Shown: positions 1 through 64,000 of the stretch, in pieces
Layout of the letters: every line of letters starts with the position of its first letter
How positions within the stretch are numbered: position 1 is the stretch's first letter
Origin: Actinomyces sp.
GTDB taxonomy: Bacteria > Actinomycetota > Actinomycetes > Actinomycetales > Actinomycetaceae
NCBI RefSeq assembly: GCF_030524025.1
Contig: NZ_JAUNHI010000004.1
Location: 1 to 64,000 of the forward strand
Direction: 5' to 3'
DNA: 64,000 nt
Made by a program: the position numbers and the translations under genes
The notes under the pieces: generated by a model
Told to the model about the DNA's origin: nothing
The model's database searches: none
Seen by the model: only the letters and a program-made list of their open reading frames with translations

Positions 1-59
1 GCAGCAGCTGGCCCAGCCCCGGACCACCCGGGACCACCAACAAGGTAACGGGAGGCGGG

Positions 60-455
60 TCAGGGGCGCTGGGCGACGGCCTCGATCTCGACCCTGGCGC
101 CCAGCGGCAGGGCGGCGACTTCGAAGGTGGCACGCGCCGGCAGGACCGGCCCCGTGAAGAATCGGGCGTAGACCTCGTTGACGGCCGCGAAGTCGGTGAT
201 GTCCGCGAGCAGCACGGTGGTCTTGACGACGTCGTCGTACCCCAGTCCCGCTGCCTGGAGAATGGCGCCCACGTTGGTGAGCACCCGCTCGGCCTGGGCG
301 ACGACATCGCCGTCGACCAGCGCCCCGGTGGACGGGTCGAGCGGCACCTGGCCGGAGACGAAGACGAGCGAACCGGGCCCGGCCCCGGTGGAGACTCCCT
401 GGGAGTAGGGGCCGACGGCGGCGGGCGCACCGGTGGTGGAGACGGCAGTGGGCAT
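60..455 (-). CDS. ridA: RidA family reactive-intermediate deaminase
   Basis: This 131-residue protein has the length and fold signature of the YjgF/YER057c/UK114 family, which hydrolyses 2-aminoacrylate and related enamine/imine intermediates in the cytosol. The N-terminal AVGPYSQG, the central FVSGQVPLDP and the C-terminal LPLGARVEIEAVA are family hallmarks, and the Arg in PARATFEV matches the substrate-binding Arg. The frame stays open upstream to base 680, but the ATG at 455 has a strong AAGGAG 6-8 nt ahead and gives a canonical N terminus, so I chose it. It stands alone, divergent from pgm. Function is confident at family level; the physiological substrate is not shown. Confidence 0.93.
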   Translation of the reverse strand: MPTAVSTTGAPAAVGPYSQGVSTGAGPGSLVFVSGQVPLDPSTGALVDGDVVAQAERVLTNVGAILQAAGLGYDDVVKTTVLLADITDFAAVNEVYARFFTGPVLPARATFEVAALPLGARVEIEAVAQRP

Positions 456-717
456 GGGGGCTCCTTCGCTGGGGTTCTCTCGCCGACCCCGGTCCAAGAC
501 GGGCCGGCTCGGACCAGCGTATCCGCGCCCGCCCCGCCGCACCGGCACGCCCCGACAAGCTCCGGAACCACCCGCCCCTCCAGGCCGGCACCCCGCCCCA
601 GTCGGCCCGGCAGGGGCCGGCGCACCCGCGACGAGGAGACGAAGAGACGGCGTACCCCCGCTCGGGACCCGGGCGTCCACCTAGCGGGACTCCCAGGACA
701 TCCTCAGTGACGGATGA

Positions 718-723
718 CACACT
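718..723 (+). promoter_or_regulatory. candidate leaderless -10 (CACACT) for pgm
   Basis: CACACT ends 6 nt before the pgm ATG. It is weaker than the TAnnnT sites, but the same CACACT at the same spacing precedes the gene at 29563. Confidence 0.4.
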
Positions 724-729
724 TGCCGC

Positions 730-2409
<1,680 letters not shown>

Positions 2410-2424
2410 GCCCCACCCGGCACC

Positions 2425-2652
2425 ATGGCTGACACCTTCAGGGTCGACGGCACGGCGGAGGCGACTCCCGCCGCGCCGTCGACCCGCTCCCGGCGCGCCC
2501 TGGGCATGGTCCGGGTCCTGCGGGCCCTGCGTACGGGAGCCGTGGTCGGGATCGTGCTCCTTGTCCCACTGAGCGCGCTGACCTGGCCGGGATACGTCCC
2601 CACGTTCCCGCCCGAGGGCAAGTACGTCGGCATCGCCCCCTCGTGGGCATGA
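2425..2652 (+). CDS. small one-TM hypothetical protein
   Basis: The 75-residue ORF starts 15 nt after pgm. It has a charged N terminus and one hydrophobic stretch (AVVGIVLLVPLSALTWPG, about residues 39-56), so it could be a single-pass membrane peptide. I recognise no family. There is no clear ribosome binding site. Its TGA overlaps the ATG of the next ORF as ATGA at 2649-2652, which would allow coupled translation but could equally mark a frameshift splitting one older gene. Existence as a real gene is uncertain. Confidence 0.35.
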   Translation: MADTFRVDGTAEATPAAPSTRSRRALGMVRVLRALRTGAVVGIVLLVPLSALTWPGYVPTFPPEGKYVGIAPSWA

Positions 2653-3014
2653 CCTGGGTGGTCGTCAGGCTGCAGGACGACCTGTGGCGGCCCGAGCCGC
2701 TGGGCCCCCTGGGCAGGCTTCTCCGGCTAGACAGGCCCCTCCGGCTTCCCGCCGCCCCGTGGCGCGGCCGCGGCGCACCCGATGGTGCCGCACCTGACCG
2801 CACCGCGCCCGGGTTCCTGCTGAGCACGGCCGTTGCCGAGGACCCCGACGCCGACGGCAACACGTTGGTCAGCACCACCCCGGCGGGCTGGATCGGACCG
2901 CCGGGGGACGGCCAGGTCCACCACGACCCCCTGACCCGGGTGCAGTACCAGGACACGAACTACTTCGAGAAGACCACCGTCGCGGCCGCTCCCGAGCCCA
3001 TGTCCGGGCAGTGA
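2649..3014 (+). CDS. hypothetical protein overlapping the previous ORF
   Basis: This 121-residue ORF is read in a different frame from 2425-2652 and joined to it by an ATGA overlap; a GTG at 2643 is an alternative start. The N-terminal 60 residues are Pro/Arg/Gly-rich, which is typical of an out-of-frame GC-rich read. The last 60 residues (VQYQDTNYFEKTTV and so on) look more protein-like. The two ORFs together may be a frameshifted remnant of one membrane-anchored protein. No family recognised. Confidence 0.3.
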   Translation: MTWVVVRLQDDLWRPEPLGPLGRLLRLDRPLRLPAAPWRGRGAPDGAAPDRTAPGFLLSTAVAEDPDADGNTLVSTTPAGWIGPPGDGQVHHDPLTRVQYQDTNYFEKTTVAAAPEPMSGQ

Positions 3015-3113
3015 CGCCCCACCAGGCGGCAGAGGCGCGTCGCCATGGTCCGGTTGACCACGGCGACGCGCCCTCCGCAGCCTGGGCTGGGCCGCCGCGC
3101 ATGCCCGATTGGT

Positions 3114-3119
3114 TAGGCT
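3114..3119 (+). promoter_or_regulatory. candidate leaderless -10 (TAGGCT)
   Basis: TAGGCT ends 7 nt before the GTG at 3127. It is the main reason for preferring that start over the TTG at 3109. Confidence 0.6.
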
Positions 3120-3126
3120 CACCGTT

Positions 3127-4242
3127 GTGACACAGCAGCGTCCCTCCGATCCTTCCCAGCGTCACGTCGAGTACGTGTCGGACGAGCCCGAGGCGGAGCC
3201 TGCGGCGGCCCCGCCCGCCTCCCCGGGCTCCGAGGACCCCGCCGACGGCCGCGAGCGCGCCGCGATCCCCCACCAGCAGTCGCGCCCGGGCCCCGAGGAC
3301 GACCGGCTCCTGGCCACCGGTGAGCGGGTGCGCCCCTCCTCGGCCCGCCAGGGAGAGACCGGGCCGACGCCGCGGCCCACCCAGGAGGAGATCCGCCGCC
3401 AGCCGGGCAGGCGGGCCTGGGTGCCGCAGCAGCACGGCGCCTGGTCCATGCTCATCGTCCCGCCCCTGGTGGGCTGGGTCGTCGGCGGGGTGAGCTGGGT
3501 CAACCTTGTGCTCCTGCCCGCCTGGTGGGGCGCCTACTTCGCCTACTGGGCGTGGTCGCAGTGGCTCCGCACCCGCTCGGCGCGCAAACGCGCCCTGCTC
3601 GTGCTGCCCCTGGGCGTATACACCGCGTGGACGGCGGGTCTCGCCCTGCTCACCATCGTCGCGGCGCCCTACCTCATTGAGTGGGTGGTGCCGCTGGCCC
3701 CACTGCTCGCTCTCGCCGCCCACCAGGTCTGGCGGGGTCACGAGCGCTCGCTGGCGTCGGGGCTGGCGACAACCGCCGCCGCGAGCCTCATGGCGGCGGT
3801 CACCTACAGCGTGGCGGTCGACGGCGCCGGGGGGTTCCTCGGCACGGGCGCCGCAGTGGGGCTGCCCGGCGCGAGCCCCAACGGGGAGCTGGCCGGCTGG
3901 TCGTGGATGTGGCTCGTCACCGGGCTGACGGCCGCCTACTTCTGCGGGACGGTGCCCTACATCAAGGCGATGATCCGCGAGCGCTTCAACACCCCGCTGC
4001 TGGCGTGCACCGTGGCGACGCACGCGGCGGTGGCGGCGACGACCGTGTGGCTGGCCGCGGGCGGCTACGTGTCGTGGGCGATGGCCGCGCTGTGGGTGGT
4101 CCTGGCGGTGCGCTCCCTGGTCATGCCGCTCCTCCAGTGGCACCTGGCCCGCTCCCGCCACCGTCCTTTGCGCCCCGGGGTCATGGGGGTGGTCGAGATC
4201 GTCATGTGCGTCCTGCTCCTCATCTCGATCGCCGTGGCCTGA
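3127..4242 (+). CDS. YwiC-like integral membrane protein
   Basis: This 371-residue protein has a soluble Pro/Glu-rich N terminus of about 95 residues followed by about nine hydrophobic segments. The segment VPQQHGAWSMLIVPPLVGW at the first membrane helix is the hallmark of the YwiC-like family, a group of multi-pass proteins of unknown function in Firmicutes and Actinobacteria. YwiC in Bacillus lies near anaerobic genes, but nothing here supports that role. The frame opens at a TTG (3109); I chose the GTG at 3127 because of the -10-like hexamer. No operon partner is visible. Confidence 0.8.
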   Translation: MTQQRPSDPSQRHVEYVSDEPEAEPAAAPPASPGSEDPADGRERAAIPHQQSRPGPEDDRLLATGERVRPSSARQGETGPTPRPTQEEIRRQPGRRAWVPQQHGAWSMLIVPPLVGWVVGGVSWVNLVLLPAWWGAYFAYWAWSQWLRTRSARKRALLVLPLGVYTAWTAGLALLTIVAAPYLIEWVVPLAPLLALAAHQVWRGHERSLASGLATTAAASLMAAVTYSVAVDGAGGFLGTGAAVGLPGASPNGELAGWSWMWLVTGLTAAYFCGTVPYIKAMIRERFNTPLLACTVATHAAVAATTVWLAAGGYVSWAMAALWVVLAVRSLVMPLLQWHLARSRHRPLRPGVMGVVEIVMCVLLLISIAVA

Positions 4243-4352
4243 CCGCACCACAGCAGCACCGCGCCGCCCGACCGGCCGGCACGTCCTCGCCCCGTCGCTC
4301 GACCGGTCCGGTCCGCCGGGTCAGGGCTGCGGCCGCCGTCGTCGGCCCCCTG

Positions 4353-5444
4353 TCACGCCTCCCGGCCGGCGCGGAAGGCTGCGGCGGCGGCGAGCACCCG
4401 CTCGTTGTCAGCCGTGGTGCCGATACTCACCCGCACCCCCTCGCCCCTGAAGGGTCGGACGAGCACGCCGGCCTCGGCGAAGTGCGCGGCGAGCTCCTCG
4501 GTACGGGCGCCGACCCCGAGCCAGAAGAAGTTGCCCTGGGCATCGGGGATCTCCCAGCCGCGGTCGCGCAGCGCCGCCACGACGCGGTCGCGCTCCGCGG
4601 CGACGACGGCGGCCCTCCGGGCGGTCTCGGCCAGCGCCTCGGGGGCGAGCGCGGCCAGCGCCGCCGCCTGGGCAGGCAGGTTGACGCCGAAGGGCGTTGA
4701 CACCGAGCGCACCGCACCGATGAGGCCGGGCTCCCCCATGAGGTAGCCCACCCGCATGCCCGCCAGGGCATGCGCCTTGGAGAAGGTGCGTGCCACGACG
4801 AGGTTGGGGTGGTCCTCGAGCAGATCAAGGGCGTTGCCCACACGCGCGTCGGTGACGAAGTCGAGGTAGGCCTCGTCAACGAGCACGACGACGTCGGTCG
4901 GCAGGCCCTGAACCAGGGCGCCCAGCTCGGCCCGGCTCAGCGTCGGACCCGTGGGGTTGTTGGGGGTGCAGGCCAGGACGACGCGGGTGCGCGGCGTCAC
5001 CGAGGCGATCATGGCCGGCACGTCGTGGCGGGCGTCCTCGGTCAGCGGCACCCTGACGGCCCTGGCCCCGGCGACCGCGGCGCAGATCGGGTAGGCCTCG
5101 AAGGAGCGCCAGGCCATGACGACCTCGTCACCGGGCTCGCAGACCGTGTCCAGCAAGTGCTGAATGAGGGCCACCGAGCCGTTGCCGACGACGACCTGCT
5201 CGGGTTCCAGGCCGTGGCGGGCGGCCAGCGCCGCGACGAGGGTCTGACCGGTCATCTCCGGGTAGCGGTTGACGCCGGCGGCCGTCTCGGTCAGGGCGGC
5301 GAGGACGGAGTCCTGGACCGGGAAGGGGAGCTCATTGCTCGACAGCTTGGCGACACTTTCGCTGCCGGGTCGCGCTCCCGGGACGTAGGAGGGCAGGCTC
5401 GCCACGGCGGGACGAATGCGCACGGGACTCGTGGAGGCGCTCAT
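4353..5444 (-). CDS. HisC-type PLP aminotransferase (histidinol-phosphate or aromatic amino acid)
   Basis: This 363-residue fold-type I aminotransferase has the HisC/Pat signatures: KLSSNELPFPV near the N terminus, CTPNNPTG for PLP binding, DEAYLDF, and the Schiff-base Lys in FSKAHALAGMRVGY. A C-terminal Arg in VRVSIGT fits carboxylate binding. It would either transfer amino groups to imidazole-acetol phosphate (histidine synthesis) or to aromatic 2-oxo acids, as actinobacterial Pat proteins do. It is outside any his operon, which favours Pat, but sequence alone does not decide. The open frame continues to 5963; the ATG at 5444 fits the family N terminus and a -10-like hexamer. Confidence 0.88.
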   Translation of the reverse strand: MSASTSPVRIRPAVASLPSYVPGARPGSESVAKLSSNELPFPVQDSVLAALTETAAGVNRYPEMTGQTLVAALAARHGLEPEQVVVGNGSVALIQHLLDTVCEPGDEVVMAWRSFEAYPICAAVAGARAVRVPLTEDARHDVPAMIASVTPRTRVVLACTPNNPTGPTLSRAELGALVQGLPTDVVVLVDEAYLDFVTDARVGNALDLLEDHPNLVVARTFSKAHALAGMRVGYLMGEPGLIGAVRSVSTPFGVNLPAQAAALAALAPEALAETARRAAVVAAERDRVVAALRDRGWEIPDAQGNFFWLGVGARTEELAAHFAEAGVLVRPFRGEGVRVSIGTTADNERVLAAAAAFRAGREA

Positions 5445-5450
5445 GGACGC

Positions 5451-5456
5451 ATCCTG
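5451..5456 (-). promoter_or_regulatory. candidate leaderless -10 (CAGGAT) for the aminotransferase gene
   Basis: Read on the minus strand, CAGGAT ends 6 nt before the ATG at 5444. It is mirrored by the same hexamer at 5518-5523 for the divergent gene. Confidence 0.45.
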
Positions 5457-5517
5457 CCACCACCGTCCGGTCCGGCGTCCGGTCCGGCGTGCACAGCACC
5501 GGCACAGGCCGGCCTGG

Positions 5518-5523
5518 CAGGAT
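5518..5523 (+). promoter_or_regulatory. candidate leaderless -10 (CAGGAT) for the holin-like gene
   Basis: CAGGAT ends 6 nt before the ATG at 5530. Confidence 0.45.
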
Positions 5524-5529
5524 GCTCCC

Positions 5530-5937
5530 ATGGAGTTCATCGTGCGCACCATCGGCAACGCGGCCGGCCTGTGGCTGGCCGTGACCGTGCTGGACGGGAT
5601 GAGCGTGCCGGGGGCACCCTCGACGCTGCTCATGATCGTCAACCTGCTCGTCGTCGGCCTGGTCCTGGCGCTGGTCAACTCGCTGGTCAAGCCGGTGGCG
5701 CGCTTCGTCACCTTCCCGCTGTACATCCTCACCTTCGGCCTGTTCGCGCTCGTGGTCAACGGGGCGATGCTCATGCTGACCAGCCGCCTGACCGACGCGC
5801 TCGTGGGGGTCGGCGCCGAGGCCGGGGTGGCCCTCGGCCTGCATGTCGGGTCCTTCGGGACCGCTGTCGTCGGTTCCCTCATCATCGCCGTCGTCTCCTC
5901 CCTCATCGTCAGCCTCCTGGGCTCCCAGGACGACTGA
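5530..5937 (+). CDS. phage holin family 4 / YvlD-like membrane protein
   Basis: This 135-residue protein has four hydrophobic helices and the arrangement of the Phage_holin_4_2/YvlD family: NSLVKPVARFVTFPLYILTFGLF in the middle and a final helix ending SLIVSLLGS. Despite the name, chromosomal members are single genes without a lysin and are thought to be stress-related inner-membrane proteins; no function is established. No endolysin or phage gene is nearby, so I do not read this as prophage. It is transcribed divergently from the aminotransferase gene with 85 nt between the starts. Confidence 0.82.
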   Translation: MEFIVRTIGNAAGLWLAVTVLDGMSVPGAPSTLLMIVNLLVVGLVLALVNSLVKPVARFVTFPLYILTFGLFALVVNGAMLMLTSRLTDALVGVGAEAGVALGLHVGSFGTAVVGSLIIAVVSSLIVSLLGSQDD

Positions 5938-5985
5938 GCCCCGAGGCGGGCTCCCCCACCCACCCGGGTGTCAGTCCCGCCACGG

Positions 5986-8106
5986 CTAGCTGGTGTCCTC
6001 GGGGAGCGGCTCGACCTCGCGGGTGATGTCGAAGACCATCTCCGTGGTCTGCGCGTTGTCCTCGCCGGCCCCGGTCAGGGCCGCCAGGCCGTCGTTGTAC
6101 TGGTCGATGCTCGGGTTGCCCGTCATGCCGTCGGTGGTCTGGGCGTAGACGCTCTGCGCGTGGGGGTGGGTCTCGATGTCGGCGTTGCTGGAGTCGATGG
6201 TCACCACGGTGCGCGAGGTGGTGCGCGGGGTGCGGGCCCCGTCGAGGGCGGGCACGACGTCCCGGTCGTCCTCGATGTGCACCGCCTCGACGCTCGAGGG
6301 CAGCACCGCACCGGCGGTGGGGGCCCCGGCGGTCAGGACGCTGGTGATCGTGAACTGCTCGGCGATGGCCGGATCGGCGGCGATGTTGACCGCCGTGGCC
6401 CCGCCCTGGGAGTGGCCGTAGAGTCCCACCGGCTCCCCGGGCTGGATGCCCGCCTGCCGCATGGCGGTGACGACGGCGGTCTCCATATCGGTCGGGCGGC
6501 CCGAGACCGCCTCGAGGTTGGTCAGCTGGTCCTGCGGGTTGGAGTCTCCCAGGGTCCATTCTCTCGTGCCGGGGATGACGACGACCCATGAGTTCGTCCC
6601 GTCCTCGTGGGTGGTGCGCAGGATCGAGACGACGCCGCTGTCGGGGCCTTCGGCCTTGACGGAGTCGGCGTACTCGATCAGCCCCGAGATGGAGTCCAGC
6701 CCGAGCGGGTCGCTCGTGCACTGCGTCTGGCAGGCCTGCCCCTCCTGCGCGCCGACCCCGCTCCTCAGGGTGCGCCCCTGCGCCCAGACGCCGCCGCCCA
6801 CGGCAGCCACCGCCGTCCCCAAGCCGAAGGGGTCATCCACCCCGGGCGGGACCGTGACGCCCTGCCCCCCGCGGGGGGTGACCGTCACGCCGGTGCGCCG
6901 GCCGAACTGGGTCTGACCGTTGGACTCCGAGAGCATCGCCAGGTAGTAGGACACGCGCTGCATCGGCGTCAGCGAGGAGGTCTCGACCATCCTGGAGCCC
7001 ACCTGCACCTGGTCGGGCAGCTGAGCGCTGACCGCGTCGTCGACGCGCGCGGCGGTCTCGGCCAGGTACTGCTCCATGACCGGGGAGACATCGCCCTGGT
7101 CCGCCTTGGCGGCCCAGCTGGCCAGGACGGCGAGCAGCAGGAGGTCCCCCGCGACCCAGGTCGTCAGCTCGGCGTCCTGGAGGATGACCTGGAGGTTCTG
7201 CAGCGCCGCGGCCGTCCCCGCATCCAGGCTCCCCACCTCCCCCAGGCCCAGCGTGCGCGAGACCGCTCCGGCCATCATGACCACCGCGCCCCAGTTGCTC
7301 CACCCCATCGTCAGCGACATGACGCGCACGTACCGCAGGGCCGCCTCGACCTCGGGGCTGGCTCCGGCCGCGTTCTCGGCGGTGCCGTAGGTCTCGGAGG
7401 CCTGCGTGACCTGGGAGGCCAGGTCCCGCAGGGACAGGGCGGCCTCGTCGAGGCCGTCCAGGAGGGACTCGAGCGCGTCCTCAGCGGTGGCTCGCCGCAT
7501 CTCGAAGGCGGACAGGATCGACGGAGGGCCGACAAAGTACGGCACGATGGGGGTCATGGAGGCGTAGATGGCCGCACGGCAGATGGGGCGGTAGAACCCC
7601 GGGTGCGCCCACGGGGCCAGAATCGTGATGGGGGACTGTGTACCGAAGGACTCCTCCGGGCCCGCGTCAGGGCTGAAAGGCCCGCCGAGGCTCACCTCGT
7701 CGTCGGGCGGGGCCTCGGCGGCACGCACGGCTGCCAGGGCGTCCTCGGCGTGGATCGCGGCGTCATCCAGCCACTGCGCGGCGGAGGTGAGCGTGGCGGC
7801 GAAATCGTCCAGCTCCTCGGTGCTCACGGCGTAAGCACCCCCAGTGACGTAGACGGTGGTGCCCTCCTGCTGGCCCGGCCACATGAGCTCGCCCGGGCGG
7901 CAGATCCCCGTCTCGGGCTCAGCGGTCGGCGCGGGGCCGGGGGTCGCCGACGGCGTACGAGCCGGCTCGTCGGACGGGGCCGCCGCGGGCGTGGGTGCGG
8001 GGTCGGCTGCCGGATAGGGCGCCGGATTGCGTCCCGGTGCGGGGTCGGCCACCGGAAAGCCCGCTGAATCGGCGACGGGATAGGGCGCGGGCGCTGTCGA
8101 GCTCAT
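5986..8106 (-). CDS. large alpha/beta-hydrolase (lipase-like) protein, candidate type VII-associated effector
   Basis: The 706-residue protein has three parts. Residues 1-70 are a Pro/Ala/Asp-rich low-complexity tail. Residues about 95-400 are mostly helical and Ala-rich, like LXG/ESX-type targeting regions. The C-terminal 200 residues are an alpha/beta hydrolase with nucleophile elbow GLYGHSQGG, a candidate Asp in HIEDDRDVVP and a His in THPHAQSVY, i.e. a plausible triad. There is no Sec signal. It sits 24 nt downstream of a small WXG-like gene with AAGGAG before its ATG. Substrate unknown; no immunity gene is apparent downstream. The type VII link is inferred from domain layout and partner only. 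Confidence 0.72.
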   Translation of the reverse strand: MSSTAPAPYPVADSAGFPVADPAPGRNPAPYPAADPAPTPAAAPSDEPARTPSATPGPAPTAEPETGICRPGELMWPGQQEGTTVYVTGGAYAVSTEELDDFAATLTSAAQWLDDAAIHAEDALAAVRAAEAPPDDEVSLGGPFSPDAGPEESFGTQSPITILAPWAHPGFYRPICRAAIYASMTPIVPYFVGPPSILSAFEMRRATAEDALESLLDGLDEAALSLRDLASQVTQASETYGTAENAAGASPEVEAALRYVRVMSLTMGWSNWGAVVMMAGAVSRTLGLGEVGSLDAGTAAALQNLQVILQDAELTTWVAGDLLLLAVLASWAAKADQGDVSPVMEQYLAETAARVDDAVSAQLPDQVQVGSRMVETSSLTPMQRVSYYLAMLSESNGQTQFGRRTGVTVTPRGGQGVTVPPGVDDPFGLGTAVAAVGGGVWAQGRTLRSGVGAQEGQACQTQCTSDPLGLDSISGLIEYADSVKAEGPDSGVVSILRTTHEDGTNSWVVVIPGTREWTLGDSNPQDQLTNLEAVSGRPTDMETAVVTAMRQAGIQPGEPVGLYGHSQGGATAVNIAADPAIAEQFTITSVLTAGAPTAGAVLPSSVEAVHIEDDRDVVPALDGARTPRTTSRTVVTIDSSNADIETHPHAQSVYAQTTDGMTGNPSIDQYNDGLAALTGAGEDNAQTTEMVFDITREVEPLPEDTS

Positions 8107-8130
8107 GAGGACTCCTTGTGCTAGTCGGTG

Positions 8131-8343
8131 CTAGTCGGCGGCCATGTCGTCCAGGGCGGAGATGGCGTCGTAGGCGGTGGTCAGCAGGGCGTCGAGCCCG
8201 CTGAGAAGGAGGACGGCCTCGTCGAGGTCGGTCTGGCAGGCGTTGGCGGCCAAGCCCGTCCACCCCGAGGGGACCAGGGTCGGCACCATGGCGACCGCGG
8301 TATCGGCGTCGTCCTGCGCGAGGGAGACGTGTGAGGAACTCAT
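8131..8343 (-). CDS. WXG-like small helical partner protein
   Basis: This 70-residue protein is predicted to be two helices separated by GWTG (Trp28-x-Gly30), the helix-turn motif of WXG100/ESX proteins, although it is shorter than the usual 95-100 residues. It has no signal peptide or membrane segment. It lies directly upstream of the lipase-like gene on the same strand, the arrangement expected for a heterodimeric secretion partner. The longer open frame (to 8484) is rejected because a TACGGT hexamer lies 6 nt before this ATG. A tandem 10-bp duplication (TGCTAGTCGG twice, 8119-8138) straddles its stop codon. Confidence 0.7.
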   Translation of the reverse strand: MSSSHVSLAQDDADTAVAMVPTLVPSGWTGLAANACQTDLDEAVLLLSGLDALLTTAYDAISALDDMAAD

Positions 8344-8349
8344 GCCTCG

Positions 8350-8355
8350 ACCGTA
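8350..8355 (-). promoter_or_regulatory. candidate leaderless -10 (TACGGT) for the WXG-like gene
   Basis: On the minus strand TACGGT ends 6 nt before the ATG at 8343. Confidence 0.55.
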
Positions 8356-8502
8356 GGCGGCCCACGGCGCCCGCCGCTCAGGGCCTGTGGACGCGACGGG
8401 CGCCGGGGTGCACGAACCGTGCCTGTGGAGCACCTCTATGCGGGACTCCACTGGCCGGCAACCGGCGCCCATGATCGCCCTCACCCGGCCGTGACCCGCT
8501 CA

Positions 8503-8524
8503 CCCCGAGACCGGGACTCACGTC
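8503..8524. repeat. degenerate single copy of the 23-bp GAGATCGG repeat
   Basis: CCCCGAGACCGGGACTCACG differs by two bases from the same stretch of the first unit at 49031. It lies between the WXG-like gene and the ABC permease gene. Confidence 0.5.
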
Positions 8525-8585
8525 CTCGGCCCCGAACTCGTGCACCCAGGCCGTGGCTCCCACCCCGCCCCGGAGAATCAATCCT

Positions 8586-10352
8586 CTAGACGAGGTCGCG
8601 ACGACCCACGAGCCAGGCGCCCCCGGCCAACAGCGCCGCCGCCAGACCCGTCAGGACCAGTGCACCCGTCCAGTCGAGAGCGGGCGAGCCGGGGCCCAGC
8701 GCCAGGACCGGTGGCACGTGCTCAAGCACCGACAGGTTCCGCAACCACTGGGGCAGGCCGAGCAGGTCGGACACCAGGGTGAGCATGGCCGTCCAGGCGA
8801 ACAGCCCCCACACCGCGGCACCCACCGCCCTGCCGACGCCGGTGACCAGTGCTCCCGCACCGATGAGTGCGAGGCAGGCCGGCCACGCGCCGAGCGCGGA
8901 GATCAGTGCGTCGCGGGCCAGTTCCCACTGTCCGGTCGTCGCCGCACTGGTCACCCCCAGGCAGGCGGCGCCCGCGACGATGGTGGCCAGGCTGCCTGCG
9001 GCGGCGGCCGCGGCCACGGTGCACACCCGCTGGGCGCGGGGGCGAGGAGCCGCCAGGATCGCCTCGGCGCGGCCGGCGAGCTCGTCGCGCCACGCCGATG
9101 CCACGACCGTCATGCCCGCCCCGGCCGCAAGGAGCGCCACGAAGGCGAAGAAGACCGACACGTAGCTGCGCGGGGCGAAGCTTCCCCCGAGGAAGGCGGT
9201 GAAGTACTCCGACTCCTGAGAGATCGTGCCGAGAGCTCCCTCGAGGGAGCCGGCCAGTCCGCCATAGAGGGCGGCCATGGCCACCGCCCCGGCCACCCAC
9301 CACAGCGCGGCTCTCGCCTGGATGCGCAGCGCCAGGGCCCACGGGCCGCGCGGCCCCGGTCGTCCCAGGCCGGGAGGGCTCGGCCAGGCGATGGCCGGTG
9401 CCTCCAGGTCGCGTCGGGAGGCCAGGCGCAGCGCGAGGAGGGCCACGGCGTCGGCGACGAGGATGAGGACCACGGCCCACCCCCAGCTCTCCCCCGCCCA
9501 GGGGCGCATGGCCTGGGCCCAGCCGATCGGGGACAGCTGGGAGAGCCACGCACCCTCCTCCCCCATCGCGTGCAGGACGTCGCCGACGGCGCGCAGGCCG
9601 AAGGCCGCGAGCAGTGCCAGGAACGCCAGCCCTCGGGCCGAGCGCGCCGACGGCGCGACCTGGGCGGCCAGGAGCGCCGCGGCTCCCAGGCACATGCCCA
9701 CACCCAGCGACCCGGCGGTCATGGCCAGGGCGCCGGGGACGGCCAGCCCTCCCAGGACGAGCCCGGCCACGATTCCCAGGCCGACGGCGGTCAGGCAGAT
9801 GTCGAGCACGAGCAGCACGACCCAGGCCTCGGCCCCGGGTCGCAGGGCGCCGGCGCGCACGAGGCCGGCCTGGCCGGTCTCCTCGGTGGCGCGGGTGTGG
9901 CGGATGACCAGGACGACGGCAAGCGCTGCCACCCCCAGGGCGACGTAGAGGAGGAGCTCGTTGGCGACGAGTGCCGCCAGGCTCGGGGCGACGCCGTCGG
10001 CGACCCCCTCCATGCCGTGGCCCGGTCCGGTGAAGGCGGCCATGCTCGGGGTGCGTTCCAGGGCGCCTGCGGCCAGGCGCAGCTGCTCGGTGCTGTAGCT
10101 CCTGCCCAGGGCGTCCACGGAGTACCAGCACAGGGCACCCAGGCCCAGGACCCATACGACCAGGCCCCGCAGCTCACGCAGGAGCATCGCCCGGGCCAGC
10201 GCCGCCAGGGCCATGACCTCGGCGAGGCGGTCCCCGACCGGGAAGGGCTCGGGCGGGGCTGCCTTCGGCGCCGCCCCGGAGGGCGCCGGCGAAGGGCTCC
10301 CCGGGCCGCGTTCGTCGGCCGGACCTGCGAGGTTGCCGGCCGCGCCGCTCAT
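8586..10352 (-). CDS. ABC-2 type exporter permease
   Basis: This 588-residue protein has about 12 hydrophobic segments in two homologous-looking halves, preceded by a 45-residue Pro/Ala-rich cytoplasmic tail. The layout (RELRGLVVWVLGLG at the first helix, a linker with PSPPGLGRPGPRGP between halves) matches the large permeases of actinobacterial ABC exporters related to those for tetronasin-type antibiotics. Its start overlaps the stop of the ATPase gene as ATGA (10349-10352), so the pair is translationally coupled and forms one transporter. Export substrate is not deducible. Confidence 0.85.
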   Translation of the reverse strand: MSGAAGNLAGPADERGPGSPSPAPSGAAPKAAPPEPFPVGDRLAEVMALAALARAMLLRELRGLVVWVLGLGALCWYSVDALGRSYSTEQLRLAAGALERTPSMAAFTGPGHGMEGVADGVAPSLAALVANELLLYVALGVAALAVVLVIRHTRATEETGQAGLVRAGALRPGAEAWVVLLVLDICLTAVGLGIVAGLVLGGLAVPGALAMTAGSLGVGMCLGAAALLAAQVAPSARSARGLAFLALLAAFGLRAVGDVLHAMGEEGAWLSQLSPIGWAQAMRPWAGESWGWAVVLILVADAVALLALRLASRRDLEAPAIAWPSPPGLGRPGPRGPWALALRIQARAALWWVAGAVAMAALYGGLAGSLEGALGTISQESEYFTAFLGGSFAPRSYVSVFFAFVALLAAGAGMTVVASAWRDELAGRAEAILAAPRPRAQRVCTVAAAAAAGSLATIVAGAACLGVTSAATTGQWELARDALISALGAWPACLALIGAGALVTGVGRAVGAAVWGLFAWTAMLTLVSDLLGLPQWLRNLSVLEHVPPVLALGPGSPALDWTGALVLTGLAAALLAGGAWLVGRRDLV

Positions 10353-11089
10353 GCCGGGGCTCCGTTGTCGTGCCTGCGGGCGTGCGCCAGGAAGACGGAC
10401 TCAAGGTCGGTGCCGGCAGTCAGGGCGAGGTCGTCGGCGGTGCGGCCCCGCAGGACGATCGTGGCGCGCGAGGCCAGTGCTGTGACCTCGGACAGGACAT
10501 GGCTGGACAGCAGGACCGCGGTGCCTCGCGCGGCGGCCTCGCGCACCAGCTGGCGAAAGACCTCCTCCATGAGCGGGTCGAGGCCGGTGGTGGGCTCATC
10601 GAGGACGAGCAGCTCTGTGTCCACCGAGAAGGCCGCCACGAGGGCCACCTTCTGCAGGTTGCCCGTCGAGTAGGAGCGGATGCGGCGGCTGGGGTCGAGG
10701 TCGAAGCGCTCAATGAGCTCGTCGCGGCGCGGGGCGCGACCGGACAGGCCGCGCAGGCCCTCGAGGGCGTCAAGGGCCTGGGCGCCGGTCAGCGAGGGCC
10801 ACAGCGCGGCGCGGGCGGGAACGTGGGCCAGACGGCGGTGGAGGGACACGGCGTCGGACCAGGGGTCGCCGCCCAGGACGCGTGCCGTCCCGGAGCCGGC
10901 GCGGATCATGCCCAGCAGGATCCGGATGGTCGTGGTCTTGCCGGCGCCGTTGGGCCCCAGGAAGCCGACGACCTCTCCGGGGTCGACCCGCAGGTCCAGT
11001 CCGTCCAGGGCGCGAACGGCTCGCCGCCCCCTGCCGAATGTCTTGCTCAGGGCGGTGACCTCGACTGCCGGAGGCGCCGTGCTGCTCAT
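10349..11089 (-). CDS. ABC exporter ATP-binding protein
   Basis: The 246-residue ATPase has Walker A GPNGAGKTT, a degenerate signature YSTGNLQKVALVAA (NLQK in place of LSGGQ), Walker B LLVLDEPTTGLDP and a switch His in LLSSHV. This degenerate signature is common in DrrA/CcmA-like exporter ATPases. It pairs with the overlapping permease gene. Divergent from purB; both genes carry GACAAT 6 nt before their start codon. Confidence 0.92.
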   Translation of the reverse strand: MSSTAPPAVEVTALSKTFGRGRRAVRALDGLDLRVDPGEVVGFLGPNGAGKTTTIRILLGMIRAGSGTARVLGGDPWSDAVSLHRRLAHVPARAALWPSLTGAQALDALEGLRGLSGRAPRRDELIERFDLDPSRRIRSYSTGNLQKVALVAAFSVDTELLVLDEPTTGLDPLMEEVFRQLVREAAARGTAVLLSSHVLSEVTALASRATIVLRGRTADDLALTAGTDLESVFLAHARRHDNGAPA

Positions 11090-11095
11090 GGCCTC

Positions 11096-11101
11096 ATTGT
11101 C
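11096..11101 (-). promoter_or_regulatory. candidate leaderless -10 (GACAAT) for the ABC exporter
   Basis: On the minus strand GACAAT ends 6 nt before the ATG at 11089. Confidence 0.5.
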
Positions 11102-11130
11102 CCCCGGGGAGATGCGGCCTGGTCGACACC

Positions 11131-11175
11131 GGTGTCATATGTCCCGATCTCGAGGTGCCATATGTCCCGATCTCG
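11131..11175. repeat. 23-bp GAGATCGG tandem repeat, two units
   Basis: Two units in the CCGATCTC orientation start at 11144 and 11167 (period 23). Each carries CATATGTCCCGATCTCG. They occupy the gap between the divergent ABC-exporter and purB promoters. The same unit recurs at 49031, 58291 and 58939. Confidence 0.8.
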
Positions 11176-11215
11176 CGGAGGAGTCGGGGCGGGGTGGGTG
11201 GGCAGGTGCACCTGC

Positions 11216-11221
11216 GACAAT
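11216..11221 (+). promoter_or_regulatory. candidate leaderless -10 (GACAAT) for purB
   Basis: GACAAT ends 6 nt before the ATG at 11228. Confidence 0.5.
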
Positions 11222-11227
11222 GTCGCC

Positions 11228-12688
11228 ATGAGCCGTGAGCCCCGTGTCGACCTGTCCATCCTCACCCCGCCCGTCGCCCTGGGGCCGCTGGACGGCCGCT
11301 ACCGCGCGGTCGCCGCCCCGCTGACCGACCACCTGTCCGAGGCCGCCCTCAACCGCGCCCGGCTGCACGTCGAGGTCGAGTGGCTCATCCACCTGACCGA
11401 CCACCGGATCCTGCCCGGCGCCCCGTCCCTGTCGGACTCGGAGAAGGCCTACCTGCGCAGACAGGTCGAGACCTTCGGAGCGGCCGAGATCGCCGAGCTG
11501 GCCGCGATCGAGGCCGAGACCCGCCACGACGTCAAGGCCGTGGAGTACCTCCTCAAGCGGCGCCTGGCCCAGGCCCCGACCGCCCCGGGCCTGGCCGGCG
11601 CCGAGGGCGGCGCCACCGTCCTGCCCGGCCTGACCGAGGTCGTCCACATCTTCTGCACCTCCGAGGACGTCAACAACCTGTCCTACGGCGTGACCATCCG
11701 CGAGGCGATCGAGCAGATCTGGCTGCCCGCCGCCCGCGGCCTGGTCGCCGACCTGTCGACCATGGCCCGCGAGCACGCTGACGCCGCCATGCTCGCGCGC
11801 ACCCACGGCCAGCCCGCCACCCCCACGACGCTCGGCAAGGAACTGGCCGTCCTCGCCTTCCGCCTGTCCCGTCAGGTCCGCCGCGTCGAGGCCACCGAGT
11901 ACCTGGGCAAGATCAACGGGGCCACCGGCACCTTCGGGGCTCATGTCGTGGCCGTCCCGGGAGCCGACTGGCAGGCCGTGGCCCGCTCCTTCGTCGAGTC
12001 CCTCGGCCTGACCTGGAACCCGCTGACCACCCAGATCGAGTCCCACGACTGGCAGGCCGAGCTCTACGCCGACATCGCCCGCTTCAACCGCGTGGCCCAC
12101 AACTTGGCCACCGACGTGTGGACCTACATCTCACTGGGCTACTTCCACCAGCGCCTCAGCGCCCAGGGCTCCACCGGCTCCTCGACGATGCCGCACAAGG
12201 TCAACCCGATCCGCTTCGAGAACGGCGAGGCGAACCTGGAGATCTCCTGCGCCCTGCTCGACTCCCTGGCCTCCACCCTCGTCACCTCCCGCCTCCAGCG
12301 GGACCTGACCGACTCCACCACCCAGCGCAACATCGGTGTCGCCCTGGGCCACTGCCTGCTCGCCATCGACAACATCCGCCGTGGCCTGGCGGGCCTCGAC
12401 GTCGACCGCGAGCGCCTGGCCGAGGACCTCGAGTCCACCTGGGAGGTCCTCGGCGAGGCCGTCCAGCAGGCGATGCGCGCCGCCGCCCTGGCCGGCGCCA
12501 CCGGCATGGCCGACCCCTACGAGCGCCTCAAAGAGCTGACCCGCGGCAAGAAGGTGACCCCCGAGGACATGCGGGGCTTCATCCGCGGCCTGGGCATGCC
12601 CGAGGACGTCGAGGTGCGCCTCCTGGCGCTGACCCCCGCCACCTACACGGGGCTGGCCGCACGGCTTGTCGAGCACCTCGAGGCCTGA
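11228..12688 (+). CDS. purB: adenylosuccinate lyase
   Basis: This 486-residue fumarase/aspartase-superfamily enzyme cleaves SAICAR and adenylosuccinate, releasing fumarate, in purine synthesis. The superfamily signature GSSTMPHKVNPIRFEN, the substrate motifs ARTHGQPATPTT and TSEDVNNLSYG, and the N-terminal LGPLDGRY are intact; the Ser in GSSTMP is the expected catalytic Ser. The open frame extends far upstream, but the ATG at 11228 matches the family N terminus and a -10-like hexamer. It is alone, not in a pur operon. The length fits the long (E. coli-like) PurB branch. Confidence 0.96.
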   Translation: MSREPRVDLSILTPPVALGPLDGRYRAVAAPLTDHLSEAALNRARLHVEVEWLIHLTDHRILPGAPSLSDSEKAYLRRQVETFGAAEIAELAAIEAETRHDVKAVEYLLKRRLAQAPTAPGLAGAEGGATVLPGLTEVVHIFCTSEDVNNLSYGVTIREAIEQIWLPAARGLVADLSTMAREHADAAMLARTHGQPATPTTLGKELAVLAFRLSRQVRRVEATEYLGKINGATGTFGAHVVAVPGADWQAVARSFVESLGLTWNPLTTQIESHDWQAELYADIARFNRVAHNLATDVWTYISLGYFHQRLSAQGSTGSSTMPHKVNPIRFENGEANLEISCALLDSLASTLVTSRLQRDLTDSTTQRNIGVALGHCLLAIDNIRRGLAGLDVDRERLAEDLESTWEVLGEAVQQAMRAAALAGATGMADPYERLKELTRGKKVTPEDMRGFIRGLGMPEDVEVRLLALTPATYTGLAARLVEHLEA

Positions 12689-12923
12689 GCCCAACATCGT
12701 CCCCCGAGCCCTTCCCCGGCGCCTCCGCGGCGCTGCCCCCCGGAGCCTTCCCCGAGGCGCCCCCGGACGCCCAGTGGCCCGGGACTGAGGTGGCCTCGAC
12801 GTGCTCGCACGGCCCTCGAGGTCGAGCAGGCGGTCCTCGTCGTCGTCGTCGCCCAGCGAGCCCTCGGTTGCCACACAAAGTATGCCCCAGGCCGATGGCC
12901 GCGCGCGGGACCCGGTTCACGCC

Positions 12924-12952
12924 TTGACCTCGATACCCCCTAGGGGTATGTT
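12924..12952 (+). promoter_or_regulatory. csoR-copZ-copA promoter with CsoR operator
   Basis: TTGACC (12924-12929) and TATGTT (12947-12952) are separated by 17 bp. The near-perfect palindrome ATACCCCCTAGGGGTAT at 12933-12949 fills the spacer and overlaps the -10. It closely resembles known actinobacterial CsoR operators (G/C-tract palindromes around TA). Binding of apo-CsoR would block RNA polymerase; Cu(I) would release it. The rest of 12689-13043 is GC-rich sequence in which I see no gene. Confidence 0.88.
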
Positions 12953-13043
12953 GTCGGTCGTGGCCGCAGGGGCTTGAAGCACCCGGGTCACGGCAGCCAA
13001 CCCAGACACTGCCGACACCGGAGACACCCGCGAGGAGATGACG

Positions 13044-13325
13044 ATGGCCGGCTACTCGCAGACCCAGGCGGACCACCTCAGGCGGCTGCGTCGCATCGAG
13101 GGGCAGGTCCGCGGGATCTCCCGCATGGTCGAGGAGGAGACCTACTGCATCGACGTCCTCACCCAGATCGCCGCTGCCACGCGTGCCCTCGAGGCCGTCG
13201 GCCTCAGCCTCATCGAGGACCATCTCAGCCACTGCGTCCTCCACGCCGCCCGCTCCTCCGAGGAGGAGGGCCGAGCCAAGATCCGCGAGGCCTCCGAGGC
13301 GATCGCCCGGCTCGTCAAGTCCTGA
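13044..13325 (+). CDS. csoR: copper-sensing transcriptional repressor CsoR
   Basis: This 93-residue all-helical repressor has the DUF156/CsoR metal triad Cys35-His60-Cys64 (YCIDVL, EDHLSHC). That pattern matches Cu(I)-sensing CsoR, as opposed to formaldehyde- or nickel-sensing FrmR/RcnR. The conserved Arg/Lys-rich helix 1 (HLRRLRRIEGQVRGISRM) provides DNA contacts. GAGGAG lies 7 nt before the ATG at 13044, so I prefer this to the ATG at 13038, which abuts it. First gene of csoR-copZ-copA and probably autoregulated through the upstream palindrome. Confidence 0.95.
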   Translation: MAGYSQTQADHLRRLRRIEGQVRGISRMVEEETYCIDVLTQIAAATRALEAVGLSLIEDHLSHCVLHAARSSEEEGRAKIREASEAIARLVKS

Positions 13326-13431
13326 CAACCGCCGCGGCCACACCGGTCCCATCCACGAGACCAACACCCACACTGCCCACACTGCCCACCCTGCTAACCC
13401 CAATAACACCGCCAACACTGAGGAGCGCATC

Positions 13432-13695
13432 ATGGCCGACTTCACCGCCGACGGCGTCGACCGCACGACCACCCTGAGGATCTCCGGACTGACCTGCGGC
13501 CACTGCGTCGCACACGTCACCGAGGAGCTCGAGGCCATCGAGGGGGTCAAGAACGTCTCGGTCATCCTCAACAAGGGCGGCCAGTCCACCGCCACCGTCG
13601 TCTCGGACGTCGTCGTCGACGACGCCTCCCTGGCCGCGGCCATCGCCGAGGCCGGCGACTACACCCTCGATGCCGTGGAGCGGGACCGGCCCTGA
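13432..13695 (+). CDS. copZ: copper chaperone CopZ (HMA domain)
   Basis: The 87-residue protein is a single heavy-metal-associated domain with the Cu(I)-binding GLTCGHC motif near residue 20 and the typical beta-alpha-beta-beta-alpha-beta pattern. It would shuttle Cu(I) to CopA. GAGGAG sits about 8 nt before the ATG. It is 106 nt after csoR and 25 nt before copA, in the same direction and under the same CsoR control. Confidence 0.92.
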   Translation: MADFTADGVDRTTTLRISGLTCGHCVAHVTEELEAIEGVKNVSVILNKGGQSTATVVSDVVVDDASLAAAIAEAGDYTLDAVERDRP

Positions 13696-13720
13696 CCCGT
13701 CCCCCAGCGCCTGGAGCACC

Positions 13721-16288
13721 ATGGTCGAGCATGCCCCCGCACTGACGAGCCGCTCCGACCCGCACGCTGGTCGGGGCGGGTCGCGCACCGTCGAGCTGTG
13801 GGTCGAGGGGATGACCTGCGCCTCCTGCGTCGCCCGGGTCGAGAAGAGGCTGGGCAGGCTCGAGGGGGTCAGCGCAACGGTCAACCTCGCCACCGAGACG
13901 GCCCGGGTGAGCGCCCCCGCGCAGGTCTCCGACGACGAGCTCGTCGCCGCCGTCGTCCGGGCCGGCTACGCCGCCGGCCTGCGCGGCGCCGAGGCACCCG
14001 AGACCCCGACGACCCCCAGCGGCCCCGCCGTCGACGCCTCCCGCCCCGCACCGCCCAGCACCGGCTCGCCCGCGCGACCGGCCGGCGCCGGGGACCGCCC
14101 CGCCCCCGAGGCGCAGGCCCTCGGGCAGGGGCAGGCCGACCGCGCCCGCCTCCTGCGCGGGCGCCTCATCGTTGCCGTGGTCCTGTCGGTGCCCGTCATG
14201 GCGATCTCCATGGTCCCCGCCCTCCAGGTCGACGGCTGGCAGTGGATCGTCGCCGCGCTGGCGCTGCCCGTGGTCACGTGGGGGGCGTGGCCCTTCCACA
14301 CCGCCGCCTGGCGCGCGGCCCGGCACGCGACCTTCACGATGGACACGCTCGTGTCCCTGGGCGTCCTGGCCGCCACCGTCTGGAGCCTGTGGGCCCTGAC
14401 CCTGGGAGGCGCCGGCCAGATCGGCATGCGCATGGCGATGGAGCTGCTGCCCCGCTCCCAGTCCCACCACCCGCACCTGTACTTCGAGACGGCCGCCTGG
14501 GTGACGACCTTCCTCCTGGCCGGCCGCTACGCCGAGGCCCGGGCGCGCTACCGCTCCGGGGACGCCTTGCGCGCCCTGCTCGAGCTCGGCGCCAAAGAGG
14601 TCAGCCGCGTCCGGCTCGTCTCCCCGTCGGGATCGACCGACGCCGTCGAGGTCCTGACCGACGACGGCTCCCCGCGGCCCGGGGTGGGGCGCGAGGAGGA
14701 GCGCGTGCCCGTCGAGGCCCTGGCGGTCGGCGACCTCTTCGCCGTGCGGCCCGGGGAGAAGATCGCCACCGACGGCGTCGTGGTCGAGGGAACGGCCGCC
14801 ATCGACGCCTCGATGCTCACCGGGGAGTCCCTGCCCGTCGACGCGGGCCCGGGCCAGGAGGTGACCGGGGGCTGCGTGGCCGTGTCCGGGGCGCTGCTCG
14901 TGCGGGCCACGCGCGTGGGCCAGGGCACGACCCTGGCGCGCATCGGCGCCATGGTCACCGCGGCGCAGGCCGGCAAGGCACCCGTCCAGCGCCTGGCCGA
15001 CAGGGTCTCGGCCGTCTTCGTCCCGGCGGTCCTCGTCGTCTCGGCCCTCACGCTGGCGGGCTGGTTGGCGGCGGGGCGCCCCGCCCAGGTCGCCTTCACC
15101 GCGGCGGTGGCGGTGCTCGTCATCGCCTGCCCGTGCGCCCTGGGCCTGGCCACGCCGACGGCGCTGCTCGTGGGCACCGGGCGCGCCGCCCAGCTAGGGG
15201 TCGTCATCAAGGGGCCCGAGGTGCTCGAGTCGACCCGGGCCCTCGACACGATCGTGCTGGACAAGACCGGCACGGTGACCACCGGAGCCATGAGCCTGGA
15301 TGTCGAGCACGACCTCGTGGTCGGCGACGGGGCGGCGCCCGGCTCCCGCCTGTCCGCCCGGGAGGTCCTCGTCCTGGCCGGCGCCGTCGAGTCCGCGAGC
15401 GAGCACCCGGTGGCGGCGGCGATCACCGAGGCGGCGGGCGCCGCCGTTCACCCGAGGGCCGGCTCCGCGCCGGCCGAAGCCGCGCCCGGGGGCCGGCAGG
15501 CGGCAGGTGCGGGCGGACTGCCGCACGTCGAGGGCTTCGCCAGCCACGAGGGGCGGGGCGTGACCGGCCGCGTCGAGGGCCGCGAGGTCCTCGTCGGCGG
15601 GCCGCAGTGGCTGGCCGAGCGCGGCCTCGGGCTCCCCGACGGGCTGCGCCGCGCGCTGGAGTCCGCCCAGGACTCCGGGGCCACCGCCGTCGTCGTCGCG
15701 GTGGACGGCCGGGCCGAGGCGGTCCTGGCCGTGCGCGACACCGTGCGCCCCTCCTCGCCGGCCGCGATCGCCCGGCTGCGCGAGCTGGGCCTGCGCCCAG
15801 TCCTGCTCACCGGTGACAACGCCCGCGCCGCGGCCCATGTGGCGCGGGTCGTGGGGATCGACGCCGCCGATGTGCGTGCCGAGGTCCTGCCCGCAGACAA
15901 GCGCGAGGTCGTCGCCGGGCTCCAGGCCCGCGGCGCCGTGGTCGGGATGGTGGGCGACGGCATCAACGACGCCGCCGCACTGGCCCAGGCCGGCACGCGA
16001 GGGCTGGGCATGGCGATGGGCACGGGCACCGACGTGGCCATCGAGGCCGCCGACATCACCCTCGTGCGCGCCGACCTCGGGGCCGTCGTGGCGGCGGTCG
16101 GCGTGTCCCGGGCGACGCTGCGGGTCATCAAGCAGAACCTGTTCTGGGCCTTCGCCTACAACGTCGCTGCCATCCCCCTGGCCGTCGCCGGGCTGCTCAA
16201 CCCGGCCATCGCCGGGGCGGCCATGGCCTGCTCCTCGGTCATCGTCGTCCTCAACTCCCTGCGCCTGCGCCGCGCCGCACCCGCCTGA
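13721..16288 (+). CDS. copA: Cu(I)-exporting P1B-type ATPase CopA
   Basis: The 855-residue ATPase exports Cu(I) across the cytoplasmic membrane. It has one N-terminal HMA domain (GMTCASC, Cys33/Cys36), a Pro/Ala-rich linker, membrane helices, the transport motif CPCALGLATP (about residue 470), the phosphorylated DKTGTVT (about 514), a class-IB HP motif in SEHPVAAAI and MVGDGINDAAAL (about 744). All catalytic residues are present. GGAG precedes the ATG at 13721, chosen over an upstream start that lies inside copZ. Third gene of the copper operon. Confidence 0.95.
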   Translation: MVEHAPALTSRSDPHAGRGGSRTVELWVEGMTCASCVARVEKRLGRLEGVSATVNLATETARVSAPAQVSDDELVAAVVRAGYAAGLRGAEAPETPTTPSGPAVDASRPAPPSTGSPARPAGAGDRPAPEAQALGQGQADRARLLRGRLIVAVVLSVPVMAISMVPALQVDGWQWIVAALALPVVTWGAWPFHTAAWRAARHATFTMDTLVSLGVLAATVWSLWALTLGGAGQIGMRMAMELLPRSQSHHPHLYFETAAWVTTFLLAGRYAEARARYRSGDALRALLELGAKEVSRVRLVSPSGSTDAVEVLTDDGSPRPGVGREEERVPVEALAVGDLFAVRPGEKIATDGVVVEGTAAIDASMLTGESLPVDAGPGQEVTGGCVAVSGALLVRATRVGQGTTLARIGAMVTAAQAGKAPVQRLADRVSAVFVPAVLVVSALTLAGWLAAGRPAQVAFTAAVAVLVIACPCALGLATPTALLVGTGRAAQLGVVIKGPEVLESTRALDTIVLDKTGTVTTGAMSLDVEHDLVVGDGAAPGSRLSAREVLVLAGAVESASEHPVAAAITEAAGAAVHPRAGSAPAEAAPGGRQAAGAGGLPHVEGFASHEGRGVTGRVEGREVLVGGPQWLAERGLGLPDGLRRALESAQDSGATAVVVAVDGRAEAVLAVRDTVRPSSPAAIARLRELGLRPVLLTGDNARAAAHVARVVGIDAADVRAEVLPADKREVVAGLQARGAVVGMVGDGINDAAALAQAGTRGLGMAMGTGTDVAIEAADITLVRADLGAVVAAVGVSRATLRVIKQNLFWAFAYNVAAIPLAVAGLLNPAIAGAAMACSSVIVVLNSLRLRRAAPA

Positions 16289-16370
16289 GGACCGGGACCC
16301 GGGGCGCCCGCCGCACGGCGATGGGCTGGCCTCCTCCTTGAGGACCATGCCGCGCCGAAAACCCTGCCCA

Positions 16371-16376
16371 TAAACT
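16371..16376 (+). promoter_or_regulatory. candidate leaderless -10 (TAAACT)
   Basis: TAAACT ends 6 nt before the ATG at 16383. Confidence 0.55.
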
Positions 16377-16382
16377 CGCCCC

Positions 16383-19118
16383 ATGACCGACGCCCCCACC
16401 TCTGCCCGAGAGACCGTGGACCAGGCCCCAGCCACCTCGCCCGTCGGCATCCCCCGGATCGGACTGGCACCCGTGACGCCCCGGGAGGAGCGGCCGGCAA
16501 GCCCGGTGGTCAGCTCATCGACGCTCCTTGTCGACTCCTCCCCGCGGCGCATGCGCCGCAACGAGGACCTGCTCGACCTCGTCCTGACGGTCCTGGGCAT
16601 CGGGAGCGTCCTCATCCTGGCCACCTACGCCCACGGCACGACCACCGGGGTGACCTCCGACGTCAAGAACGCCCTGGCGCTGGTCCTGCGCAGCATCCTC
16701 GTCTCCCCCCTCCAGGCGATCGAGGGACTGACCGCCTTCGCCGTCCCCGTGGCCGTCGTCGTCTCCGGACTCCTGCGCCGCTCCTGGTCGAGCATCCTCG
16801 AGGCCCTTCTGGCCGGGGTGCTCGGCACCGTCCTGGCCCTGCTGGCCCTGCACTCGCTCATCGCCTGGGCGCCCGACGCCCTGCTGGCGGGCCTGACCGT
16901 CTACGCCTCGGGCGAGGTCCAGGTCGGGGTCTCGACGGTCTTCGCGGCTCTGGCCGGCCTGCTCACCGGCTCGGGTGAGCGCCGCACCTCCCGGACGACG
17001 CACCACGGCTGGACCGTCCTGTGGGTCGTCATCGGCCTGGCCGTCCTGCGCGGGGCGCTGACCCTGCCCGGCGCCGTCCTGTCCATCCTCCTGGGACGCC
17101 TGGCCGGCCTGGCCGTGCGCTGCCTGTTCGGGGTCGACGACCGGCGCGCCCACGGCGTGGCCCTCGTGCGGGCCCTGCGCCGGGCCGGCATCGACGCCGT
17201 CCGCATCGTGCGCATGGACCGCGACCCCCACGCCCGTGCCTGGACGGTTCAGACCAACGCGCCGCTGGGGTACACCGAGCAGGTCCGCGAGAACCCGCTG
17301 GCCGCGCCCGTCGACCTCGGCGAGGTGGGGCGGGGCCCCATCGAGACGGCGGCACCCTCCGGCCTGCTGCCCTCGGTCGAGGACTCATCGGGGTCGATCG
17401 CGCCGGCCGACGACGTCGACCTCGCCGCGATCCTGGCCGAGGCCTCCTCGATCGCCCTGACCGAGGGTCGGCCCTCGGTCCACCGCATCTACGCGGTGTG
17501 GGACTCCGAGGGAGTGCGCCGCGACGTCACCATCATGGACGCCGACCGCCAGGTCGCCGGGTTCCTGTCGACGATCTGGGACCGCGTGCGCGTCAAGGGC
17601 CTGTCGCCCACCCGGGACCTGTCGGTGCGCTCGGCGGCCGAGCACGCCGCCCTCATGACCCTCGAGGCGAGGCGGGCCTGCGTGCGCACCCCCGGCCTGT
17701 TCGGCATGGCCGAGGCCGACGAGTCCGTCCTGCTCGTCACCGACCACATCCCCGGGGCGCGCTCCCTGTCCGAGCTCGGGGAGGTCCTGGACGACCAGGT
17801 CCTCGACCAGCTCTGGGAGCAGCTGAGCCGCGCCCACGCCGCCGGCCTGGCGCACCGGGCGATATCGACCTCGAGCGTCGTCGTCGACGACGGCGGGCGG
17901 GTGTGGCTGCTGGACTGGGACTCGGGCGAGACGATCTCCTCGGAGCTGTCACGCCGCGTCGACCTGGCGCAGACGCTCGCACTGACCGCGGCGACCACCG
18001 GGGTCGAGCAGGCCATCAGCGCCGCCTCGCGCTGCCTGAGCACCCCGCAGCTGGCCTCGATCGCGCCGATGCTCCAGCGTGTCGTCCTGCCCGCCGACAC
18101 GCGCGAGGCGATGGGCCGGCGCGGCCGCCTCCTCCAGGAGCTGCGCGACGCCCTCGTGGACCTGACCCCCACCGCCCACGCCGAGCCGGCCAAGCTGACC
18201 CGGTTCTCCCCGCGCACGGTCATCATGGCCGTCGTCGGCCTCGTCGCGCTGTGGACGCTGCTGGCCCGCATGAACTTCACCCAGATCAGCTCGGCGGTCG
18301 CCGACGCCAACGCCTGGTGGATCCTGGCGGCCCTCGTCTTCTCCCTGGCCACCTATGTCGGCGCCGGGGTGTCGCTGACCGCCCTCTCCCCAGTGCGCCT
18401 GAGCCTGTGGCGGTCCACGGAGGTCCACCTCGCCTCCTCGGTCGTGGCGCTCGTGGCGCCCGCGGGCGTGGGCGGGGCGGCGATCAACCTGCGCTTCCTC
18501 AGCCGCCGGGGAGTGCCGATGCCCCTGGGCGTGGCCACCGTCGCCCTGCTCCAGGTCATGCAGTTCGTCGTCACGGTGGTCCTGCTCGTCGTCCTGGCGG
18601 CCGCGACCGGCCAGTCGACCGGCCTGACCCTGCCCTCGGGCTGGCTCGTGCTGGCCGGGGTGCTCATGGTCGCCGTTGTGGCCGTCGCCCTCCTCGTGCC
18701 CCGGGTGCGAGCCTTCGTGTGGGCCAAGATCGAGCCGACCTACCGCCAGGTGTGGCCACGGCTCGTGTGGATCCTGTCCAACCCGGTCCGCCTGGGCATC
18801 GGCATCGGCGGCACGATCATGCTGTCGGCCAGCTACGTCCTGGCCTTCGGCGCGAGTCTGTGGGCCTTCGGCTACACCCTGCCCTTGTCCGTCCTGGCCA
18901 TCACCTACCTGGCCTCGAACACGGTCGGCTCGATCGTGCCCTCCCCCGGCGGCATCGGTCCGGTAGAGATCGCCCTGACCGCGGGCCTCGTGGCCGCAGG
19001 CATCCCCAGCGCCGTGGCCCTGTCGGCCGCCATCGTCTACCGGCTCGTCACCTTCTGGATCCCCATCCCCGTCGGATGGCTGAGTCTCCAGCGGCTCCAG
19101 CGCCTCGGGGACCTCTGA
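16383..19118 (+). CDS. YbhN/MprF-like multi-pass protein with an embedded kinase-like domain
   Basis: The 911-residue protein has three regions. Residues about 60-240 are membrane helices. Residues about 310-610 are a soluble region resembling a degenerate protein-kinase fold: HAAGLAHRAISTSSVVVDDGG takes the place of the catalytic loop and VWLLDWDSG that of DFG, with no recognisable glycine loop. Residues about 615-911 form a YbhN/lysylphosphatidylglycerol-synthase-type membrane domain with SNTVGSIVPSPGGIGPVE, the conserved UPF0104 motif. It could translocate or present a lipid. The aminoacyl-transferase domain of true MprF is absent. Alone in its operon. Confidence 0.78.
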   Translation: MTDAPTSARETVDQAPATSPVGIPRIGLAPVTPREERPASPVVSSSTLLVDSSPRRMRRNEDLLDLVLTVLGIGSVLILATYAHGTTTGVTSDVKNALALVLRSILVSPLQAIEGLTAFAVPVAVVVSGLLRRSWSSILEALLAGVLGTVLALLALHSLIAWAPDALLAGLTVYASGEVQVGVSTVFAALAGLLTGSGERRTSRTTHHGWTVLWVVIGLAVLRGALTLPGAVLSILLGRLAGLAVRCLFGVDDRRAHGVALVRALRRAGIDAVRIVRMDRDPHARAWTVQTNAPLGYTEQVRENPLAAPVDLGEVGRGPIETAAPSGLLPSVEDSSGSIAPADDVDLAAILAEASSIALTEGRPSVHRIYAVWDSEGVRRDVTIMDADRQVAGFLSTIWDRVRVKGLSPTRDLSVRSAAEHAALMTLEARRACVRTPGLFGMAEADESVLLVTDHIPGARSLSELGEVLDDQVLDQLWEQLSRAHAAGLAHRAISTSSVVVDDGGRVWLLDWDSGETISSELSRRVDLAQTLALTAATTGVEQAISAASRCLSTPQLASIAPMLQRVVLPADTREAMGRRGRLLQELRDALVDLTPTAHAEPAKLTRFSPRTVIMAVVGLVALWTLLARMNFTQISSAVADANAWWILAALVFSLATYVGAGVSLTALSPVRLSLWRSTEVHLASSVVALVAPAGVGGAAINLRFLSRRGVPMPLGVATVALLQVMQFVVTVVLLVVLAAATGQSTGLTLPSGWLVLAGVLMVAVVAVALLVPRVRAFVWAKIEPTYRQVWPRLVWILSNPVRLGIGIGGTIMLSASYVLAFGASLWAFGYTLPLSVLAITYLASNTVGSIVPSPGGIGPVEIALTAGLVAAGIPSAVALSAAIVYRLVTFWIPIPVGWLSLQRLQRLGDL

Positions 19119-19221
19119 GCACGCGACGCACCGACCACCTGGCTTTTTCCAGCAGAGGTTCAGGGTTTTGTTAGGGTGGCCCGGCACGGATCATAGGTCA
19201 CGATCAGATGAGCGGAGTGCG

Positions 19222-20433
19222 ATGACAGCCGGCACTGTCCCTTCGGGCCCGGACGCTCGCAGGCGAGCCGGTTCTCGTGGCGTCCTCACCCGGCCCGACC
19301 GCCGCCCCTACGTCGCCGTCGGCATCCTGCTGGGGCTGGTCAACCTCGTCGTCAACGTCCTGTCCTTGGGCTCTGCGCCGGTCCTGGACCTGGGCTTCAT
19401 GCTCGCCGCCCTCGTCCTGGTCTCCATCATCCCCGTGCGCCCCCTGGTCGGCATCGGCGCCTACATGGCCTGCTGGCTGCTCCTCGTGTCCCTGCCGAAC
19501 ACCTACTCGACGGACATGCTGGTCACCAACCTGGCCTTCCTGTTCTTCCTCGGCCGCTTCCTGCCGCCCTGGCCCGCCACGGCCCTGTGCCTGGGGGCCA
19601 CCCTGGTCCAGGCCGTCACCGCCTCGCTGCATGTCGACCGCTCGACCACCGACTTCGGGACCCTGCTCTTCCAGCTCATCGCCGCGGCCGTCCTCCTGCC
19701 CGTCGGGGCCCTCCTGCGCTCCTCAGAGCACTCCCGGCGGGCCGAGGCCCAGCGCGCCGGGGTCCGCTACGACGACCTGCGCCATGAGATCGCCCGGGAG
19801 ATGCACGACCTCGTCGCCTACTCGATGTCCCAGACCGCGCTGCGCGCCCAGCGGGCCTCCATGGACATGAGCTACCCGCCCGAGGCCCGCCAGGAGTTCG
19901 CCGCCCTGGAGTCCACCGCCTCCGACGCCCTGCACGAGTTGCGCCTGCTCCTGCGCACCCTGCGCCAGGACGCCCCCACCCGGGACATCGCCGCGGCCAC
20001 CGGCCTGGGTGGCGTCGTGGCCGACCTGGGCACGGCCCTGCGGGCCATCAGCGACGACGTCGCCGGCTCGGGCTTCGACGTCACCTTCCGCAGCCTGGGC
20101 GAGGCCGTCCCCACCCGTTCCCAGGCCACCACCCTGTCCCGCGTGGCCCGCGAGATGGGCGCCAACATCATCCGCCATGCCGACCCGCGTGAGCCGGTGA
20201 CGATCACCCTCGTCCTGGGGCCCGAGTCGATCCGGATCGTGTCGACCAACCGGATCGACGACGAGGCCCACCTGCCCAGCTCGGGCACCGGGATGCTCGG
20301 CATGCGCGAGCGCCTGGCCGCCATCGACGGCACACTGACCACACTGGCCGACTCCGGGTGGTGGATCGTGACCGCATCGGTCCCGGTCATCGCCACCCGC
20401 CCAGAACCACCAGCCTTGGAGAAGAGCTCATGA
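19222..20433 (+). CDS. DesK/NarL-type sensor histidine kinase
   Basis: The 403-residue kinase has about five or six N-terminal membrane helices (residues 35-170) without a large extracytoplasmic loop. A HisKA_3-type dimerisation helix follows, with the phosphoacceptor His in EMHDLVAYSMSQ. The ATPase domain has an N box in EMGANIIRHAD and a G box in GTGMLGMRER. Its ATG at 19222 (GGAG upstream) was chosen over an earlier in-frame start. Its stop overlaps the regulator's ATG (ATGA at 20430), so the two genes form one two-component system. The signal is probably membrane-borne or a small molecule; it is not identifiable. Confidence 0.88.
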   Translation: MTAGTVPSGPDARRRAGSRGVLTRPDRRPYVAVGILLGLVNLVVNVLSLGSAPVLDLGFMLAALVLVSIIPVRPLVGIGAYMACWLLLVSLPNTYSTDMLVTNLAFLFFLGRFLPPWPATALCLGATLVQAVTASLHVDRSTTDFGTLLFQLIAAAVLLPVGALLRSSEHSRRAEAQRAGVRYDDLRHEIAREMHDLVAYSMSQTALRAQRASMDMSYPPEARQEFAALESTASDALHELRLLLRTLRQDAPTRDIAAATGLGGVVADLGTALRAISDDVAGSGFDVTFRSLGEAVPTRSQATTLSRVAREMGANIIRHADPREPVTITLVLGPESIRIVSTNRIDDEAHLPSSGTGMLGMRERLAAIDGTLTTLADSGWWIVTASVPVIATRPEPPALEKSS

Positions 20434-21095
20434 TCAATGTCGGGCTCGCTGATGACGACGCCCTCGTCCGCCGCACCCTGACCGACCTGCTGGCCACCAC
20501 CGAGGACGTGCGCGTGGCCTGGACCGCCTCGGACGGTCAGGAGGCCCTCGAGCTGCTGCGCGAAGGGGGCCAGACCCCCGTCCAGGTGCTCCTCCTCGAC
20601 GTCCAGATGCCACGCCTGGACGGCATCGCCCTGGCCGAGATCCTCCAGGAGGAGTTCCCCGAGATCGGGGTTCTCGTCCTGACGACCTTCGTGGCCGACG
20701 GCGTCCTCGACCGCGCCCTGGCCGCTGGGGTGCGCGGCTTCATCGCCAAGGAGGATTCGGTCTCGGCCCTGGCCAACACCATCCGCAACGTCGCCTCGGG
20801 CAACATGGTGCTCTCCCCCGCCTCCTCGGCGATCATCGGCCGGCGCTCGGTCCCGGGCGGGGCCGTCGCCCAGCCGGTCGTCCCCCCGGCGCCCGCCACC
20901 GGGAACACCCTGTCCCCCCGGGAGTCCGAGGTGCTCTTCCTCATGACCGAGGCCCTGTCGAACAAGCAGATCGCCGCGCGCCTGGGGGTCAGCGAGGCCA
21001 CCGTCAAGACCCACGTGTCCACCCTCATCGGCAAGCTCGGGGTCCAGGACAGGGTCGGCGCCGTCGTCTATGCCCTTCGCAATGGGCTTGTCTAG
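20430..21095 (+). CDS. LuxR/NarL-family response regulator
   Basis: The 221-residue regulator has a receiver domain with acidic pair DD (residues 8-10), phosphoacceptor Asp in LLLDVQMPRLDG and Lys in FIAKED. A linker leads to a LuxR-type HTH (TLSPRESEVLFLMTEALSNK ending at KTHVSTLIGKL). It is coupled to the upstream kinase. The 22-codon ORF and hairpin array immediately downstream lie in the same direction and are natural candidates for its regulon. Confidence 0.93.
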   Translation: MINVGLADDDALVRRTLTDLLATTEDVRVAWTASDGQEALELLREGGQTPVQVLLLDVQMPRLDGIALAEILQEEFPEIGVLVLTTFVADGVLDRALAAGVRGFIAKEDSVSALANTIRNVASGNMVLSPASSAIIGRRSVPGGAVAQPVVPPAPATGNTLSPRESEVLFLMTEALSNKQIAARLGVSEATVKTHVSTLIGKLGVQDRVGAVVYALRNGLV

Positions 21096-21108
21096 CCTCC
21101 CCCCATCG

Positions 21109-21152
21109 GTTGATCCGGATGGCCGATGCGCCCCCGCCCGGTCCGGGTCAAC
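21109..21152 (+). terminator. possible terminator hairpin after the two-component operon
   Basis: GTTGATCCGG (21109-21118) can pair with CCGGGTCAAC (21143-21152) with one G.U pair and a 24-nt loop. No T tract follows, so it may be a terminator or just a structured leader. Confidence 0.35.
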
Positions 21153-21201
21153 ATGTAGCCGTCATGGACCGTCCACTGTTCCGACTATAGAGAGGCCACT
21201 C

Positions 21202-21270
21202 ATGTACGAGAGCACGCCCGCTGGGGTCGCCGCCTGGAACCCCCTCTGGTTCTACTTCCGCCGTCGCTGA
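21202..21270 (+). CDS. 22-codon ORF, aromatic and Arg-rich C terminus
   Basis: The ORF encodes 22 residues starting MYESTPAGVAA and ending in WNPLWFYFRRR. Five aromatic residues fall in the last 11 positions, capped by three Arg codons and a TGA. AGAGAGG lies 5-9 nt before the ATG, and a -10-like TATAGA (21186-21191) lies just upstream. It sits about 100 nt after the LuxR regulator gene and 70 nt before the hairpin array. It might be a regulatory leader peptide (ribosome stalling on Trp/Pro/Arg), a secreted signal peptide, or a RiPP-like precursor. No family recognised. Confidence 0.5.
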   Translation: MYESTPAGVAAWNPLWFYFRRR

Positions 21271-21340
21271 GGCAAGGGCCCCGCGCCCGAGCCTGCGACA
21301 CCCTTCGAGAACTACTTCTCTGACAGTCAATCCCTGAGCC

Positions 21341-21547
21341 CGCCGGCCCCTGCCGGCGCCCTGAACGAGGCTGATCCCTGTCAGCCGCCCCGGTGGCGCC
21401 TCCCTGGACGTCACCTGCCACGGATGGTCCCTGCTATCCGTGGCCGCGGTGGCCCCTGCCGCCGCGCATCTCGGCCGACGCACAGGCCGCCTGCCTGGCA
21501 TGCCCTGACATGTCATGGACCATGGCCGGTCCCTGCCGGCCATGGTC
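21341..21547 (+). ncRNA. array of hairpins with a shared CCCTG loop
   Basis: Seven stem-loops lie in 207 nt. Loops are at 21347 (CCCCTG), 21375, 21401 and 21428 (TCCCTG), 21453 (CCCCTG), 21503 (CCCTGA) and 21530 (TCCCTG). Stems are respectively 6, 6, 8 of 9, 10, 8, 7 and 12 bp; the last pairs GACCATGGCCGG with CCGGCCATGGTC. Loop spacing is 25-28 nt, with one double step filled by another hairpin (21472-21489) with a different loop. A stemless TCCCTG occurs at 21331. Stem sequences differ while pairing is kept, including G.U pairs. The array could be an sRNA or the leader of the methyltransferase mRNA. I see no protein gene between 21271 and 21628. Confidence 0.75.
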
Positions 21548-21628
21548 ATCGCAGGTCATGGAGCCCGTCGAGGCCCCAGGGCGGCATTGGCGGCCGCCCC
21601 CGTCACCGGAAGGACTGGCGTCACCGTC

Positions 21629-22390
21629 ATGCACCCAGTGGAAGCTCCCGCAGACGCCGCCCCGAACGCCGTCCCCGCCCCTCTGCACACCGGTCAGGGG
21701 GCCCGGCGCTACGACAGCCTGTCGCTGCGCGACCGCTCCGAGGTGACGACGATCGTCGAGGTCCTGTCCCTCATCAACGCCCCTTCTCTGGCCGACAAGC
21801 GCGTCCTCGAGCTCGCCTGCGGCTGGGGGCGCCTGACACTGCCCATGGTCGCCGCAGGCCACCCGGTGCTGGCCACCGACCTCGACCCCGAGGCGCTGGC
21901 CGACCTCGCCGAGCACCTCGTTCCCCAGGGCACGGTGTCCGCCGGCATCGAGCTGCGGCTGACGAGCATGACGGCCTTCTCCTTCGATGAGACCTTCAAG
22001 GCGGTCTGCCTGCCCACCGGGGTGACGACCCTGCTGGACCACACGGCCCGCCGCAACGCCCTGGAGCGGGCGGTCGAGCACCTCGCCCCCGGGGGCATGC
22101 TCATCGTGTCGACCGACTACATCCTCGACTCGGCGCCCACGACGATGTGTCTGGCCCTGGGTCCGCACACCACCCTGACCGAGCAGGTCCTGCCGGAGTC
22201 CGACCTTCGCCGGATGACCCTCAGCTGGAAGGACGAGCTGTACAGCTCCGACCTCCACATCGTCCCGGCGACCTGGGTCTCGCGCACCTGCACCCAACTG
22301 GGCCTGACCGTCACCTACCAGCGCTCCAAGCCCGACCCGCTCCTGACCGGCCGGGTCAACGCCGTCATCGCCGCGGTCAAGAACCCCTGA
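21629..22390 (+). CDS. class I SAM-dependent methyltransferase
   Basis: This 253-residue Rossmann methyltransferase has the SAM motif LELACGWGRLTLPM (motif I), the acidic LATDLDPEAL (motif II) and HLAPGGMLIVSTDY (post-motif). An N-terminal YDSLSLRDRSEV segment precedes them. The target is unknown; small-molecule or peptide N-methyltransferases share this layout. GGAAGGA lies 15 nt before the ATG, rather far, and the long structured leader upstream suggests control at the RNA level. Its position after the two-component system and 22-codon ORF hints at a shared pathway. Confidence 0.8.
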   Translation: MHPVEAPADAAPNAVPAPLHTGQGARRYDSLSLRDRSEVTTIVEVLSLINAPSLADKRVLELACGWGRLTLPMVAAGHPVLATDLDPEALADLAEHLVPQGTVSAGIELRLTSMTAFSFDETFKAVCLPTGVTTLLDHTARRNALERAVEHLAPGGMLIVSTDYILDSAPTTMCLALGPHTTLTEQVLPESDLRRMTLSWKDELYSSDLHIVPATWVSRTCTQLGLTVTYQRSKPDPLLTGRVNAVIAAVKNP

Positions 22391-22480
22391 GCCGGCGGGG
22401 CCGACGCGCCGGCCTCCCCCCACGCCCGGGAGGGCCGGCCCGACACGCCCGGATCGGATCGCCCCGGCCGGCGCCTCCAC

Positions 22481-22486
22481 TATCCT
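22481..22486 (+). promoter_or_regulatory. candidate leaderless -10 (TATCCT)
   Basis: TATCCT ends 7 nt before the ATG at 22494. Confidence 0.6.
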
Positions 22487-22493
22487 GGGGCCA

Positions 22494-23933
22494 ATGAAGT
22501 CCCGTGCGCTCCCTGCTGTCCCCGTCGTCCTCGGCGCTTGGATCCTCATGGCCTACTCCATCGGGCAGTGGCGATCGATGACGGTGCCCAGTTGGGACCT
22601 GGCGATCTTCTCCGAGCTCGCCAAGGCCTACTCCCAGCTCGAGGCCCCGATCGTGCCGATCAAGGGCGACAACTACAACCTCCTGGGGGACCACTTCCAC
22701 CCGATCCTCGTCGTCCTGGGACCGGTGTGGCGCCTCTTCCCCTCGCCCCTGACGCTGCTCATCGTCCAGGACCTGCTCATCGCCGCCTCCGCCTGGCCGA
22801 TCACGCGCCTTGCCGTCCGGCTCCTGGGGGGGCCGGCGGGCACGGCCCTGGGCTTGTTCTACGTCCTGGCCTGGGGCTTCCAGGGGGCGGTGGCGGCCCA
22901 GTTCCACGAGATCGCCTTCGCCGTGCCGATGCTGGCCTGGGCCTCGGTGGCCTTCGTCGAGGGCCGGTGGCGGGCCTGCGCCCTGTGGATCGCCCCGCTG
23001 GTGCTCGTCAAGGAGGATCTCGGCCTGACCGTGTTCATGGCGGGACTGGCCATCGCCCTACGCGGGTGGCAGGCGAGCCGGGACGGAACCGAGGAGCCCG
23101 GGAGCTCGCGCGTGCCGGGGCCGATCGTCCTGGGGCTGGGGCTGGCGCTCTTCGGTGCGGTGGCCTTCGCCCTGACCGTCGGCGTCATCCTGCCGGCGCT
23201 CAGCCCGACCGGCACCTGGGAGTACGGGCTGAGCAGCGACGGAGTGGGCGGCGGCAACCCGCTGACCGGCCTGCTCACGCCCTCGGTCAAGGTCGCCACC
23301 CTGGCGATGGTCGCCTGCACGGCCGGGTTCATCGGGCTGGCCTCACCGTGGGCCGCCCTCGTGCTGCCGACCCTGGCCTGGCGCCTGGCCTCCTCCAAGG
23401 AGTTCTACTGGGACTGGCAGTACTGGCACTACAACGCGATTCTCATCCCCGTGGCAGTCGGCGCCCTGCTCGACATCGTCGCCCGGCTCAAGCGGCTGTC
23501 GCCCACCGGCGCCTGGATGGGCGCCCCGGTGCCGGCGCGCTGGGCGGTCGCCCTGGCCGTCGCCGTCCCACTGGCCACCGGCGCGGTCACCGCCTCGCGG
23601 CTGCCCCTGTGGGACATGACCTCGAAGGGCTATGGCTCGACCTCCCCGCGAGCCGGGGAAGCCGAGCAGATCATCGACCTCATTCCCGAGGGCTCGACCG
23701 TCGAGACCGACCTGACCCTGCTCGCCTACCTCGTGCCGACCACGACGGTCTCATGGGTGGGCACCTCGACCACCGACACCGACTACGTCGTCGTCGACTC
23801 CCTGTCCTCGGCATGGGGTGGCAACCCGCCCACCGATGCCGCCCAGTGGGCCACCGAGGGCTCGACGCAGGGGTCCCGCTACGAGCTCATCCTCGAGGTC
23901 GACGGCTTCCAGGTCGCCCGCCGTGTCGAGTGA
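22494..23933 (+). CDS. DUF2079 family polytopic membrane protein
   Basis: The 479-residue protein has about ten hydrophobic segments. It carries the DUF2079 hallmarks: WDLAIFSEL after the first helix (the Asp-rich extracytoplasmic loop), GDHFHPILVVLGP, and QFHEIAFAVP. The family resembles GT-C glycosyltransferases and is predicted to act on the outer face of the membrane, but no member's substrate is established here. Its 3' end overlaps the first FluC gene by 11 nt, which links them translationally but probably not functionally. Confidence 0.85.
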   Translation: MKSRALPAVPVVLGAWILMAYSIGQWRSMTVPSWDLAIFSELAKAYSQLEAPIVPIKGDNYNLLGDHFHPILVVLGPVWRLFPSPLTLLIVQDLLIAASAWPITRLAVRLLGGPAGTALGLFYVLAWGFQGAVAAQFHEIAFAVPMLAWASVAFVEGRWRACALWIAPLVLVKEDLGLTVFMAGLAIALRGWQASRDGTEEPGSSRVPGPIVLGLGLALFGAVAFALTVGVILPALSPTGTWEYGLSSDGVGGGNPLTGLLTPSVKVATLAMVACTAGFIGLASPWAALVLPTLAWRLASSKEFYWDWQYWHYNAILIPVAVGALLDIVARLKRLSPTGAWMGAPVPARWAVALAVAVPLATGAVTASRLPLWDMTSKGYGSTSPRAGEAEQIIDLIPEGSTVETDLTLLAYLVPTTTVSWVGTSTTDTDYVVVDSLSSAWGGNPPTDAAQWATEGSTQGSRYELILEVDGFQVARRVE

Positions 23934-24339
23934 CCCTCGCGCCTCGCTGGCAGCGGTCGGGGCCGGCGGCGCGGTCGGGACACTGCTGCGGGCGGCGGCC
24001 GAGGCCGCGTGGCCGACGGCGCCGGGCCACCTGCCCGCCACAACGCTGGGGATCAACCTCGCCGGCGCCTTCTGCCTGGGTCTGCTGACCGGGGCCTGGG
24101 CCGGTCAGGGTTCTACGCGCACCCTGCGCCTGGCCCTGGGCACCGGGCTCATGGGCGGGCTGACGACACACTCGACCTACATCCTTGAGGCCCACGGCCT
24201 GCTCGCCGGGGGCAGCCCCGCCCTGGGGGCCGCCTACCTCCTGGGCTCTGCCCTGGCCGGACTCCTCGCGGCCGCACTGGGGCTGGTCCTCGGCGGGCGC
24301 CTGTGGGGCCGAGAAGAGCAGACGCAGGGACCCCGATGA
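23923..24339 (+). CDS. crcB1: fluoride channel subunit FluC/CrcB (first of a pair)
   Basis: This 138-residue four-helix protein has the family's early Arg (LLRAAAEAAWP), the pore Asn in TLGINLAGAF and the break motif GTGLMGGLTTHSTY. The usual TTFSTF phenylalanines are replaced by His and Tyr. The GTG at 23923 gives the family N terminus and overlaps the DUF2079 gene. The next gene overlaps by ATGA, so the two probably form a heterodimeric fluoride channel that lowers cytoplasmic F-. Confidence 0.88.
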   Translation: MSSDPRASLAAVGAGGAVGTLLRAAAEAAWPTAPGHLPATTLGINLAGAFCLGLLTGAWAGQGSTRTLRLALGTGLMGGLTTHSTYILEAHGLLAGGSPALGAAYLLGSALAGLLAAALGLVLGGRLWGREEQTQGPR

Positions 24340-24752
24340 CGTGGGCGCTTGTGGCGGTGGCCGGCGGCCTGGGGGCGATAGCCCGGTTCACCGTGGATTC
24401 CCGAGTCAGCGCAGCGCTCGCCTCCCGCGGGGGCGCCGAGGGTCAGCGGGGCCACCGGGGCCACCGGGCACGACCGCCCCTGGGCACGATCGTTGTCAAC
24501 CTGAGCGCCTGCCTGGCCCTGGGGATCCTGGTCGGCGCTGCGGTCGCCCCCGCCTGGCTACAGGTCACAGTCGGCACAGGCTTCCTCGGCGGCTACTCGA
24601 CCTTCTCAACGGCCTGCCTCGAGGGGGCCCGGCTCTGGCTGGACGGGCGTGGCGCCGCGGCCCTTGTCCACGGACTGGCGATGACGGCGGGGACCCTCGC
24701 CGCAGCCGCCCTCGGGGTCCTGCTCGGAGCCATGGGTGCCGCCGCTCTGTGA
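24336..24752 (+). CDS. crcB2: fluoride channel subunit FluC/CrcB (second of a pair)
   Basis: The 138-residue four-helix protein has GGLGAIARF, the pore Asn in LGTIVVNLSA and GTGFLGGYSTFSTACLEG. It keeps the first Phe of the F-box but has Ala at the second position, the reverse pattern to its partner. A His/Gly/Arg-rich loop follows helix 1. ATGA overlap with crcB1 indicates coupled expression. No fluoride riboswitch was recognised upstream of the pair. Confidence 0.9.
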   Translation: MTWALVAVAGGLGAIARFTVDSRVSAALASRGGAEGQRGHRGHRARPPLGTIVVNLSACLALGILVGAAVAPAWLQVTVGTGFLGGYSTFSTACLEGARLWLDGRGAAALVHGLAMTAGTLAAAALGVLLGAMGAAAL

Positions 24753-24833
24753 CGGGCCTTCCTCCCCATGTCCGATCCGGGCGCGGGGTGGAAGAATGGG
24801 CTCCACAACCTCATCCCACTTCGGAAAGACCCC

Positions 24834-25358
24834 ATGAGCATGTTCCTGTGGTGCGCCGTCATCGGTTGCGGCGTCCTCGTCCTCGCCCTTGTGCTCGATG
24901 GCCTGTTCGACGGCCTCGATGATCTGCTCTTCGAGGGGGCGCTGCCGGTGTTGGCCTGCGCCCTCGGGGTCTTCGGCGCGGTGGGCCTCGCTGTCGAGGC
25001 CCTGGCCGGCCAGGCCACACCCGCCATCGCCCTGGGGGTTCCCGCCGTCGGCGCCGTGCTCTCCGGCGCCCTGACCCGCCGGGTGTGGACCCGTCTGCGC
25101 CGCGAGATGCCGCGCAACGCGGTGCCCATGACCCCCGGCGAGCTGGTCGGCACCGAGGTGCGCGTGCTGTGGTGGAAGGACGGACGCGGCGAGGTCGCCG
25201 CGACGACCCGCGGCCACCAGGCCACCCTGCCGGCGCGCTCCGAGGGGCCCTTGCGAAGTGGAGCCATCGCCTGGGTCACCGACACCGACGACGCCGTCCT
25301 CATCCTCACCGACGTCAACGGCACCGACCACACGGACGGCGGTGCGCCCAGCCCCTGA
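24834..25358 (+). CDS. NfeD-like membrane protein, short form
   Basis: The 174-residue protein has three hydrophobic helices in its first 85 residues, then an OB-fold-like C-terminal domain (GTEVRVLWWKDGRGEVAATT to VLILTDVNG). This matches short NfeD proteins (YuaF/NfeD1b type) that lack the serine-protease domain. Such genes are typically followed by a flotillin gene, as here (131 nt downstream), and the two act together in membrane-domain organisation. The start at 24834 was chosen over 24768 on the basis of the hydrophobic N terminus. Confidence 0.8.
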   Translation: MSMFLWCAVIGCGVLVLALVLDGLFDGLDDLLFEGALPVLACALGVFGAVGLAVEALAGQATPAIALGVPAVGAVLSGALTRRVWTRLRREMPRNAVPMTPGELVGTEVRVLWWKDGRGEVAATTRGHQATLPARSEGPLRSGAIAWVTDTDDAVLILTDVNGTDHTDGGAPSP

Positions 25359-25489
25359 GCCGTGCGGACCGCCGGCCGCCCGCACGGCACGCCGCGCCGT
25401 CGCCCCCAGTGTCGACCCGGGCCCGCCCCGGCGACACGCGCCGAGCCCCCTGAATCCATCCATCCCCAACCACTACCAAGGAAACAACT

Positions 25490-26875
25490 GTGCTCATCGC
25501 CATCATCGTCGCCGCAGTCCTCGCACTGCTCATTGGTATCTACATGCTTACCCGGGTGGTCGTCGTCCCCTCGAACCTGACCGGCCTCATCTCCGGCTCC
25601 TCCCGCAGCGGAGAGGTCAAGATCGTCCGGCCCGGCGGTCGGGACTTCGTCCTGCCGATCATCCAGTCGATCCAGTACCTCCCCTTCACGCAGAACACGA
25701 TCGGGTTCAAGGTCCGCGCCGAGGACGAGAACAAGATCAACGTCAATGTCTCGGCCGTGGCCGCGGTCAAGGTCGGCGACTCCGACGAGCAGGTGCGCGC
25801 CGCCGCCAAGCGCTTCCTGGGCAAGCCCAACACCGACCAGGCGATCGCCGACTCCGCGCGTGACGCCCTTATCGGCTCCCTGCGCTCGATCATCGGGCAC
25901 ATGACGGTCACCGACCTCATCTCCGACCGCGACGCCTTGCAGAAGAATGTCTTCGACGACGCCAAGTCCGTCATGGCCAACATGGGTCTGGAGATCGACG
26001 TCCTCCAGATCTCGGAGATCACCGACGACGGCGGCTACATCGAGTCCCTGGGCGTGCCCGAGCTGCAGCGCGTCGAGAAGGATGCGCGCATCGCTCGGGC
26101 CAACGCCGAGCGCGAGGCCAAGGACGCCGAGGTCACCTCGCGCCAGCAGATCGCCGAGCGGGAGCGCGACCTGTCGCTGCGCCAGGCCCAGCTGAAGTCC
26201 GAGACCGACAAGGCCCAGGCCGAGGCCGACTCCGCCGGACCGCTGGCGCGGGCCGCCAAGGAGCGCGAGATCGCCGTCATCGAGCAGGAAGCGGCGGAGG
26301 CCAAGGCCGTGCTGACCGAGCGCGAGCTCGACTCCACGGTGCGCCGCCCGGCCGACGCGGCCCGCTACCAGCGCGAGCAGGAGGCCGAGGCCGCCAAGGT
26401 CGAGGCGATCCGCCGGGCCGAGGCGGAGGCCGAGCGCACGCGCCTGGACGCCGAGGCTCAGGCCGCCGCGACGGTGGCCCGCGCCGAGGCCGAGGCCCGC
26501 GCCACCGCCGCCCGTGCCAAGGCCGAGGCAGAGGCGATCGCCGCCCGCGGCCGGGCCGAGGCCGAAGCCGTGCGCGCCGCCGGTGAGGCCGAGGCGCAGT
26601 CGATGAGCGACAAGGCCGACGCCCTGGCCAAGTACGGTCAGGCGGCCACCCAGCAGATGGTCCTCGACAAGGCTCCTGAGATCGCCCGCGCTCTTGCCGA
26701 GCCGCTGGCCGGCATCAAGGACATGTCGATCATCTCCACCGAGGGTGCCTCGGCGCTGCCCAAGGCGGTGGCGGGCAACGTCGAGCAGCTGGACGCGGTC
26801 ATGCGCTCGCTGACCGGCTCCAGCCTGACCGACATGGTCGCGCGCTTCTCCGGGGGCACCGACACGAAGGCCTGA
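25490..26875 (+). CDS. flotillin family (SPFH) membrane scaffold
   Basis: The 461-residue protein has an N-terminal membrane helix (IVAAVLALLIGIYML), an SPFH domain (residues about 35-190, with VVPSNLTGLISG and ISEITDDGGYIESLGVPE) and a long Glu/Ala-rich coiled coil (about 195-385, repeated AEAEA). It ends in the conserved C-terminal segment of the YuaG/FloT group. It would oligomerise on the inner membrane face with the NfeD partner. GTG start with AAGGA upstream. Its coding sequence is dominated by Ala/Glu/Arg codons, but the frame is clean. Confidence 0.93.
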   Translation: MLIAIIVAAVLALLIGIYMLTRVVVVPSNLTGLISGSSRSGEVKIVRPGGRDFVLPIIQSIQYLPFTQNTIGFKVRAEDENKINVNVSAVAAVKVGDSDEQVRAAAKRFLGKPNTDQAIADSARDALIGSLRSIIGHMTVTDLISDRDALQKNVFDDAKSVMANMGLEIDVLQISEITDDGGYIESLGVPELQRVEKDARIARANAEREAKDAEVTSRQQIAERERDLSLRQAQLKSETDKAQAEADSAGPLARAAKEREIAVIEQEAAEAKAVLTERELDSTVRRPADAARYQREQEAEAAKVEAIRRAEAEAERTRLDAEAQAAATVARAEAEARATAARAKAEAEAIAARGRAEAEAVRAAGEAEAQSMSDKADALAKYGQAATQQMVLDKAPEIARALAEPLAGIKDMSIISTEGASALPKAVAGNVEQLDAVMRSLTGSSLTDMVARFSGGTDTKA

Positions 26876-26896
26876 GCCGCAGCACCACCCTGACGG

Positions 26897-27019
26897 CCGC
26901 CTTCGTACCTTCCGTCCCGCAACCGGCCCCGCCGGCCAGCAGCCCACGCCGCGTTCGTACCTTCCGTCTCCCGTGCGCACCCTGATGGTGCGCAACGCCG
27001 ACACAAGGTACGAACGCGG
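26897..27019. repeat. GTTCGTACCTT palindromic repeat cluster
   Basis: CCTTCGTACCTTCCGTC (26899-) is followed by CCGCGTTCGTACCTT (26949-26963) and its perfect inverse AAGGTACGAACGCGG (27005-27019). Between these lies a nested hairpin (GCGCACC and GGTGCGC, 26975-26993). It occupies the gap between flotillin and the first lipoprotein gene. The same core recurs at 58783-58907. Confidence 0.75.
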
Positions 27020-27068
27020 CCGTCTGGGAGAGCCAGTACCCCCACCAACCACACTGACGACAAGGGTC

Positions 27069-27096
27069 TTGCACTATGCGCTGTGACGGGTAGCAT
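27069..27096 (+). promoter_or_regulatory. promoter of the first duplicated lipoprotein gene
   Basis: TTGCAC, 16 bp, TAGCAT. The spacer contains TGTGACGGG, almost identical to the copy at 27891-27918. Confidence 0.65.
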
Positions 27097-27154
27097 AGCG
27101 CGTGGTCTCACTTGGGGACTCCCGACACCGAACCCTGATGGTGGAGGTTGGCTC

Positions 27155-27841
27155 ATGCCGTCTGCTTCCCGTCCGCCCACTCGCCCTGTCCCGACCCGCC
27201 TCCTGGCCACACTGAGTTGCCTTCTGGTCGCCTGCGCCCTGACCTCCTGCTCGGCCCTGTCCCGCGGCGAAGCCAGCGCCGCGCCCTCCGCCTGGGAGAC
27301 CTGGACCCCCAGCCCGAGCGCCAGCGCGAGTGCCACGGCAAGCCCGTCACCCACCTACTCCGACGCCTACCTCAGCTCGTCGATGCGGACGAAGCGCCAC
27401 ACGGCGCTGTCGACGCCCAAGCCCGAGCACCCCGGTGGCTGGGGCGAGGAGGGCATGAACGGCGCGGTCGCCGCCGCCATCTATTTCATGAGCCTCTACC
27501 CCTACGTCTACGCCACCGGCGACCTCACCGACTGGGAGGCCATGAGCGACGACGCGTGCATCTTCTGCAATTCCGTGATCGCTGACGTCCGCGCCCTCCA
27601 CGCCGACGGCGGCTGGATGGATCCGTGGACCCAAACGGTCATCTCAGTGGTATACGCCCCGCCTGCCGATGAGCAGGGCATCCACCGCGTCGACGTCACC
27701 GCCAGCGCCGAGGCCAGCACCGCACACGACGGCCGCGGCAAGGTGACCAGGGAGTACGACGCGATCGACAGCCAGACGATCTTCCTCACGCTCACAATGA
27801 TCGACGGCCAGTGGATCATCCACGAAGGGGAGACCCCGTGA
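27155..27841 (+). CDS. secreted lipoprotein, DUF6318-like (copy 1)
   Basis: The 228-residue protein has a lipoprotein signal: Arg-rich start, hydrophobic core and lipobox LTSC at about residue 34. A Ser/Pro/Ala-rich linker (PSPSASASATASPSP) is followed by a 140-residue domain with EHPGGWGEEGMNG and an invariant DDACIFCN pair of cysteines. It resembles the DUF6318 family of actinobacterial lipoproteins, function unknown. GTGGAGG precedes the ATG at 27155; an earlier in-frame start is unlikely. It is a tandem paralogue of the next gene, promoter included. Confidence 0.72.
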   Translation: MPSASRPPTRPVPTRLLATLSCLLVACALTSCSALSRGEASAAPSAWETWTPSPSASASATASPSPTYSDAYLSSSMRTKRHTALSTPKPEHPGGWGEEGMNGAVAAAIYFMSLYPYVYATGDLTDWEAMSDDACIFCNSVIADVRALHADGGWMDPWTQTVISVVYAPPADEQGIHRVDVTASAEASTAHDGRGKVTREYDAIDSQTIFLTLTMIDGQWIIHEGETP

Positions 27842-27890
27842 AGCCGCCGGGACATCTGCATCACCCCTTGAAGAAGCGGCCTTCAGGGTC

Positions 27891-27918
27891 TTGCATCTCG
27901 TATCGTGACGGGTATCAT
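27891..27918 (+). promoter_or_regulatory. promoter of the second duplicated lipoprotein gene
   Basis: TTGCAT, 16 bp, TATCAT, with CGTGACGGG in the spacer. It matches the promoter at 27069-27096 in both elements and spacing. Confidence 0.65.
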
Positions 27919-27976
27919 AGTTCACGGTTCCGCTTGGGACACCCTGACACCGAGCCCTGATGGTGGAGGTCGTTTC

Positions 27977-28651
27977 ATGCCGCTTGCTTCCCGCCCGCCC
28001 ACTCGCCCACGCTCGACCCGCCTCCTGGCCGCACTGACGTGCTTGCTGGCCGCCTGCGCCCTGACGTCCTGCTCGGCCCTGTCCCGCGGCGAGGCCAGCG
28101 CCGCGCCCTCCCCCTGGGAGACCTGGAGCCCCAGCCCGAGCGCCACGGCAAGCCCGTCACCCACCTACTCCGACGCCGAGCTCACCTCGGAGATGCGTAC
28201 GAAGCGCAACACCGCGCTGTCCACAACCAAGCCCGAGCACCCCGACGGCTGGGGCGAGGAGGGCATGAACGGAGCCATCGCCGCCGCCACCTACTTCATG
28301 AGCCTCTACCCCTACGTCTACGCCACCGGCGACCTCACTGACTGGGAGGCCATGAGCGACGACGCGTGCATCTTCTGCAACTCGGTGATCGCCGACGTCC
28401 GCGCCCTCCACGCCGACGGCGGCTGGGCTGACATGTGGACCCAGGAGATCACATCTGTTGCCTATGCCCCACCTGACCCCGACAAGGAATACCACCGCGT
28501 CGACATCTCCGCTAGCTCCGCAGCCGCCACCGCATACGACGGCACAGGTCAGGTCACCACCGAGTCCGACCCCAACGAGAGCCAAACCATCATCCTGGCT
28601 GTCGGCATGGTCGACGGCGAGTGGATCATCCGCGAAGGAGAGACCCCATGA
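27977..28651 (+). CDS. secreted lipoprotein, DUF6318-like (copy 2)
   Basis: This 224-residue paralogue of the preceding gene has the same signal and lipobox (ALTSC), a shorter Ser/Pro linker, and near-identical EHPDGWGEEGMNG and YVYATGDLTDWEAMSDDACIFC segments. Divergence is concentrated in the last 70 residues. GTGGAGG precedes the ATG. Its stop overlaps the start of the next gene as ATGA, so the next gene is probably expressed with it. Confidence 0.72.
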   Translation: MPLASRPPTRPRSTRLLAALTCLLAACALTSCSALSRGEASAAPSPWETWSPSPSATASPSPTYSDAELTSEMRTKRNTALSTTKPEHPDGWGEEGMNGAIAAATYFMSLYPYVYATGDLTDWEAMSDDACIFCNSVIADVRALHADGGWADMWTQEITSVAYAPPDPDKEYHRVDISASSAAATAYDGTGQVTTESDPNESQTIILAVGMVDGEWIIREGETP

Positions 28652-29484
28652 GAAGCGTGAGCGCTCTGGCTGTGGTCGCCGCCATGACCATGCCGATGGT
28701 AGGAGCAGACGGCGGTTCCTCCGAGCTCGACTGGTTCGGCCGGGGCGACGGCAATTCGGTCAGCCTGAGCGCGGAGAGCGTGAGCACCGTCGCACCGCGC
28801 GCTCAAGCGCCGGCGGGCGGGGGCCAGTGGACCGGCACGACGCAGGGCATGCCCGCCTCCGAGGAGACCCCCTTGGACTGGCAGGACAACGGCTGCTTCA
28901 CGGCCACCGCGCCGGCCAATCCCGACCTCGCGGAGGACCCGACCTACATGGAGAACATCCCGCTGCTGACCGTCTGCCCGCCGCCCGGCGAGGCGGCCGC
29001 CACCGGCGGGACGGCTCCGGCGCCGCTCGTCGTCACGCGTGAGGACGTCGCCCAGGTGCTTGTCGACGGCTCGGGCATCAACCGTCAGCCACCCGGTGAG
29101 GAGGTCCTCGTGTCGAAGATCCTCATCGTCTACACCTCAGGGGACTCACGGATCCTCAGCACACAGGTCGGCTCGACACCCGTGGAAATCGAGGTCACCC
29201 CGACGACATTCACCTGGGAGTGGGGCGACGCCACCACCTCGACCGTCACCGATCCCGGGGCGCCCTTCCCCAACCACACGGTCTTCCACAAGTACCAGAG
29301 CACCGCCCTCGACGTCTCCCTGACGCTGACCACCACCTGGTCGGCCCGGTACCGGCCCGCAGGTGCGGGTTCCTGGCGCACCGTTCAGGGCACCGTCACG
29401 ACCAGCGAAGTCTCCGAGCCCTTCGACATCGTGCGCACGGTCACCTACCTGACCGACGACGCCGAGGAGGCCCAGGGGCACTGA
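28648..29484 (+). CDS. secreted protein with a PKD-like fold
   Basis: The 278-residue protein has a hydrophobic start (VSALAVVAAMTMPMVGA) that could be a signal peptide. Residues about 190-260 contain TFTWEWGDATTSTVTDPG and NHTVFHKY, a layout seen in PKD-like beta-sandwich domains of actinobacterial secreted proteins. Two Cys (DNGCFTA, LTVCPPP) may form a disulfide. It overlaps the second lipoprotein gene by ATGA, suggesting the lipoproteins and this protein act together at the surface. Function unknown. Confidence 0.65.
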   Translation: MRSVSALAVVAAMTMPMVGADGGSSELDWFGRGDGNSVSLSAESVSTVAPRAQAPAGGGQWTGTTQGMPASEETPLDWQDNGCFTATAPANPDLAEDPTYMENIPLLTVCPPPGEAAATGGTAPAPLVVTREDVAQVLVDGSGINRQPPGEEVLVSKILIVYTSGDSRILSTQVGSTPVEIEVTPTTFTWEWGDATTSTVTDPGAPFPNHTVFHKYQSTALDVSLTLTTTWSARYRPAGAGSWRTVQGTVTTSEVSEPFDIVRTVTYLTDDAEEAQGH

Positions 29485-29550
29485 GGGCGGTGCCCGCACC
29501 GGGCCGGCAACCCGATCGGTGGACCCGGCGCAAGGACGACGACGGCATGA

Positions 29551-29556
29551 CACACT
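29551..29556 (+). promoter_or_regulatory. candidate leaderless -10 (CACACT)
   Basis: CACACT ends 6 nt before the ATG at 29563. Confidence 0.4.
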
Positions 29557-29562
29557 GGCGCC

Positions 29563-30360
29563 ATGTCTGTCGACTCCCCGGCGCCCGCGCGCCCGGGCAA
29601 CCCCTACGGGGTCGCCCTCCTCGTCGTCATCGCCCTCGCCCTAGCCGTCACCGCGGGCTTCCTCGTCACCCGCGACGAACGCGCCCTGTCCTCGGCCTCG
29701 TCGACCGGATCCGCCGGCACCGCCCAGGCCGCGACAACCCCGACCACCGCCGCGACGGCGGCCCCGACCTCCGCACCCTCCCAGACCGACCCGACAACCC
29801 TGGAGATCCTGCACAGCGAGGTCACGCGGAACCCTGAGGACACCCGCGCCCAGGGGGCGGTCGACGCACCGGTCGTCATGGTGCTCTACTCCGACTTCGC
29901 CTGCCCCTCCTGCACCCGACTGGCCCAGGATGTCGAGCCCCAGCTCGCCGACCTCGTCGAGGCCGGCACCCTGCGCATCGAGTGGCGGGACCTCGCTCAG
30001 GTCTCCGAGACCTCCCCCCTGGCCGCACAGGCCGGGATCGCCGCCGCCAACCAGGGCATGTTCTGGGAGTTCCACGACGCCGTCTACGCCGCCGCGGACC
30101 CCACGGGTCACTCGGAGTACACCGAGCAGTCCCTCATCGACTTCGCCCAAGCCGTGGGCGTTCCCGACATCGAGCAGTTCACGGCCGACATGAACGACGC
30201 CGCCACCGCCCAGGCGGTCACCGACGCCACCCAGCACGCCCAGGGAATCGGCATCACCGGCACACCGTTCATGATCATCAACGACGCCTACATCCCCGGG
30301 TACCAGACGCCCGAGATCGTGCGCGCCACCATTGAGGAGCAGGCCGCGGCCGCGCAGTGA
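29563..30360 (+). CDS. membrane-anchored DsbA-like thioredoxin-fold oxidoreductase
   Basis: The 265-residue protein has one N-terminal membrane helix (VALLVVIALALAVTAGFLV), a Thr/Ala-rich linker and a DsbA-type thioredoxin domain. The active site is FACPSC (Cys114, Cys117) and the cis-Pro loop is GITGTPF. This is the layout of actinobacterial MdbA/DsbA proteins that form disulfides in exported proteins; the upstream secreted proteins with paired Cys are possible clients. It lacks a neighbouring VKOR/DsbB. The region beyond its stop runs into the remnant lacI. Confidence 0.9.
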   Translation: MSVDSPAPARPGNPYGVALLVVIALALAVTAGFLVTRDERALSSASSTGSAGTAQAATTPTTAATAAPTSAPSQTDPTTLEILHSEVTRNPEDTRAQGAVDAPVVMVLYSDFACPSCTRLAQDVEPQLADLVEAGTLRIEWRDLAQVSETSPLAAQAGIAAANQGMFWEFHDAVYAAADPTGHSEYTEQSLIDFAQAVGVPDIEQFTADMNDAATAQAVTDATQHAQGIGITGTPFMIINDAYIPGYQTPEIVRATIEEQAAAAQ

Positions 30361-30452
30361 GCCCCTCGGCCGGCACAAGCCGCGCCGCCCCCTCCACCCC
30401 GGGGCTCCGACAGTCCCGGCACCGCCCCCCTGGGTCCCGGCCGCACCGCCGC

Positions 30453-33033
<2,581 letters not shown>

Positions 33034-33114
33034 CGCCGTCGGGCCGCCGGTGCCGCAGGCACACCCCACTGACACCACGACACCCACACCCCACTGACAC
33101 CACGAGGTGACCCC

Positions 33115-33815
33115 ATGAATGAGAAGAAGTACCTGCGCTGGTACAACAAGGTCGGCTACGGGTCGGGCGACGTCGCCGGGAACGTCGTCTACGCCCTCCT
33201 GTCTGCCTTCACGATGATCTACCTGACCGACACCGCCGGCCTCAACGTCGGCGTCATCGGCACCCTCATGATGCTCTCGAAGTTCTTCGACGGGTTCTCC
33301 GAATCATCCTGGTCGTGTTCATCATGACCCAGATGTTCACCGCGACGCTCAACATGGGCATCTACTTCATGACCTACATCCTGGGCAACGCCAACCTTCT
33401 GGGAGGATTCGCCTGGGCGATCAACATCCCCCTCATCGCCGAGGCCAGCGAGCACACCTTCCTGCGCTCGGGCAAGCGCATCGACGGGCTCATGTTCTCC
33501 TGCACCTCCCTGGGGGTCAAGATCGGCTCGGGCCTGGGAACCGCCCTGGCGGGCTGGCTGCTGGCCGCCTCGGGCTACATCGCCAACGCCCCTGAGCAGA
33601 CCGGCTCGGTCATCACGATGCTCTACGTCATGTACCTGTGGATTTCCGCGGTCGCCAACGCGATCATCCTGGCGCTGCTGTGGCGGCTGGACGTGGAGAA
33701 AGCCAATGCCCGGCTGCGCACCCGTGCCGTCGACGGCGGCGGGGAGGCCCCGGGGGCCAGGGACGGGGACGACGCCGGAGCGGGCGCCAGCACGGACACC
33801 GGCGCAGAGGTGTAA
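33115..33815 (+). pseudogene. GPH-family sugar:cation symporter remnant
   Basis: The 5' end is intact: MNEKKYLRWYNKVGYGSGD is a normal LacS/MelB-type N terminus, and GAGGTGA precedes the ATG. After KFFDGFSE the frame breaks (stop at 33327). The read resumes in another frame from about 33306 (ILVVFIMTQMF) and continues to GKRIDGLMFSCTSLG and the last helices. Around 200 residues of the usual 450 are missing, with another join at GNANLLGGF. It is the third dead gene of the lactose locus. Confidence 0.85.
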
Positions 33816-33890
33816 CCGCTCGCGTCAGTCCGGGGCCGGCGCCGTCATTCCGGGACTCGGTTCGCGAGTCCGGGGCTGCGTCGGGCAAAG

Positions 33891-33945
33891 CGGGGCTCTG
33901 CGGTGATTCCGGGGCGGAGACCCCCGGAATCACCGCAGATCCCCG
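33891..33945. repeat. long hairpin repeat with a CCCCGGAATCACCGCAG arm
   Basis: The core is a perfect 17-bp stem (33898-33914 with 33922-33938) around a 7-nt loop. It extends outward to 24 positions with one mismatch. The right arm (25 bp, 33921-33945) is found again, identical, at 58573-58597. It lies between two pseudogenes. Confidence 0.8.
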
Positions 33946-34701
33946 GACTCAACTACCAAGCCCCGGAACGACCGACCTGGGCCCTGGGCGGCGATGGCCG
34001 CGGCAACCTCGGCGGCCGCCGCCGAGAAGTCCTCAAGCACCGTCCGCTCCTGGACCTGGGCCAGGAACACCAGGTGAGGCACCGCCTCCTCCAGACTCGC
34101 CACCGACGCCGTCATCCTCCCCGTCAGACAAAAGGCCGGCACAAAACCCACGACCTGCCCCACACCCACCGGACCCAGACGCTCAATCACCTCATCAACC
34201 ACGGGCCTCCCCCGTGTCCTCATCAGTGAAAGAGTCAACATCCCCCCACGTAAGCGTGATACCACCCATGCGCTCACGCATGACCGGATCCACCATGTCT
34301 TGGGCATTACCAGCGTCGGGGCGGATCCATCCGAGGATCGGGTTGATGCTCAGCGCGGGACCGGAGACCTCACCCCACAGCTCCATCGCACCCATCGCGG
34401 TACGGGTCAAGCACCACCACCGCTGAGCCGGGAAAGGCAGAGCCACCCCGTCCAGCCACGCGTCAACCACCGGCTCCCACTCCAAAGGATCAGCAAGCCA
34501 GAAACGCCCCTCACCGAAACCGTCAAAACCAAAACGCCGCCACACATAAAGCACCGACTCCGGCATCACACCCGAGAACCGCTCCACATGCTCGACAGTC
34601 AACGGACGCCCCGCCCCCATCGGCGTCCAGCCCTCGTAGTCCAGCAGGTCCTCCTGCACCCTTGCCTCAACCCAGTCCAGGTCCCAGGGAAGATCAACCA
34701 T
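33930..34701 (-). pseudogene. frameshifted GAD-like/Tdi1-like immunity protein
   Basis: The first 168 codons (34701 to 34195) encode a GAD-like domain (EGWTPMGAGRPLTVEHVERF, WLADPLEWEPVVDAWLDG). In the neighbouring frame the expected Tdi1-type C terminus follows directly: RPVVDEVIERLGPVGVGQVV, then GFVPAFCLTGRM and LVFLAQV. The switch is at a run of five C (34209-34213); four would restore one frame of about 250 residues. This family neutralises polymorphic toxins. No toxin gene lies nearby. Either an orphan immunity gene has just died, or this is a base-calling error. Confidence 0.72.
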
Positions 34702-34708
34702 AAACACC

Positions 34709-34714
34709 ACACTA
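34709..34714 (-). promoter_or_regulatory. candidate leaderless -10 (TAGTGT)
   Basis: On the minus strand TAGTGT ends 7 nt before the ATG at 34701. Confidence 0.5.
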
Positions 34715-34869
34715 CCCACCACAACCACCCCCCGACCAGCACGCCGACACCACAGACCTCCCCCACCCAGACCACCCCGCCACCGACCCTCGCCACCCGC
34801 ACGCACACCCTCCGACCACAGGCGGAACACCCACCTCCACGTGATATACCGCACGTAGCCCTGCTCTAT

Positions 34870-34888
34870 TTAGGTGAGACTAACCTCC
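34870..34888 (+). promoter_or_regulatory. DtxR/IdeR iron box
   Basis: TTAGGTGAGACTAACCT is an inverted repeat (TTAGGT and its inverse with one mismatch, TAACCT) matching the 19-bp DtxR/IdeR consensus. It lies about 75 nt before the binding-protein start and should give iron-dependent repression of the whole operon. Confidence 0.88.
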
Positions 34889-34960
34889 ACTACGGTCGGA
34901 GTGGCTGTCGCCGTCACGACCGCCTCGACCAGTACCGCCCCACAGAGAGCCGTCAACACC

Positions 34961-36007
34961 GTGTCCGTCTCCCGTAAGTCCTTCCTCCTGGCCTCCCTCC
35001 TCGTGCCCGCAGGCCTGGCCGTCTCGGCCTGCGGCTCGTCGTCCTCCGGATCGGGCAGCCCCTCGGCCACCACGGGCGGCGACACCGGGAGCCTGAGCGT
35101 CACGCACGCCTTCGGCACCACCGAGGTCCCCGGCGTCGTCGAGCGCATCGCCTGCGTCAACTGGGGCAACCACGACGTCCCGCTGGCCCTGGGGATCATG
35201 CCGGTGGGCATGGCCAAGCAGACCTGGGGCGTCGAGGACGACTCGGGCATGCTGCCGTGGACCAAGGAGAAGGTCGACGAGCTCGTGGCCGACGGCGCCC
35301 AGGCACCCGAGCTGTTCGACGAGACCGACGCCATCGCCTTCGAGGCCGTCGCCGCCACGACCCCCGACGTCATCCTGGCCGCCTACTCCGGTCTCACCCA
35401 GGAGGACTACGACACGCTGAGCAAGATCGCCCCGACCATCGCCTACCCCACCGTCGCCTGGGGCACCCCGTGGCGCGAGATGATCACGATGGACGCCACC
35501 GGCATGCGCCGCACCGCCGACGGCGAGGCCCTCGTCGCCGAGCTCGACACCCTCATCACCGACTCCCTGGCCGACTACCCCCAGCTGGCGGGCAAGACCT
35601 CCGCCTTCTTCTACCTCGACCCCACCGACACCTCCACCATCGGCTTCTACACGACCGCCGACCCGCGCACGGCCTTCCTGTCCGACCTCGGGATGGCGGT
35701 GCCCCCCTCGGTCCAGACCGCCTCCGACGCCGACCCGGACACCTTCTACGTCACGGTCGCCTCAGAGAACGCCGACACCCTCAACGACGTCGACCTCATG
35801 GTCTGCTATGGGCAGGCCGACACCCTGGCCACCCTCCAGGCCGACCCGCGGCTCGGCACCATCCCGGCCATCAAGAACGGTGCCGTGGCCATGGTCGGGG
35901 ACGCCACCCCGCTGGCCGCCTCGACCAACCCCGGCCCCCTGTCCCTGCCCTGGGGGCTCGCGCAGTACCTGGAGCTCATCGGCGCCGCCGCCGACAAGGT
36001 CCAGTGA
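34961..36007 (+). CDS. ferric-siderophore ABC transporter, substrate-binding lipoprotein
   Basis: The 348-residue lipoprotein (lipobox VSAC, then a Ser/Gly linker) is a class III (FecB/FepB-type) binding protein. Its two lobes are joined by a long helix; GTTEVPGVVERIACVNWG and PDVILAAYSGLTQEDYDTLSKIAPTIAY, read in two blocks, are typical. It captures ferric siderophore outside the membrane. The open frame extends to 34874; GTG 34961 gives a normal signal peptide (VSVSRKSFLLASLLVPAG). First gene of a five-gene operon under the iron box, joined to the next by GTGA. Confidence 0.9.
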   Translation: MSVSRKSFLLASLLVPAGLAVSACGSSSSGSGSPSATTGGDTGSLSVTHAFGTTEVPGVVERIACVNWGNHDVPLALGIMPVGMAKQTWGVEDDSGMLPWTKEKVDELVADGAQAPELFDETDAIAFEAVAATTPDVILAAYSGLTQEDYDTLSKIAPTIAYPTVAWGTPWREMITMDATGMRRTADGEALVAELDTLITDSLADYPQLAGKTSAFFYLDPTDTSTIGFYTTADPRTAFLSDLGMAVPPSVQTASDADPDTFYVTVASENADTLNDVDLMVCYGQADTLATLQADPRLGTIPAIKNGAVAMVGDATPLAASTNPGPLSLPWGLAQYLELIGAAADKVQ

Positions 36008-37053
36008 CCCCCGCCGACGGCCGCCCGGCCCGTCGGGGAGGCTCGGCCCGTCGGGGCCGCTCGGTTCCGCGGGGCCCCCTCGCCCTTGCCCTCCTCCTTG
36101 CCGCCGTGGTTGTGGCCGCCGTCTGCTCGGTGGCCTTCGGCGCCCGGGTCGTCGGGATCGACGAGATCCTGCGCGGGCTGGCCGGCGGCGCCCAGGACCT
36201 CGGGGCGATCTCGGTGGCCGAGCGGGTCCCGCGCACCGCGACCGCGCTCGTCAGCGGGGCGGCGCTAGGGATGGCCGGTGCCCTCATGCAGGCCGTCACC
36301 CGCAACCCGATCGCCGACCCCGGCATCCTGGGGATCAACACGGGCGCCTCGCTGGCCATCGTCGTGGGGATCGCCTTCGTGGGCATCTCGACGACGCCCC
36401 AGTACATCGCCGTGGCCCTGGCCGGCGGGGCCGCCACCGCCGTCGTCGTCCACGCCGTGGGCTCGGCCGGACCGGGGGGCGCGACACCCGTCAAGCTGGC
36501 GCTGGCCGGGGTGGCGACAACGGCCGCTCTGTCCTCACTGGTCTCAGCCGTCGCACTGCCCCGGGCCGCGGGGCTGGAGGACTTCCGCTTCTGGCAGGTC
36601 GGGTCCACCGGGCGCGGGACCTGGGAGGCACTGGGCGCCGTCGGGCCCCTGCTCATCGTGGCGGCGCTCCTCGCACTCACCCTGGCCCGCCCGCTCAACT
36701 CCCTGGCGCTGGGCGAGGAGACCGCGGTAGGCCTGGGCGTGGCGGTGGGACGCACGCGCCTGCTCGCATCGGGCGCCGGGGTCGTCCTGTGCGCGGCGAC
36801 GACGGCGCTGGCCGGCCCCATCGGCTTCGTCGGCCTCATGGTCCCCCATGCGGTGCGCATGCTCGTGGGCCCCGACCACCGCTGGCTGCTGCCGCTGTCG
36901 GCACTGGGCGGGGCGAGCCTGCTCACCGTCGCCGACGTCCTGGGACGGGTCATCGCGCGCCCGGCCGAGGTCAGCGTCGGGGTGGTCACGGCCTTCGTCG
37001 GAGCCCCCGTCCTCATCCTCATCGCCCGCGGCGCGAAGGTGCGCGAGCTATGA
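36004..37053 (+). CDS. ferric-siderophore ABC permease 1 (FecCD family)
   Basis: This 349-residue permease has about nine or ten helices. It has the FecCD-family motifs RVPRTATALVSGAALGMAGA and TRNPIADPGILGINTGAS, and the ATPase-coupling GPIGFVGLMVPHAVRML. The GTG start overlaps the previous stop as GTGA, and ATGA links it to the second permease. Together the two form the membrane channel of the importer. Confidence 0.93.
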   Translation: MTPADGRPARRGGSARRGRSVPRGPLALALLLAAVVVAAVCSVAFGARVVGIDEILRGLAGGAQDLGAISVAERVPRTATALVSGAALGMAGALMQAVTRNPIADPGILGINTGASLAIVVGIAFVGISTTPQYIAVALAGGAATAVVVHAVGSAGPGGATPVKLALAGVATTAALSSLVSAVALPRAAGLEDFRFWQVGSTGRGTWEALGAVGPLLIVAALLALTLARPLNSLALGEETAVGLGVAVGRTRLLASGAGVVLCAATTALAGPIGFVGLMVPHAVRMLVGPDHRWLLPLSALGGASLLTVADVLGRVIARPAEVSVGVVTAFVGAPVLILIARGAKVREL

Positions 37054-38117
37054 GCCCGACCCGTCCTGCGCCTGAGAGAGCCGGCTCCGTCCCGCTTGGC
37101 TTCACCGCTCCGGGCCGAGGCCGTCGGGCCCGCCGCCGTCTCGCGGTCACCTGCGCTCTGACCCTGCTCGTGGCGGCCCTGTGGTGGGCGAGCGTCCTTC
37201 TCGGCGAGACCCGGTACAGCCCGGCAGAGGTTCTGCGGGTCATGGCCGGGGAGACGGTCCCGGGCGCCTCCTTCGTTGTCGGCGAGCTGCGGCTGCCGCG
37301 GGCCCTCGTCGGCCTGCTCACCGGGGTGGCCTTCGGCATGGCGGGCACGACCTCCCAGACCATGCTGCGCAACCAGCTGGCCAGCCCCGACATCATCGGG
37401 ATCACCTCGGGGGCCTCGGCCAGCGCCGTGCTCGCCATCCTCGTCCTGGGGTGGTCGGGGGCGTCGGTGACGGCGCTGGCGGTGGTCGCCGGGGTGGCGA
37501 CGGCCGCCGTCATCTACCTGCTGTCCGGCTCGGGGAGGTCCCAGGGCGGGCGACTCATCCTCATCGGGATCGGGGTGTCCTCGATGTTCTCCTCGGTCAT
37601 CGCCTACCTCCAGATGCGGGCGTCGGTCTACGACGTCGCCGACGCCATGCGCTGGCTGTCGGGCTCGCTCAGCTCGGCCTCCTGGGAGCAGGTGCCGCTC
37701 GTGGCCGTCACGCTTCTCGTACTCGGTACGCTCCTGGCCGTGGTCGGCCGGGACCTGGGGCCGCTCGTGCTCGGTGAGGAGGCGGCCACCGGCCTGGGCG
37801 TACACGTCGTGCGCACCCGGGCGGTACTCGTCCTGGCGATGGTGGGGCTGTCGGCTGTGGCCACCGCCGCAACCGGCCCGATCGCCTTCGTGTCCTTCCT
37901 GGCCGGACCGATCGCCGCGCGCCTTGTCGGTCCCACCGACCGCACACTGCTCGTCCCAGCGGGACTCATGGGCGCCGCCATCGTTCTGGGCGCCGACCTG
38001 CTGGCCCAGCAGGTGCTGCCCACGGCGCTGCCCGTGGGGGTCGTGACCGGGATCGTCGGCGCCCCCGCTCTTGTCATCCAGCTTCTCCGCATCAACCGTC
38101 AGGGGGCCAGCGCATGA
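37050..38117 (+). CDS. ferric-siderophore ABC permease 2 (FecCD family)
   Basis: This 355-residue permease has a basic N-terminal tail and the family motifs ELRLPRALVGLLTGVAFGMA, RNQLASPDIIGITSGASA, and GPIAFVSFLAGPIAARLVG in the coupling helix. It is a heterodimer partner of the preceding gene. It overlaps both neighbours by ATGA, a tight translational chain. Confidence 0.93.
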   Translation: MSPTRPAPERAGSVPLGFTAPGRGRRARRRLAVTCALTLLVAALWWASVLLGETRYSPAEVLRVMAGETVPGASFVVGELRLPRALVGLLTGVAFGMAGTTSQTMLRNQLASPDIIGITSGASASAVLAILVLGWSGASVTALAVVAGVATAAVIYLLSGSGRSQGGRLILIGIGVSSMFSSVIAYLQMRASVYDVADAMRWLSGSLSSASWEQVPLVAVTLLVLGTLLAVVGRDLGPLVLGEEAATGLGVHVVRTRAVLVLAMVGLSAVATAATGPIAFVSFLAGPIAARLVGPTDRTLLVPAGLMGAAIVLGADLLAQQVLPTALPVGVVTGIVGAPALVIQLLRINRQGASA

Positions 38118-39130
38118 GCGCCACCGCACCCGCCGTCCCGCACGGCACCGCACCGGCCGTCCCGCGCCACCTGAGCACGACCGCGCTCAGCTCCGGCTAT
38201 GGCCGACGCACCATCGTCGACGGAGTCGACCTGGAGGTGCCGACCGGCCGGATCACCGTCATCGTGGGCGCCAATGCCTGCGGGAAGTCGACGCTGCTCA
38301 AGACGATGGCGCGGATCCTGGCGCCCAGCGCCGGCGCCGTGCTCCTCGACGGGGAGCCGGTGGGATCGATCCCCACCAAGCGCCTGGCGACCCGCCTGGG
38401 GCTCCTGCCCCAGCAGCCCATCGCCCCCGAGGGCATCGCCGTGTCGGACCTCGTGGGCCGTGGGCGTCACCCCCACCAGGGGGCCTTCCGCTCCTGGACC
38501 GCCGAGGACCGGCGGATCGTCGAGGAGGCGCTCGTGGCCACCGGGACGGCGCCGCTGGCCGACCGCGCCATCGACGAGCTCTCCGGAGGGCAGCGTCAGC
38601 GGGTGTGGATCGCCATGGCGCTGGCCCAACGCACCGACGTCCTCCTGCTCGACGAGCCGACCACCTTCCTCGACCTGGCTCACCAGGTCGAGGTCCTCGA
38701 CCTGCTCACCGACCTCAACCGTGACCGCGGCACGACCATCGTCATGGTCCTCCACGACATCAACCTGGCCGCGCGGTACGCCGACCACGTCGTGGCCATG
38801 AAGGCCGGGCGGGTCGTGGCCGCCGGACCGCCGCGCGAGGTGGTCGACCCCGGGCTCATGCGGGAGGTCTTCGGCCTGTCGGCCGAGGTCATCACCGACC
38901 CGGTCTCGGGCACGCCGCTCATCGTGCCCCGCGGCCGGTACCACGGCGGCGATCCGGCCGGGACCGCCGGGGCCGGGGATGCCGGGCCGGCCGGCGAGCC
39001 CGCTGACCCGCAGGACAGTGCCGACGAGCCGGGTAGAGCCATCGGCGCGGTCCGGGGCGGGCCCGTCGAAGATGCCGACAGCGAGCAGGCTCACGGCGAG
39101 AAGCCCCGCCGGCACGAGGAGGGGCGATGA
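38114..39130 (+). CDS. ferric-siderophore ABC ATPase (FecE/FepC family)
   Basis: The 338-residue ATPase has Walker A GANACGKST (Ala-Cys in place of the usual Gly-Ser/Ala), signature ELSGGQRQRVWIAMAL, Walker B DVLLLDEPTTFLDL and switch His in VLHDIN. About 60 extra residues at the C terminus (Asp/Gly/Pro-rich after LIVPRGRYHGG) are unusual for the family and look disordered. ATGA overlaps on both sides. It powers the two permeases above. Confidence 0.94.
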   Translation: MSATAPAVPHGTAPAVPRHLSTTALSSGYGRRTIVDGVDLEVPTGRITVIVGANACGKSTLLKTMARILAPSAGAVLLDGEPVGSIPTKRLATRLGLLPQQPIAPEGIAVSDLVGRGRHPHQGAFRSWTAEDRRIVEEALVATGTAPLADRAIDELSGGQRQRVWIAMALAQRTDVLLLDEPTTFLDLAHQVEVLDLLTDLNRDRGTTIVMVLHDINLAARYADHVVAMKAGRVVAAGPPREVVDPGLMREVFGLSAEVITDPVSGTPLIVPRGRYHGGDPAGTAGAGDAGPAGEPADPQDSADEPGRAIGAVRGGPVEDADSEQAHGEKPRRHEEGR

Positions 39131-40032
39131 GCAACCCGTTCCGCTTCTTCCGCGTGCGTGTCGCCGGGGTGGAGGACCTGACTCCCTCCTTCCGACGAGT
39201 CACCTTTGCGGGCGAGGACCTCGGCTCCTTCGCGGACCCCGGGTGGGACCAGCGGATCAAGCTCGTCCTGCCGGCACCGCGCAGCGGCTATCGGCACCTG
39301 CCCGAGGGCGACGCGTGGTACGCCCGCTGGCAGGCGCTCGAGGAGGCCGACCGCCCACCGATCCGCACCTACACGACGCGCGCCGTGCGGCGGGGCGCCG
39401 GGGGCACCGAGGTGGACGTCGACGTCGTCCTGCACGGGCCGACAGGCCCGGCGGGCCGGTGGGTGGAGGCTGCTCGCCAGGGATCCGAGGCAGTGCTGCT
39501 GGGGCCCAACACAGACTTCAGGGGGCCTTGTGGAGGCGTGGACTTCGTTCCCCCGGAGGTCACCGAGCGCCTCCTGCTCGGGGGCGATGAGACCGCCGCC
39601 CCCGCGATCTCACGGATCCTCGAGGACCTCGCCCCCACGGCGCGTGGCATCGCGGTGATCGAGGTGCCACGGGCGGCAGACGCGGCCTACCTGCCCACTC
39701 ACCCCGGCGTCGAGCTGCGAGTCGTCAGCCGCGACGGTGGCGCCCACGGCGAGCTGCTCGTCACGGAGGTGGCGCGGGCCGTGGCCGAGATGTGCCCGGC
39801 CGGGACGCCCCAAGAGGTCGAGGAGATCGACGTCGACCACGACCTGCTGTGGGAGGTGCCCCGCACCGCCAAGGGCGGGGCGGCGCTGCGGCGGGCGAGC
39901 CTGTACGCCTGGCTGGCAGGCGAGGCGGGCGCGGTGCGCACGATGCGCCGCCATCTCGTGGCCGAGCGCGGCCTGGACCGCCGGACCGTGGCCTTCATGG
40001 GCTACTGGAGGCTGGGCAAGGCCGAGAACTGA
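39127..40032 (+). CDS. siderophore-interacting protein, FAD-dependent ferric reductase
   Basis: The 301-residue protein belongs to the SIP (ViuB-like) family that reduces Fe(III)-siderophore in the cytosol using NAD(P)H. It has the FAD motif RTYTTR (residues 80-85), the C-terminal signature YAWLAGEAGAVRTMRRHL and a terminal GYWRLGKAE. GGDETAAPAISRIL is the nucleotide-binding segment. Last gene of the operon, so uptake and iron release are co-expressed. ATGA overlap with the ATPase gene. Confidence 0.93.
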   Translation: MSNPFRFFRVRVAGVEDLTPSFRRVTFAGEDLGSFADPGWDQRIKLVLPAPRSGYRHLPEGDAWYARWQALEEADRPPIRTYTTRAVRRGAGGTEVDVDVVLHGPTGPAGRWVEAARQGSEAVLLGPNTDFRGPCGGVDFVPPEVTERLLLGGDETAAPAISRILEDLAPTARGIAVIEVPRAADAAYLPTHPGVELRVVSRDGGAHGELLVTEVARAVAEMCPAGTPQEVEEIDVDHDLLWEVPRTAKGGAALRRASLYAWLAGEAGAVRTMRRHLVAERGLDRRTVAFMGYWRLGKAEN

Positions 40033-40115
40033 GGCGGCTGCCGTCTCCGCCGCCGACCCTCCTCCTGGCCGGGCTCGATGACGACGTCGTCCATGCCACC
40101 GCCGGGCGTGAGGCG

Positions 40116-41330
40116 TCACTTCTCCCGGTCTCGCGGGGTGAGGGTCGGGGCCGAGGCGGGGGTGGGGTCGGCGGGGCCCACGCCGTCGCCGTCGAGGTCG
40201 AGCTCGTCGATGATCTCCGGGTCGACCTCGTCGGGGTCGCGCATCGGGGCGTCACCGGCAGACAGGAACAGTCCCACCCACCGCGAGCGCTCGTCGGAGT
40301 CGATGAGCAGGCACTTGACGAACAGGGTCAGCGGCACCGCCAGGATCGCACCGAGCGCGCCGATGATCTGGCTCCAAAAGAGCAGGGACAGGAAGGTGGT
40401 CGTCGTGTTGAGGCCCACGGCGTCGCCGGTGAACTTGGGCTGGATGAGGGACTGGATGAGGAAGTTGAGCACCGTGTAGGCCACGACAACCCACAGCGCT
40501 GTCCATGGCCCGGAGTCGACGAGCGCCAGCAGCGCCGGCGGGAGCACCCCGATGAAGAAGCCGATGTTGGGGATGTAGTTCGTGATGAAGGACAGCACCC
40601 CCCAGGTCACCGCCATCGGCACCCCGAGGATGCCCAGGGCGATGACGTCGAGGACGGCGACGATGAGGCCGAAGATGGTCGAGACCAGCCAGTAGGAGCG
40701 CACCGAGGAGGCGAAGTCGGCCAGCGCCGAGGCGATGCCCGGCTTGAGCCTGCTCAGCGCCGCGGCGCGCACCTCGATGCGGGACATGTCGAACATGAGG
40801 AAGACGACCGCCAGGGCCATGACGCCCAGCACCGAGCCGATGCCCGAGATCTGTGAGAGCAGCCCCTGGGCGAGGGAGACCACGCGGCTGGTGTCCATCG
40901 CTCCGGCGACCTGGCTCAGGAGAGTCGACTGGTCGACGCCGAAGCGGGCGAGCAGGTCCTGAATGTTGATCCAGATCGCCTCGAACTCGTCGCTGTAACG
41001 TGGAAGGGTGTCGATGAGCTGGACGATGGCCACCCCCAGCGCGAGGAACATGATGACCACGAAGGTGTAGATGAGCAGGATCGCCGCCACGGCCGACACC
41101 GCCCGGGGGACCCCGTGCCGGCTCGCCCAGCTGATGAGCGGCCGGACCGTGATGACAAGGGTCAGGGCGAAGAACGCCGGCCCGATGAGGCTGCGGGTGT
41201 AGTAGATGCCCCCGCAGCCGACCACCAGGGCGGCGATGACCAGCGCGATGGACTCCCCCTGGCTGCGCGTGCCGCCGGGGCGCCCGGGACTGTCGGAGGA
41301 GGCTGGCAGGGTCTCACAGGTCTGGCTCAT
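40116..41330 (-). CDS. AI-2E family transporter (TqsA/PerM superfamily)
   Basis: The 404-residue protein has eight predicted helices in the 2+1+5 pattern of the family, with the conserved FITNYIPNIGFFIGVLPP near residues 255-275 and LNFLIQSLIQPKFTG after it. An acidic C-terminal tail (DPDEVDPEIIDELDLDGDG) is cytoplasmic. The name is historical: members include Na+/H+ antiporters and lipid-related transporters, and an autoinducer role is not implied even though luxS is 5 kb away. GGAAGG precedes the ATG. Monocistronic. Confidence 0.88.
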   Translation of the reverse strand: MSQTCETLPASSDSPGRPGGTRSQGESIALVIAALVVGCGGIYYTRSLIGPAFFALTLVITVRPLISWASRHGVPRAVSAVAAILLIYTFVVIMFLALGVAIVQLIDTLPRYSDEFEAIWINIQDLLARFGVDQSTLLSQVAGAMDTSRVVSLAQGLLSQISGIGSVLGVMALAVVFLMFDMSRIEVRAAALSRLKPGIASALADFASSVRSYWLVSTIFGLIVAVLDVIALGILGVPMAVTWGVLSFITNYIPNIGFFIGVLPPALLALVDSGPWTALWVVVAYTVLNFLIQSLIQPKFTGDAVGLNTTTTFLSLLFWSQIIGALGAILAVPLTLFVKCLLIDSDERSRWVGLFLSAGDAPMRDPDEVDPEIIDELDLDGDGVGPADPTPASAPTLTPRDREK

Positions 41331-41489
41331 ACGGCGATCCTTCCACAGGAGAGCGACGAAGCGCCGCAGCCCAGAGCCGGAGGGGTGGACACCTGCCGCA
41401 GGGAGCCGCTGCGTCGTCGTCGCCGCGCCCGGGCACCGTCCAGCTGCGGCGCAAGACGCGGAGCGGCGCTCAGCGCGCCGGCCCCGCCC

Positions 41490-41960
41490 TCAGCGCAGCG
41501 CCTCCATGGCGCGCACGCCGTCGAGGGCCCGCAGGTGGGGCAGGGGGTTGAGCCCGGCGTCCAGGACGAAGTCGGTCAGCTGCGTGCGCACGGTGGCCTG
41601 CAGCCGCGCGGGGTCCCACGGCTTGGCGATGTAGTGGTCGAGACCGGCCTCATTGACCGCGCGGATCGTGTCGGCCTGATCGGCCTGCCCGGTGACGAGC
41701 ACCTTGCGCGCCGCCGCCGTCGACTCCTCCTCGCGCATCTCGACGAGCATGTCGACACCACTGCGCCCCGGCAGGCGGTGGTCGGCCAGGACCAGGGCGA
41801 TGAGGTCGCCGTCGGCGACGACCTCGGAGACCACCTCCCAGGCGTCCTCGACGTCCTCGGCCGGCTCGACGCGCACCACCCCCGCGAAGGGGGCCAGGTC
41901 ACCGACCACTGCGTCGCGGACCTCCGGTTCGTCCTCGACGACGAGGATGACGAGCTTCAT
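41490..41960 (-). CDS. single-domain response regulator
   Basis: The 156-residue protein has a receiver domain (LVVEDEPEVRDA acidic pocket, phosphoacceptor Asp in LVLADHRLPG, Lys in YIAKPWD) plus a 35-residue tail without a recognisable output domain. It overlaps the kinase gene by ATGA, with AGGAGG before its ATG. It probably receives phosphate from that kinase and acts by protein contact, since there is no DNA-binding domain. Third gene of the SLC13-kinase-regulator unit. Confidence 0.88.
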   Translation of the reverse strand: MKLVILVVEDEPEVRDAVVGDLAPFAGVVRVEPAEDVEDAWEVVSEVVADGDLIALVLADHRLPGRSGVDMLVEMREEESTAAARKVLVTGQADQADTIRAVNEAGLDHYIAKPWDPARLQATVRTQLTDFVLDAGLNPLPHLRALDGVRAMEALR

Positions 41961-43942
41961 GATGCCTCCTGTGGGGTTGGGGCGGTCTCGACGGGGCGGG
42001 TGGGCAGGATCACAGTGACACAGGTGTGCCCCGGACGGGAGGCCACCGAGATCGTGCCCCCGTGGGCGTCCACCACGCTCTTGGCCAGGCCCATGCCCAG
42101 GCCCAGTCCGAAGCGGACCTGGCCGTGCTTGGTGGTGAAGCGGGGCTCGAAGATGCGCGGCAGCACGTCGTGCGGGATGCCCGGCCCGTTGTCCTCGACC
42201 TCGATGCGCACCGCCTCGGGCGCGGGCGCCGCGCGCAGGACGACGCGGGAGTGCGGGGCATCCTGCCCGGCGTCGGCGGCCACCTTGGCCTGCGCGGCCA
42301 GGGCGTCGGCGGCGTTGGCCAGGATGTTGGTCCACACCTGGGCGAGCTCGCCGCCACGGGCCGGGATCCGCGGCACCTCGGCATAGTCCCGCTCGATCTC
42401 GACGCCACGCAGACGGTGGGCGGTCAGGCGCAGGGCGTCCTCGAGGACCTCACGGGGGTCGACGTCGACGGCCTGCTCGCCCTCGGGTCGCACGTAGGTC
42501 GACAGGGCGGCCACCAGGCCGGAGATGCGCGCGGTCGCCAGGCCGATGTTGCGCTCGCCCCTGCCGATGGAGGCCGCGGCCTCGGTGGTGCGCAGCCGCA
42601 CCGGGTCGGCCGCCAGGGCCCGCACCTCGGCGGGGTCGGAGTCCGGGCCGTATCCCAGGGCGACCAGTCGTCTGGCGGTCTCCCGGTCCCCCAGGACCGC
42701 CTCGAGGGCCTTGCGGGCCGCCCGCTCGGTGCGGGTCGATGCGGCCGGCCGCGTGCGCGCCGCGTCCGCCGCGGCGCGGATGGCGGGTCCGTCGGGGTGG
42801 GTGAGCAGGATCGAGGTGATGTCCTCACTCAGGTGCGCCCCGGCGCGCTCGAGGGCGGCCACCGGGTTGTTGAGCTCGTGGGCCACGCCCGCGGCGAGCT
42901 CGCCCAGCGTGGCGAACCGCTCCTGGGCCAGCAGCTCCAGGCGCGCCTGCTCGAGGGCCGCCAGCGCCTCCTGGGCCTGGGCCTTCTCGGCGGCCACGGC
43001 GGCCGCCAGCTCGGTCTTCTCGACCTGGAGCACCTCCGAGCGCGACAGCCGGGTGGTCAGGGAACCGATGAGCAGCGCCGCCAGGGTCTGCTCCGTGGCC
43101 GGGTTCTCCCGCAGGGAGCGGTCGAGCTGTTCAATGGACAGCAGGATGAGCTCGACCTCGGTCGTCGTGGTCGCCGTGACGTAGGCCCGGCCGTGGCCGG
43201 CCAGCGACACCAGGCCGATGACACGGCCGGTCGTGGCGTGGTGGAGCACGACCTCGCCCACCCGGGTGTGGCGGGTCAGCGCCACCGCCCCGGAGACGAC
43301 GATGCACACCGAGTCGACGATCTGGCCCTGGTGGGTCAGGCGCACCCCCGGCGGCAGGCGCAGCCGGGGCCGGGGCCCCAGGACCGCCTCACAGGCGGCG
43401 ATGAGCTCGGCGGTCAGGACGTCGGCGCTGTGGCCCAGGGCCTCCAGCAGGGGGGACCGGCCGAGGTCGGGGACGCCGTGGTCGACGCCGAGCTCGTGGC
43501 TGCGCTCGTCCTGGGGCCGGTGGTCGCGCATCCAGCGCCGGGTCTGCGCGGCCGCCCGGTCGGCGATGGCGCCCGGGGTCCAGGGCACGGCGACGACCTC
43601 CCGCACGAGGTCCTCGTCGATGGCCCGCCCGAGGTTGCTCAGCTCGGTGCGCTCGGTGAGCAGGACGAGCCGGGCGGTGGCCAGGGAGGGGTAACGGTCC
43701 ACCGCGGCGGCGACGTCGTCGAGGCTGCCGACCTCATCGGTGGCGACGATGAGCGGGACCGTGGGCAGCGGGGCCTCGCCGGCCCCCGCCGCCCGGGCGA
43801 GCAGCTCGGCCAGGGAGCGCAGGCGCACGACATCGGCCACCGCCGCCACGGCCGGCCCGATCTCGTGGGCGGCCTGGCTGCCCAGGGACGCCGGGGAGAC
43901 GACCGCCACCGCCAGCCTCTCGGGGGACTGCTCCGGGGTCAC
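41957..43942 (-). CDS. histidine kinase with a cyclic-nucleotide-binding-like sensor domain
   Basis: The 661-residue kinase has three parts. Residues 1-140 look like a receiver-type fold without an obvious phosphoacceptor. Residues about 160-320 form a cNMP-binding/Crp-like jelly roll (VSGAVALTRHTRVGEVVLHH, TGRVIGLVSLAG). A coiled coil then leads to an NtrB-like kinase: H box GELAAGVAHELNNPVAALERAG read in two parts, N box NILANAADAL, G1 DNGPGIP and G2 GLGLGMGLAKS. No membrane segment. GGAGGAGG lies 5 nt before GTG 43942, preferred to GTG 43957. Co-transcribed with the dicarboxylate transporter. Confidence 0.85.
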   Translation of the reverse strand: MTPEQSPERLAVAVVSPASLGSQAAHEIGPAVAAVADVVRLRSLAELLARAAGAGEAPLPTVPLIVATDEVGSLDDVAAAVDRYPSLATARLVLLTERTELSNLGRAIDEDLVREVVAVPWTPGAIADRAAAQTRRWMRDHRPQDERSHELGVDHGVPDLGRSPLLEALGHSADVLTAELIAACEAVLGPRPRLRLPPGVRLTHQGQIVDSVCIVVSGAVALTRHTRVGEVVLHHATTGRVIGLVSLAGHGRAYVTATTTTEVELILLSIEQLDRSLRENPATEQTLAALLIGSLTTRLSRSEVLQVEKTELAAAVAAEKAQAQEALAALEQARLELLAQERFATLGELAAGVAHELNNPVAALERAGAHLSEDITSILLTHPDGPAIRAAADAARTRPAASTRTERAARKALEAVLGDRETARRLVALGYGPDSDPAEVRALAADPVRLRTTEAAASIGRGERNIGLATARISGLVAALSTYVRPEGEQAVDVDPREVLEDALRLTAHRLRGVEIERDYAEVPRIPARGGELAQVWTNILANAADALAAQAKVAADAGQDAPHSRVVLRAAPAPEAVRIEVEDNGPGIPHDVLPRIFEPRFTTKHGQVRFGLGLGMGLAKSVVDAHGGTISVASRPGHTCVTVILPTRPVETAPTPQEAS

Positions 43943-43958
43943 CGCACCCTCCTCCACC

Positions 43959-45383
43959 TCACACCAGCCCCAGGGCCGACCACAGCGGGGGCATGAGCAG
44001 GACGAGCAGCGCCGTGCCGACCACGCCGACGATCAGCCCGACCTTGGCCATGTCGGCGGTGGTCACCTCGCCGGTGGCGTAGGCGATGGCGTTGGGCGGG
44101 GTCGAGATCGGCAGGCTCATGCCCAGGGAGCAGGCCAGGGCCAGGACCACGGCGATCGTGATCGGCTCGAGCCCCTCGATGCCCGTGGCCAGACCCATGG
44201 CCAGGGGGATGAGCAGGTTGGAGGCCGCCGAGTGGCTGATGACGTTGGACAGGCCCAGCCCCAGACCGCCCATGACCACGATGACCACGAGGGCGGGCAT
44301 GGCGTTCCAGTCGAACAGGCCCAGGATCCAGGTGTCCAGGCCGGTGGCCGCCACGCCGTCGCCCAGAGCGATGCCCCCGGCCACGAGCCACAGCACCGGC
44401 CAGGACAGGCGGCCGAGGTCCTCCCCGCCCATGACCCGGGTGACCAGCAGGGCCACGACCGCCAGGAAACCGACGACGTTGGCACTCAGGCCGTGGAGGG
44501 CCTCGGTCATCCAGGCCAGGATCGTCACCGCGGCGATGACGTAGAAGGTGATGGCTTTGCGGTCGGTGTCCCACGTGGCCTGCATGTCGAGCTCGACGCC
44601 CAGTCCCGCCGGGATGAACAGGAGGGCCAGGAGCAGCCAGGCCCCCAGGAGGATGACGACCATAAGGGGCACGGCCATGACCATCCAGTCCAGGAAGCTG
44701 ACGTGGTACCCGGCCTCGCCCAGGGCGCCCAGGGCGATGGCATTGGGCGGGGTGCCCACGGGCGTGCCGATGCCGCCGACGTTGGCGGCCACCGGGATGG
44801 ACAGCGCCAGGCCTGCGCGCGGCCGGCCCTCGGGCAGGGCCCCCAGGATCGGGATGACGACGGCGAACATCGTGGCGGTGGTCGCCGTGTTGGACATGAA
44901 CATGGACAGCAGGGCGGTGATGACCATGAGGCCCAGGACCGTCCGGCGCGCCGAGCCGGTGAAGGGCTTGATGAGCACCGCGGCGAGGTTCTTGTCGAGG
45001 CGGTACTTCTCCGCGCCGTCGGCGATGAGGAAGCCGCCGAGGAACAGGATAATGACCGGGTTGGCCAGCGCCCCGAGGAAGGCGGCGTAGGGCATGGCCT
45101 CCGCGGGCACCGGCAGGAGCGCCTGGTCCGAGACGAGCAGCACCTCCAGGGCGATGACGAGCACAGCTGTGGCCACCAGCGGGATCGCCTCGGTCACCCA
45201 CAGCACGATCGCCAGGAGGAAGACGGCCAGCATCCGCTCGCCCACGTCATCGAGGCCCGGCACGTCGGCGAGCAGCGGCAGGAGGAAGGCCAGCACTCCC
45301 AGGAAGATGCCGACGATCTGCGTACGGGTCAGGGCCGGTGCGGGGGCGACGGGTCGCCGGACGGTACGCGGACGGGTCGGCAT
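43959..45383 (-). CDS. SLC13/DASS-family dicarboxylate:Na+ symporter
   Basis: This 474-residue carrier has about 12 helices and the two inverted-repeat signatures of DASS proteins: MFMSNTATTATM with GTPVGTPPNAIA in the first half, and SNVISHSAASNLLIPL with PISTPPNAIAYATG in the second. It should import C4-dicarboxylates or related anions. The ATG at 45383 (GAGGAG upstream) was chosen over an upstream in-frame start. Its stop is 16 nt before the kinase start, so transport and signalling genes form one unit; the kinase may report on the substrate. Confidence 0.9.
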   Translation of the reverse strand: MPTRPRTVRRPVAPAPALTRTQIVGIFLGVLAFLLPLLADVPGLDDVGERMLAVFLLAIVLWVTEAIPLVATAVLVIALEVLLVSDQALLPVPAEAMPYAAFLGALANPVIILFLGGFLIADGAEKYRLDKNLAAVLIKPFTGSARRTVLGLMVITALLSMFMSNTATTATMFAVVIPILGALPEGRPRAGLALSIPVAANVGGIGTPVGTPPNAIALGALGEAGYHVSFLDWMVMAVPLMVVILLGAWLLLALLFIPAGLGVELDMQATWDTDRKAITFYVIAAVTILAWMTEALHGLSANVVGFLAVVALLVTRVMGGEDLGRLSWPVLWLVAGGIALGDGVAATGLDTWILGLFDWNAMPALVVIVVMGGLGLGLSNVISHSAASNLLIPLAMGLATGIEGLEPITIAVVLALACSLGMSLPISTPPNAIAYATGEVTTADMAKVGLIVGVVGTALLVLLMPPLWSALGLV

Positions 45384-45571
45384 CGAGCTCCTCCTCATGG
45401 CGCACGGCGCCATCGCCGGTGGGACGTGGTCGGCGCGGCCGCCGACCACCGGCATCGTAGGCACGGTCGCCGGACCGGGCGTGGGACCTTCATCGTGGAG
45501 CGCGCAGCCCCGCGAGGGCAGGGCGAGGTCGACCTCGAGGTCGACGGGTACCCCGGGAGCCTGTCACGCCA

Positions 45572-46405
45572 TCACCGCAGAACGCGGCTCAGCCAGGGGT
45601 CGACCGCGGCGTAGAAGCCCTCAGGACGGCTGCGCCGCACATCGTGCGCGGCTCCGGGCACGAGCGCAGTGTCGACGCGCGGATTGACCCCGGCCAGGAT
45701 GGTCAGGCCCTCGGGCCCGACCCGCGCGGCCCCGGGGCGGTCGCCGGTGACCAGGAGCGCGGGCACCTCGAGGGCCGCCATCGCGGCCTCCCAGGGGATC
45801 TCCGGGGCGACCACCCCCGTGGCCAGCAGTGCCGGGTCGACCCACTGACTCGCCCACACCCCGGCAACCGCCTCCATCCGGGGGACCTCGGGATCGGACA
45901 GCGCACGGGCGACGGCCGCCACGGGGTCGGCCACCTCGCGGGCCAGGGCCCGCGCACGGGCCGCCCCACGGGCGAGGAGCTCCTCTGGCCGGCGTGTGCC
46001 GAAGCGGGCGGGGTCGGCCAGGACGACGCCCGCGATGAGCTCCGGCCGACGGATCGCCGCCACCATGGCGGTGGCCGCGCCCATGGAGTGTCCCAGGAGG
46101 ACCGGGGGGGCCGCGTGCCTCAGGCCGAGAGCCGCCCGGCCGCGGGCCTCGGTGTCGAGCTCCTCGACGGCGCCCAGGGCGTCCTCGACGAGCACCTCGC
46201 CGGCACGCTCGAGGCCGTCGGGGTCCCACCGCGGCGAGAGCCCGTGCCCACGGGCGTCGAGGGCCACCACCCGGTAACCGCGCCCCGCCCAGTGGGAGAT
46301 GGCCTCGGCCTGGGAGACGGCCGAGCCGGTGATCCCATGGAGGAGGACGAGGGTGGGGGCGTCGGCGGCCCCGACGATGACACGCGCCAGCGGTGAGCAG
46401 GACAT
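45572..46405 (-). CDS. alpha/beta hydrolase
   Basis: The 277-residue alpha/beta-hydrolase has oxyanion motif LLHGITGS, DARGHGLSPRWD, nucleophile elbow LLGHSMGAA, an acid in LLVTGDRPG and a His in GAAHDVRR. Substrate unknown. It is a close paralogue of the hydrolase at 48176, which shares HGIT, VALDARGHG and SPRWD, so a local duplication is likely. Transcribed divergently from luxS. Confidence 0.85.
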   Translation of the reverse strand: MSCSPLARVIVGAADAPTLVLLHGITGSAVSQAEAISHWAGRGYRVVALDARGHGLSPRWDPDGLERAGEVLVEDALGAVEELDTEARGRAALGLRHAAPPVLLGHSMGAATAMVAAIRRPELIAGVVLADPARFGTRRPEELLARGAARARALAREVADPVAAVARALSDPEVPRMEAVAGVWASQWVDPALLATGVVAPEIPWEAAMAALEVPALLVTGDRPGAARVGPEGLTILAGVNPRVDTALVPGAAHDVRRSRPEGFYAAVDPWLSRVLR

Positions 46406-46411
46406 GCTCCG

Positions 46412-46417
46412 ATTGTC
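46412..46417 (-). promoter_or_regulatory. candidate leaderless -10 (GACAAT)
   Basis: On the minus strand GACAAT ends 6 nt before the ATG at 46405. Confidence 0.5.
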
Positions 46418-46496
46418 CCGCTCCGGAACTATCGGGGCCACCGGCGCCGACGTCGCGGGTCCGGGGCCGGCGGCACGTGTCCGGGGCCGGCGCGGT

Positions 46497-46502
46497 TAGC
46501 CT
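46497..46502 (+). promoter_or_regulatory. candidate leaderless -10 (TAGCCT) for luxS
   Basis: TAGCCT ends 6 nt before the luxS ATG. Confidence 0.65.
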
Positions 46503-46508
46503 GGGGGC

Positions 46509-47012
46509 ATGAGTGAGCACCAGCCCCGGGGGGCCGCCGACCTGCCGCGCGTGAGCCGGATGAACGTCGAGTCCTTCAACCTTGATCACACCGCCGTCCT
46601 CGCCCCCTTTGTGCGCGTGGCCGACCGCAAGCGCCTGCCGGGTGGCAACGAGCTGGTCAAGTACGACGTGCGCTTCTGCCAGCCCAACCGCGACCACCTG
46701 GAGATGGACGCGGTCCACTCCATCGAGCACCTGACCGCCGAGCTCATGCGCAACCACACCGACCGGCTCATCGACTTCAGCCCCATGGGCTGCCAGACCG
46801 GGTTCTACGCCCTGACCCTGGGACTGGAGCCGGTCGAGTTCCTCCCCCTGCTGGAACGGACCTTCCGCGACATCCTGACGGCCGACGAGGTCCCGGCGGC
46901 CAACGAGGTGCAGTGCGGGTGGGGAGCCAACCACTCCCTGGCGGCCGCCCAGGCCGCGGTGCGCGCCTTCCTGGCCGAACGGGACCAGTGGGAGACAGTG
47001 GTCCCCGCCTGA
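46509..47012 (+). CDS. luxS: S-ribosylhomocysteine lyase LuxS
   Basis: The 167-residue enzyme cleaves S-ribosylhomocysteine to homocysteine and DPD, the precursor of autoinducer-2. The metal ligands HSIEH and Cys in EVQCGWG, and the catalytic Cys in [10 protein letters not shown], are all present. With the MTA/SAH nucleosidase at 59093 it completes the two-step SAH detoxification route, though the genes are 12.6 kb apart. N-terminal extension of about 15 residues. No terminator was recognised. Confidence 0.97.
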
Positions 47013-47071
47013 TGCGGTGCCCGCGGGCGCCCCGACCCCGGGCCGCGGCGTTGAGGGCCCGCGCGGCGCCG

Positions 47072-47077
47072 TAGGCT
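47072..47077 (+). promoter_or_regulatory. candidate leaderless -10 (TAGGCT)
   Basis: TAGGCT ends 7 nt before the ATG at 47085. Confidence 0.6.
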
Positions 47078-47084
47078 CTGGCCC

Positions 47085-48008
47085 ATGCACCCGCCCACGA
47101 CCGTCACCACCCTGGAGCTCGCCCCCGAGAGCCCCATCCTGCTGTTCACGGTGCTCCTGCAGCCGGGCATGCTCCTGCTGGCGTGGCTGATCGGGGTGCT
47201 GACCAAGCGGGTGATCCGGCGCTGGCACGCGCACCTGTCGACCTCGGCCGCCACCTTGACCGCGCTCATCGCCCTGTGGGTGGGCCTGGGCGCAGGGGCA
47301 TGGGTCTACGCCGAGGACTACCTGTGGGCGCCGCGCATGCTGCTGAGCGCCACGGCGGTCGCCGTCGTCACAGTCATCCTGACCGCCCTGATCGTCACGC
47401 GCCTTCAGCACGAGCCGCCGCTGCCGCCCATCGCCGAGGTCGCCGCCCAGGGCGAGTCCGACCGCCTGGAGTTCAAGTCCTCGGCGAGGGTCAACATGCG
47501 CACGGGGGCCAAGGACGAGACCATGGAGACCATCGTGGCCAAGACGGTGTGCGCCTTCCTCAACTCCCGCGGCGGCACGCTGCTGCTCGGCGTCGATGAC
47601 GACGGCAGCCTCATCGGCCTCGAGGCCGACTACGCGACCCTGCGCAGCCCGGATGCCGACCGTTTCGAGCTGTTCTTCCGCGATCTCCTGCGCAACCGTC
47701 TGGGGACGAACGCCGCCGCCCTGCCGCGGATGGACTTCGCACCCGCCGCCCAGGGCTCGGGCGAGGCCTGCCGGGTGACGGTGCCCTCCTCCCCCGAGCC
47801 GGTGTACATGCGCCCCAAGGGCTCGGGCCCCGAGTTGTGGGTGCGCGTGGGCAACTCCACACGCCGCCTCGAGGTCGACGACGCCGTGTCCTACATCGCG
47901 CAGCGCTGGCCCCGTCATGTCCGCCACTCCCTGCGGGAGCGTCTGGGCACCTACCTGCTCTACCGGCGCAAGCGCACCGAGGCGCCCACCGGCGGCCGGC
48001 AGGGATGA
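47085..48008 (+). CDS. membrane-anchored AlbA_2/Schlafen-like putative DNA- or RNA-binding protein
   Basis: The 307-residue protein has three N-terminal helices (residues 15-105), then an AlbA_2 (divergent AAA_4, Schlafen core) domain with GESDRLEFKSSARVN, TVCAFLNSRGGTLLLGVDDD and MRPKGSGPELWVRVGNSTR. Such domains bind nucleic acid or act as nucleases, and some occur in phage-defence systems. A membrane-anchored version is less common. It lies 2.2 kb from an AAA-DUF4276 pair. Function not established. Confidence 0.82.
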   Translation: MHPPTTVTTLELAPESPILLFTVLLQPGMLLLAWLIGVLTKRVIRRWHAHLSTSAATLTALIALWVGLGAGAWVYAEDYLWAPRMLLSATAVAVVTVILTALIVTRLQHEPPLPPIAEVAAQGESDRLEFKSSARVNMRTGAKDETMETIVAKTVCAFLNSRGGTLLLGVDDDGSLIGLEADYATLRSPDADRFELFFRDLLRNRLGTNAAALPRMDFAPAAQGSGEACRVTVPSSPEPVYMRPKGSGPELWVRVGNSTRRLEVDDAVSYIAQRWPRHVRHSLRERLGTYLLYRRKRTEAPTGGRQG

Positions 48009-48049
48009 GCCCTACCGCGGGGCCCCGCCGCCGGGCGGGCGACGACGCC

Positions 48050-48065
48050 GATGCTGATCAGCATC
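48050..48065. other. perfect 16-bp palindrome
   Basis: GATGCTGATCAGCATC reads the same on both strands. It lies 98 nt upstream of the hydrolase's -10-like hexamer. It could be an operator for a dimeric regulator. Confidence 0.4.
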
Positions 48066-48162
48066 TGCCGAGCTCGCGGGGGCGCGGGCCCGCCGGCTCC
48101 TGTCGGCCCCGGGTGCGGCGGCCCCGCAGGAGGCGCCTGCGCGCCCAGTCGGATCATCGCCG

Positions 48163-48168
48163 TAGGCT
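48163..48168 (+). promoter_or_regulatory. candidate leaderless -10 (TAGGCT)
   Basis: TAGGCT ends 7 nt before the GTG at 48176. Confidence 0.6.
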
Positions 48169-48175
48169 CCTGCCT

Positions 48176-49051
48176 GTGACGAGCACTGATCCCGCGGAGT
48201 CCCGGCAGCCACTGGCCCGGCACCTGGCCGGTCGCCTCGAGGACGAGGACGCCCCCGTCCTCGTCCTGTCCCACGGCATCACCGACTCGGCCGCCTGCTG
48301 GGCCGACGCCGTGGGTCGCTGGACCGCCTCGGGCTACCGGATCGTCGCCCTCGACGCCCGCGGACACGGCGACTCGCCCCGGTGGGACGAGGGGGACCTG
48401 GTCAACCAGGAGACAGCGGGCGCCCGCCTCGCCGCCGACCTCACCGCTGCGCTGGTGGACCTGCGCGCCCACGGGCTCCGCGGCGAGGGCCCGCTGCGAG
48501 CGCCCCTCGTAGCGGTCGGGCACTCGATGGGTGGGGTGACGAGCCTCGACGTGGCTGCACACCGCCCCGACCTCGTCGACGGCGTCGTGGCGGAGGACCC
48601 GGCCTTCGTCACCCCCGCCTGGCGGCGGCTGCTGGCGCTGGACGCGGTCAGACAGGTGCGCGAGATGCGTGAGATCGCAGCCGACCCCGAGGCGCGCATC
48701 ACCCAGGAGCGGGCCGCGCACCCCACGTGGCCGCCCACCGAGGTCAGGGCGAGCGTTGAGGCCTCCTGCCGGGTCGACCTGCGCTTCCTCGCCCTGGGCT
48801 GCGTGAGCCCGCCCACGCCATGGCAGGAGGTCGTCGACTCCCTGGCCGTTCCCACGCTCATCGTCACCGGCACCGACCGAGTGGTGCTGCGGGGGGACAA
48901 CCTCACCAACCTCACCGCGCGGGCCAACCCGTGGATCTCCACCGCGGTGCTCGTCGGCGCGCCGCACTGCGTGCGCCGGACCTTCCCCGAGCGCTTCCAC
49001 GCCGTGACCGACCCCTGGCTCGCCCACCTCCCCCGAGATCGGGACTCATGA
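48176..49051 (+). CDS. alpha/beta hydrolase (paralogue)
   Basis: The 291-residue alpha/beta-hydrolase has LSHGITDS, ALDARGHGDSPRWD, elbow AVGHSMGGV, acid in LIVTGTDRV and His in GAPHCVRR, so the triad is complete. It is a paralogue of the hydrolase at 45572-46405; luxS and the Schlafen-like gene lie between the two copies. The GTG at 48176 was preferred to an upstream start because of the -10-like hexamer and the paralogue's length. The stop falls just inside the GAGATCGG repeat cluster. Confidence 0.85.
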   Translation: MTSTDPAESRQPLARHLAGRLEDEDAPVLVLSHGITDSAACWADAVGRWTASGYRIVALDARGHGDSPRWDEGDLVNQETAGARLAADLTAALVDLRAHGLRGEGPLRAPLVAVGHSMGGVTSLDVAAHRPDLVDGVVAEDPAFVTPAWRRLLALDAVRQVREMREIAADPEARITQERAAHPTWPPTEVRASVEASCRVDLRFLALGCVSPPTPWQEVVDSLAVPTLIVTGTDRVVLRGDNLTNLTARANPWISTAVLVGAPHCVRRTFPERFHAVTDPWLAHLPRDRDS

Positions 49052-49103
49052 CACCCCGAGATCGGTAGAAATGACACCCCGAGATCGGTACATATGACAC
49101 GCC
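49031..49103. repeat. 23-bp GAGATCGG tandem repeat, three units
   Basis: GAGATCGG occurs at 49035, 49058 and 49081, exactly 23 bp apart, each followed within the unit by ATGACAC. The first unit overlaps the end of the hydrolase gene. Confidence 0.85.
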
Positions 49104-49232
49104 GGTTCTGATCCTGGCACCCGAGGACACGGTCTCCCTCAACCGGTGAGCACCACGCGCCCACGGTCCGACCCGGTCCTGGGGAACCCCGGACACGAGG
49201 GCATGCGCGACCACGGACGATGCTCGAGCCAC

Positions 49233-49238
49233 TAACCT
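49233..49238 (+). promoter_or_regulatory. candidate leaderless -10 (TAACCT)
   Basis: TAACCT ends 7 nt before the ATG at 49246. Confidence 0.6.
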
Positions 49239-49245
49239 CGGTGTC

Positions 49246-50394
49246 ATGAACACGCACGAGGCCCTCGGCCGGCTCGTGGTCCGGGGCTACCGCTCTATCC
49301 GGGAGATCGACCTGGAGCTGACCACCGGTGTCACCGTGCTCATCGGTGCCAACGGCTCGGGCAAGTCGAACCTCGTGGGAGCCCTGGAGCTCATCTCCCG
49401 CATCTGGGACGACTCCTTCCAGGAGCACGTCGCAGCCCGCGGGGGGATGTCCGGCCTGCTGTTCGAGGGGGAGACGGGACCGGCCCCGGAGGCGCTCATC
49501 GAGATCCACTCGAGCCCGGACGCCGAGGACTGTGTCAACGGCTACCGGGTCGAGCTGCGTCCCACGGACGACGACGCCGCTGTCCTGACCGAGTCGATGC
49601 TGTTCCACGACCGCCGCGTCTACGAGCGGCCCTACGACCGACGCCTGGGGACGGGACGCTCGAGCCGGGCACGCCGTGTCGCCGAGGTATCCGCCGATCC
49701 CAAGGAGGTCGCCTTCGCCGGCCACATCACCCCGCTCCTGGCGGGGTGCCGGGTCTACCACTTCGACGACGTCGGACCCACCGCCCCGGTCAAGGGCTGG
49801 TCGACCGTGGGCGACGACATCGCCCTGCGCTCGGACGCCGAGAACATCGCCGCCTACCTGCTGCGGCTCCGGGAGGACCACCCCCTCCACTACCGTCGCA
49901 TCGTCACCGCGGTCCGCCATGTCACACCCTTCTTCGACGACTTCGTCCTCGTGCCCTCCCCGGGGGAGCGCGTGCGGCTGCGCTGGCGCCAGCGCGGGCT
50001 CGACCGCACCTTCATGGCTCGCGAGGCCAGCGACGGCACCCTGCGTTTCCTGTGCCTGGCGACGCTCCTGCTGGGACCGGACCGGCCGGCCACCATCATC
50101 CTGGACGAGCCCGAGCTCGGTCTGCACCCGGCGGCTATCGCGCTGCTCGCCGAGATGGTCCACGACGCCGGGCGCGACCGGCACAGGGTCATCCTCGCCA
50201 CCCAGTCGGTGCCGCTGCTGTCGCACTTCCACCTCGATGAGATCGCCGTCCTGGACCGGGTCGACGGTGCCACCACGGTCAACCGCCCCGACGCCGAGCG
50301 GCTCGCCGGCTTTCTTGAGGAATTCTCGGTCGGGGAGGTCTGGGAGATGAACCTCTTGGGCGGACGTCCCTCGCGGCAGGAGGCACGGCGATGA
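49246..50394 (+). CDS. AAA-family ATPase (OLD/AAA_21-like), candidate defence component
   Basis: The 382-residue ABC/SMC-like ATPase has Walker A GANGSGKSNLV at about residue 36, a DGTLRFLCLATLLL signature-like segment, Walker B TIILDEPELGLHP and VILATQSVPLLSHF. This is the AAA_21 arrangement found in OLD-family and PARIS-type ATPases. It overlaps the DUF4276 gene as ATGA. By analogy it would sense invading DNA or phage proteins and control the TOPRIM-like partner; this role is inference. No transposition or restriction genes are adjacent. Confidence 0.85.
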   Translation: MNTHEALGRLVVRGYRSIREIDLELTTGVTVLIGANGSGKSNLVGALELISRIWDDSFQEHVAARGGMSGLLFEGETGPAPEALIEIHSSPDAEDCVNGYRVELRPTDDDAAVLTESMLFHDRRVYERPYDRRLGTGRSSRARRVAEVSADPKEVAFAGHITPLLAGCRVYHFDDVGPTAPVKGWSTVGDDIALRSDAENIAAYLLRLREDHPLHYRRIVTAVRHVTPFFDDFVLVPSPGERVRLRWRQRGLDRTFMAREASDGTLRFLCLATLLLGPDRPATIILDEPELGLHPAAIALLAEMVHDAGRDRHRVILATQSVPLLSHFHLDEIAVLDRVDGATTVNRPDAERLAGFLEEFSVGEVWEMNLLGGRPSRQEARR

Positions 50395-51053
50395 GGCAGG
50401 TGGTCGTCCTTGTCGAGGGGCAGACGGAGGAGGCCGTCGTCGACGAGGTGCTGGCACCGGTCGCCTGGCTCCAGGACATCCACCTCCGCCCGATCATTGT
50501 GCGGACCTCGGCGACCCACCGCGGCGGCGGGCACTGGAAGCACTACGACCTCATGCTGCGCACCTTCCTGGACCAGCCGCACTGGAGCGGCGTGGGCCTC
50601 GTCGTCGACTACTACGGCTACCCGCCGGGCGCGCCGGGCGGCACCGGCGAGCTGTCGGGGGAGGCCCGCCGCCTCCAGCTCGTCGCCGCACTGTCCGACC
50701 GGTACCCCGACCCCCGTTTCCACCCCCTGGTCATGCCCCACGAGATCGAGGCACTCGTCCTGGCGGCCATCGCCGCCGGTGCCGGGGACGGGATCCTGCC
50801 CCCGGCGGCCCTCAGCAGGCTGCGGCGGCAGGTGCGTCAAGCCGGCGGTGCGGAGAAGGTCAACACGGGAGCCGAACGCATCCCCTCCAGGCGGCTGGCA
50901 CGCGCCGACCCCGACTACTCCAAGACCGTCACCGGCCCCCTGCTCATCGCCGAAGCGGGTCTGGAGCCGGTTCTTGAGGGCTGCCCGACCTTCGCCGCCT
51001 GGTGGCGCGGGCTCCTCGACCCAGCGGCGGCCCCGGCCGGTCACCGGGCCTGA
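50391..51053 (+). CDS. DUF4276 (TOPRIM-like) protein, partner of the AAA ATPase
   Basis: The 220-residue protein has the DUF4276 landmarks: VVLVEGQTEEAVVDEVL (the TOPRIM-type Glu), GLVVDYYGYPPGAPG, and VMPHEIEALVLA. The family is thought to be a TOPRIM-fold nuclease related to OLD and DUF4435 effectors. It is translationally coupled to the ATPase. The pair has the size and order of two-gene ATPase-nuclease defence systems, but this combination is not one whose activity I can confirm. Confidence 0.83.
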   Translation: MRQVVVLVEGQTEEAVVDEVLAPVAWLQDIHLRPIIVRTSATHRGGGHWKHYDLMLRTFLDQPHWSGVGLVVDYYGYPPGAPGGTGELSGEARRLQLVAALSDRYPDPRFHPLVMPHEIEALVLAAIAAGAGDGILPPAALSRLRRQVRQAGGAEKVNTGAERIPSRRLARADPDYSKTVTGPLLIAEAGLEPVLEGCPTFAAWWRGLLDPAAAPAGHRA

Positions 51054-51083
51054 GGAGGCCGGACGGCCCTCGCCCGCGACCTC

Positions 51084-51100
51084 GAGGGGCCCAACCCCTC
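51084..51100 (+). terminator. possible weak hairpin after the DUF4276 gene
   Basis: GAGGGG and CCCCTC form a 6-bp stem with a 5-nt loop, without a T tract. Confidence 0.25.
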
Positions 51101-51280
51101 AGGCGGCCACCCGCAGACGGACCGGGGCGTAGGCCCCCTCATCTGGCGGGACGGCGGGCGGCCGGCTCTCGGGGTGCTACGAGCCGGTGTGACTAGGGCC
51201 CGGAGCGGGCTCCCTTCCCGCGGCGCCCCCTGCTCGGCGGCCGATCCGCACGCGTGGCGACCGCGGCCGGCCCCGGCGCC

Positions 51281-51586
51281 TCAGCCCTCGCGCAGCCGCT
51301 CCTCGACGCGCTCGACCTTCGCTGCCATCTGGCCGGTCCACCCCGGGCGGATGTCGGCCTTGAGGACGAGGGCCACTCGCGGGCTGACCTCGGCCACCGC
51401 CTCACAGGCGCGCTTGACCACGGCCATGCACTCGTCCCACTCGCCCTCAAGGGTGGTGAACATCGAGGTGGTCTCGCAGGGCAGCCCCGACTCGCGGCAC
51501 ACACGCACGGCGCGGGCCACTGCCTGGCTGACCGATCCGTCCGGGGAGTCGGTGGTCGTGGGGGACACGGAGAAGGCAACGAGCAT
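51281..51586 (-). CDS. MTH1187/YqgV-type thiamine-binding-like protein
   Basis: The 101-residue protein opens with MLVAFSVSP and has CETTSMFTTLEGEWDECMAV plus VALVLKADIRPGWTG. This is the DUF77/MTH1187 layout: a ferredoxin-like fold whose members bind thiamine or its pyrimidine moiety. Its cellular job is unclear. The longer overlapping frames do not carry this signature. Monocistronic. Confidence 0.85.
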   Translation of the reverse strand: MLVAFSVSPTTTDSPDGSVSQAVARAVRVCRESGLPCETTSMFTTLEGEWDECMAVVKRACEAVAEVSPRVALVLKADIRPGWTGQMAAKVERVEERLREG

Positions 51587-51592
51587 GACCCC

Positions 51593-51598
51593 ACCCTA
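51593..51598 (-). promoter_or_regulatory. candidate leaderless -10 (TAGGGT)
   Basis: On the minus strand TAGGGT ends 6 nt before the ATG at 51586. Confidence 0.6.
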
Positions 51599-51772
51599 GA
51601 TGAGTGATTCCCAGGGGCGGGGCACGGGCTGGGCCGGCTTGGACCGGTGGAGCGGGCCGTCGGTGTGCCGGCGCGCATCGCCCGGGGCCCACCGGTGTCC
51701 GCATCGACCGCGAGCCACCTCGAGCCGGTTGACACAACCGCACCATTCCGCGGCTGGGAGGTGCAGTGGGCC

Positions 51773-52822
51773 TCAGCCCCCGCGCTCGGGGTCCTGGACG
51801 ACGGCGCGGCGCAGGCGCAGCTCGGGGGTGATGATCCGGTGCTCCCCGGCGCCGGCCGGGCGACCCGGGCCGGAGCGGGAGACTCGGCCGTCGACAACGA
51901 GCAGGTCCAGGACATCGCGGGCCACGAGGTCGATGCGCTGGTCGATGCTCGACAGGCCGACGGCACGCGCCACGGCCGTGTTGTCGAAGCCGACGACGGG
52001 GACCTGGGCGCCGACGACGAGGAAGGCTCCCAGGGCCAGGGAGTCTGAGGCACAGACGATGCCGTCGATGTCGCGGTGCCGGGCGAGCAGGGCGGTGGTC
52101 GCCCGCATGGCCTCCTCGACCCCGTCGGGGCAGGTGCCCACCTGCGTGGCGATCTCCTCGTCGTCGGCCAGACCGTGGGCCAGGACCGTCTGGCGCCACC
52201 CCTCCAGCCGCGAGGCGCCCTGCCCGGCGGAGTCCGGCCAGCCCAGGAAGCCGAGACGCCGCGAGCCCGAGGCGATGAGGTGCTCGGCGGCCGCCGCCGT
52301 GCCGGCGGCGCCGTCGACGTCGACCCAGGGGTGGACCGCCACGTCCTCAGCGCCCCAGGGCCGCCCGAAGGTGACACAGGGCAGGTCCTGCTCGAGCAGC
52401 CAGGCCGGCCGGGGGTCGTCGGGGTGCGTCCCGGTGAGGATGACCCCGTCGACGTCGCCGGAGGCGACGAGCTCGCGCAGGCGGTCGACCTCGGAGGCGG
52501 GGTCATGGGCGGTGTAGAGGACGATGCCGAGCCCGACCTCGGCCGCGCGGACGGTGACCTCGTGAAGGAAGACGTCGAGGATCGTCCCTGAGATCCCGCC
52601 CGGCAGCGGGGCCAGGCGCAGGGCGATGGTGTCCGAGCGCCGGGTGCGCAGGCGCCGGGCCGAGGCGTGGGCGCGGTAGCCCAGCTCGTCGACGGCGCGA
52701 CGGACCCGGCGGGCGGTCGCGGGTCGGACCCGCTCGGGGCGGTTGAGGACGTTGGAGACGGTCTGGGTCGACACGCCCGCACGGCGCGCGACGTCCTGGA
52801 TGGTGACCGCCCTGGGGGTCAT
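51773..52822 (-). CDS. LacI/GalR-family repressor, probable regulator of the adjacent sugar operon
   Basis: The 349-residue regulator is intact: HTH TIQDVARRAGVSTQTVSNVL, hinge RRAVDELGYRAHASARRL, and a ligand domain with GFLGWPDSAG, GIVCASDSLALGAF and VVGFDNTAVAR. It is divergent from the debranching enzyme-ABC operon, and two matching candidate operators lie in the shared upstream region, so it probably represses that operon until an oligosaccharide binds. Unlike the decayed LacI at 30.5 kb it has both a normal start and stop. Confidence 0.92.
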   Translation of the reverse strand: MTPRAVTIQDVARRAGVSTQTVSNVLNRPERVRPATARRVRRAVDELGYRAHASARRLRTRRSDTIALRLAPLPGGISGTILDVFLHEVTVRAAEVGLGIVLYTAHDPASEVDRLRELVASGDVDGVILTGTHPDDPRPAWLLEQDLPCVTFGRPWGAEDVAVHPWVDVDGAAGTAAAAEHLIASGSRRLGFLGWPDSAGQGASRLEGWRQTVLAHGLADDEEIATQVGTCPDGVEEAMRATTALLARHRDIDGIVCASDSLALGAFLVVGAQVPVVGFDNTAVARAVGLSSIDQRIDLVARDVLDLLVVDGRVSRSGPGRPAGAGEHRIITPELRLRRAVVQDPERGG

Positions 52823-52902
52823 GGCGCCTCCGGCCTGTCTGGACTGCCGCCCCGGCGGCGGCCGGCACCAGGGTAGGCCACCGCGCGGAACGGCACCAGA
52901 GT

Positions 52903-52945
52903 ATATCGATCAAAGTCGCTCACAATCTGTGTTTGATCGTTAAAA
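52903..52945. promoter_or_regulatory. paired LacI-type operators
   Basis: TTTGATCGATATA (minus strand, 52902-52914) and TTTGATCGTTAAA (plus strand, 52932-52944) are near-identical sites facing opposite ways, each roughly palindromic around a central CG as in LacI-family operators. The AT-rich stretch contrasts with its surroundings and includes likely promoter elements. Confidence 0.65.
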
Positions 52946-53016
52946 CCATGCGAGGTACGGTATCCCTCGAGTCGTCCCCGTCCCGCCCATCACCGTCGAT
53001 GCCAGGAGAGCCCGCC

Positions 53017-54912
53017 GTGCGTCACCTCCAACCCCTCCTCCACGAGCAGGTCGTCCTCGTCAGCGCCCCGGCGCAGGTCCTCTCCAATGCAGACGGCTCC
53101 CTGGGCTCCCACGCCGTCGAAGGCGTCTACCACTCCGACATCCGGCTCCTGCGCCACCGGACCTGCACCCTGTCCGGCTCGGGGATCGAGCACCTGGCCA
53201 CCACGGGGCTAACGGCCTCCTCCTGCCGCCACCTGGCCGTCGCCCGGGACCTCGACCGCGACGGTGCCGACCCCCGCACGACCCTGACGACCGAGCGCGA
53301 GGTGACCGCGAGCGCCGAGGGGGCCGTACTCACCGAGACCCTCATCGTGCAGGCCGCCTGGCCGGCTCCCGTTCACACCGTGCTGACCGTCGAGCTGGCC
53401 TCGGACCTGTCGGGCATGGACACGGTCAAGGCCGGACGCTCCGTGGAGGACCTGGCCTGGATCGTCGAGGAGGACGGGGCCCGGGTCGAGCGCGGCGCCG
53501 CCCGGGCGCTCGTCAGCGCCCCGGGGGCGCGCCTGAACGCCGAGGGGACCGTCCTGCGCCTGAGCTGGCAGGTGACCGCCGAGGCGGGCCGCCCCTTCAC
53601 CGCGACCTGGACCCTGACGGGCACCGACGAGGACGCGGTCGTCCAGGCGGCCGCCGGCCTGCCGCAGCGGGTGCGGCCCACGCCGGCCGACCCCGCGGCC
53701 GCCGCCTGGAGCGCGACGGCCCTCGACGACCTCGACCACCTCCTGCTCGCCCGCCGACCGAGCCCCGACCGGCCCTTCGCCGCGGCCGGCGCGCCGTGGT
53801 TCCTCACCCTGTTCGGCCGCGACTGCCTGTGGACCGCCCGCATGCTCCTGCACGAGGGCGACCCGTGGTCCCTGGCCCTGGCCGAGGGCACCCTGCGCAC
53901 CCTGGCCGACCTCCAGGGCCGGCGGCACGACCCGGAGTGCGCCGAGCAGCCCGGCAAGATCATGCACGAGCTGCGCCGGGCCACCAACGACGTCGACGGC
54001 ACCGTCGTGCTGCCGCCGCTGTACTACGGCACCATCGACGCCACCGCCCTGTGGGTCCTCACCCTCGACGACGCCCACCGCGCGGGCCTGCCCCCGGAGG
54101 TCGTGCACGACCTCCTGCCGGCGCTGCGGGCGGCGCTGACCTGGCTGACCGAGCACGCCGACTCCGACTCCGACGGCTTCATCGAGTACATCGACACGAC
54201 CGGGCACGGCCTGGCCAACCAGGGGTGGAAGGACTCCGGAGACTCCATCCAGCACGCCGACGGCTCACTGGCCCGCGGCCCGATCGCCCTGGTCGAGGTC
54301 CAGGGCTACGGCTACGCCGCCGCCCTGGCCGGCGCCCGCCTGCTGCGCGCACTCGGCCAGGGGCGGGCCGACACCGAGCGCGCCGCGGCCCTGGAGGCCT
54401 GGGCCGCGGGGCTCAAGGAGCGCTTCACCGATGCGTTCTGGTGCGGCGATGCCGCAACCGGCCACCCGGTCATCGCCCTGGACGCCGACAAGCGGCAGGT
54501 CGACTCCTTGACGAGCAACATCGGGCACCTCCTGGGCACGGGGATCATCGACGCCCAGCGCGCCCGGCGGGTGGCCGAGCTCCTCGTCAGCCCCGAGCTG
54601 TTCTCGGGCTACGGCCTGCGGACCCTGGCCACGACGATGGGCGGCTACTGGCCGCTCAGCTACCACGGCGGGAGCGTGTGGACCCACGACACGGCCATCG
54701 CCATCGACGGGCTTCTGCGCGAGGGCCTGACCGACCAGGCCGGCACGCTGGCCCGCGGCCTGCTCGCCGCCGCGCCCGCCTTCGGGTACCGGATGCCCGA
54801 GCTCTTCTCCGGCGCGTCGGCCGACGACGGCGCCCCGGTCCCCTACCCGGCCTCGTGCCGCCCCCAGGCCTGGGCCGCAGCGGCCAGCGCCGTCGTCGCC
54901 CGCGCGGTCTGA
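53017..54912 (+). CDS. glycogen-debranching-type amylo-alpha-1,6-glucosidase
   Basis: This 631-residue protein has an N-terminal beta-sandwich domain (residues 1-220, GDE N-terminal type, VSNADGSLG-like start LSNADGSLGSHAVEGVYHSD) and an (alpha/alpha)6 barrel with FLTLFGRDCLWTARML, GWKDSGDSI, and YHGGSVWTHDTAIAIDGL. It would trim branched or alpha-1,6-linked oligosaccharides in the cytosol. AGGAG is 9 nt before GTG 53017; an upstream ATG (52999) is possible. First gene of a four-gene operon with a sugar importer. Confidence 0.85.
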   Translation: MRHLQPLLHEQVVLVSAPAQVLSNADGSLGSHAVEGVYHSDIRLLRHRTCTLSGSGIEHLATTGLTASSCRHLAVARDLDRDGADPRTTLTTEREVTASAEGAVLTETLIVQAAWPAPVHTVLTVELASDLSGMDTVKAGRSVEDLAWIVEEDGARVERGAARALVSAPGARLNAEGTVLRLSWQVTAEAGRPFTATWTLTGTDEDAVVQAAAGLPQRVRPTPADPAAAAWSATALDDLDHLLLARRPSPDRPFAAAGAPWFLTLFGRDCLWTARMLLHEGDPWSLALAEGTLRTLADLQGRRHDPECAEQPGKIMHELRRATNDVDGTVVLPPLYYGTIDATALWVLTLDDAHRAGLPPEVVHDLLPALRAALTWLTEHADSDSDGFIEYIDTTGHGLANQGWKDSGDSIQHADGSLARGPIALVEVQGYGYAAALAGARLLRALGQGRADTERAAALEAWAAGLKERFTDAFWCGDAATGHPVIALDADKRQVDSLTSNIGHLLGTGIIDAQRARRVAELLVSPELFSGYGLRTLATTMGGYWPLSYHGGSVWTHDTAIAIDGLLREGLTDQAGTLARGLLAAAPAFGYRMPELFSGASADDGAPVPYPASCRPQAWAAAASAVVARAV

Positions 54913-54973
54913 GCCCGCCACCTCCCCCGGCCACCACCACCTCACGCCCCTCGGCACCCACAAGGAGACAACC

Positions 54974-56212
54974 ATGACCATCTCGCGTCGCGCCTTCGGC
55001 GCCTCCGCCCTCACCGCCGCCGTCGCGGCCGGCCTGGCCGCCTGCAGCGGGTCGGGCTTCGACTCGGAGTCCTCCTCCTCGGGCTCGGCCTCCTCCGGTC
55101 TGACCCTGCTCATCGGCTCCTCGGGCGAGGCCGAGACCACGGCCGTCAAGGACGCGGTCGCCGCCTTCACCCAGGAGACGGGCATCGAGGTCTCCGTCCA
55201 GCTCGCCACCGACCTCAACCAGGAGCTCGCCCAGGGCTTCGCCGCGGGCAAGCCCGCCGACGTCTTCTACCTCGCCCCCGACTTCCTGGCCTCCTACGCC
55301 GAGAACGGAAGCCTGTACGCCTACGGGGACCAGCTGGCCAACAAGGACGACTTCTACCCCTCGCTCGTCGCCAACCTCACCTACGGCGGCACCCTGTACG
55401 GCGCCCCCAAGGACTTCTCAACCCTCGCCCTGTTCATCAACACCGACCTGTGGGCCGCCGCGGGCCTGACCGAGGCCGACTACCCCGCCGACTGGGCCGG
55501 CCTGGAGTCGGTGGCCCAGAGCCTGACCTCCGGGGAGGTCGTGGGCCTGACCTGCTCGGGGGAGTACGCCCGGGTCGGGGCGTTCATGGCCCAGGCCGGC
55601 GGCGGCCTGACCAACGCCGAGGGCACACAGGCCACGGCGAACTCCGAGGGATCGGTGGCGGGCCTGGCCGAGGTCAAGAAGCTCCTGGAGGCCGGGACCC
55701 TCCGCTTCGCGGCCGACCTGGGCACCGGGTGGGGCGGGGAGGCCTTCGGCTCGGGCCTGGCGGCCATGACCATCGAGGGTAACTGGCTCGTGGGGGCCAT
55801 GAAGGCCGACTACCCCGACGTGCCCTACACCGTCGTCGAGCTCCCGGCAGGTCCGTCCGGCCAGGGCACGATGCAGTTCACCAACGCCTACGGCATCGCC
55901 GAGGCCTCCTCGCGCAAGGAGGACGCCATCGCGCTCGTCGAGTTCCTCACGAGCACCGACCAGCAGCTGGCCTTCGCCCAGACCTTCGGCGTCATGCCCT
56001 CGATCCAGTCGGCGGCCGATCAGTGGGGGACCGACAACCCGGACATGGCCGCCTTCCTGGCCGGGGCCGAGTACGCCATCAACGTGCCGACCGCCAACGG
56101 CGCCTCCGACGTCGTGGCGGACTTCAACTCCCAGCTCGCCTCGCTGGCCACCTCCGACCCCCAGGCGATCCTGGACTCCGTCCAGGTCAATCTCGAGGCC
56201 GTGATCGCGTGA
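54974..56212 (+). CDS. sugar ABC transporter substrate-binding lipoprotein (MalE-type)
   Basis: The 412-residue lipoprotein has a Tat-like SRRAF start and lipobox LAAC. The mature part is a class I binding protein: ITPLIGSSGEAETTAV-like opening (TLLIGSSGEAETTAVKDAV), GKPADVFYLAPD, APKDFSTLALFINTDLW and TIEGNWLVGAM. It probably binds maltooligosaccharides or another oligosaccharide processed by the preceding enzyme. AAGGAG precedes the ATG. GTGA overlap with the first permease gene. Confidence 0.9.
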   Translation: MTISRRAFGASALTAAVAAGLAACSGSGFDSESSSSGSASSGLTLLIGSSGEAETTAVKDAVAAFTQETGIEVSVQLATDLNQELAQGFAAGKPADVFYLAPDFLASYAENGSLYAYGDQLANKDDFYPSLVANLTYGGTLYGAPKDFSTLALFINTDLWAAAGLTEADYPADWAGLESVAQSLTSGEVVGLTCSGEYARVGAFMAQAGGGLTNAEGTQATANSEGSVAGLAEVKKLLEAGTLRFAADLGTGWGGEAFGSGLAAMTIEGNWLVGAMKADYPDVPYTVVELPAGPSGQGTMQFTNAYGIAEASSRKEDAIALVEFLTSTDQQLAFAQTFGVMPSIQSAADQWGTDNPDMAAFLAGAEYAINVPTANGASDVVADFNSQLASLATSDPQAILDSVQVNLEAVIA

Positions 56213-57318
56213 GCACTCGCCGACCCCGCTCCGCCGGCGCGTGGGCCGCGCGCGGCCCAGGTAGCAGGGGCGCGGGCCGCAGGGGCACGGGGGTCACCGG
56301 CTGGCTCTTCGTGTCCCCGGCGGTCGTCGTCCTGACGGTCTTCATGCTCCTGCCGGTGCTCATGGCCCTGTGGGTGAGCGTGTCGGACTGGAGCGGGGTC
56401 GGCTCCCCCCTGTCGGGGGAGGTGGGATTCGTGGGGGCCAGCAACTACACCGACCTCGTCGGCGGGGGTCTGGCCGAGCGCGACCTCGGCATCGCCCTGC
56501 GCAACAACCTGTGGTACGTCCTGCTCGTCGTGCCGTTGCAGACCCTCCTGGCGCTGACGCTGGCAGTCCTGGTCAACCAGCGGGTCATCGCCCGCGGGGT
56601 CTTCCGCACCGCCTTCTACTTCCCCTCCGTCACGAGCTCGGTGGCGATCACCGTGCTGTGGCTGTTCCTCTTCAGCGCCTCGGGCGCCGTCAACACGCTG
56701 CTGTCGATCATCGGGATCCACGGCCCGAACTGGTTCAACGACCCGCGCGGCATCGTGGCGAGCCTGCTGGGTCTGGTGGGGATCGACGGCTCGGACACCC
56801 TGACCGCCGAGCTGCTGGGCGTCAGCGCCTGGGAGTGGCTGTCCGGCCCGTCCTTCGCGATGACCGCCTTCATCGTCATGGCGGTCTTCACGACCTCGGG
56901 GACCTTCATGCTCATCTTCCTGTCGGCGCTGCAGTCCCTCAACCCGTCGGTCGACGAGGCCGCCATGATCGACGGGGCGGGGACATGGACCCGGTTCTGG
57001 CGGGTGACCGTCCCCCAGCTCAAGCCGACGCTGTTCACCGTCATCACCCTGGGCCTCGTGGGCTGCTGGCAGGTCTTCGACCAGATCTACACCGGCACGC
57101 AGGGCGACCCGGGCAAGACGACGCTGACACCCGCCTACCTGTCCTATGACGCCGCCTTCCTCAAGCAGGACTGGGGGCGGGGCTCGGCCATCGCCTTCGT
57201 CCTGTTCGGGATCATCGTCCTGATGACCCTGCTCCAGCGCTGGGTCCTGCGCGACCGCGACGCCTCGCGCCGTGCGGGCCGCCGCCGCACCCCGGCCCGT
57301 GTGGGGGTGGCCCGGTGA
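56209..57318 (+). CDS. sugar ABC permease 1 (MalF-type)
   Basis: The 369-residue permease has a basic tail and six or seven helices. The coupling EAA loop is DEAAMIDGAGTWTRFWRVTVP. NPSVDEAAMIDGAG is typical of CUT1 MalF-like permeases. An insertion of about 60 residues (GIHGPNWFNDPRGIVASLLG to VSAWEWLSGP) precedes it. GTGA overlaps at both ends. Confidence 0.92.
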   Translation: MSTRRPRSAGAWAARGPGSRGAGRRGTGVTGWLFVSPAVVVLTVFMLLPVLMALWVSVSDWSGVGSPLSGEVGFVGASNYTDLVGGGLAERDLGIALRNNLWYVLLVVPLQTLLALTLAVLVNQRVIARGVFRTAFYFPSVTSSVAITVLWLFLFSASGAVNTLLSIIGIHGPNWFNDPRGIVASLLGLVGIDGSDTLTAELLGVSAWEWLSGPSFAMTAFIVMAVFTTSGTFMLIFLSALQSLNPSVDEAAMIDGAGTWTRFWRVTVPQLKPTLFTVITLGLVGCWQVFDQIYTGTQGDPGKTTLTPAYLSYDAAFLKQDWGRGSAIAFVLFGIIVLMTLLQRWVLRDRDASRRAGRRRTPARVGVAR

Positions 57319-58199
57319 GCGCCACGACCACCCCCTCGCCCCGCCGTGGCGGGGCGCCGGGAGGGCGGCGCCGCCGGCCCCGCCCCGGCACGATCGCCCT
57401 CCACGTCGTTCTCGTCGTTCTCGCGCTGGGCTACGTCCTGCCCTTCCTCATCAACGTCGCCACCTCCTTCAAGACCGAGGCCGAGGCCACGGCCGACCCG
57501 CTCGGGCTCATCCCGCAGACCTGGTCGACGGCGGCCTACACGACGCTCTTCGGGGCATCGGACTTCCCCCTGTGGATGCGCAACTCGGTCCTCGTCACCG
57601 TCGTCGTGACCCTCGGCAGGGTCCTGTTCGACTCGATGGCCGGCTACGCCCTGGCGCGCATCCCCTTCCGGGGCCGCGGCCTCGTCTACGCCCTGCTCGT
57701 GGCGATCATGGCCGTGCCCGGGGTGGTCCTGCTCATCCCCAAGTTCCTCGTCATCAACCAGCTGGGGATGTACGACTCCTGGGCGGGCCTCATCGTGCCG
57801 CTGCTGTGCGACGCGGCGGGAATCTTCATCATGAAGGGCTTCTTCGAGTCCGTGCCGACCAGCATCGAGGAGCAGGCTCGAGTCGACGGCGCGGGCACCT
57901 GGCGGATCTTCGTCTCCATCGTCCTGCCAATGAGTGTGCCGAGCATCGTGACGATCACGATCCTGTCCTTCCAGGGCTCGTGGAACGAGCTGAGCCACTT
58001 CATCGTCGCCTCCCGCTCCCCCGAGCTCGTCACCCTCACCAAGGGGGTCGCCCAACTGAGCGCCGGCAGCCTCGGCCAGGGCAACCAGTACCCGCTCAAG
58101 CTGGGCGCGGCGCTCATCATGACGATCCCGGTGGCCCTGCTGTTCTTCGTCTTCCAGCGCCGGATCATGGACTCGACCTCCGGGTCGGTCAAGGAGTAG
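57315..58199 (+). CDS. sugar ABC permease 2 (MalG-type)
   Basis: The 294-residue CUT1 permease has six helices and EAA loop IEEQARVDGAGTWRIFVSIVLP. It forms the heterodimer with the preceding permease. No ATPase gene follows; the operon ends here, so energy must come from a shared MsmK/UgpC-type ATPase encoded elsewhere. GTG start. Confidence 0.92.
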   Translation: MSATTTPSPRRGGAPGGRRRRPRPGTIALHVVLVVLALGYVLPFLINVATSFKTEAEATADPLGLIPQTWSTAAYTTLFGASDFPLWMRNSVLVTVVVTLGRVLFDSMAGYALARIPFRGRGLVYALLVAIMAVPGVVLLIPKFLVINQLGMYDSWAGLIVPLLCDAAGIFIMKGFFESVPTSIEEQARVDGAGTWRIFVSIVLPMSVPSIVTITILSFQGSWNELSHFIVASRSPELVTLTKGVAQLSAGSLGQGNQYPLKLGAALIMTIPVALLFFVFQRRIMDSTSGSVKE

Positions 58200-58290
58200 G
58201 CCCCGGGGCGCTCCAACGGGCCGGGGCCGGGCCGAGGCGGGGCCAGCGACACGATCCCCCGACTCACGTCACCGCCCCCGGGAACACCCC

Positions 58291-58343
58291 CTCGCCGAGA
58301 TCGGGACATATGGCACCTCGAGATCGGTAGATATGACACGTCG
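58291..58343. repeat. 23-bp GAGATCGG tandem repeat, two units
   Basis: GAGATCGG starts at 58297 and 58320. The units read GAGATCGGGACATATGGCAC and GAGATCGGTAGATATGACAC. Confidence 0.85.
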
Positions 58344-58497
58344 GGGCGCAGGAGCTTCCCAGATGACTGATTCCAAAGGGGGTCGGCGGTTGTGTGCGGT
58401 CGGTGAGCGGCTGGTGGAGGCGCCGACGGGGCCGGCCGGTGAGACGGCGGTGGGCCTGGCGGCATGTCGCGCGGGACCTCGTCGTCGTTGGTGGGTG

Positions 58498-58620
58498 ACT
58501 CCGGGGCTCGGTCAGTGAGTCCGGGGCTGGGTGAGTCATTCCGGGGCTCGGTGGGTGAGTCCGGGGCCGACACCCCCGGAATCACCGCAGATCCCCGCTT
58601 TGACCGACCCAGCCCCGGAC
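58498..58620. repeat. CCGGGGCT palindromic repeat cluster
   Basis: Four GAGTCCGGGG/CATTCCGGGG units lie between 58498 and 58567. GTCCGGGGCTGGGT (58519-58532) is the exact inverse of 58607-58620. The segment 58573-58597 is identical over 25 bp to the hairpin arm at 33921-33945. Confidence 0.78.
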
Positions 58621-58782
58621 CCACGCCGTCGACCCTTGGAATCAAACATCTCAGTGCCATTGAGCCAGTCTCACCAGGGTGTGAAGGTTGCAGGGCATGG
58701 ATCGTTGGAGTGGTGCGGGAAGGCGGGCGTGTCGTAGGCGGGGCTCCACTGCGCCCCAGTCGAGGACCGGCGTGTGGGACCT

Positions 58783-58907
58783 CGCGTTCGTACCTTGTGC
58801 CTCCAGGTCGCACGATCAACCTCCGGTCTGGAGGCAAAAGGTACGAACCCGGCGGGGAACGTCCCGGCGAAGGTACGGTCCGACGACGCAAGGTACGAAC
58901 CCGGCGG
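58783..58907. repeat. GTTCGTACCTT palindromic repeat cluster
   Basis: The arms 58783-58806 and 58828-58851 are 24-bp inverted copies with two mismatches around a 21-nt loop. Further GGTACGAACCCGGCGG copies follow at 58840 and 58892. The core is shared with 26897-27019. Confidence 0.8.
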
Positions 58908-58938
58908 CCGAGCGCCTGGTGCGAACGGCTCGATGCAC

Positions 58939-58993
58939 CGAACTCGAGGTGCCATATGTCCCGATCTCGGGGTGTCATATGTCCCGATCTCGG
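58939..58993. repeat. 23-bp GAGATCGG tandem repeat, two units plus a degenerate third
   Basis: Inverted relative to the copy at 58291: CCGATCTC at 58961 and 58984 (period 23), with CCGAACTC at 58939. Confidence 0.82.
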
Positions 58994-59080
58994 CGACGGA
59001 GCGGGCCCGGGCTCAAGCACCGGTCCCGGACCTGTGCGCCCAGCCCGTGCCTCCCACCCGAGCCCTTGGATCTCCTCATC

Positions 59081-59086
59081 TAGGCT
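59081..59086 (+). promoter_or_regulatory. candidate leaderless -10 (TAGGCT)
   Basis: TAGGCT ends 6 nt before the ATG at 59093. Confidence 0.65.
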
Positions 59087-59092
59087 CACCCC

Positions 59093-59884
59093 ATGAGCCC
59101 GCACACCGACGCACGTTCCGTCGCAGCCCTGGTCAGCGTGGCAATGGATGAGGAGGCCCGGCCCTTCCTCGAGGCGCTTCCCCCGGCTCGGCGGCAGAAT
59201 CCACCCGCCCTTGCCGGCGGCGCCGAGGCCTGGTCGCTCGGGCTGCCGGACCCGGCCACAGTCTCAGGCACCTCCGTGACGGCGGCCCCGCGCGAGCTGA
59301 TCCTCGTGCGCACGGGCATCGGACTGGTGGCGGCGGCCAGCGCGCTGGCGACGGTCCTGGCCCGTGTGCGCCCCGGGCTCGTCGTCTCGGCGGGGACCAC
59401 CGGGGGGCTGGGCCGGCAAGTGGCGGTCGGGGACGTGTGCGCCTCGACGACCCTGGCCCTGACCGACGCCGACGCGACGGCCTTCGGTTACGCCCTGGGG
59501 CAGACGCCGGGGCAGCCCGAGCGCTTCGAGGCCGATGCCGCTGCGCTTGAGCGCCTCTCGCGCCTGGGGGCCGGGGCGCTGCAGGCCGCGACGCCCTCCT
59601 CGGCACGGGCCCGCCTCCACACCGGCCTCATGCTCGCCGGCAACTCCTTCGTCACCGCCGCCAACGTCGCCGACACCCGCGAGCGCTTCCCGGCCGCGCT
59701 GAGCACGGACATGGAGTCCACGGCGCTGGCCCAGGTCTGCGCGGCCGCCGGGATCCCCTTCATCGCGGTCCGCGGGGTCTCCGACCTGTGCGGCCCCGAG
59801 GCGGGCCAGGACTTCCACATCGGTGCCGCCGAGGCCGCCGCCCGGTCGGCTGCCGTGGTCCTGGCGCTCCTGGCCGCCTCCTGA
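59093..59884 (+). CDS. mtnN: 5'-methylthioadenosine/S-adenosylhomocysteine nucleosidase
   Basis: The 263-residue nucleosidase-phosphorylase-fold enzyme cleaves adenine from MTA and SAH. VSVAMDEEARPF is the N-terminal motif with the catalytic Glu; TDMESTALAQVC carries the ribose-binding Glu; RGVSDLCG has the catalytic Asp. About 30 residues longer than E. coli Pfs because of loops after residues 30 and 130. Its product S-ribosylhomocysteine is the LuxS substrate. Confidence 0.9.
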   Translation: MSPHTDARSVAALVSVAMDEEARPFLEALPPARRQNPPALAGGAEAWSLGLPDPATVSGTSVTAAPRELILVRTGIGLVAAASALATVLARVRPGLVVSAGTTGGLGRQVAVGDVCASTTLALTDADATAFGYALGQTPGQPERFEADAAALERLSRLGAGALQAATPSSARARLHTGLMLAGNSFVTAANVADTRERFPAALSTDMESTALAQVCAAAGIPFIAVRGVSDLCGPEAGQDFHIGAAEAAARSAAVVLALLAAS

Positions 59885-59910
59885 GCCGGGGGAGCCGGGG
59901 GAGCCGGGGG
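59883..59910. repeat. 9-bp repeat, three units (GAGCCGGGG)
   Basis: Three exact tandem copies begin within the nucleosidase stop codon and end 3 bp before the -10-like TAGTGT of the next gene. Confidence 0.85.
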
Positions 59911-59912
59911 CG

Positions 59913-59918
59913 TAGTGT
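59913..59918 (+). promoter_or_regulatory. candidate leaderless -10 (TAGTGT)
   Basis: TAGTGT ends 7 nt before the ATG at 59926. Confidence 0.55.
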
Positions 59919-59925
59919 CGCACGT

Positions 59926-61461
59926 ATGCCACCATCGATCCCGTCCGGCGCCGGCTCGGAGGCGACGATGACCGACGAGCAGAAGCACATCCTCTCGCTC
60001 CTGCTCATCCCCGCCTTCGCCTCGCTGCTCGCAGTGTCGTCAGTCAACGTCATCCTGCCCGTGCTGCGCGAGGACCTGGCCGCCTCGACCTCGGCGATCC
60101 AGTGGGTCGTGTCCGGCTACGCCCTCGTCTTCGGCGTCCTGCTCGTGGCCGCCGGTCGGGCGGGGGACGTCTTCGGGCGCGGGCACCTGTTCGTCGCCGG
60201 TCTCATCCTGTTCGGGCTGGGATCGCTGGGCTCGGGCCTGGCCCCGACGATCGCGGGGGTCAATGCGGCCCGCGTGCTCATGGGGGTCGGCTCGGGATTG
60301 CTCAACCCGCAGGTCTCTGGGACCATCCAGCAGTACTTCACCGGCAACACCCGCGGCCGCGCCTTCGGCATCTTCGGCGGCATCATCGGGGTGTCGGTGG
60401 CCGTGGGACCGGTCATGGCCGGTGCCTTCGTCACCCTCCTGGGCCCCTCGTGGGGGTGGAGGGCATCCTTCCTCGTCAATGTCCCCATCACACTGGTGGT
60501 CGTGTGTGCCGCCCGCCGCATCCTGCCCGAGTCCGCCTGGCACGGCACGGCCGGCCGCACCGGAGCGGACCGTCCCGCCGACCCGGGCCGCGAGCGCCCG
60601 CACCGCCGGTGGGCCGGGGTCGACCTCGACCCGGTGGGCATAGTCCTCCTGGCCGGCTCGACCCTGCTCGTCATGGCGCCCTTCGTGACGACCGGCACCT
60701 CCTCGAGACGCTGGCTCATGCTGCCCGCCGCGGGTCTGACCCTCGCCGCCTGGGCGGTGTGGGAGGCCGTGTACAAGCGGCGCGGGCGTGCGCCGATGGT
60801 CGACCTGGCCCTGTTCGCCCACCGCTCCTTCGCCAACGGCTGCCTCATCATCGCCCTGTACTTCCTGGGCTCGGCGGCGGTGTGGCTCATCATCGCCCAG
60901 TACCTGCAGGCAGGCCTGGGCGTGTCGGCCATGGCCTCGGGCTCCATCGGGATCCTGGCCGCCCTGACCAGCGCCGTCGTCGCCCCGCTCGTGGGACGCC
61001 ACGTCCTGCGCGTGGGGCGTGCCATGGTCGTCGTCGGCCTGCTCGTGTCGCTGTCGGGCCTGGCCGCCACGATGCTCATCGTCCACCTCAACGCCACGGC
61101 CGGGCTGAGCCACTGGTGGATGATGGGCACGCTCAGCCTCCTGGGCCTCGGTCAGGGCCTCATCGTCTCACCCAACCAGACCCTCACCCTCGTCGAGGTG
61201 CCGCTGCGCTACGCGGGCACGGCCGGAGGAGTCGTCCAGACCGGCCAGCGCATCGGCACATCGATCGGCGTGACGGCGATCAGCTCCATCGCCTTCACCG
61301 TCTCGGCGCGCTCGGGCTGGGACCGCGCCTTCCAGCTCAGCTTCCTGGCGATCATGCTCACCGTCGTCGCGGCCCTGCTCGTCGCCGTGGTCGACATGCT
61401 CGTGGCGCGCCGGGCCGCCCCACCGCCTGCGGGACGCGGGCCGGTACGATCGGGAGGGTGA
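59926..61461 (+). CDS. MFS exporter, DHA2 (EmrB/QacA-like) family
   Basis: The 511-residue transporter has 14 predicted helices. Its motifs are SSVNVILPVLREDL near the start, GRAGDVFGRGHLF (motif A), ARVLMGVGSGLLNP (motif B) and GIIGVSVAVGPVMAGAF (motif C, the antiporter motif). A 25-residue Arg/Asp/Gly-rich loop interrupts the centre. Drug or metabolite efflux is the family role; substrate unknown. Its stop overlaps the GTG of the phosphoribosyltransferase gene. Confidence 0.9.
   Translation: MPPSIPSGAGSEATMTDEQKHILSLLLIPAFASLLAVSSVNVILPVLREDLAASTSAIQWVVSGYALVFGVLLVAAGRAGDVFGRGHLFVAGLILFGLGSLGSGLAPTIAGVNAARVLMGVGSGLLNPQVSGTIQQYFTGNTRGRAFGIFGGIIGVSVAVGPVMAGAFVTLLGPSWGWRASFLVNVPITLVVVCAARRILPESAWHGTAGRTGADRPADPGRERPHRRWAGVDLDPVGIVLLAGSTLLVMAPFVTTGTSSRRWLMLPAAGLTLAAWAVWEAVYKRRGRAPMVDLALFAHRSFANGCLIIALYFLGSAAVWLIIAQYLQAGLGVSAMASGSIGILAALTSAVVAPLVGRHVLRVGRAMVVVGLLVSLSGLAATMLIVHLNATAGLSHWWMMGTLSLLGLGQGLIVSPNQTLTLVEVPLRYAGTAGGVVQTGQRIGTSIGVTAISSIAFTVSARSGWDRAFQLSFLAIMLTVVAALLVAVVDMLVARRAAPPPAGRGPVRSGG
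61445..61450 (+). promoter_or_regulatory. candidate leaderless -10 (TACGAT)
   Basis: TACGAT ends 7 nt before the GTG at 61458 and lies inside the 3' end of the exporter gene. GGGAGG between the two is an alternative ribosome site. Confidence 0.45.
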
Positions 61462-62051
61462 CTGACGCACAGCGCACGACCACGCCCTTCGACGACGGCG
61501 CCTCCTCCACCGTCGCCCCCGACCGCGAGATCCTCACCTGGGAGCTGTTCGGCACCGCCGAGCGCGAGCTGTCGGCCCAGATCGTCGCCTCCGGCTGGTT
61601 CCCCGACCTCATCATCGCCATCGCCCGCGGCGGCCTCATCCCCGCCGGTGCCATCGGCTACGCCATCGGCGTCAAGGCCATGGGCGCCATGAACGTCGAG
61701 TTCTACACCGATATCGGCCAGACCCTCGACGAGCCGGTCATCCTGCCCCCGCTCATGGATGCCTCGGGCCTGCCGGGCAAGCGGGTCCTTGTCGTCGACG
61801 ACGTGGCCGACTCGGGCAAGACCCTCAAGATGGTCATGGAGCTGCTCGGCCACCAGGGCCTCGAGCTGGGTGGGCGCACGGTGCAGGTCGACGCCCGCTC
61901 GGCGGTCATCTACCGCAAGCCCCGCTCGATCGTCGAGCCCGACTACTACTGGAGGGTGACCGACAAGTGGATCAACTTCCCCTGGTCGGTTCTGCCCGTC
62001 ATCACCCCTGAGCTCCTGGCCGCCGACCGCCCCGCCCACACCCCGGCATGA
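61458..62051 (+). CDS. type I phosphoribosyltransferase (purine-type)
   Basis: The 197-residue protein has the PRPP loop VLVVDDVADSGKTLKMV (about residues 111-127) and an N-terminal IIAIARGGLIPAGAIGYAIG, as in hypoxanthine/xanthine-type and related phosphoribosyltransferases. WRVTDKWINFPW near the C terminus resembles archaeal-type Hpt/Gpt proteins with broad purine salvage. GTG start. ATGA overlap with the VanZ-like gene. Confidence 0.87.
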   Translation: MTDAQRTTTPFDDGASSTVAPDREILTWELFGTAERELSAQIVASGWFPDLIIAIARGGLIPAGAIGYAIGVKAMGAMNVEFYTDIGQTLDEPVILPPLMDASGLPGKRVLVVDDVADSGKTLKMVMELLGHQGLELGGRTVQVDARSAVIYRKPRSIVEPDYYWRVTDKWINFPWSVLPVITPELLAADRPAHTPA

Positions 62052-62584
62052 CCGGTGCCGACGCCCGCCCCGGCACCCAGGGCCCCGGCCTCATCCAGAC
62101 CGGGCGCCGCCCGTCGGGCTCGTCAGGGTCGCCGTCAGGCCGGCCGGTGGACCGGCCGCCGGGCGGCACCCCCGCCCCCAGGCGCGCCGCCCGCCTGGGG
62201 GCGGTGACCTGTCTGGTCCTCGTGCTCCTCGCCGTCACCTGGCCGTCGGGCTCCCAGATCGCCGGCCTCAAGGACGGCCTGGGCCCCTGGTTCCTGTCGG
62301 AGCAGGACAAGGACGTCGTCCTCAACCTCGTCATGCTCGCGCCCCCGACCTTCCTGGCCACCATCGGCTGGCAGCGCGTGCCCTGGTGGGCGTGGGCGCT
62401 GGCGGGCTGCGCCCTGGGCTGCTGCGCCGAACTCGCCCAGCTCCTGGCCCCGCTGGACCGTCGCCCCTCGCTGGACAACGTCGTCCAGAACGCGGTGGGC
62501 GCCTGGGCCGGGGCGCTGGCCGCACTGGTCCTCCTGCGCCGGCCGTGGTCGGCGCGCCGCACCGGGGCGGGCGCGGGCCACTGA
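62048..62584 (+). CDS. VanZ-like membrane protein
   Basis: The 178-residue protein has a 50-residue Pro/Gly/Arg-rich tail, then four hydrophobic helices with DVVLNLVMLAPPTFLA and CCAELAQLLAPLDRRPSLDNVVQNAVGA (read in two blocks), the VanZ family pattern with conserved Asp/Asn. VanZ proteins affect glycopeptide or lipopeptide susceptibility in some bacteria; no van genes are near. Coupled to the preceding gene by ATGA. Confidence 0.82.
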   Translation: MTGADARPGTQGPGLIQTGRRPSGSSGSPSGRPVDRPPGGTPAPRRAARLGAVTCLVLVLLAVTWPSGSQIAGLKDGLGPWFLSEQDKDVVLNLVMLAPPTFLATIGWQRVPWWAWALAGCALGCCAELAQLLAPLDRRPSLDNVVQNAVGAWAGALAALVLLRRPWSARRTGAGAGH

Positions 62585-62712
62585 GCCCCCACCTGCCCCC
62601 GGGCGGGTCCGGCTCCCGGCCGCGCCCCAGGCCAGGGGCACCGGCCCACCCGGGCACGCGGCACAGACATGACACAGACATGACACGGCACGGGACTTGA
62701 CCGGCGCCCCGC

Positions 62713-62740
62713 CCGGAGGCAGGCCGGAGGCAGGCCGGAG
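62713..62740. repeat. 11-bp repeat, two and a half units (CCGGAGGCAGG)
   Basis: Tandem copies start at 62713 and 62724, with a partial one at 62735. Another 11-bp pair (ACAGACATGAC) lies at 62663-62684. The interval 62585-62748 has no gene. Confidence 0.7.
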
Positions 62741-62748
62741 ACACGAAT

Positions 62749-62781
62749 CAGGCCCGGACCTGCTGAGCATGTCCGGGCCTG
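62749..62781. terminator. hairpin terminator between the VanZ-like gene and tRNA-Leu
   Basis: CAGGCCCGGAC pairs perfectly (11 bp) with GTCCGGGCCTG around an 11-nt loop. Convergent genes on each side make it a likely bidirectional terminator; the T tracts are poor. Confidence 0.65.
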
Positions 62782-62817
62782 TGCCGTGCGTGGCCGTGTG
62801 TACGGCTGCTTGTTCCG

Positions 62818-62901
62818 TGCGCGGGGGGGGACTCGAACCCCCATGATCGTAAGATCACACGGACCTGAACCGTGCGCGTCTACCAATTCCGCCACTCGCG
62901 C
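62818..62901 (-). tRNA. tRNA-Leu (CAG anticodon)
   Basis: This 84-nt class II tRNA has anticodon arm CACGG-TTCAGGT-CCGTG (CAG, reading CUG), long variable arm TGATC-TTAC-GATCA, T arm GGGGG-TTCGAGT-CCCCC and discriminator A. CCA is not encoded. The acceptor stem GCGCGAG/CCCGCGC contains one A-C mismatch (position 6-67), where Leu tRNAs normally have A-U. All other helices pair. Confidence 0.95.
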
Positions 62902-62915
62902 GAGAAGCGAGGATG

Positions 62916-62946
62916 ACGATAGCCCTCCGCACACCCCCTCGTCCAA
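62916..62946 (-). promoter_or_regulatory. tRNA-Leu promoter
   Basis: On the minus strand TTGGAC (62946-62941), 19 bp, TATCGT (62921-62916), with the tRNA 5' end 15 nt further. The spacer is slightly long. Confidence 0.55.
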
Positions 62947-63040
62947 TCGATCTCCGCCACCAGATCCGTGAGACCGCTCACCTCGGGTAGCGATCCACAC
63001 GATCGGCACGCCTGAGGGCCCGATCGGCCTGCCGTGCCGT

Positions 63041-63046
63041 TACGAT
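63041..63046 (+). promoter_or_regulatory. candidate -10 (TACGAT) for fhaA
   Basis: TACGAT lies 149 nt before the fhaA ATG and would give a leadered mRNA. The rest of 62902-63195 shows no gene. Confidence 0.4.
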
Positions 63047-63195
63047 GGACGTGGCCACCCCTGGTACCCGCTTCGGGCCGTCCGCCCTGAGCTCCGGTCC
63101 CGGGCGTGGCACCACCAGGCTGCTCCGGGTAACCTCCCGGAACACGCAGCCGCCGCGGTCCCCGGGGACCGCCCGACACACGGGGGAGGAAGTCC

Positions 63196-63903
63196 ATGGG
63201 CATCCTGGACAGGTTCGAGAAGGGCGTCGAGTCCGTCACCAACCGCGCCATGACCCGCTTCTCGGACGACGTCGAGCCCATCGAGATCGCCTCGAAGCTG
63301 CGGGAGACGATGGACAAGCGGGCGGCCTCCTTCGCCCGCGACCGCTCAGTGGTCCCCAACGTCTTCAGGATCCACCTCGCCCCCTCCGACGTCGCACGGG
63401 TCGAGGCGTGGGGCAAGGACGAGATGGTCCGCCAGATGGAGGAGGTCGCCTCCGTGCACGCCGCGGAGCAGGGCTACTCCTTCGTCGGACCCATCGAGGT
63501 CTCCTTCATCGCCGACCCGGCCCTGACCGCTCCGGCCATCGAGATCGACTCCTCGACGCGCCGGGGCGCGGCCGCGCCGGCGGCGGCCGCGGCGGCCACG
63601 CCCTCCCACCCCATTCTCGACATCGACGGCCAGCGCTACCTACTTACCGGCCCGGTCACCGTCATCGGGCGCGGCTCGGACGCCGACATCATCGTCGACG
63701 ACTCCGGCGTCTCCCGGCGCCACCTGGAGATCCGCCTCACACAGGGGCACACGATCGCCTCGGACATGGGCTCGACCAACGGCACCTTCGTCGAGGGCCA
63801 CCGGGTCGACGCGGCCACCCTCCTGGACGGCAACACACTGACGATCGGCCGGACCAAGATCATGTTCTGGGACGGCTCGCAGGGCACCGGGGCGAACGGG
63901 TGA
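63196..63903 (+). CDS. fhaA: FhaA, DUF3662 and FHA domain phosphothreonine-binding protein
   Basis: The 235-residue protein has an N-terminal DUF3662 domain (MGILDRFEKGVESVTN to VSFIADP), an Ala-rich linker and a C-terminal FHA domain with GRGSDAD, SRRHLEI and STNGTF, the phosphothreonine-binding loops. In Actinobacteria FhaA joins Ser/Thr kinase signalling to cell-wall synthesis (binding phosphorylated MviN/PknB). It is shorter than the mycobacterial form (long linker absent). GGAGGA precedes the ATG. GTGA overlap with fhaB. Confidence 0.94.
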   Translation: MGILDRFEKGVESVTNRAMTRFSDDVEPIEIASKLRETMDKRAASFARDRSVVPNVFRIHLAPSDVARVEAWGKDEMVRQMEEVASVHAAEQGYSFVGPIEVSFIADPALTAPAIEIDSSTRRGAAAPAAAAAATPSHPILDIDGQRYLLTGPVTVIGRGSDADIIVDDSGVSRRHLEIRLTQGHTIASDMGSTNGTFVEGHRVDAATLLDGNTLTIGRTKIMFWDGSQGTGANG

Positions 63904-64000
63904 GCCAGCTCGCCTTCACCCTGGCACGGCTGGGCTTCCTCGTCTTGCTGTGGGTCTTCGTCCTGTTCGTCGTCCGGGCGCTGCGCACCGACATGGCCGA
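63900..64000 (+). CDS. fhaB: FhaB (FipA-like FHA protein), N-terminal part only
   Basis: The GTG at 63900 overlaps the fhaA stop. The 33 visible residues form a short start and one membrane helix (LGFLVLLWVFVLFVVRAL), as in FhaB/FipA, whose FHA domain would lie beyond the window edge. The phosphatase, RodA/FtsW, PBP and PknAB genes are expected to follow. Confidence 0.85.
   Translation, partial: MSQLAFTLARLGFLVLLWVFVLFVVRALRTDMA

Follow-up and report, generated by a model that had tools for sequence, protein, structure and literature searches.

Why should a short non-coding interval of an Actinomyces genome hold one pentamer nine times, mostly in the loops of hairpins whose stems differ, and what might such an interval do? 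The locus lies in a 64,000-nt stretch of DNA (hereafter the window; its genome is designated G000, and the other G-numbers denote the genus genomes compared). An earlier note on this DNA had described seven hairpins with a common CCCTG loop, and an eighth with another loop in the single gap between them, and had ascribed the series to selection for structure together with a conserved loop.

A CCCTG array between a tiny reading frame and a methyltransferase gene

Nine CCCTG copies were counted in non-coding DNA between a tiny ORF and a methyltransferase gene (Table 1). Seven of the nine occupy hairpin loops, each recovered where the earlier note had placed it, with stems of 6–12 pairs, and the other two, at 21332 and 21359, lie outside hairpins. 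The distances from loop to loop are 28, 26, 27, 25, 50 and 27 nt. The 50-nt gap contains the eighth hairpin, which is weaker and can be drawn either as CGGCC/GGCCG with loop GACGCACA or as CAGGC/GCCTG with loop CGCCT. The stems are broadly unrelated, as had been claimed, except that two pairs of units are partly alike (77% over 30 nt and 73% over 26 nt). The density of CCCTG is by itself not extreme (9 in 215 nt, with other 5-mers reaching 13). All six hairpins with a YCCCTG hexaloop and a stem score of at least 5 on the + strand of the 64 kb fall in the array, and the CCCTGA hairpin loop has one further occurrence in the window, at 13690.

Table 1 Features of the array locus (positions in the window).
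Feature	Position	Strand	Basis
Sensor histidine kinase, two-component system	19168..20433	+	Pfam HisKA_3 E=5.6e-12; start possibly ATG 54 nt inward
LuxR-type response regulator	20430..21095	+	Pfam Response_reg and GerE
Dyad CATCGG..CCGATG, possible response-regulator operator	21104..21128	.	By eye
Tiny ORF MYESTPAGVAAWNPLWFYFRRR, 22 residues	21202..21270	+	Reading frame; counterpart in relatives
CCCTG array, nine copies	21332..21547	+	Motif count; 45/45 motif bases same in G012
Hairpin, loop CCCCTG at 21347	21341..21358	+	Hairpin search
Hairpin, loop TCCCTG at 21375	21369..21386	+	Hairpin search
Hairpin, loop TCCCTG at 21401, one C-A mismatch (C-G pair in G012)	21392..21415	+	Hairpin search, G012 alignment
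Hairpin, loop TCCCTG at 21428	21417..21444	+	Hairpin search, G012 alignment
Hairpin, loop CCCCTG at 21453	21445..21466	+	Hairpin search
Eighth hairpin(s), weaker, loop without CCCTG	21472..21497	+	Hairpin search
Hairpin, loop CCCTGA at 21503	21496..21515	+	Hairpin search
Hairpin, 12 pairs, loop TCCCTG at 21530	21518..21547	+	Hairpin search
Class I SAM methyltransferase	21629..22390	+	Nearest NCBIfam model daptide_MTase NF041820, below cut-off

A flippase-like protein is encoded upstream, before the histidine kinase, and DUF2079 and two CrcB genes lie downstream of the methyltransferase. With 137.8 bits against daptide_MTase, the methyltransferase falls under the cut-off of 175, on which ground a daptide gene cluster was rejected. 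No aminotransferase or oxidoreductase model was found by Pfam on eight neighbouring proteins, and a contig search returned a single distant methyltransferase only.

Known repeat and terminator families were searched for and did not account for the motif. At gathering thresholds, Rfam matched only one tRNA across the window and no family at the array; weak matches near the arrays were to miRNA, lncRNA and other chance-like families, none of them credible. Tandem Repeats Finder reported no repeat at the array, and the literature searched held nothing resembling it. The interval 21050–21700 contains no sigma-70-like promoter and no U-tailed terminator; a series of intrinsic terminators was rejected, as a stem followed by a U tract occurs there zero times. 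The array was also not read as coding sequence, because the distances between motifs do not keep to multiples of three. Elsewhere in the window, 23-base tandem repeats of one family (CCGATCTCGGGGTGCCATATGTC and its complement) occur at 11131–11175, 49031–49104, 58296–58343 and 58938–58993, and a 20-base tandem repeat of 3.9 copies occurs at 58490–58567.

Both strands of 21195–21640 were folded and gave z=-5.3 for the + strand and z=-1.9 for the - strand. In a flank-swap test, in which the null pairs the left flank of one motif with the right flank of another, the window array scored 143 versus 65.7 (sd 14.1, p=0.0002). The functional strand is likely the + strand, judging from the predicted folding and the direction of the genes; wobble pairs (14 G.T vs 9 A.C, p=0.20) do not settle the strand by themselves. 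A covariance model of the unit, trained on the units of the window and of its relative G012 and hence biased to both, gave 16 matches genome-wide at E<=10, of which 6 lie in the array and 10 are scattered, with no other cluster. In the genus, clusters were seen only in G000 and G012 among the matches listed; a pair of matches 61 nt apart in G005 was dismissed as two near-identical hairpins without an array.

Counterparts of the array in related genomes

Orthologs of the response regulator (E<=1e-45) are present in 31 of 49 genus genomes. From 35 regulator matches, 30 loci were retrieved, 8 were left out as the regulator end was not located, and 22 were evaluated. Six loci, those of the window and five further genomes, carry a CCCTG array in one orthologous place, between the tiny aromatic ORF and the methyltransferase, with 9–17 copies (9 each in G000 and G012, 11 in G009a, 14 in G013b, 17 each in G017 and G032) and with no CAGGG inside any array. 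The expectation that relatives would have the array beside the same methyltransferase was borne out, since this gene comes next at all six loci; matches to it (E<=0.001) occur in 26 of the 49 genomes. The 16 array-less loci have 0–2 CCCTG in 600 nt. At the DNA level, a search of the 49 genomes gave the array a full-length match in one other genome, G012 (87% identity, so that G000 and G012 are not independent), and eight further matches that are short (22–46 bases).

A tiny ORF with at least five aromatic residues and an SD-like sequence upstream stands at the same place in 21 of the 22 regulator loci, where shuffles expect 0.1, a comparison made with a filter chosen after the data were seen. 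It possibly represents a peptide signal or a leaderless peptide. Seen in the window at 21202–21270 and at loci L065–L083, L089, L090 and L094, this ORF diverges fast, with ends such as WNPLWFYFRRR, WNPWRFLRRW, AWWAFWL and WMPWHWFG. By eye, many of the 22 loci also have, behind the regulator gene, a CCGATCGG-type dyad like that of the window.

The arrays differ in architecture. In four dense arrays (G009a, G017, G032, G013b) the spacing is mostly 7–20 nt, without the 26-nt hairpins, and these four share a 3' end with one large hairpin before the methyltransferase, in which one pair is changed from C-G to T-A in G013b. Flank pairing in excess of the swap null was found in three of the six arrays (G000 p=0.0002, G012 p=0.0004, G032 p=0.0004) and was absent in the permutations for the other three (G009a p=0.32, G017 p=0.14, G013b p=0.11). 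The proposal of selection for structure plus a conserved loop therefore holds in part: the window hairpins are non-random, but four of the six arrays lack the hairpin spacing and three lack the pairing excess. Compensatory stem changes, also anticipated, were likewise found in part. Between G000 and G012, ten stem pairs are changed, of which one is compensatory, four are kept by one-sided changes, one is gained and four are broken (one by a gap).

The motif itself is kept. Of the 85 CCC runs within the arrays, 77 have TG next; of 71 motifs, 48 have T in front and 60 have A or G behind. The four non-hairpin arrays, with 11, 17, 17 and 14 exact copies, hold only 2, 2, 5 and 3 one-mismatch versions, and between G000 and G012 the motif bases are identical at 45 of 45 positions versus 166 of 189 for the others (p=0.0099). 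This pattern indicates that the CCCTG motif is under selection. Because the spacers change while CCCTG is kept, and because most arrays are without the hairpin spacing, we conclude that the motif is primary and that hairpins are one way of exposing it. For the same reason, the preservation of CCCTG amid changing letters, the array has the look of a regulatory RNA, so far unrecognised, in which one small motif is displayed repeatedly.

Predicted exposure fits the composition of the arrays. The unpaired probability of CCCT is 0.87 in G000 against a null of 0.55 (sd 0.07) and 0.84 in G012 against 0.56 (sd 0.08), and in neither case were any of 200 shuffles as high; in G009a, G017, G013b and G032 it equals the null within p=0.1. 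The GC content is 72–74% in the G000 and G012 arrays vs 57–63% in the others. According to these fold predictions, hairpins keep the motif open in the GC-rich arrays. A pattern of four G/C runs with loops of up to 7 is present in four of the six arrays; a G-quadruplex or i-motif was rejected, as the pattern is missing in G000 and G012 and the constant TG after CCC would be unaccounted for.

At six array-less loci (L078, L079, L081, L082, L083, L094), the interval between the tiny ORF and the methyltransferase contains, by eye, a hairpin resembling a terminator and another dyad of the CCGATCGG type, which suggests two regulator-controlled units; the array therefore appears to take the place of that arrangement. 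G009 and G013 each have the system a second time, with only 163 and ~200 nt, respectively, between regulator and methyltransferase, and this second copy in G013 has the tiny ORF and no array.

CCCTG clusters also occur elsewhere. An unrelated intergenic locus in 4 of the 49 genus genomes (G006, G008, G016, G042; L129:3800-4280, L130, L131, L132) comprises a small ORF (MASWITWGIRQV/R..) with an SD-like sequence upstream, a CCCTG cluster and a strong hairpin, and has no Rfam match. Its eight CCCTG are invariant in all four genomes, and two hairpins have CCCTGAA loops; in G016, a hairpin changes from CGCGCC/GGCGCG to CGCGTC/GATGCG, that is, by one compensatory pair (C-G to T-A) and one G-U. Since the CCCTG pattern led to this locus, the search itself favoured a high motif count, which is not the case for the small ORF or the hairpins. 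Short clusters lie upstream of an aquaporin-like gene (G041, G010; L116, L117), with three CCCTG kept and spacer lengths differing, and of a cysE-like gene in G024 (L124), both gene names being assigned by eye. The pattern search matched 98 of 213 family genomes, with many of the matches listed coding-like and 12 places inspected by eye; a stricter pattern, blind to the window's own array, matched 3 of 396 genomes of the order. In another family, L127 (G404) has a clean 10-base CCCTG repeat, four times, before a transporter-like frame.

What the array might do

We favour, at just short of an even chance, an RNA-level platform in which many CCCUG copies are bound by one trans-acting protein or RNA. 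The transcript would start from a promoter that lies behind the regulator gene and is controlled by the response regulator, and it would comprise the tiny aromatic ORF, the array and the downstream methyltransferase. This RNA would present single-stranded (U)CCCUG(A/G) many times, the motif being kept unpaired by hairpins in the GC-rich arrays of G000 and G012 and by composition in the less GC-rich ones. As one exposed motif recurs in many copies, a multivalent partner is indicated, which might be a protein that binds RNA or else G-rich stretches of RNA; and with many partner sites per molecule, the RNA would titrate its partner or be controlled by it. CAGGG is not enriched before gene starts (4 of 62 vs 2.9 expected), and antisense pairing of the array with the nearby kinase start was rejected, as CAGGG is found near that start in only two of the six array genomes.

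The main rival to the RNA platform is control of the methyltransferase in cis, which we consider rather unlikely: the array would form a leader or attenuator together with the large hairpin that follows it, and a CCCUG-bound factor would decide read-through into the methyltransferase. TRAP and CsrA act in this way in leaders. The methyltransferase follows next at all six array loci, the large hairpin comes directly after the array at four of them, with its one paired C-G to T-A change, and the six array-less relatives examined by eye have in its place a terminator plus another operator-like dyad, an arrangement that fits either reading. Against cis control, G000 is without a recognisable terminator, and the second locus has the array, apparently without this methyltransferase. 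Were the array instead a DNA-level element, a row of sites at which a DNA-binding protein (the neighbouring response regulator, for instance) docks, the single orientation of every copy and the frequent spacing of ~10 or 20 in the four dense arrays would be expected. However, spacings of 7, 8, 9 and 12 are also common and those of G000 and G012 range over 10–49, so that there is no fixed helical phase; the hairpins of G000, G012 and G032 would be left without explanation, and a different dyad occupies the expected operator place. We therefore judge this reading improbable.

A neutral, decaying tandem repeat or functionless low-complexity drift is, in our estimate, slightly less probable still. 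The common 3' end and unit lengths of ~10 in the four dense arrays do recall an old tandem repeat, as does the clean four-copy repeat of the unrelated genome, but CCCTG is still exact where spacers are randomised, and copying does not yield the G000 and G012 hairpins with unrelated stems. Least credible by far is a CsrB-like sponge on the opposite strand with CAGGGA loops. This sequence fits the CsrA core CARGGA as given in part of PMC7652899, and the loops match it in four of the seven hairpins. The ANGGA core that the earlier note read in every loop is nevertheless available in only 48 of 71 motifs, those with a preceding T, the GGA being incomplete in the rest, and the - strand is the poorer folder. 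CsrA (PF02599) was found in none of the 12 genus genomes searched, whereas 3 of the 14 known genomes used as a control gave a match; on account of this absence, the note was right to doubt its own CsrA reading.

Returning to the RNA platform, we can envisage, though with considerable doubt, a genus-restricted RNA class of tiny ORF plus CCCUG array that recurs at unrelated loci and serves a CCCUG-binding regulator in the role of CsrA. If so, that regulator would do, in bacteria lacking CsrA, what CsrA with its sponges does in others; to our knowledge, few global RNA-based regulators are known in Actinobacteria. The CsrB layout of one motif in many loops would then have arisen with another motif, and the RNA would be linked to a two-component system whose tiny aromatic peptide is conserved yet changes rapidly. 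The partner could then be fished directly, given that the motif is defined, the copies in an array can be counted and nature supplies replicates both with hairpins and without them.

Comparison with known systems

TRAP-binding leaders also have many short motifs, but these are GAG/UAG triplets a few bases apart, whereas the G000 array is too widely spaced and is structured. The 6C RNA, presumably family RF01066, was rejected, as its covariance model gave no match in the Rfam search. C-rich motifs in loops or single strands are described as active in both RNAIII and 6C/B11 (parts of PMC3053349 and PMC10470900). The likeness to 6C/B11 lies in C-rich loops able to pair with G-rich sites; B11, however, is described with two cytosine loops (PMC10470900, in part), and the array has many CCCUG. 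ANTAR-target RNAs, which in Actinobacteria place hexanucleotide loops in tandem stem-loops, resemble the window array in exactly these respects, but their loops carry A1 and G4 in the description taken from PMC8164766, and both bases are missing from YCCCUG on the + strand, for which reason this class was rejected.

The closest layouts are those of CsrB and RNAIII. The claim that no RNA class has such a layout does not stand, with CsrB as a precedent: according to PMC7652899, this RNA displays CAGGA(U/A/C)G ~18 times, either in the loops of hairpins or in further stretches that are single-stranded. Like CsrB and RsmZ, the array repeats one short motif in loops or single strands while the stems differ (PMC7652899, in part). 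It departs from them in its motif, CCCUG rather than GGA (the + strand loops read YCCCUG, and a GGA in each loop is not attained on the - strand either), in adjoining a tiny ORF and preceding a methyltransferase, and in the lack of a CsrA gene in the genus genomes searched. With Staphylococcus aureus RNAIII it shares a two-component locus and C-rich motifs in hairpin loops, and the tiny ORF that precedes the array in the genome sequence may correspond to the peptide ORF within RNAIII (PMC3053349, in part). The arrays differ from RNAIII in carrying 9–17 motif copies and in the lack of homology or an Rfam match. The CAGGG counts before gene starts and at the kinase start gave no support for target pairing. 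The agr kinase and regulator belong to other families than those at the window locus. Our best reading is that the array is laid out like CsrB or RNAIII and is a member of neither.
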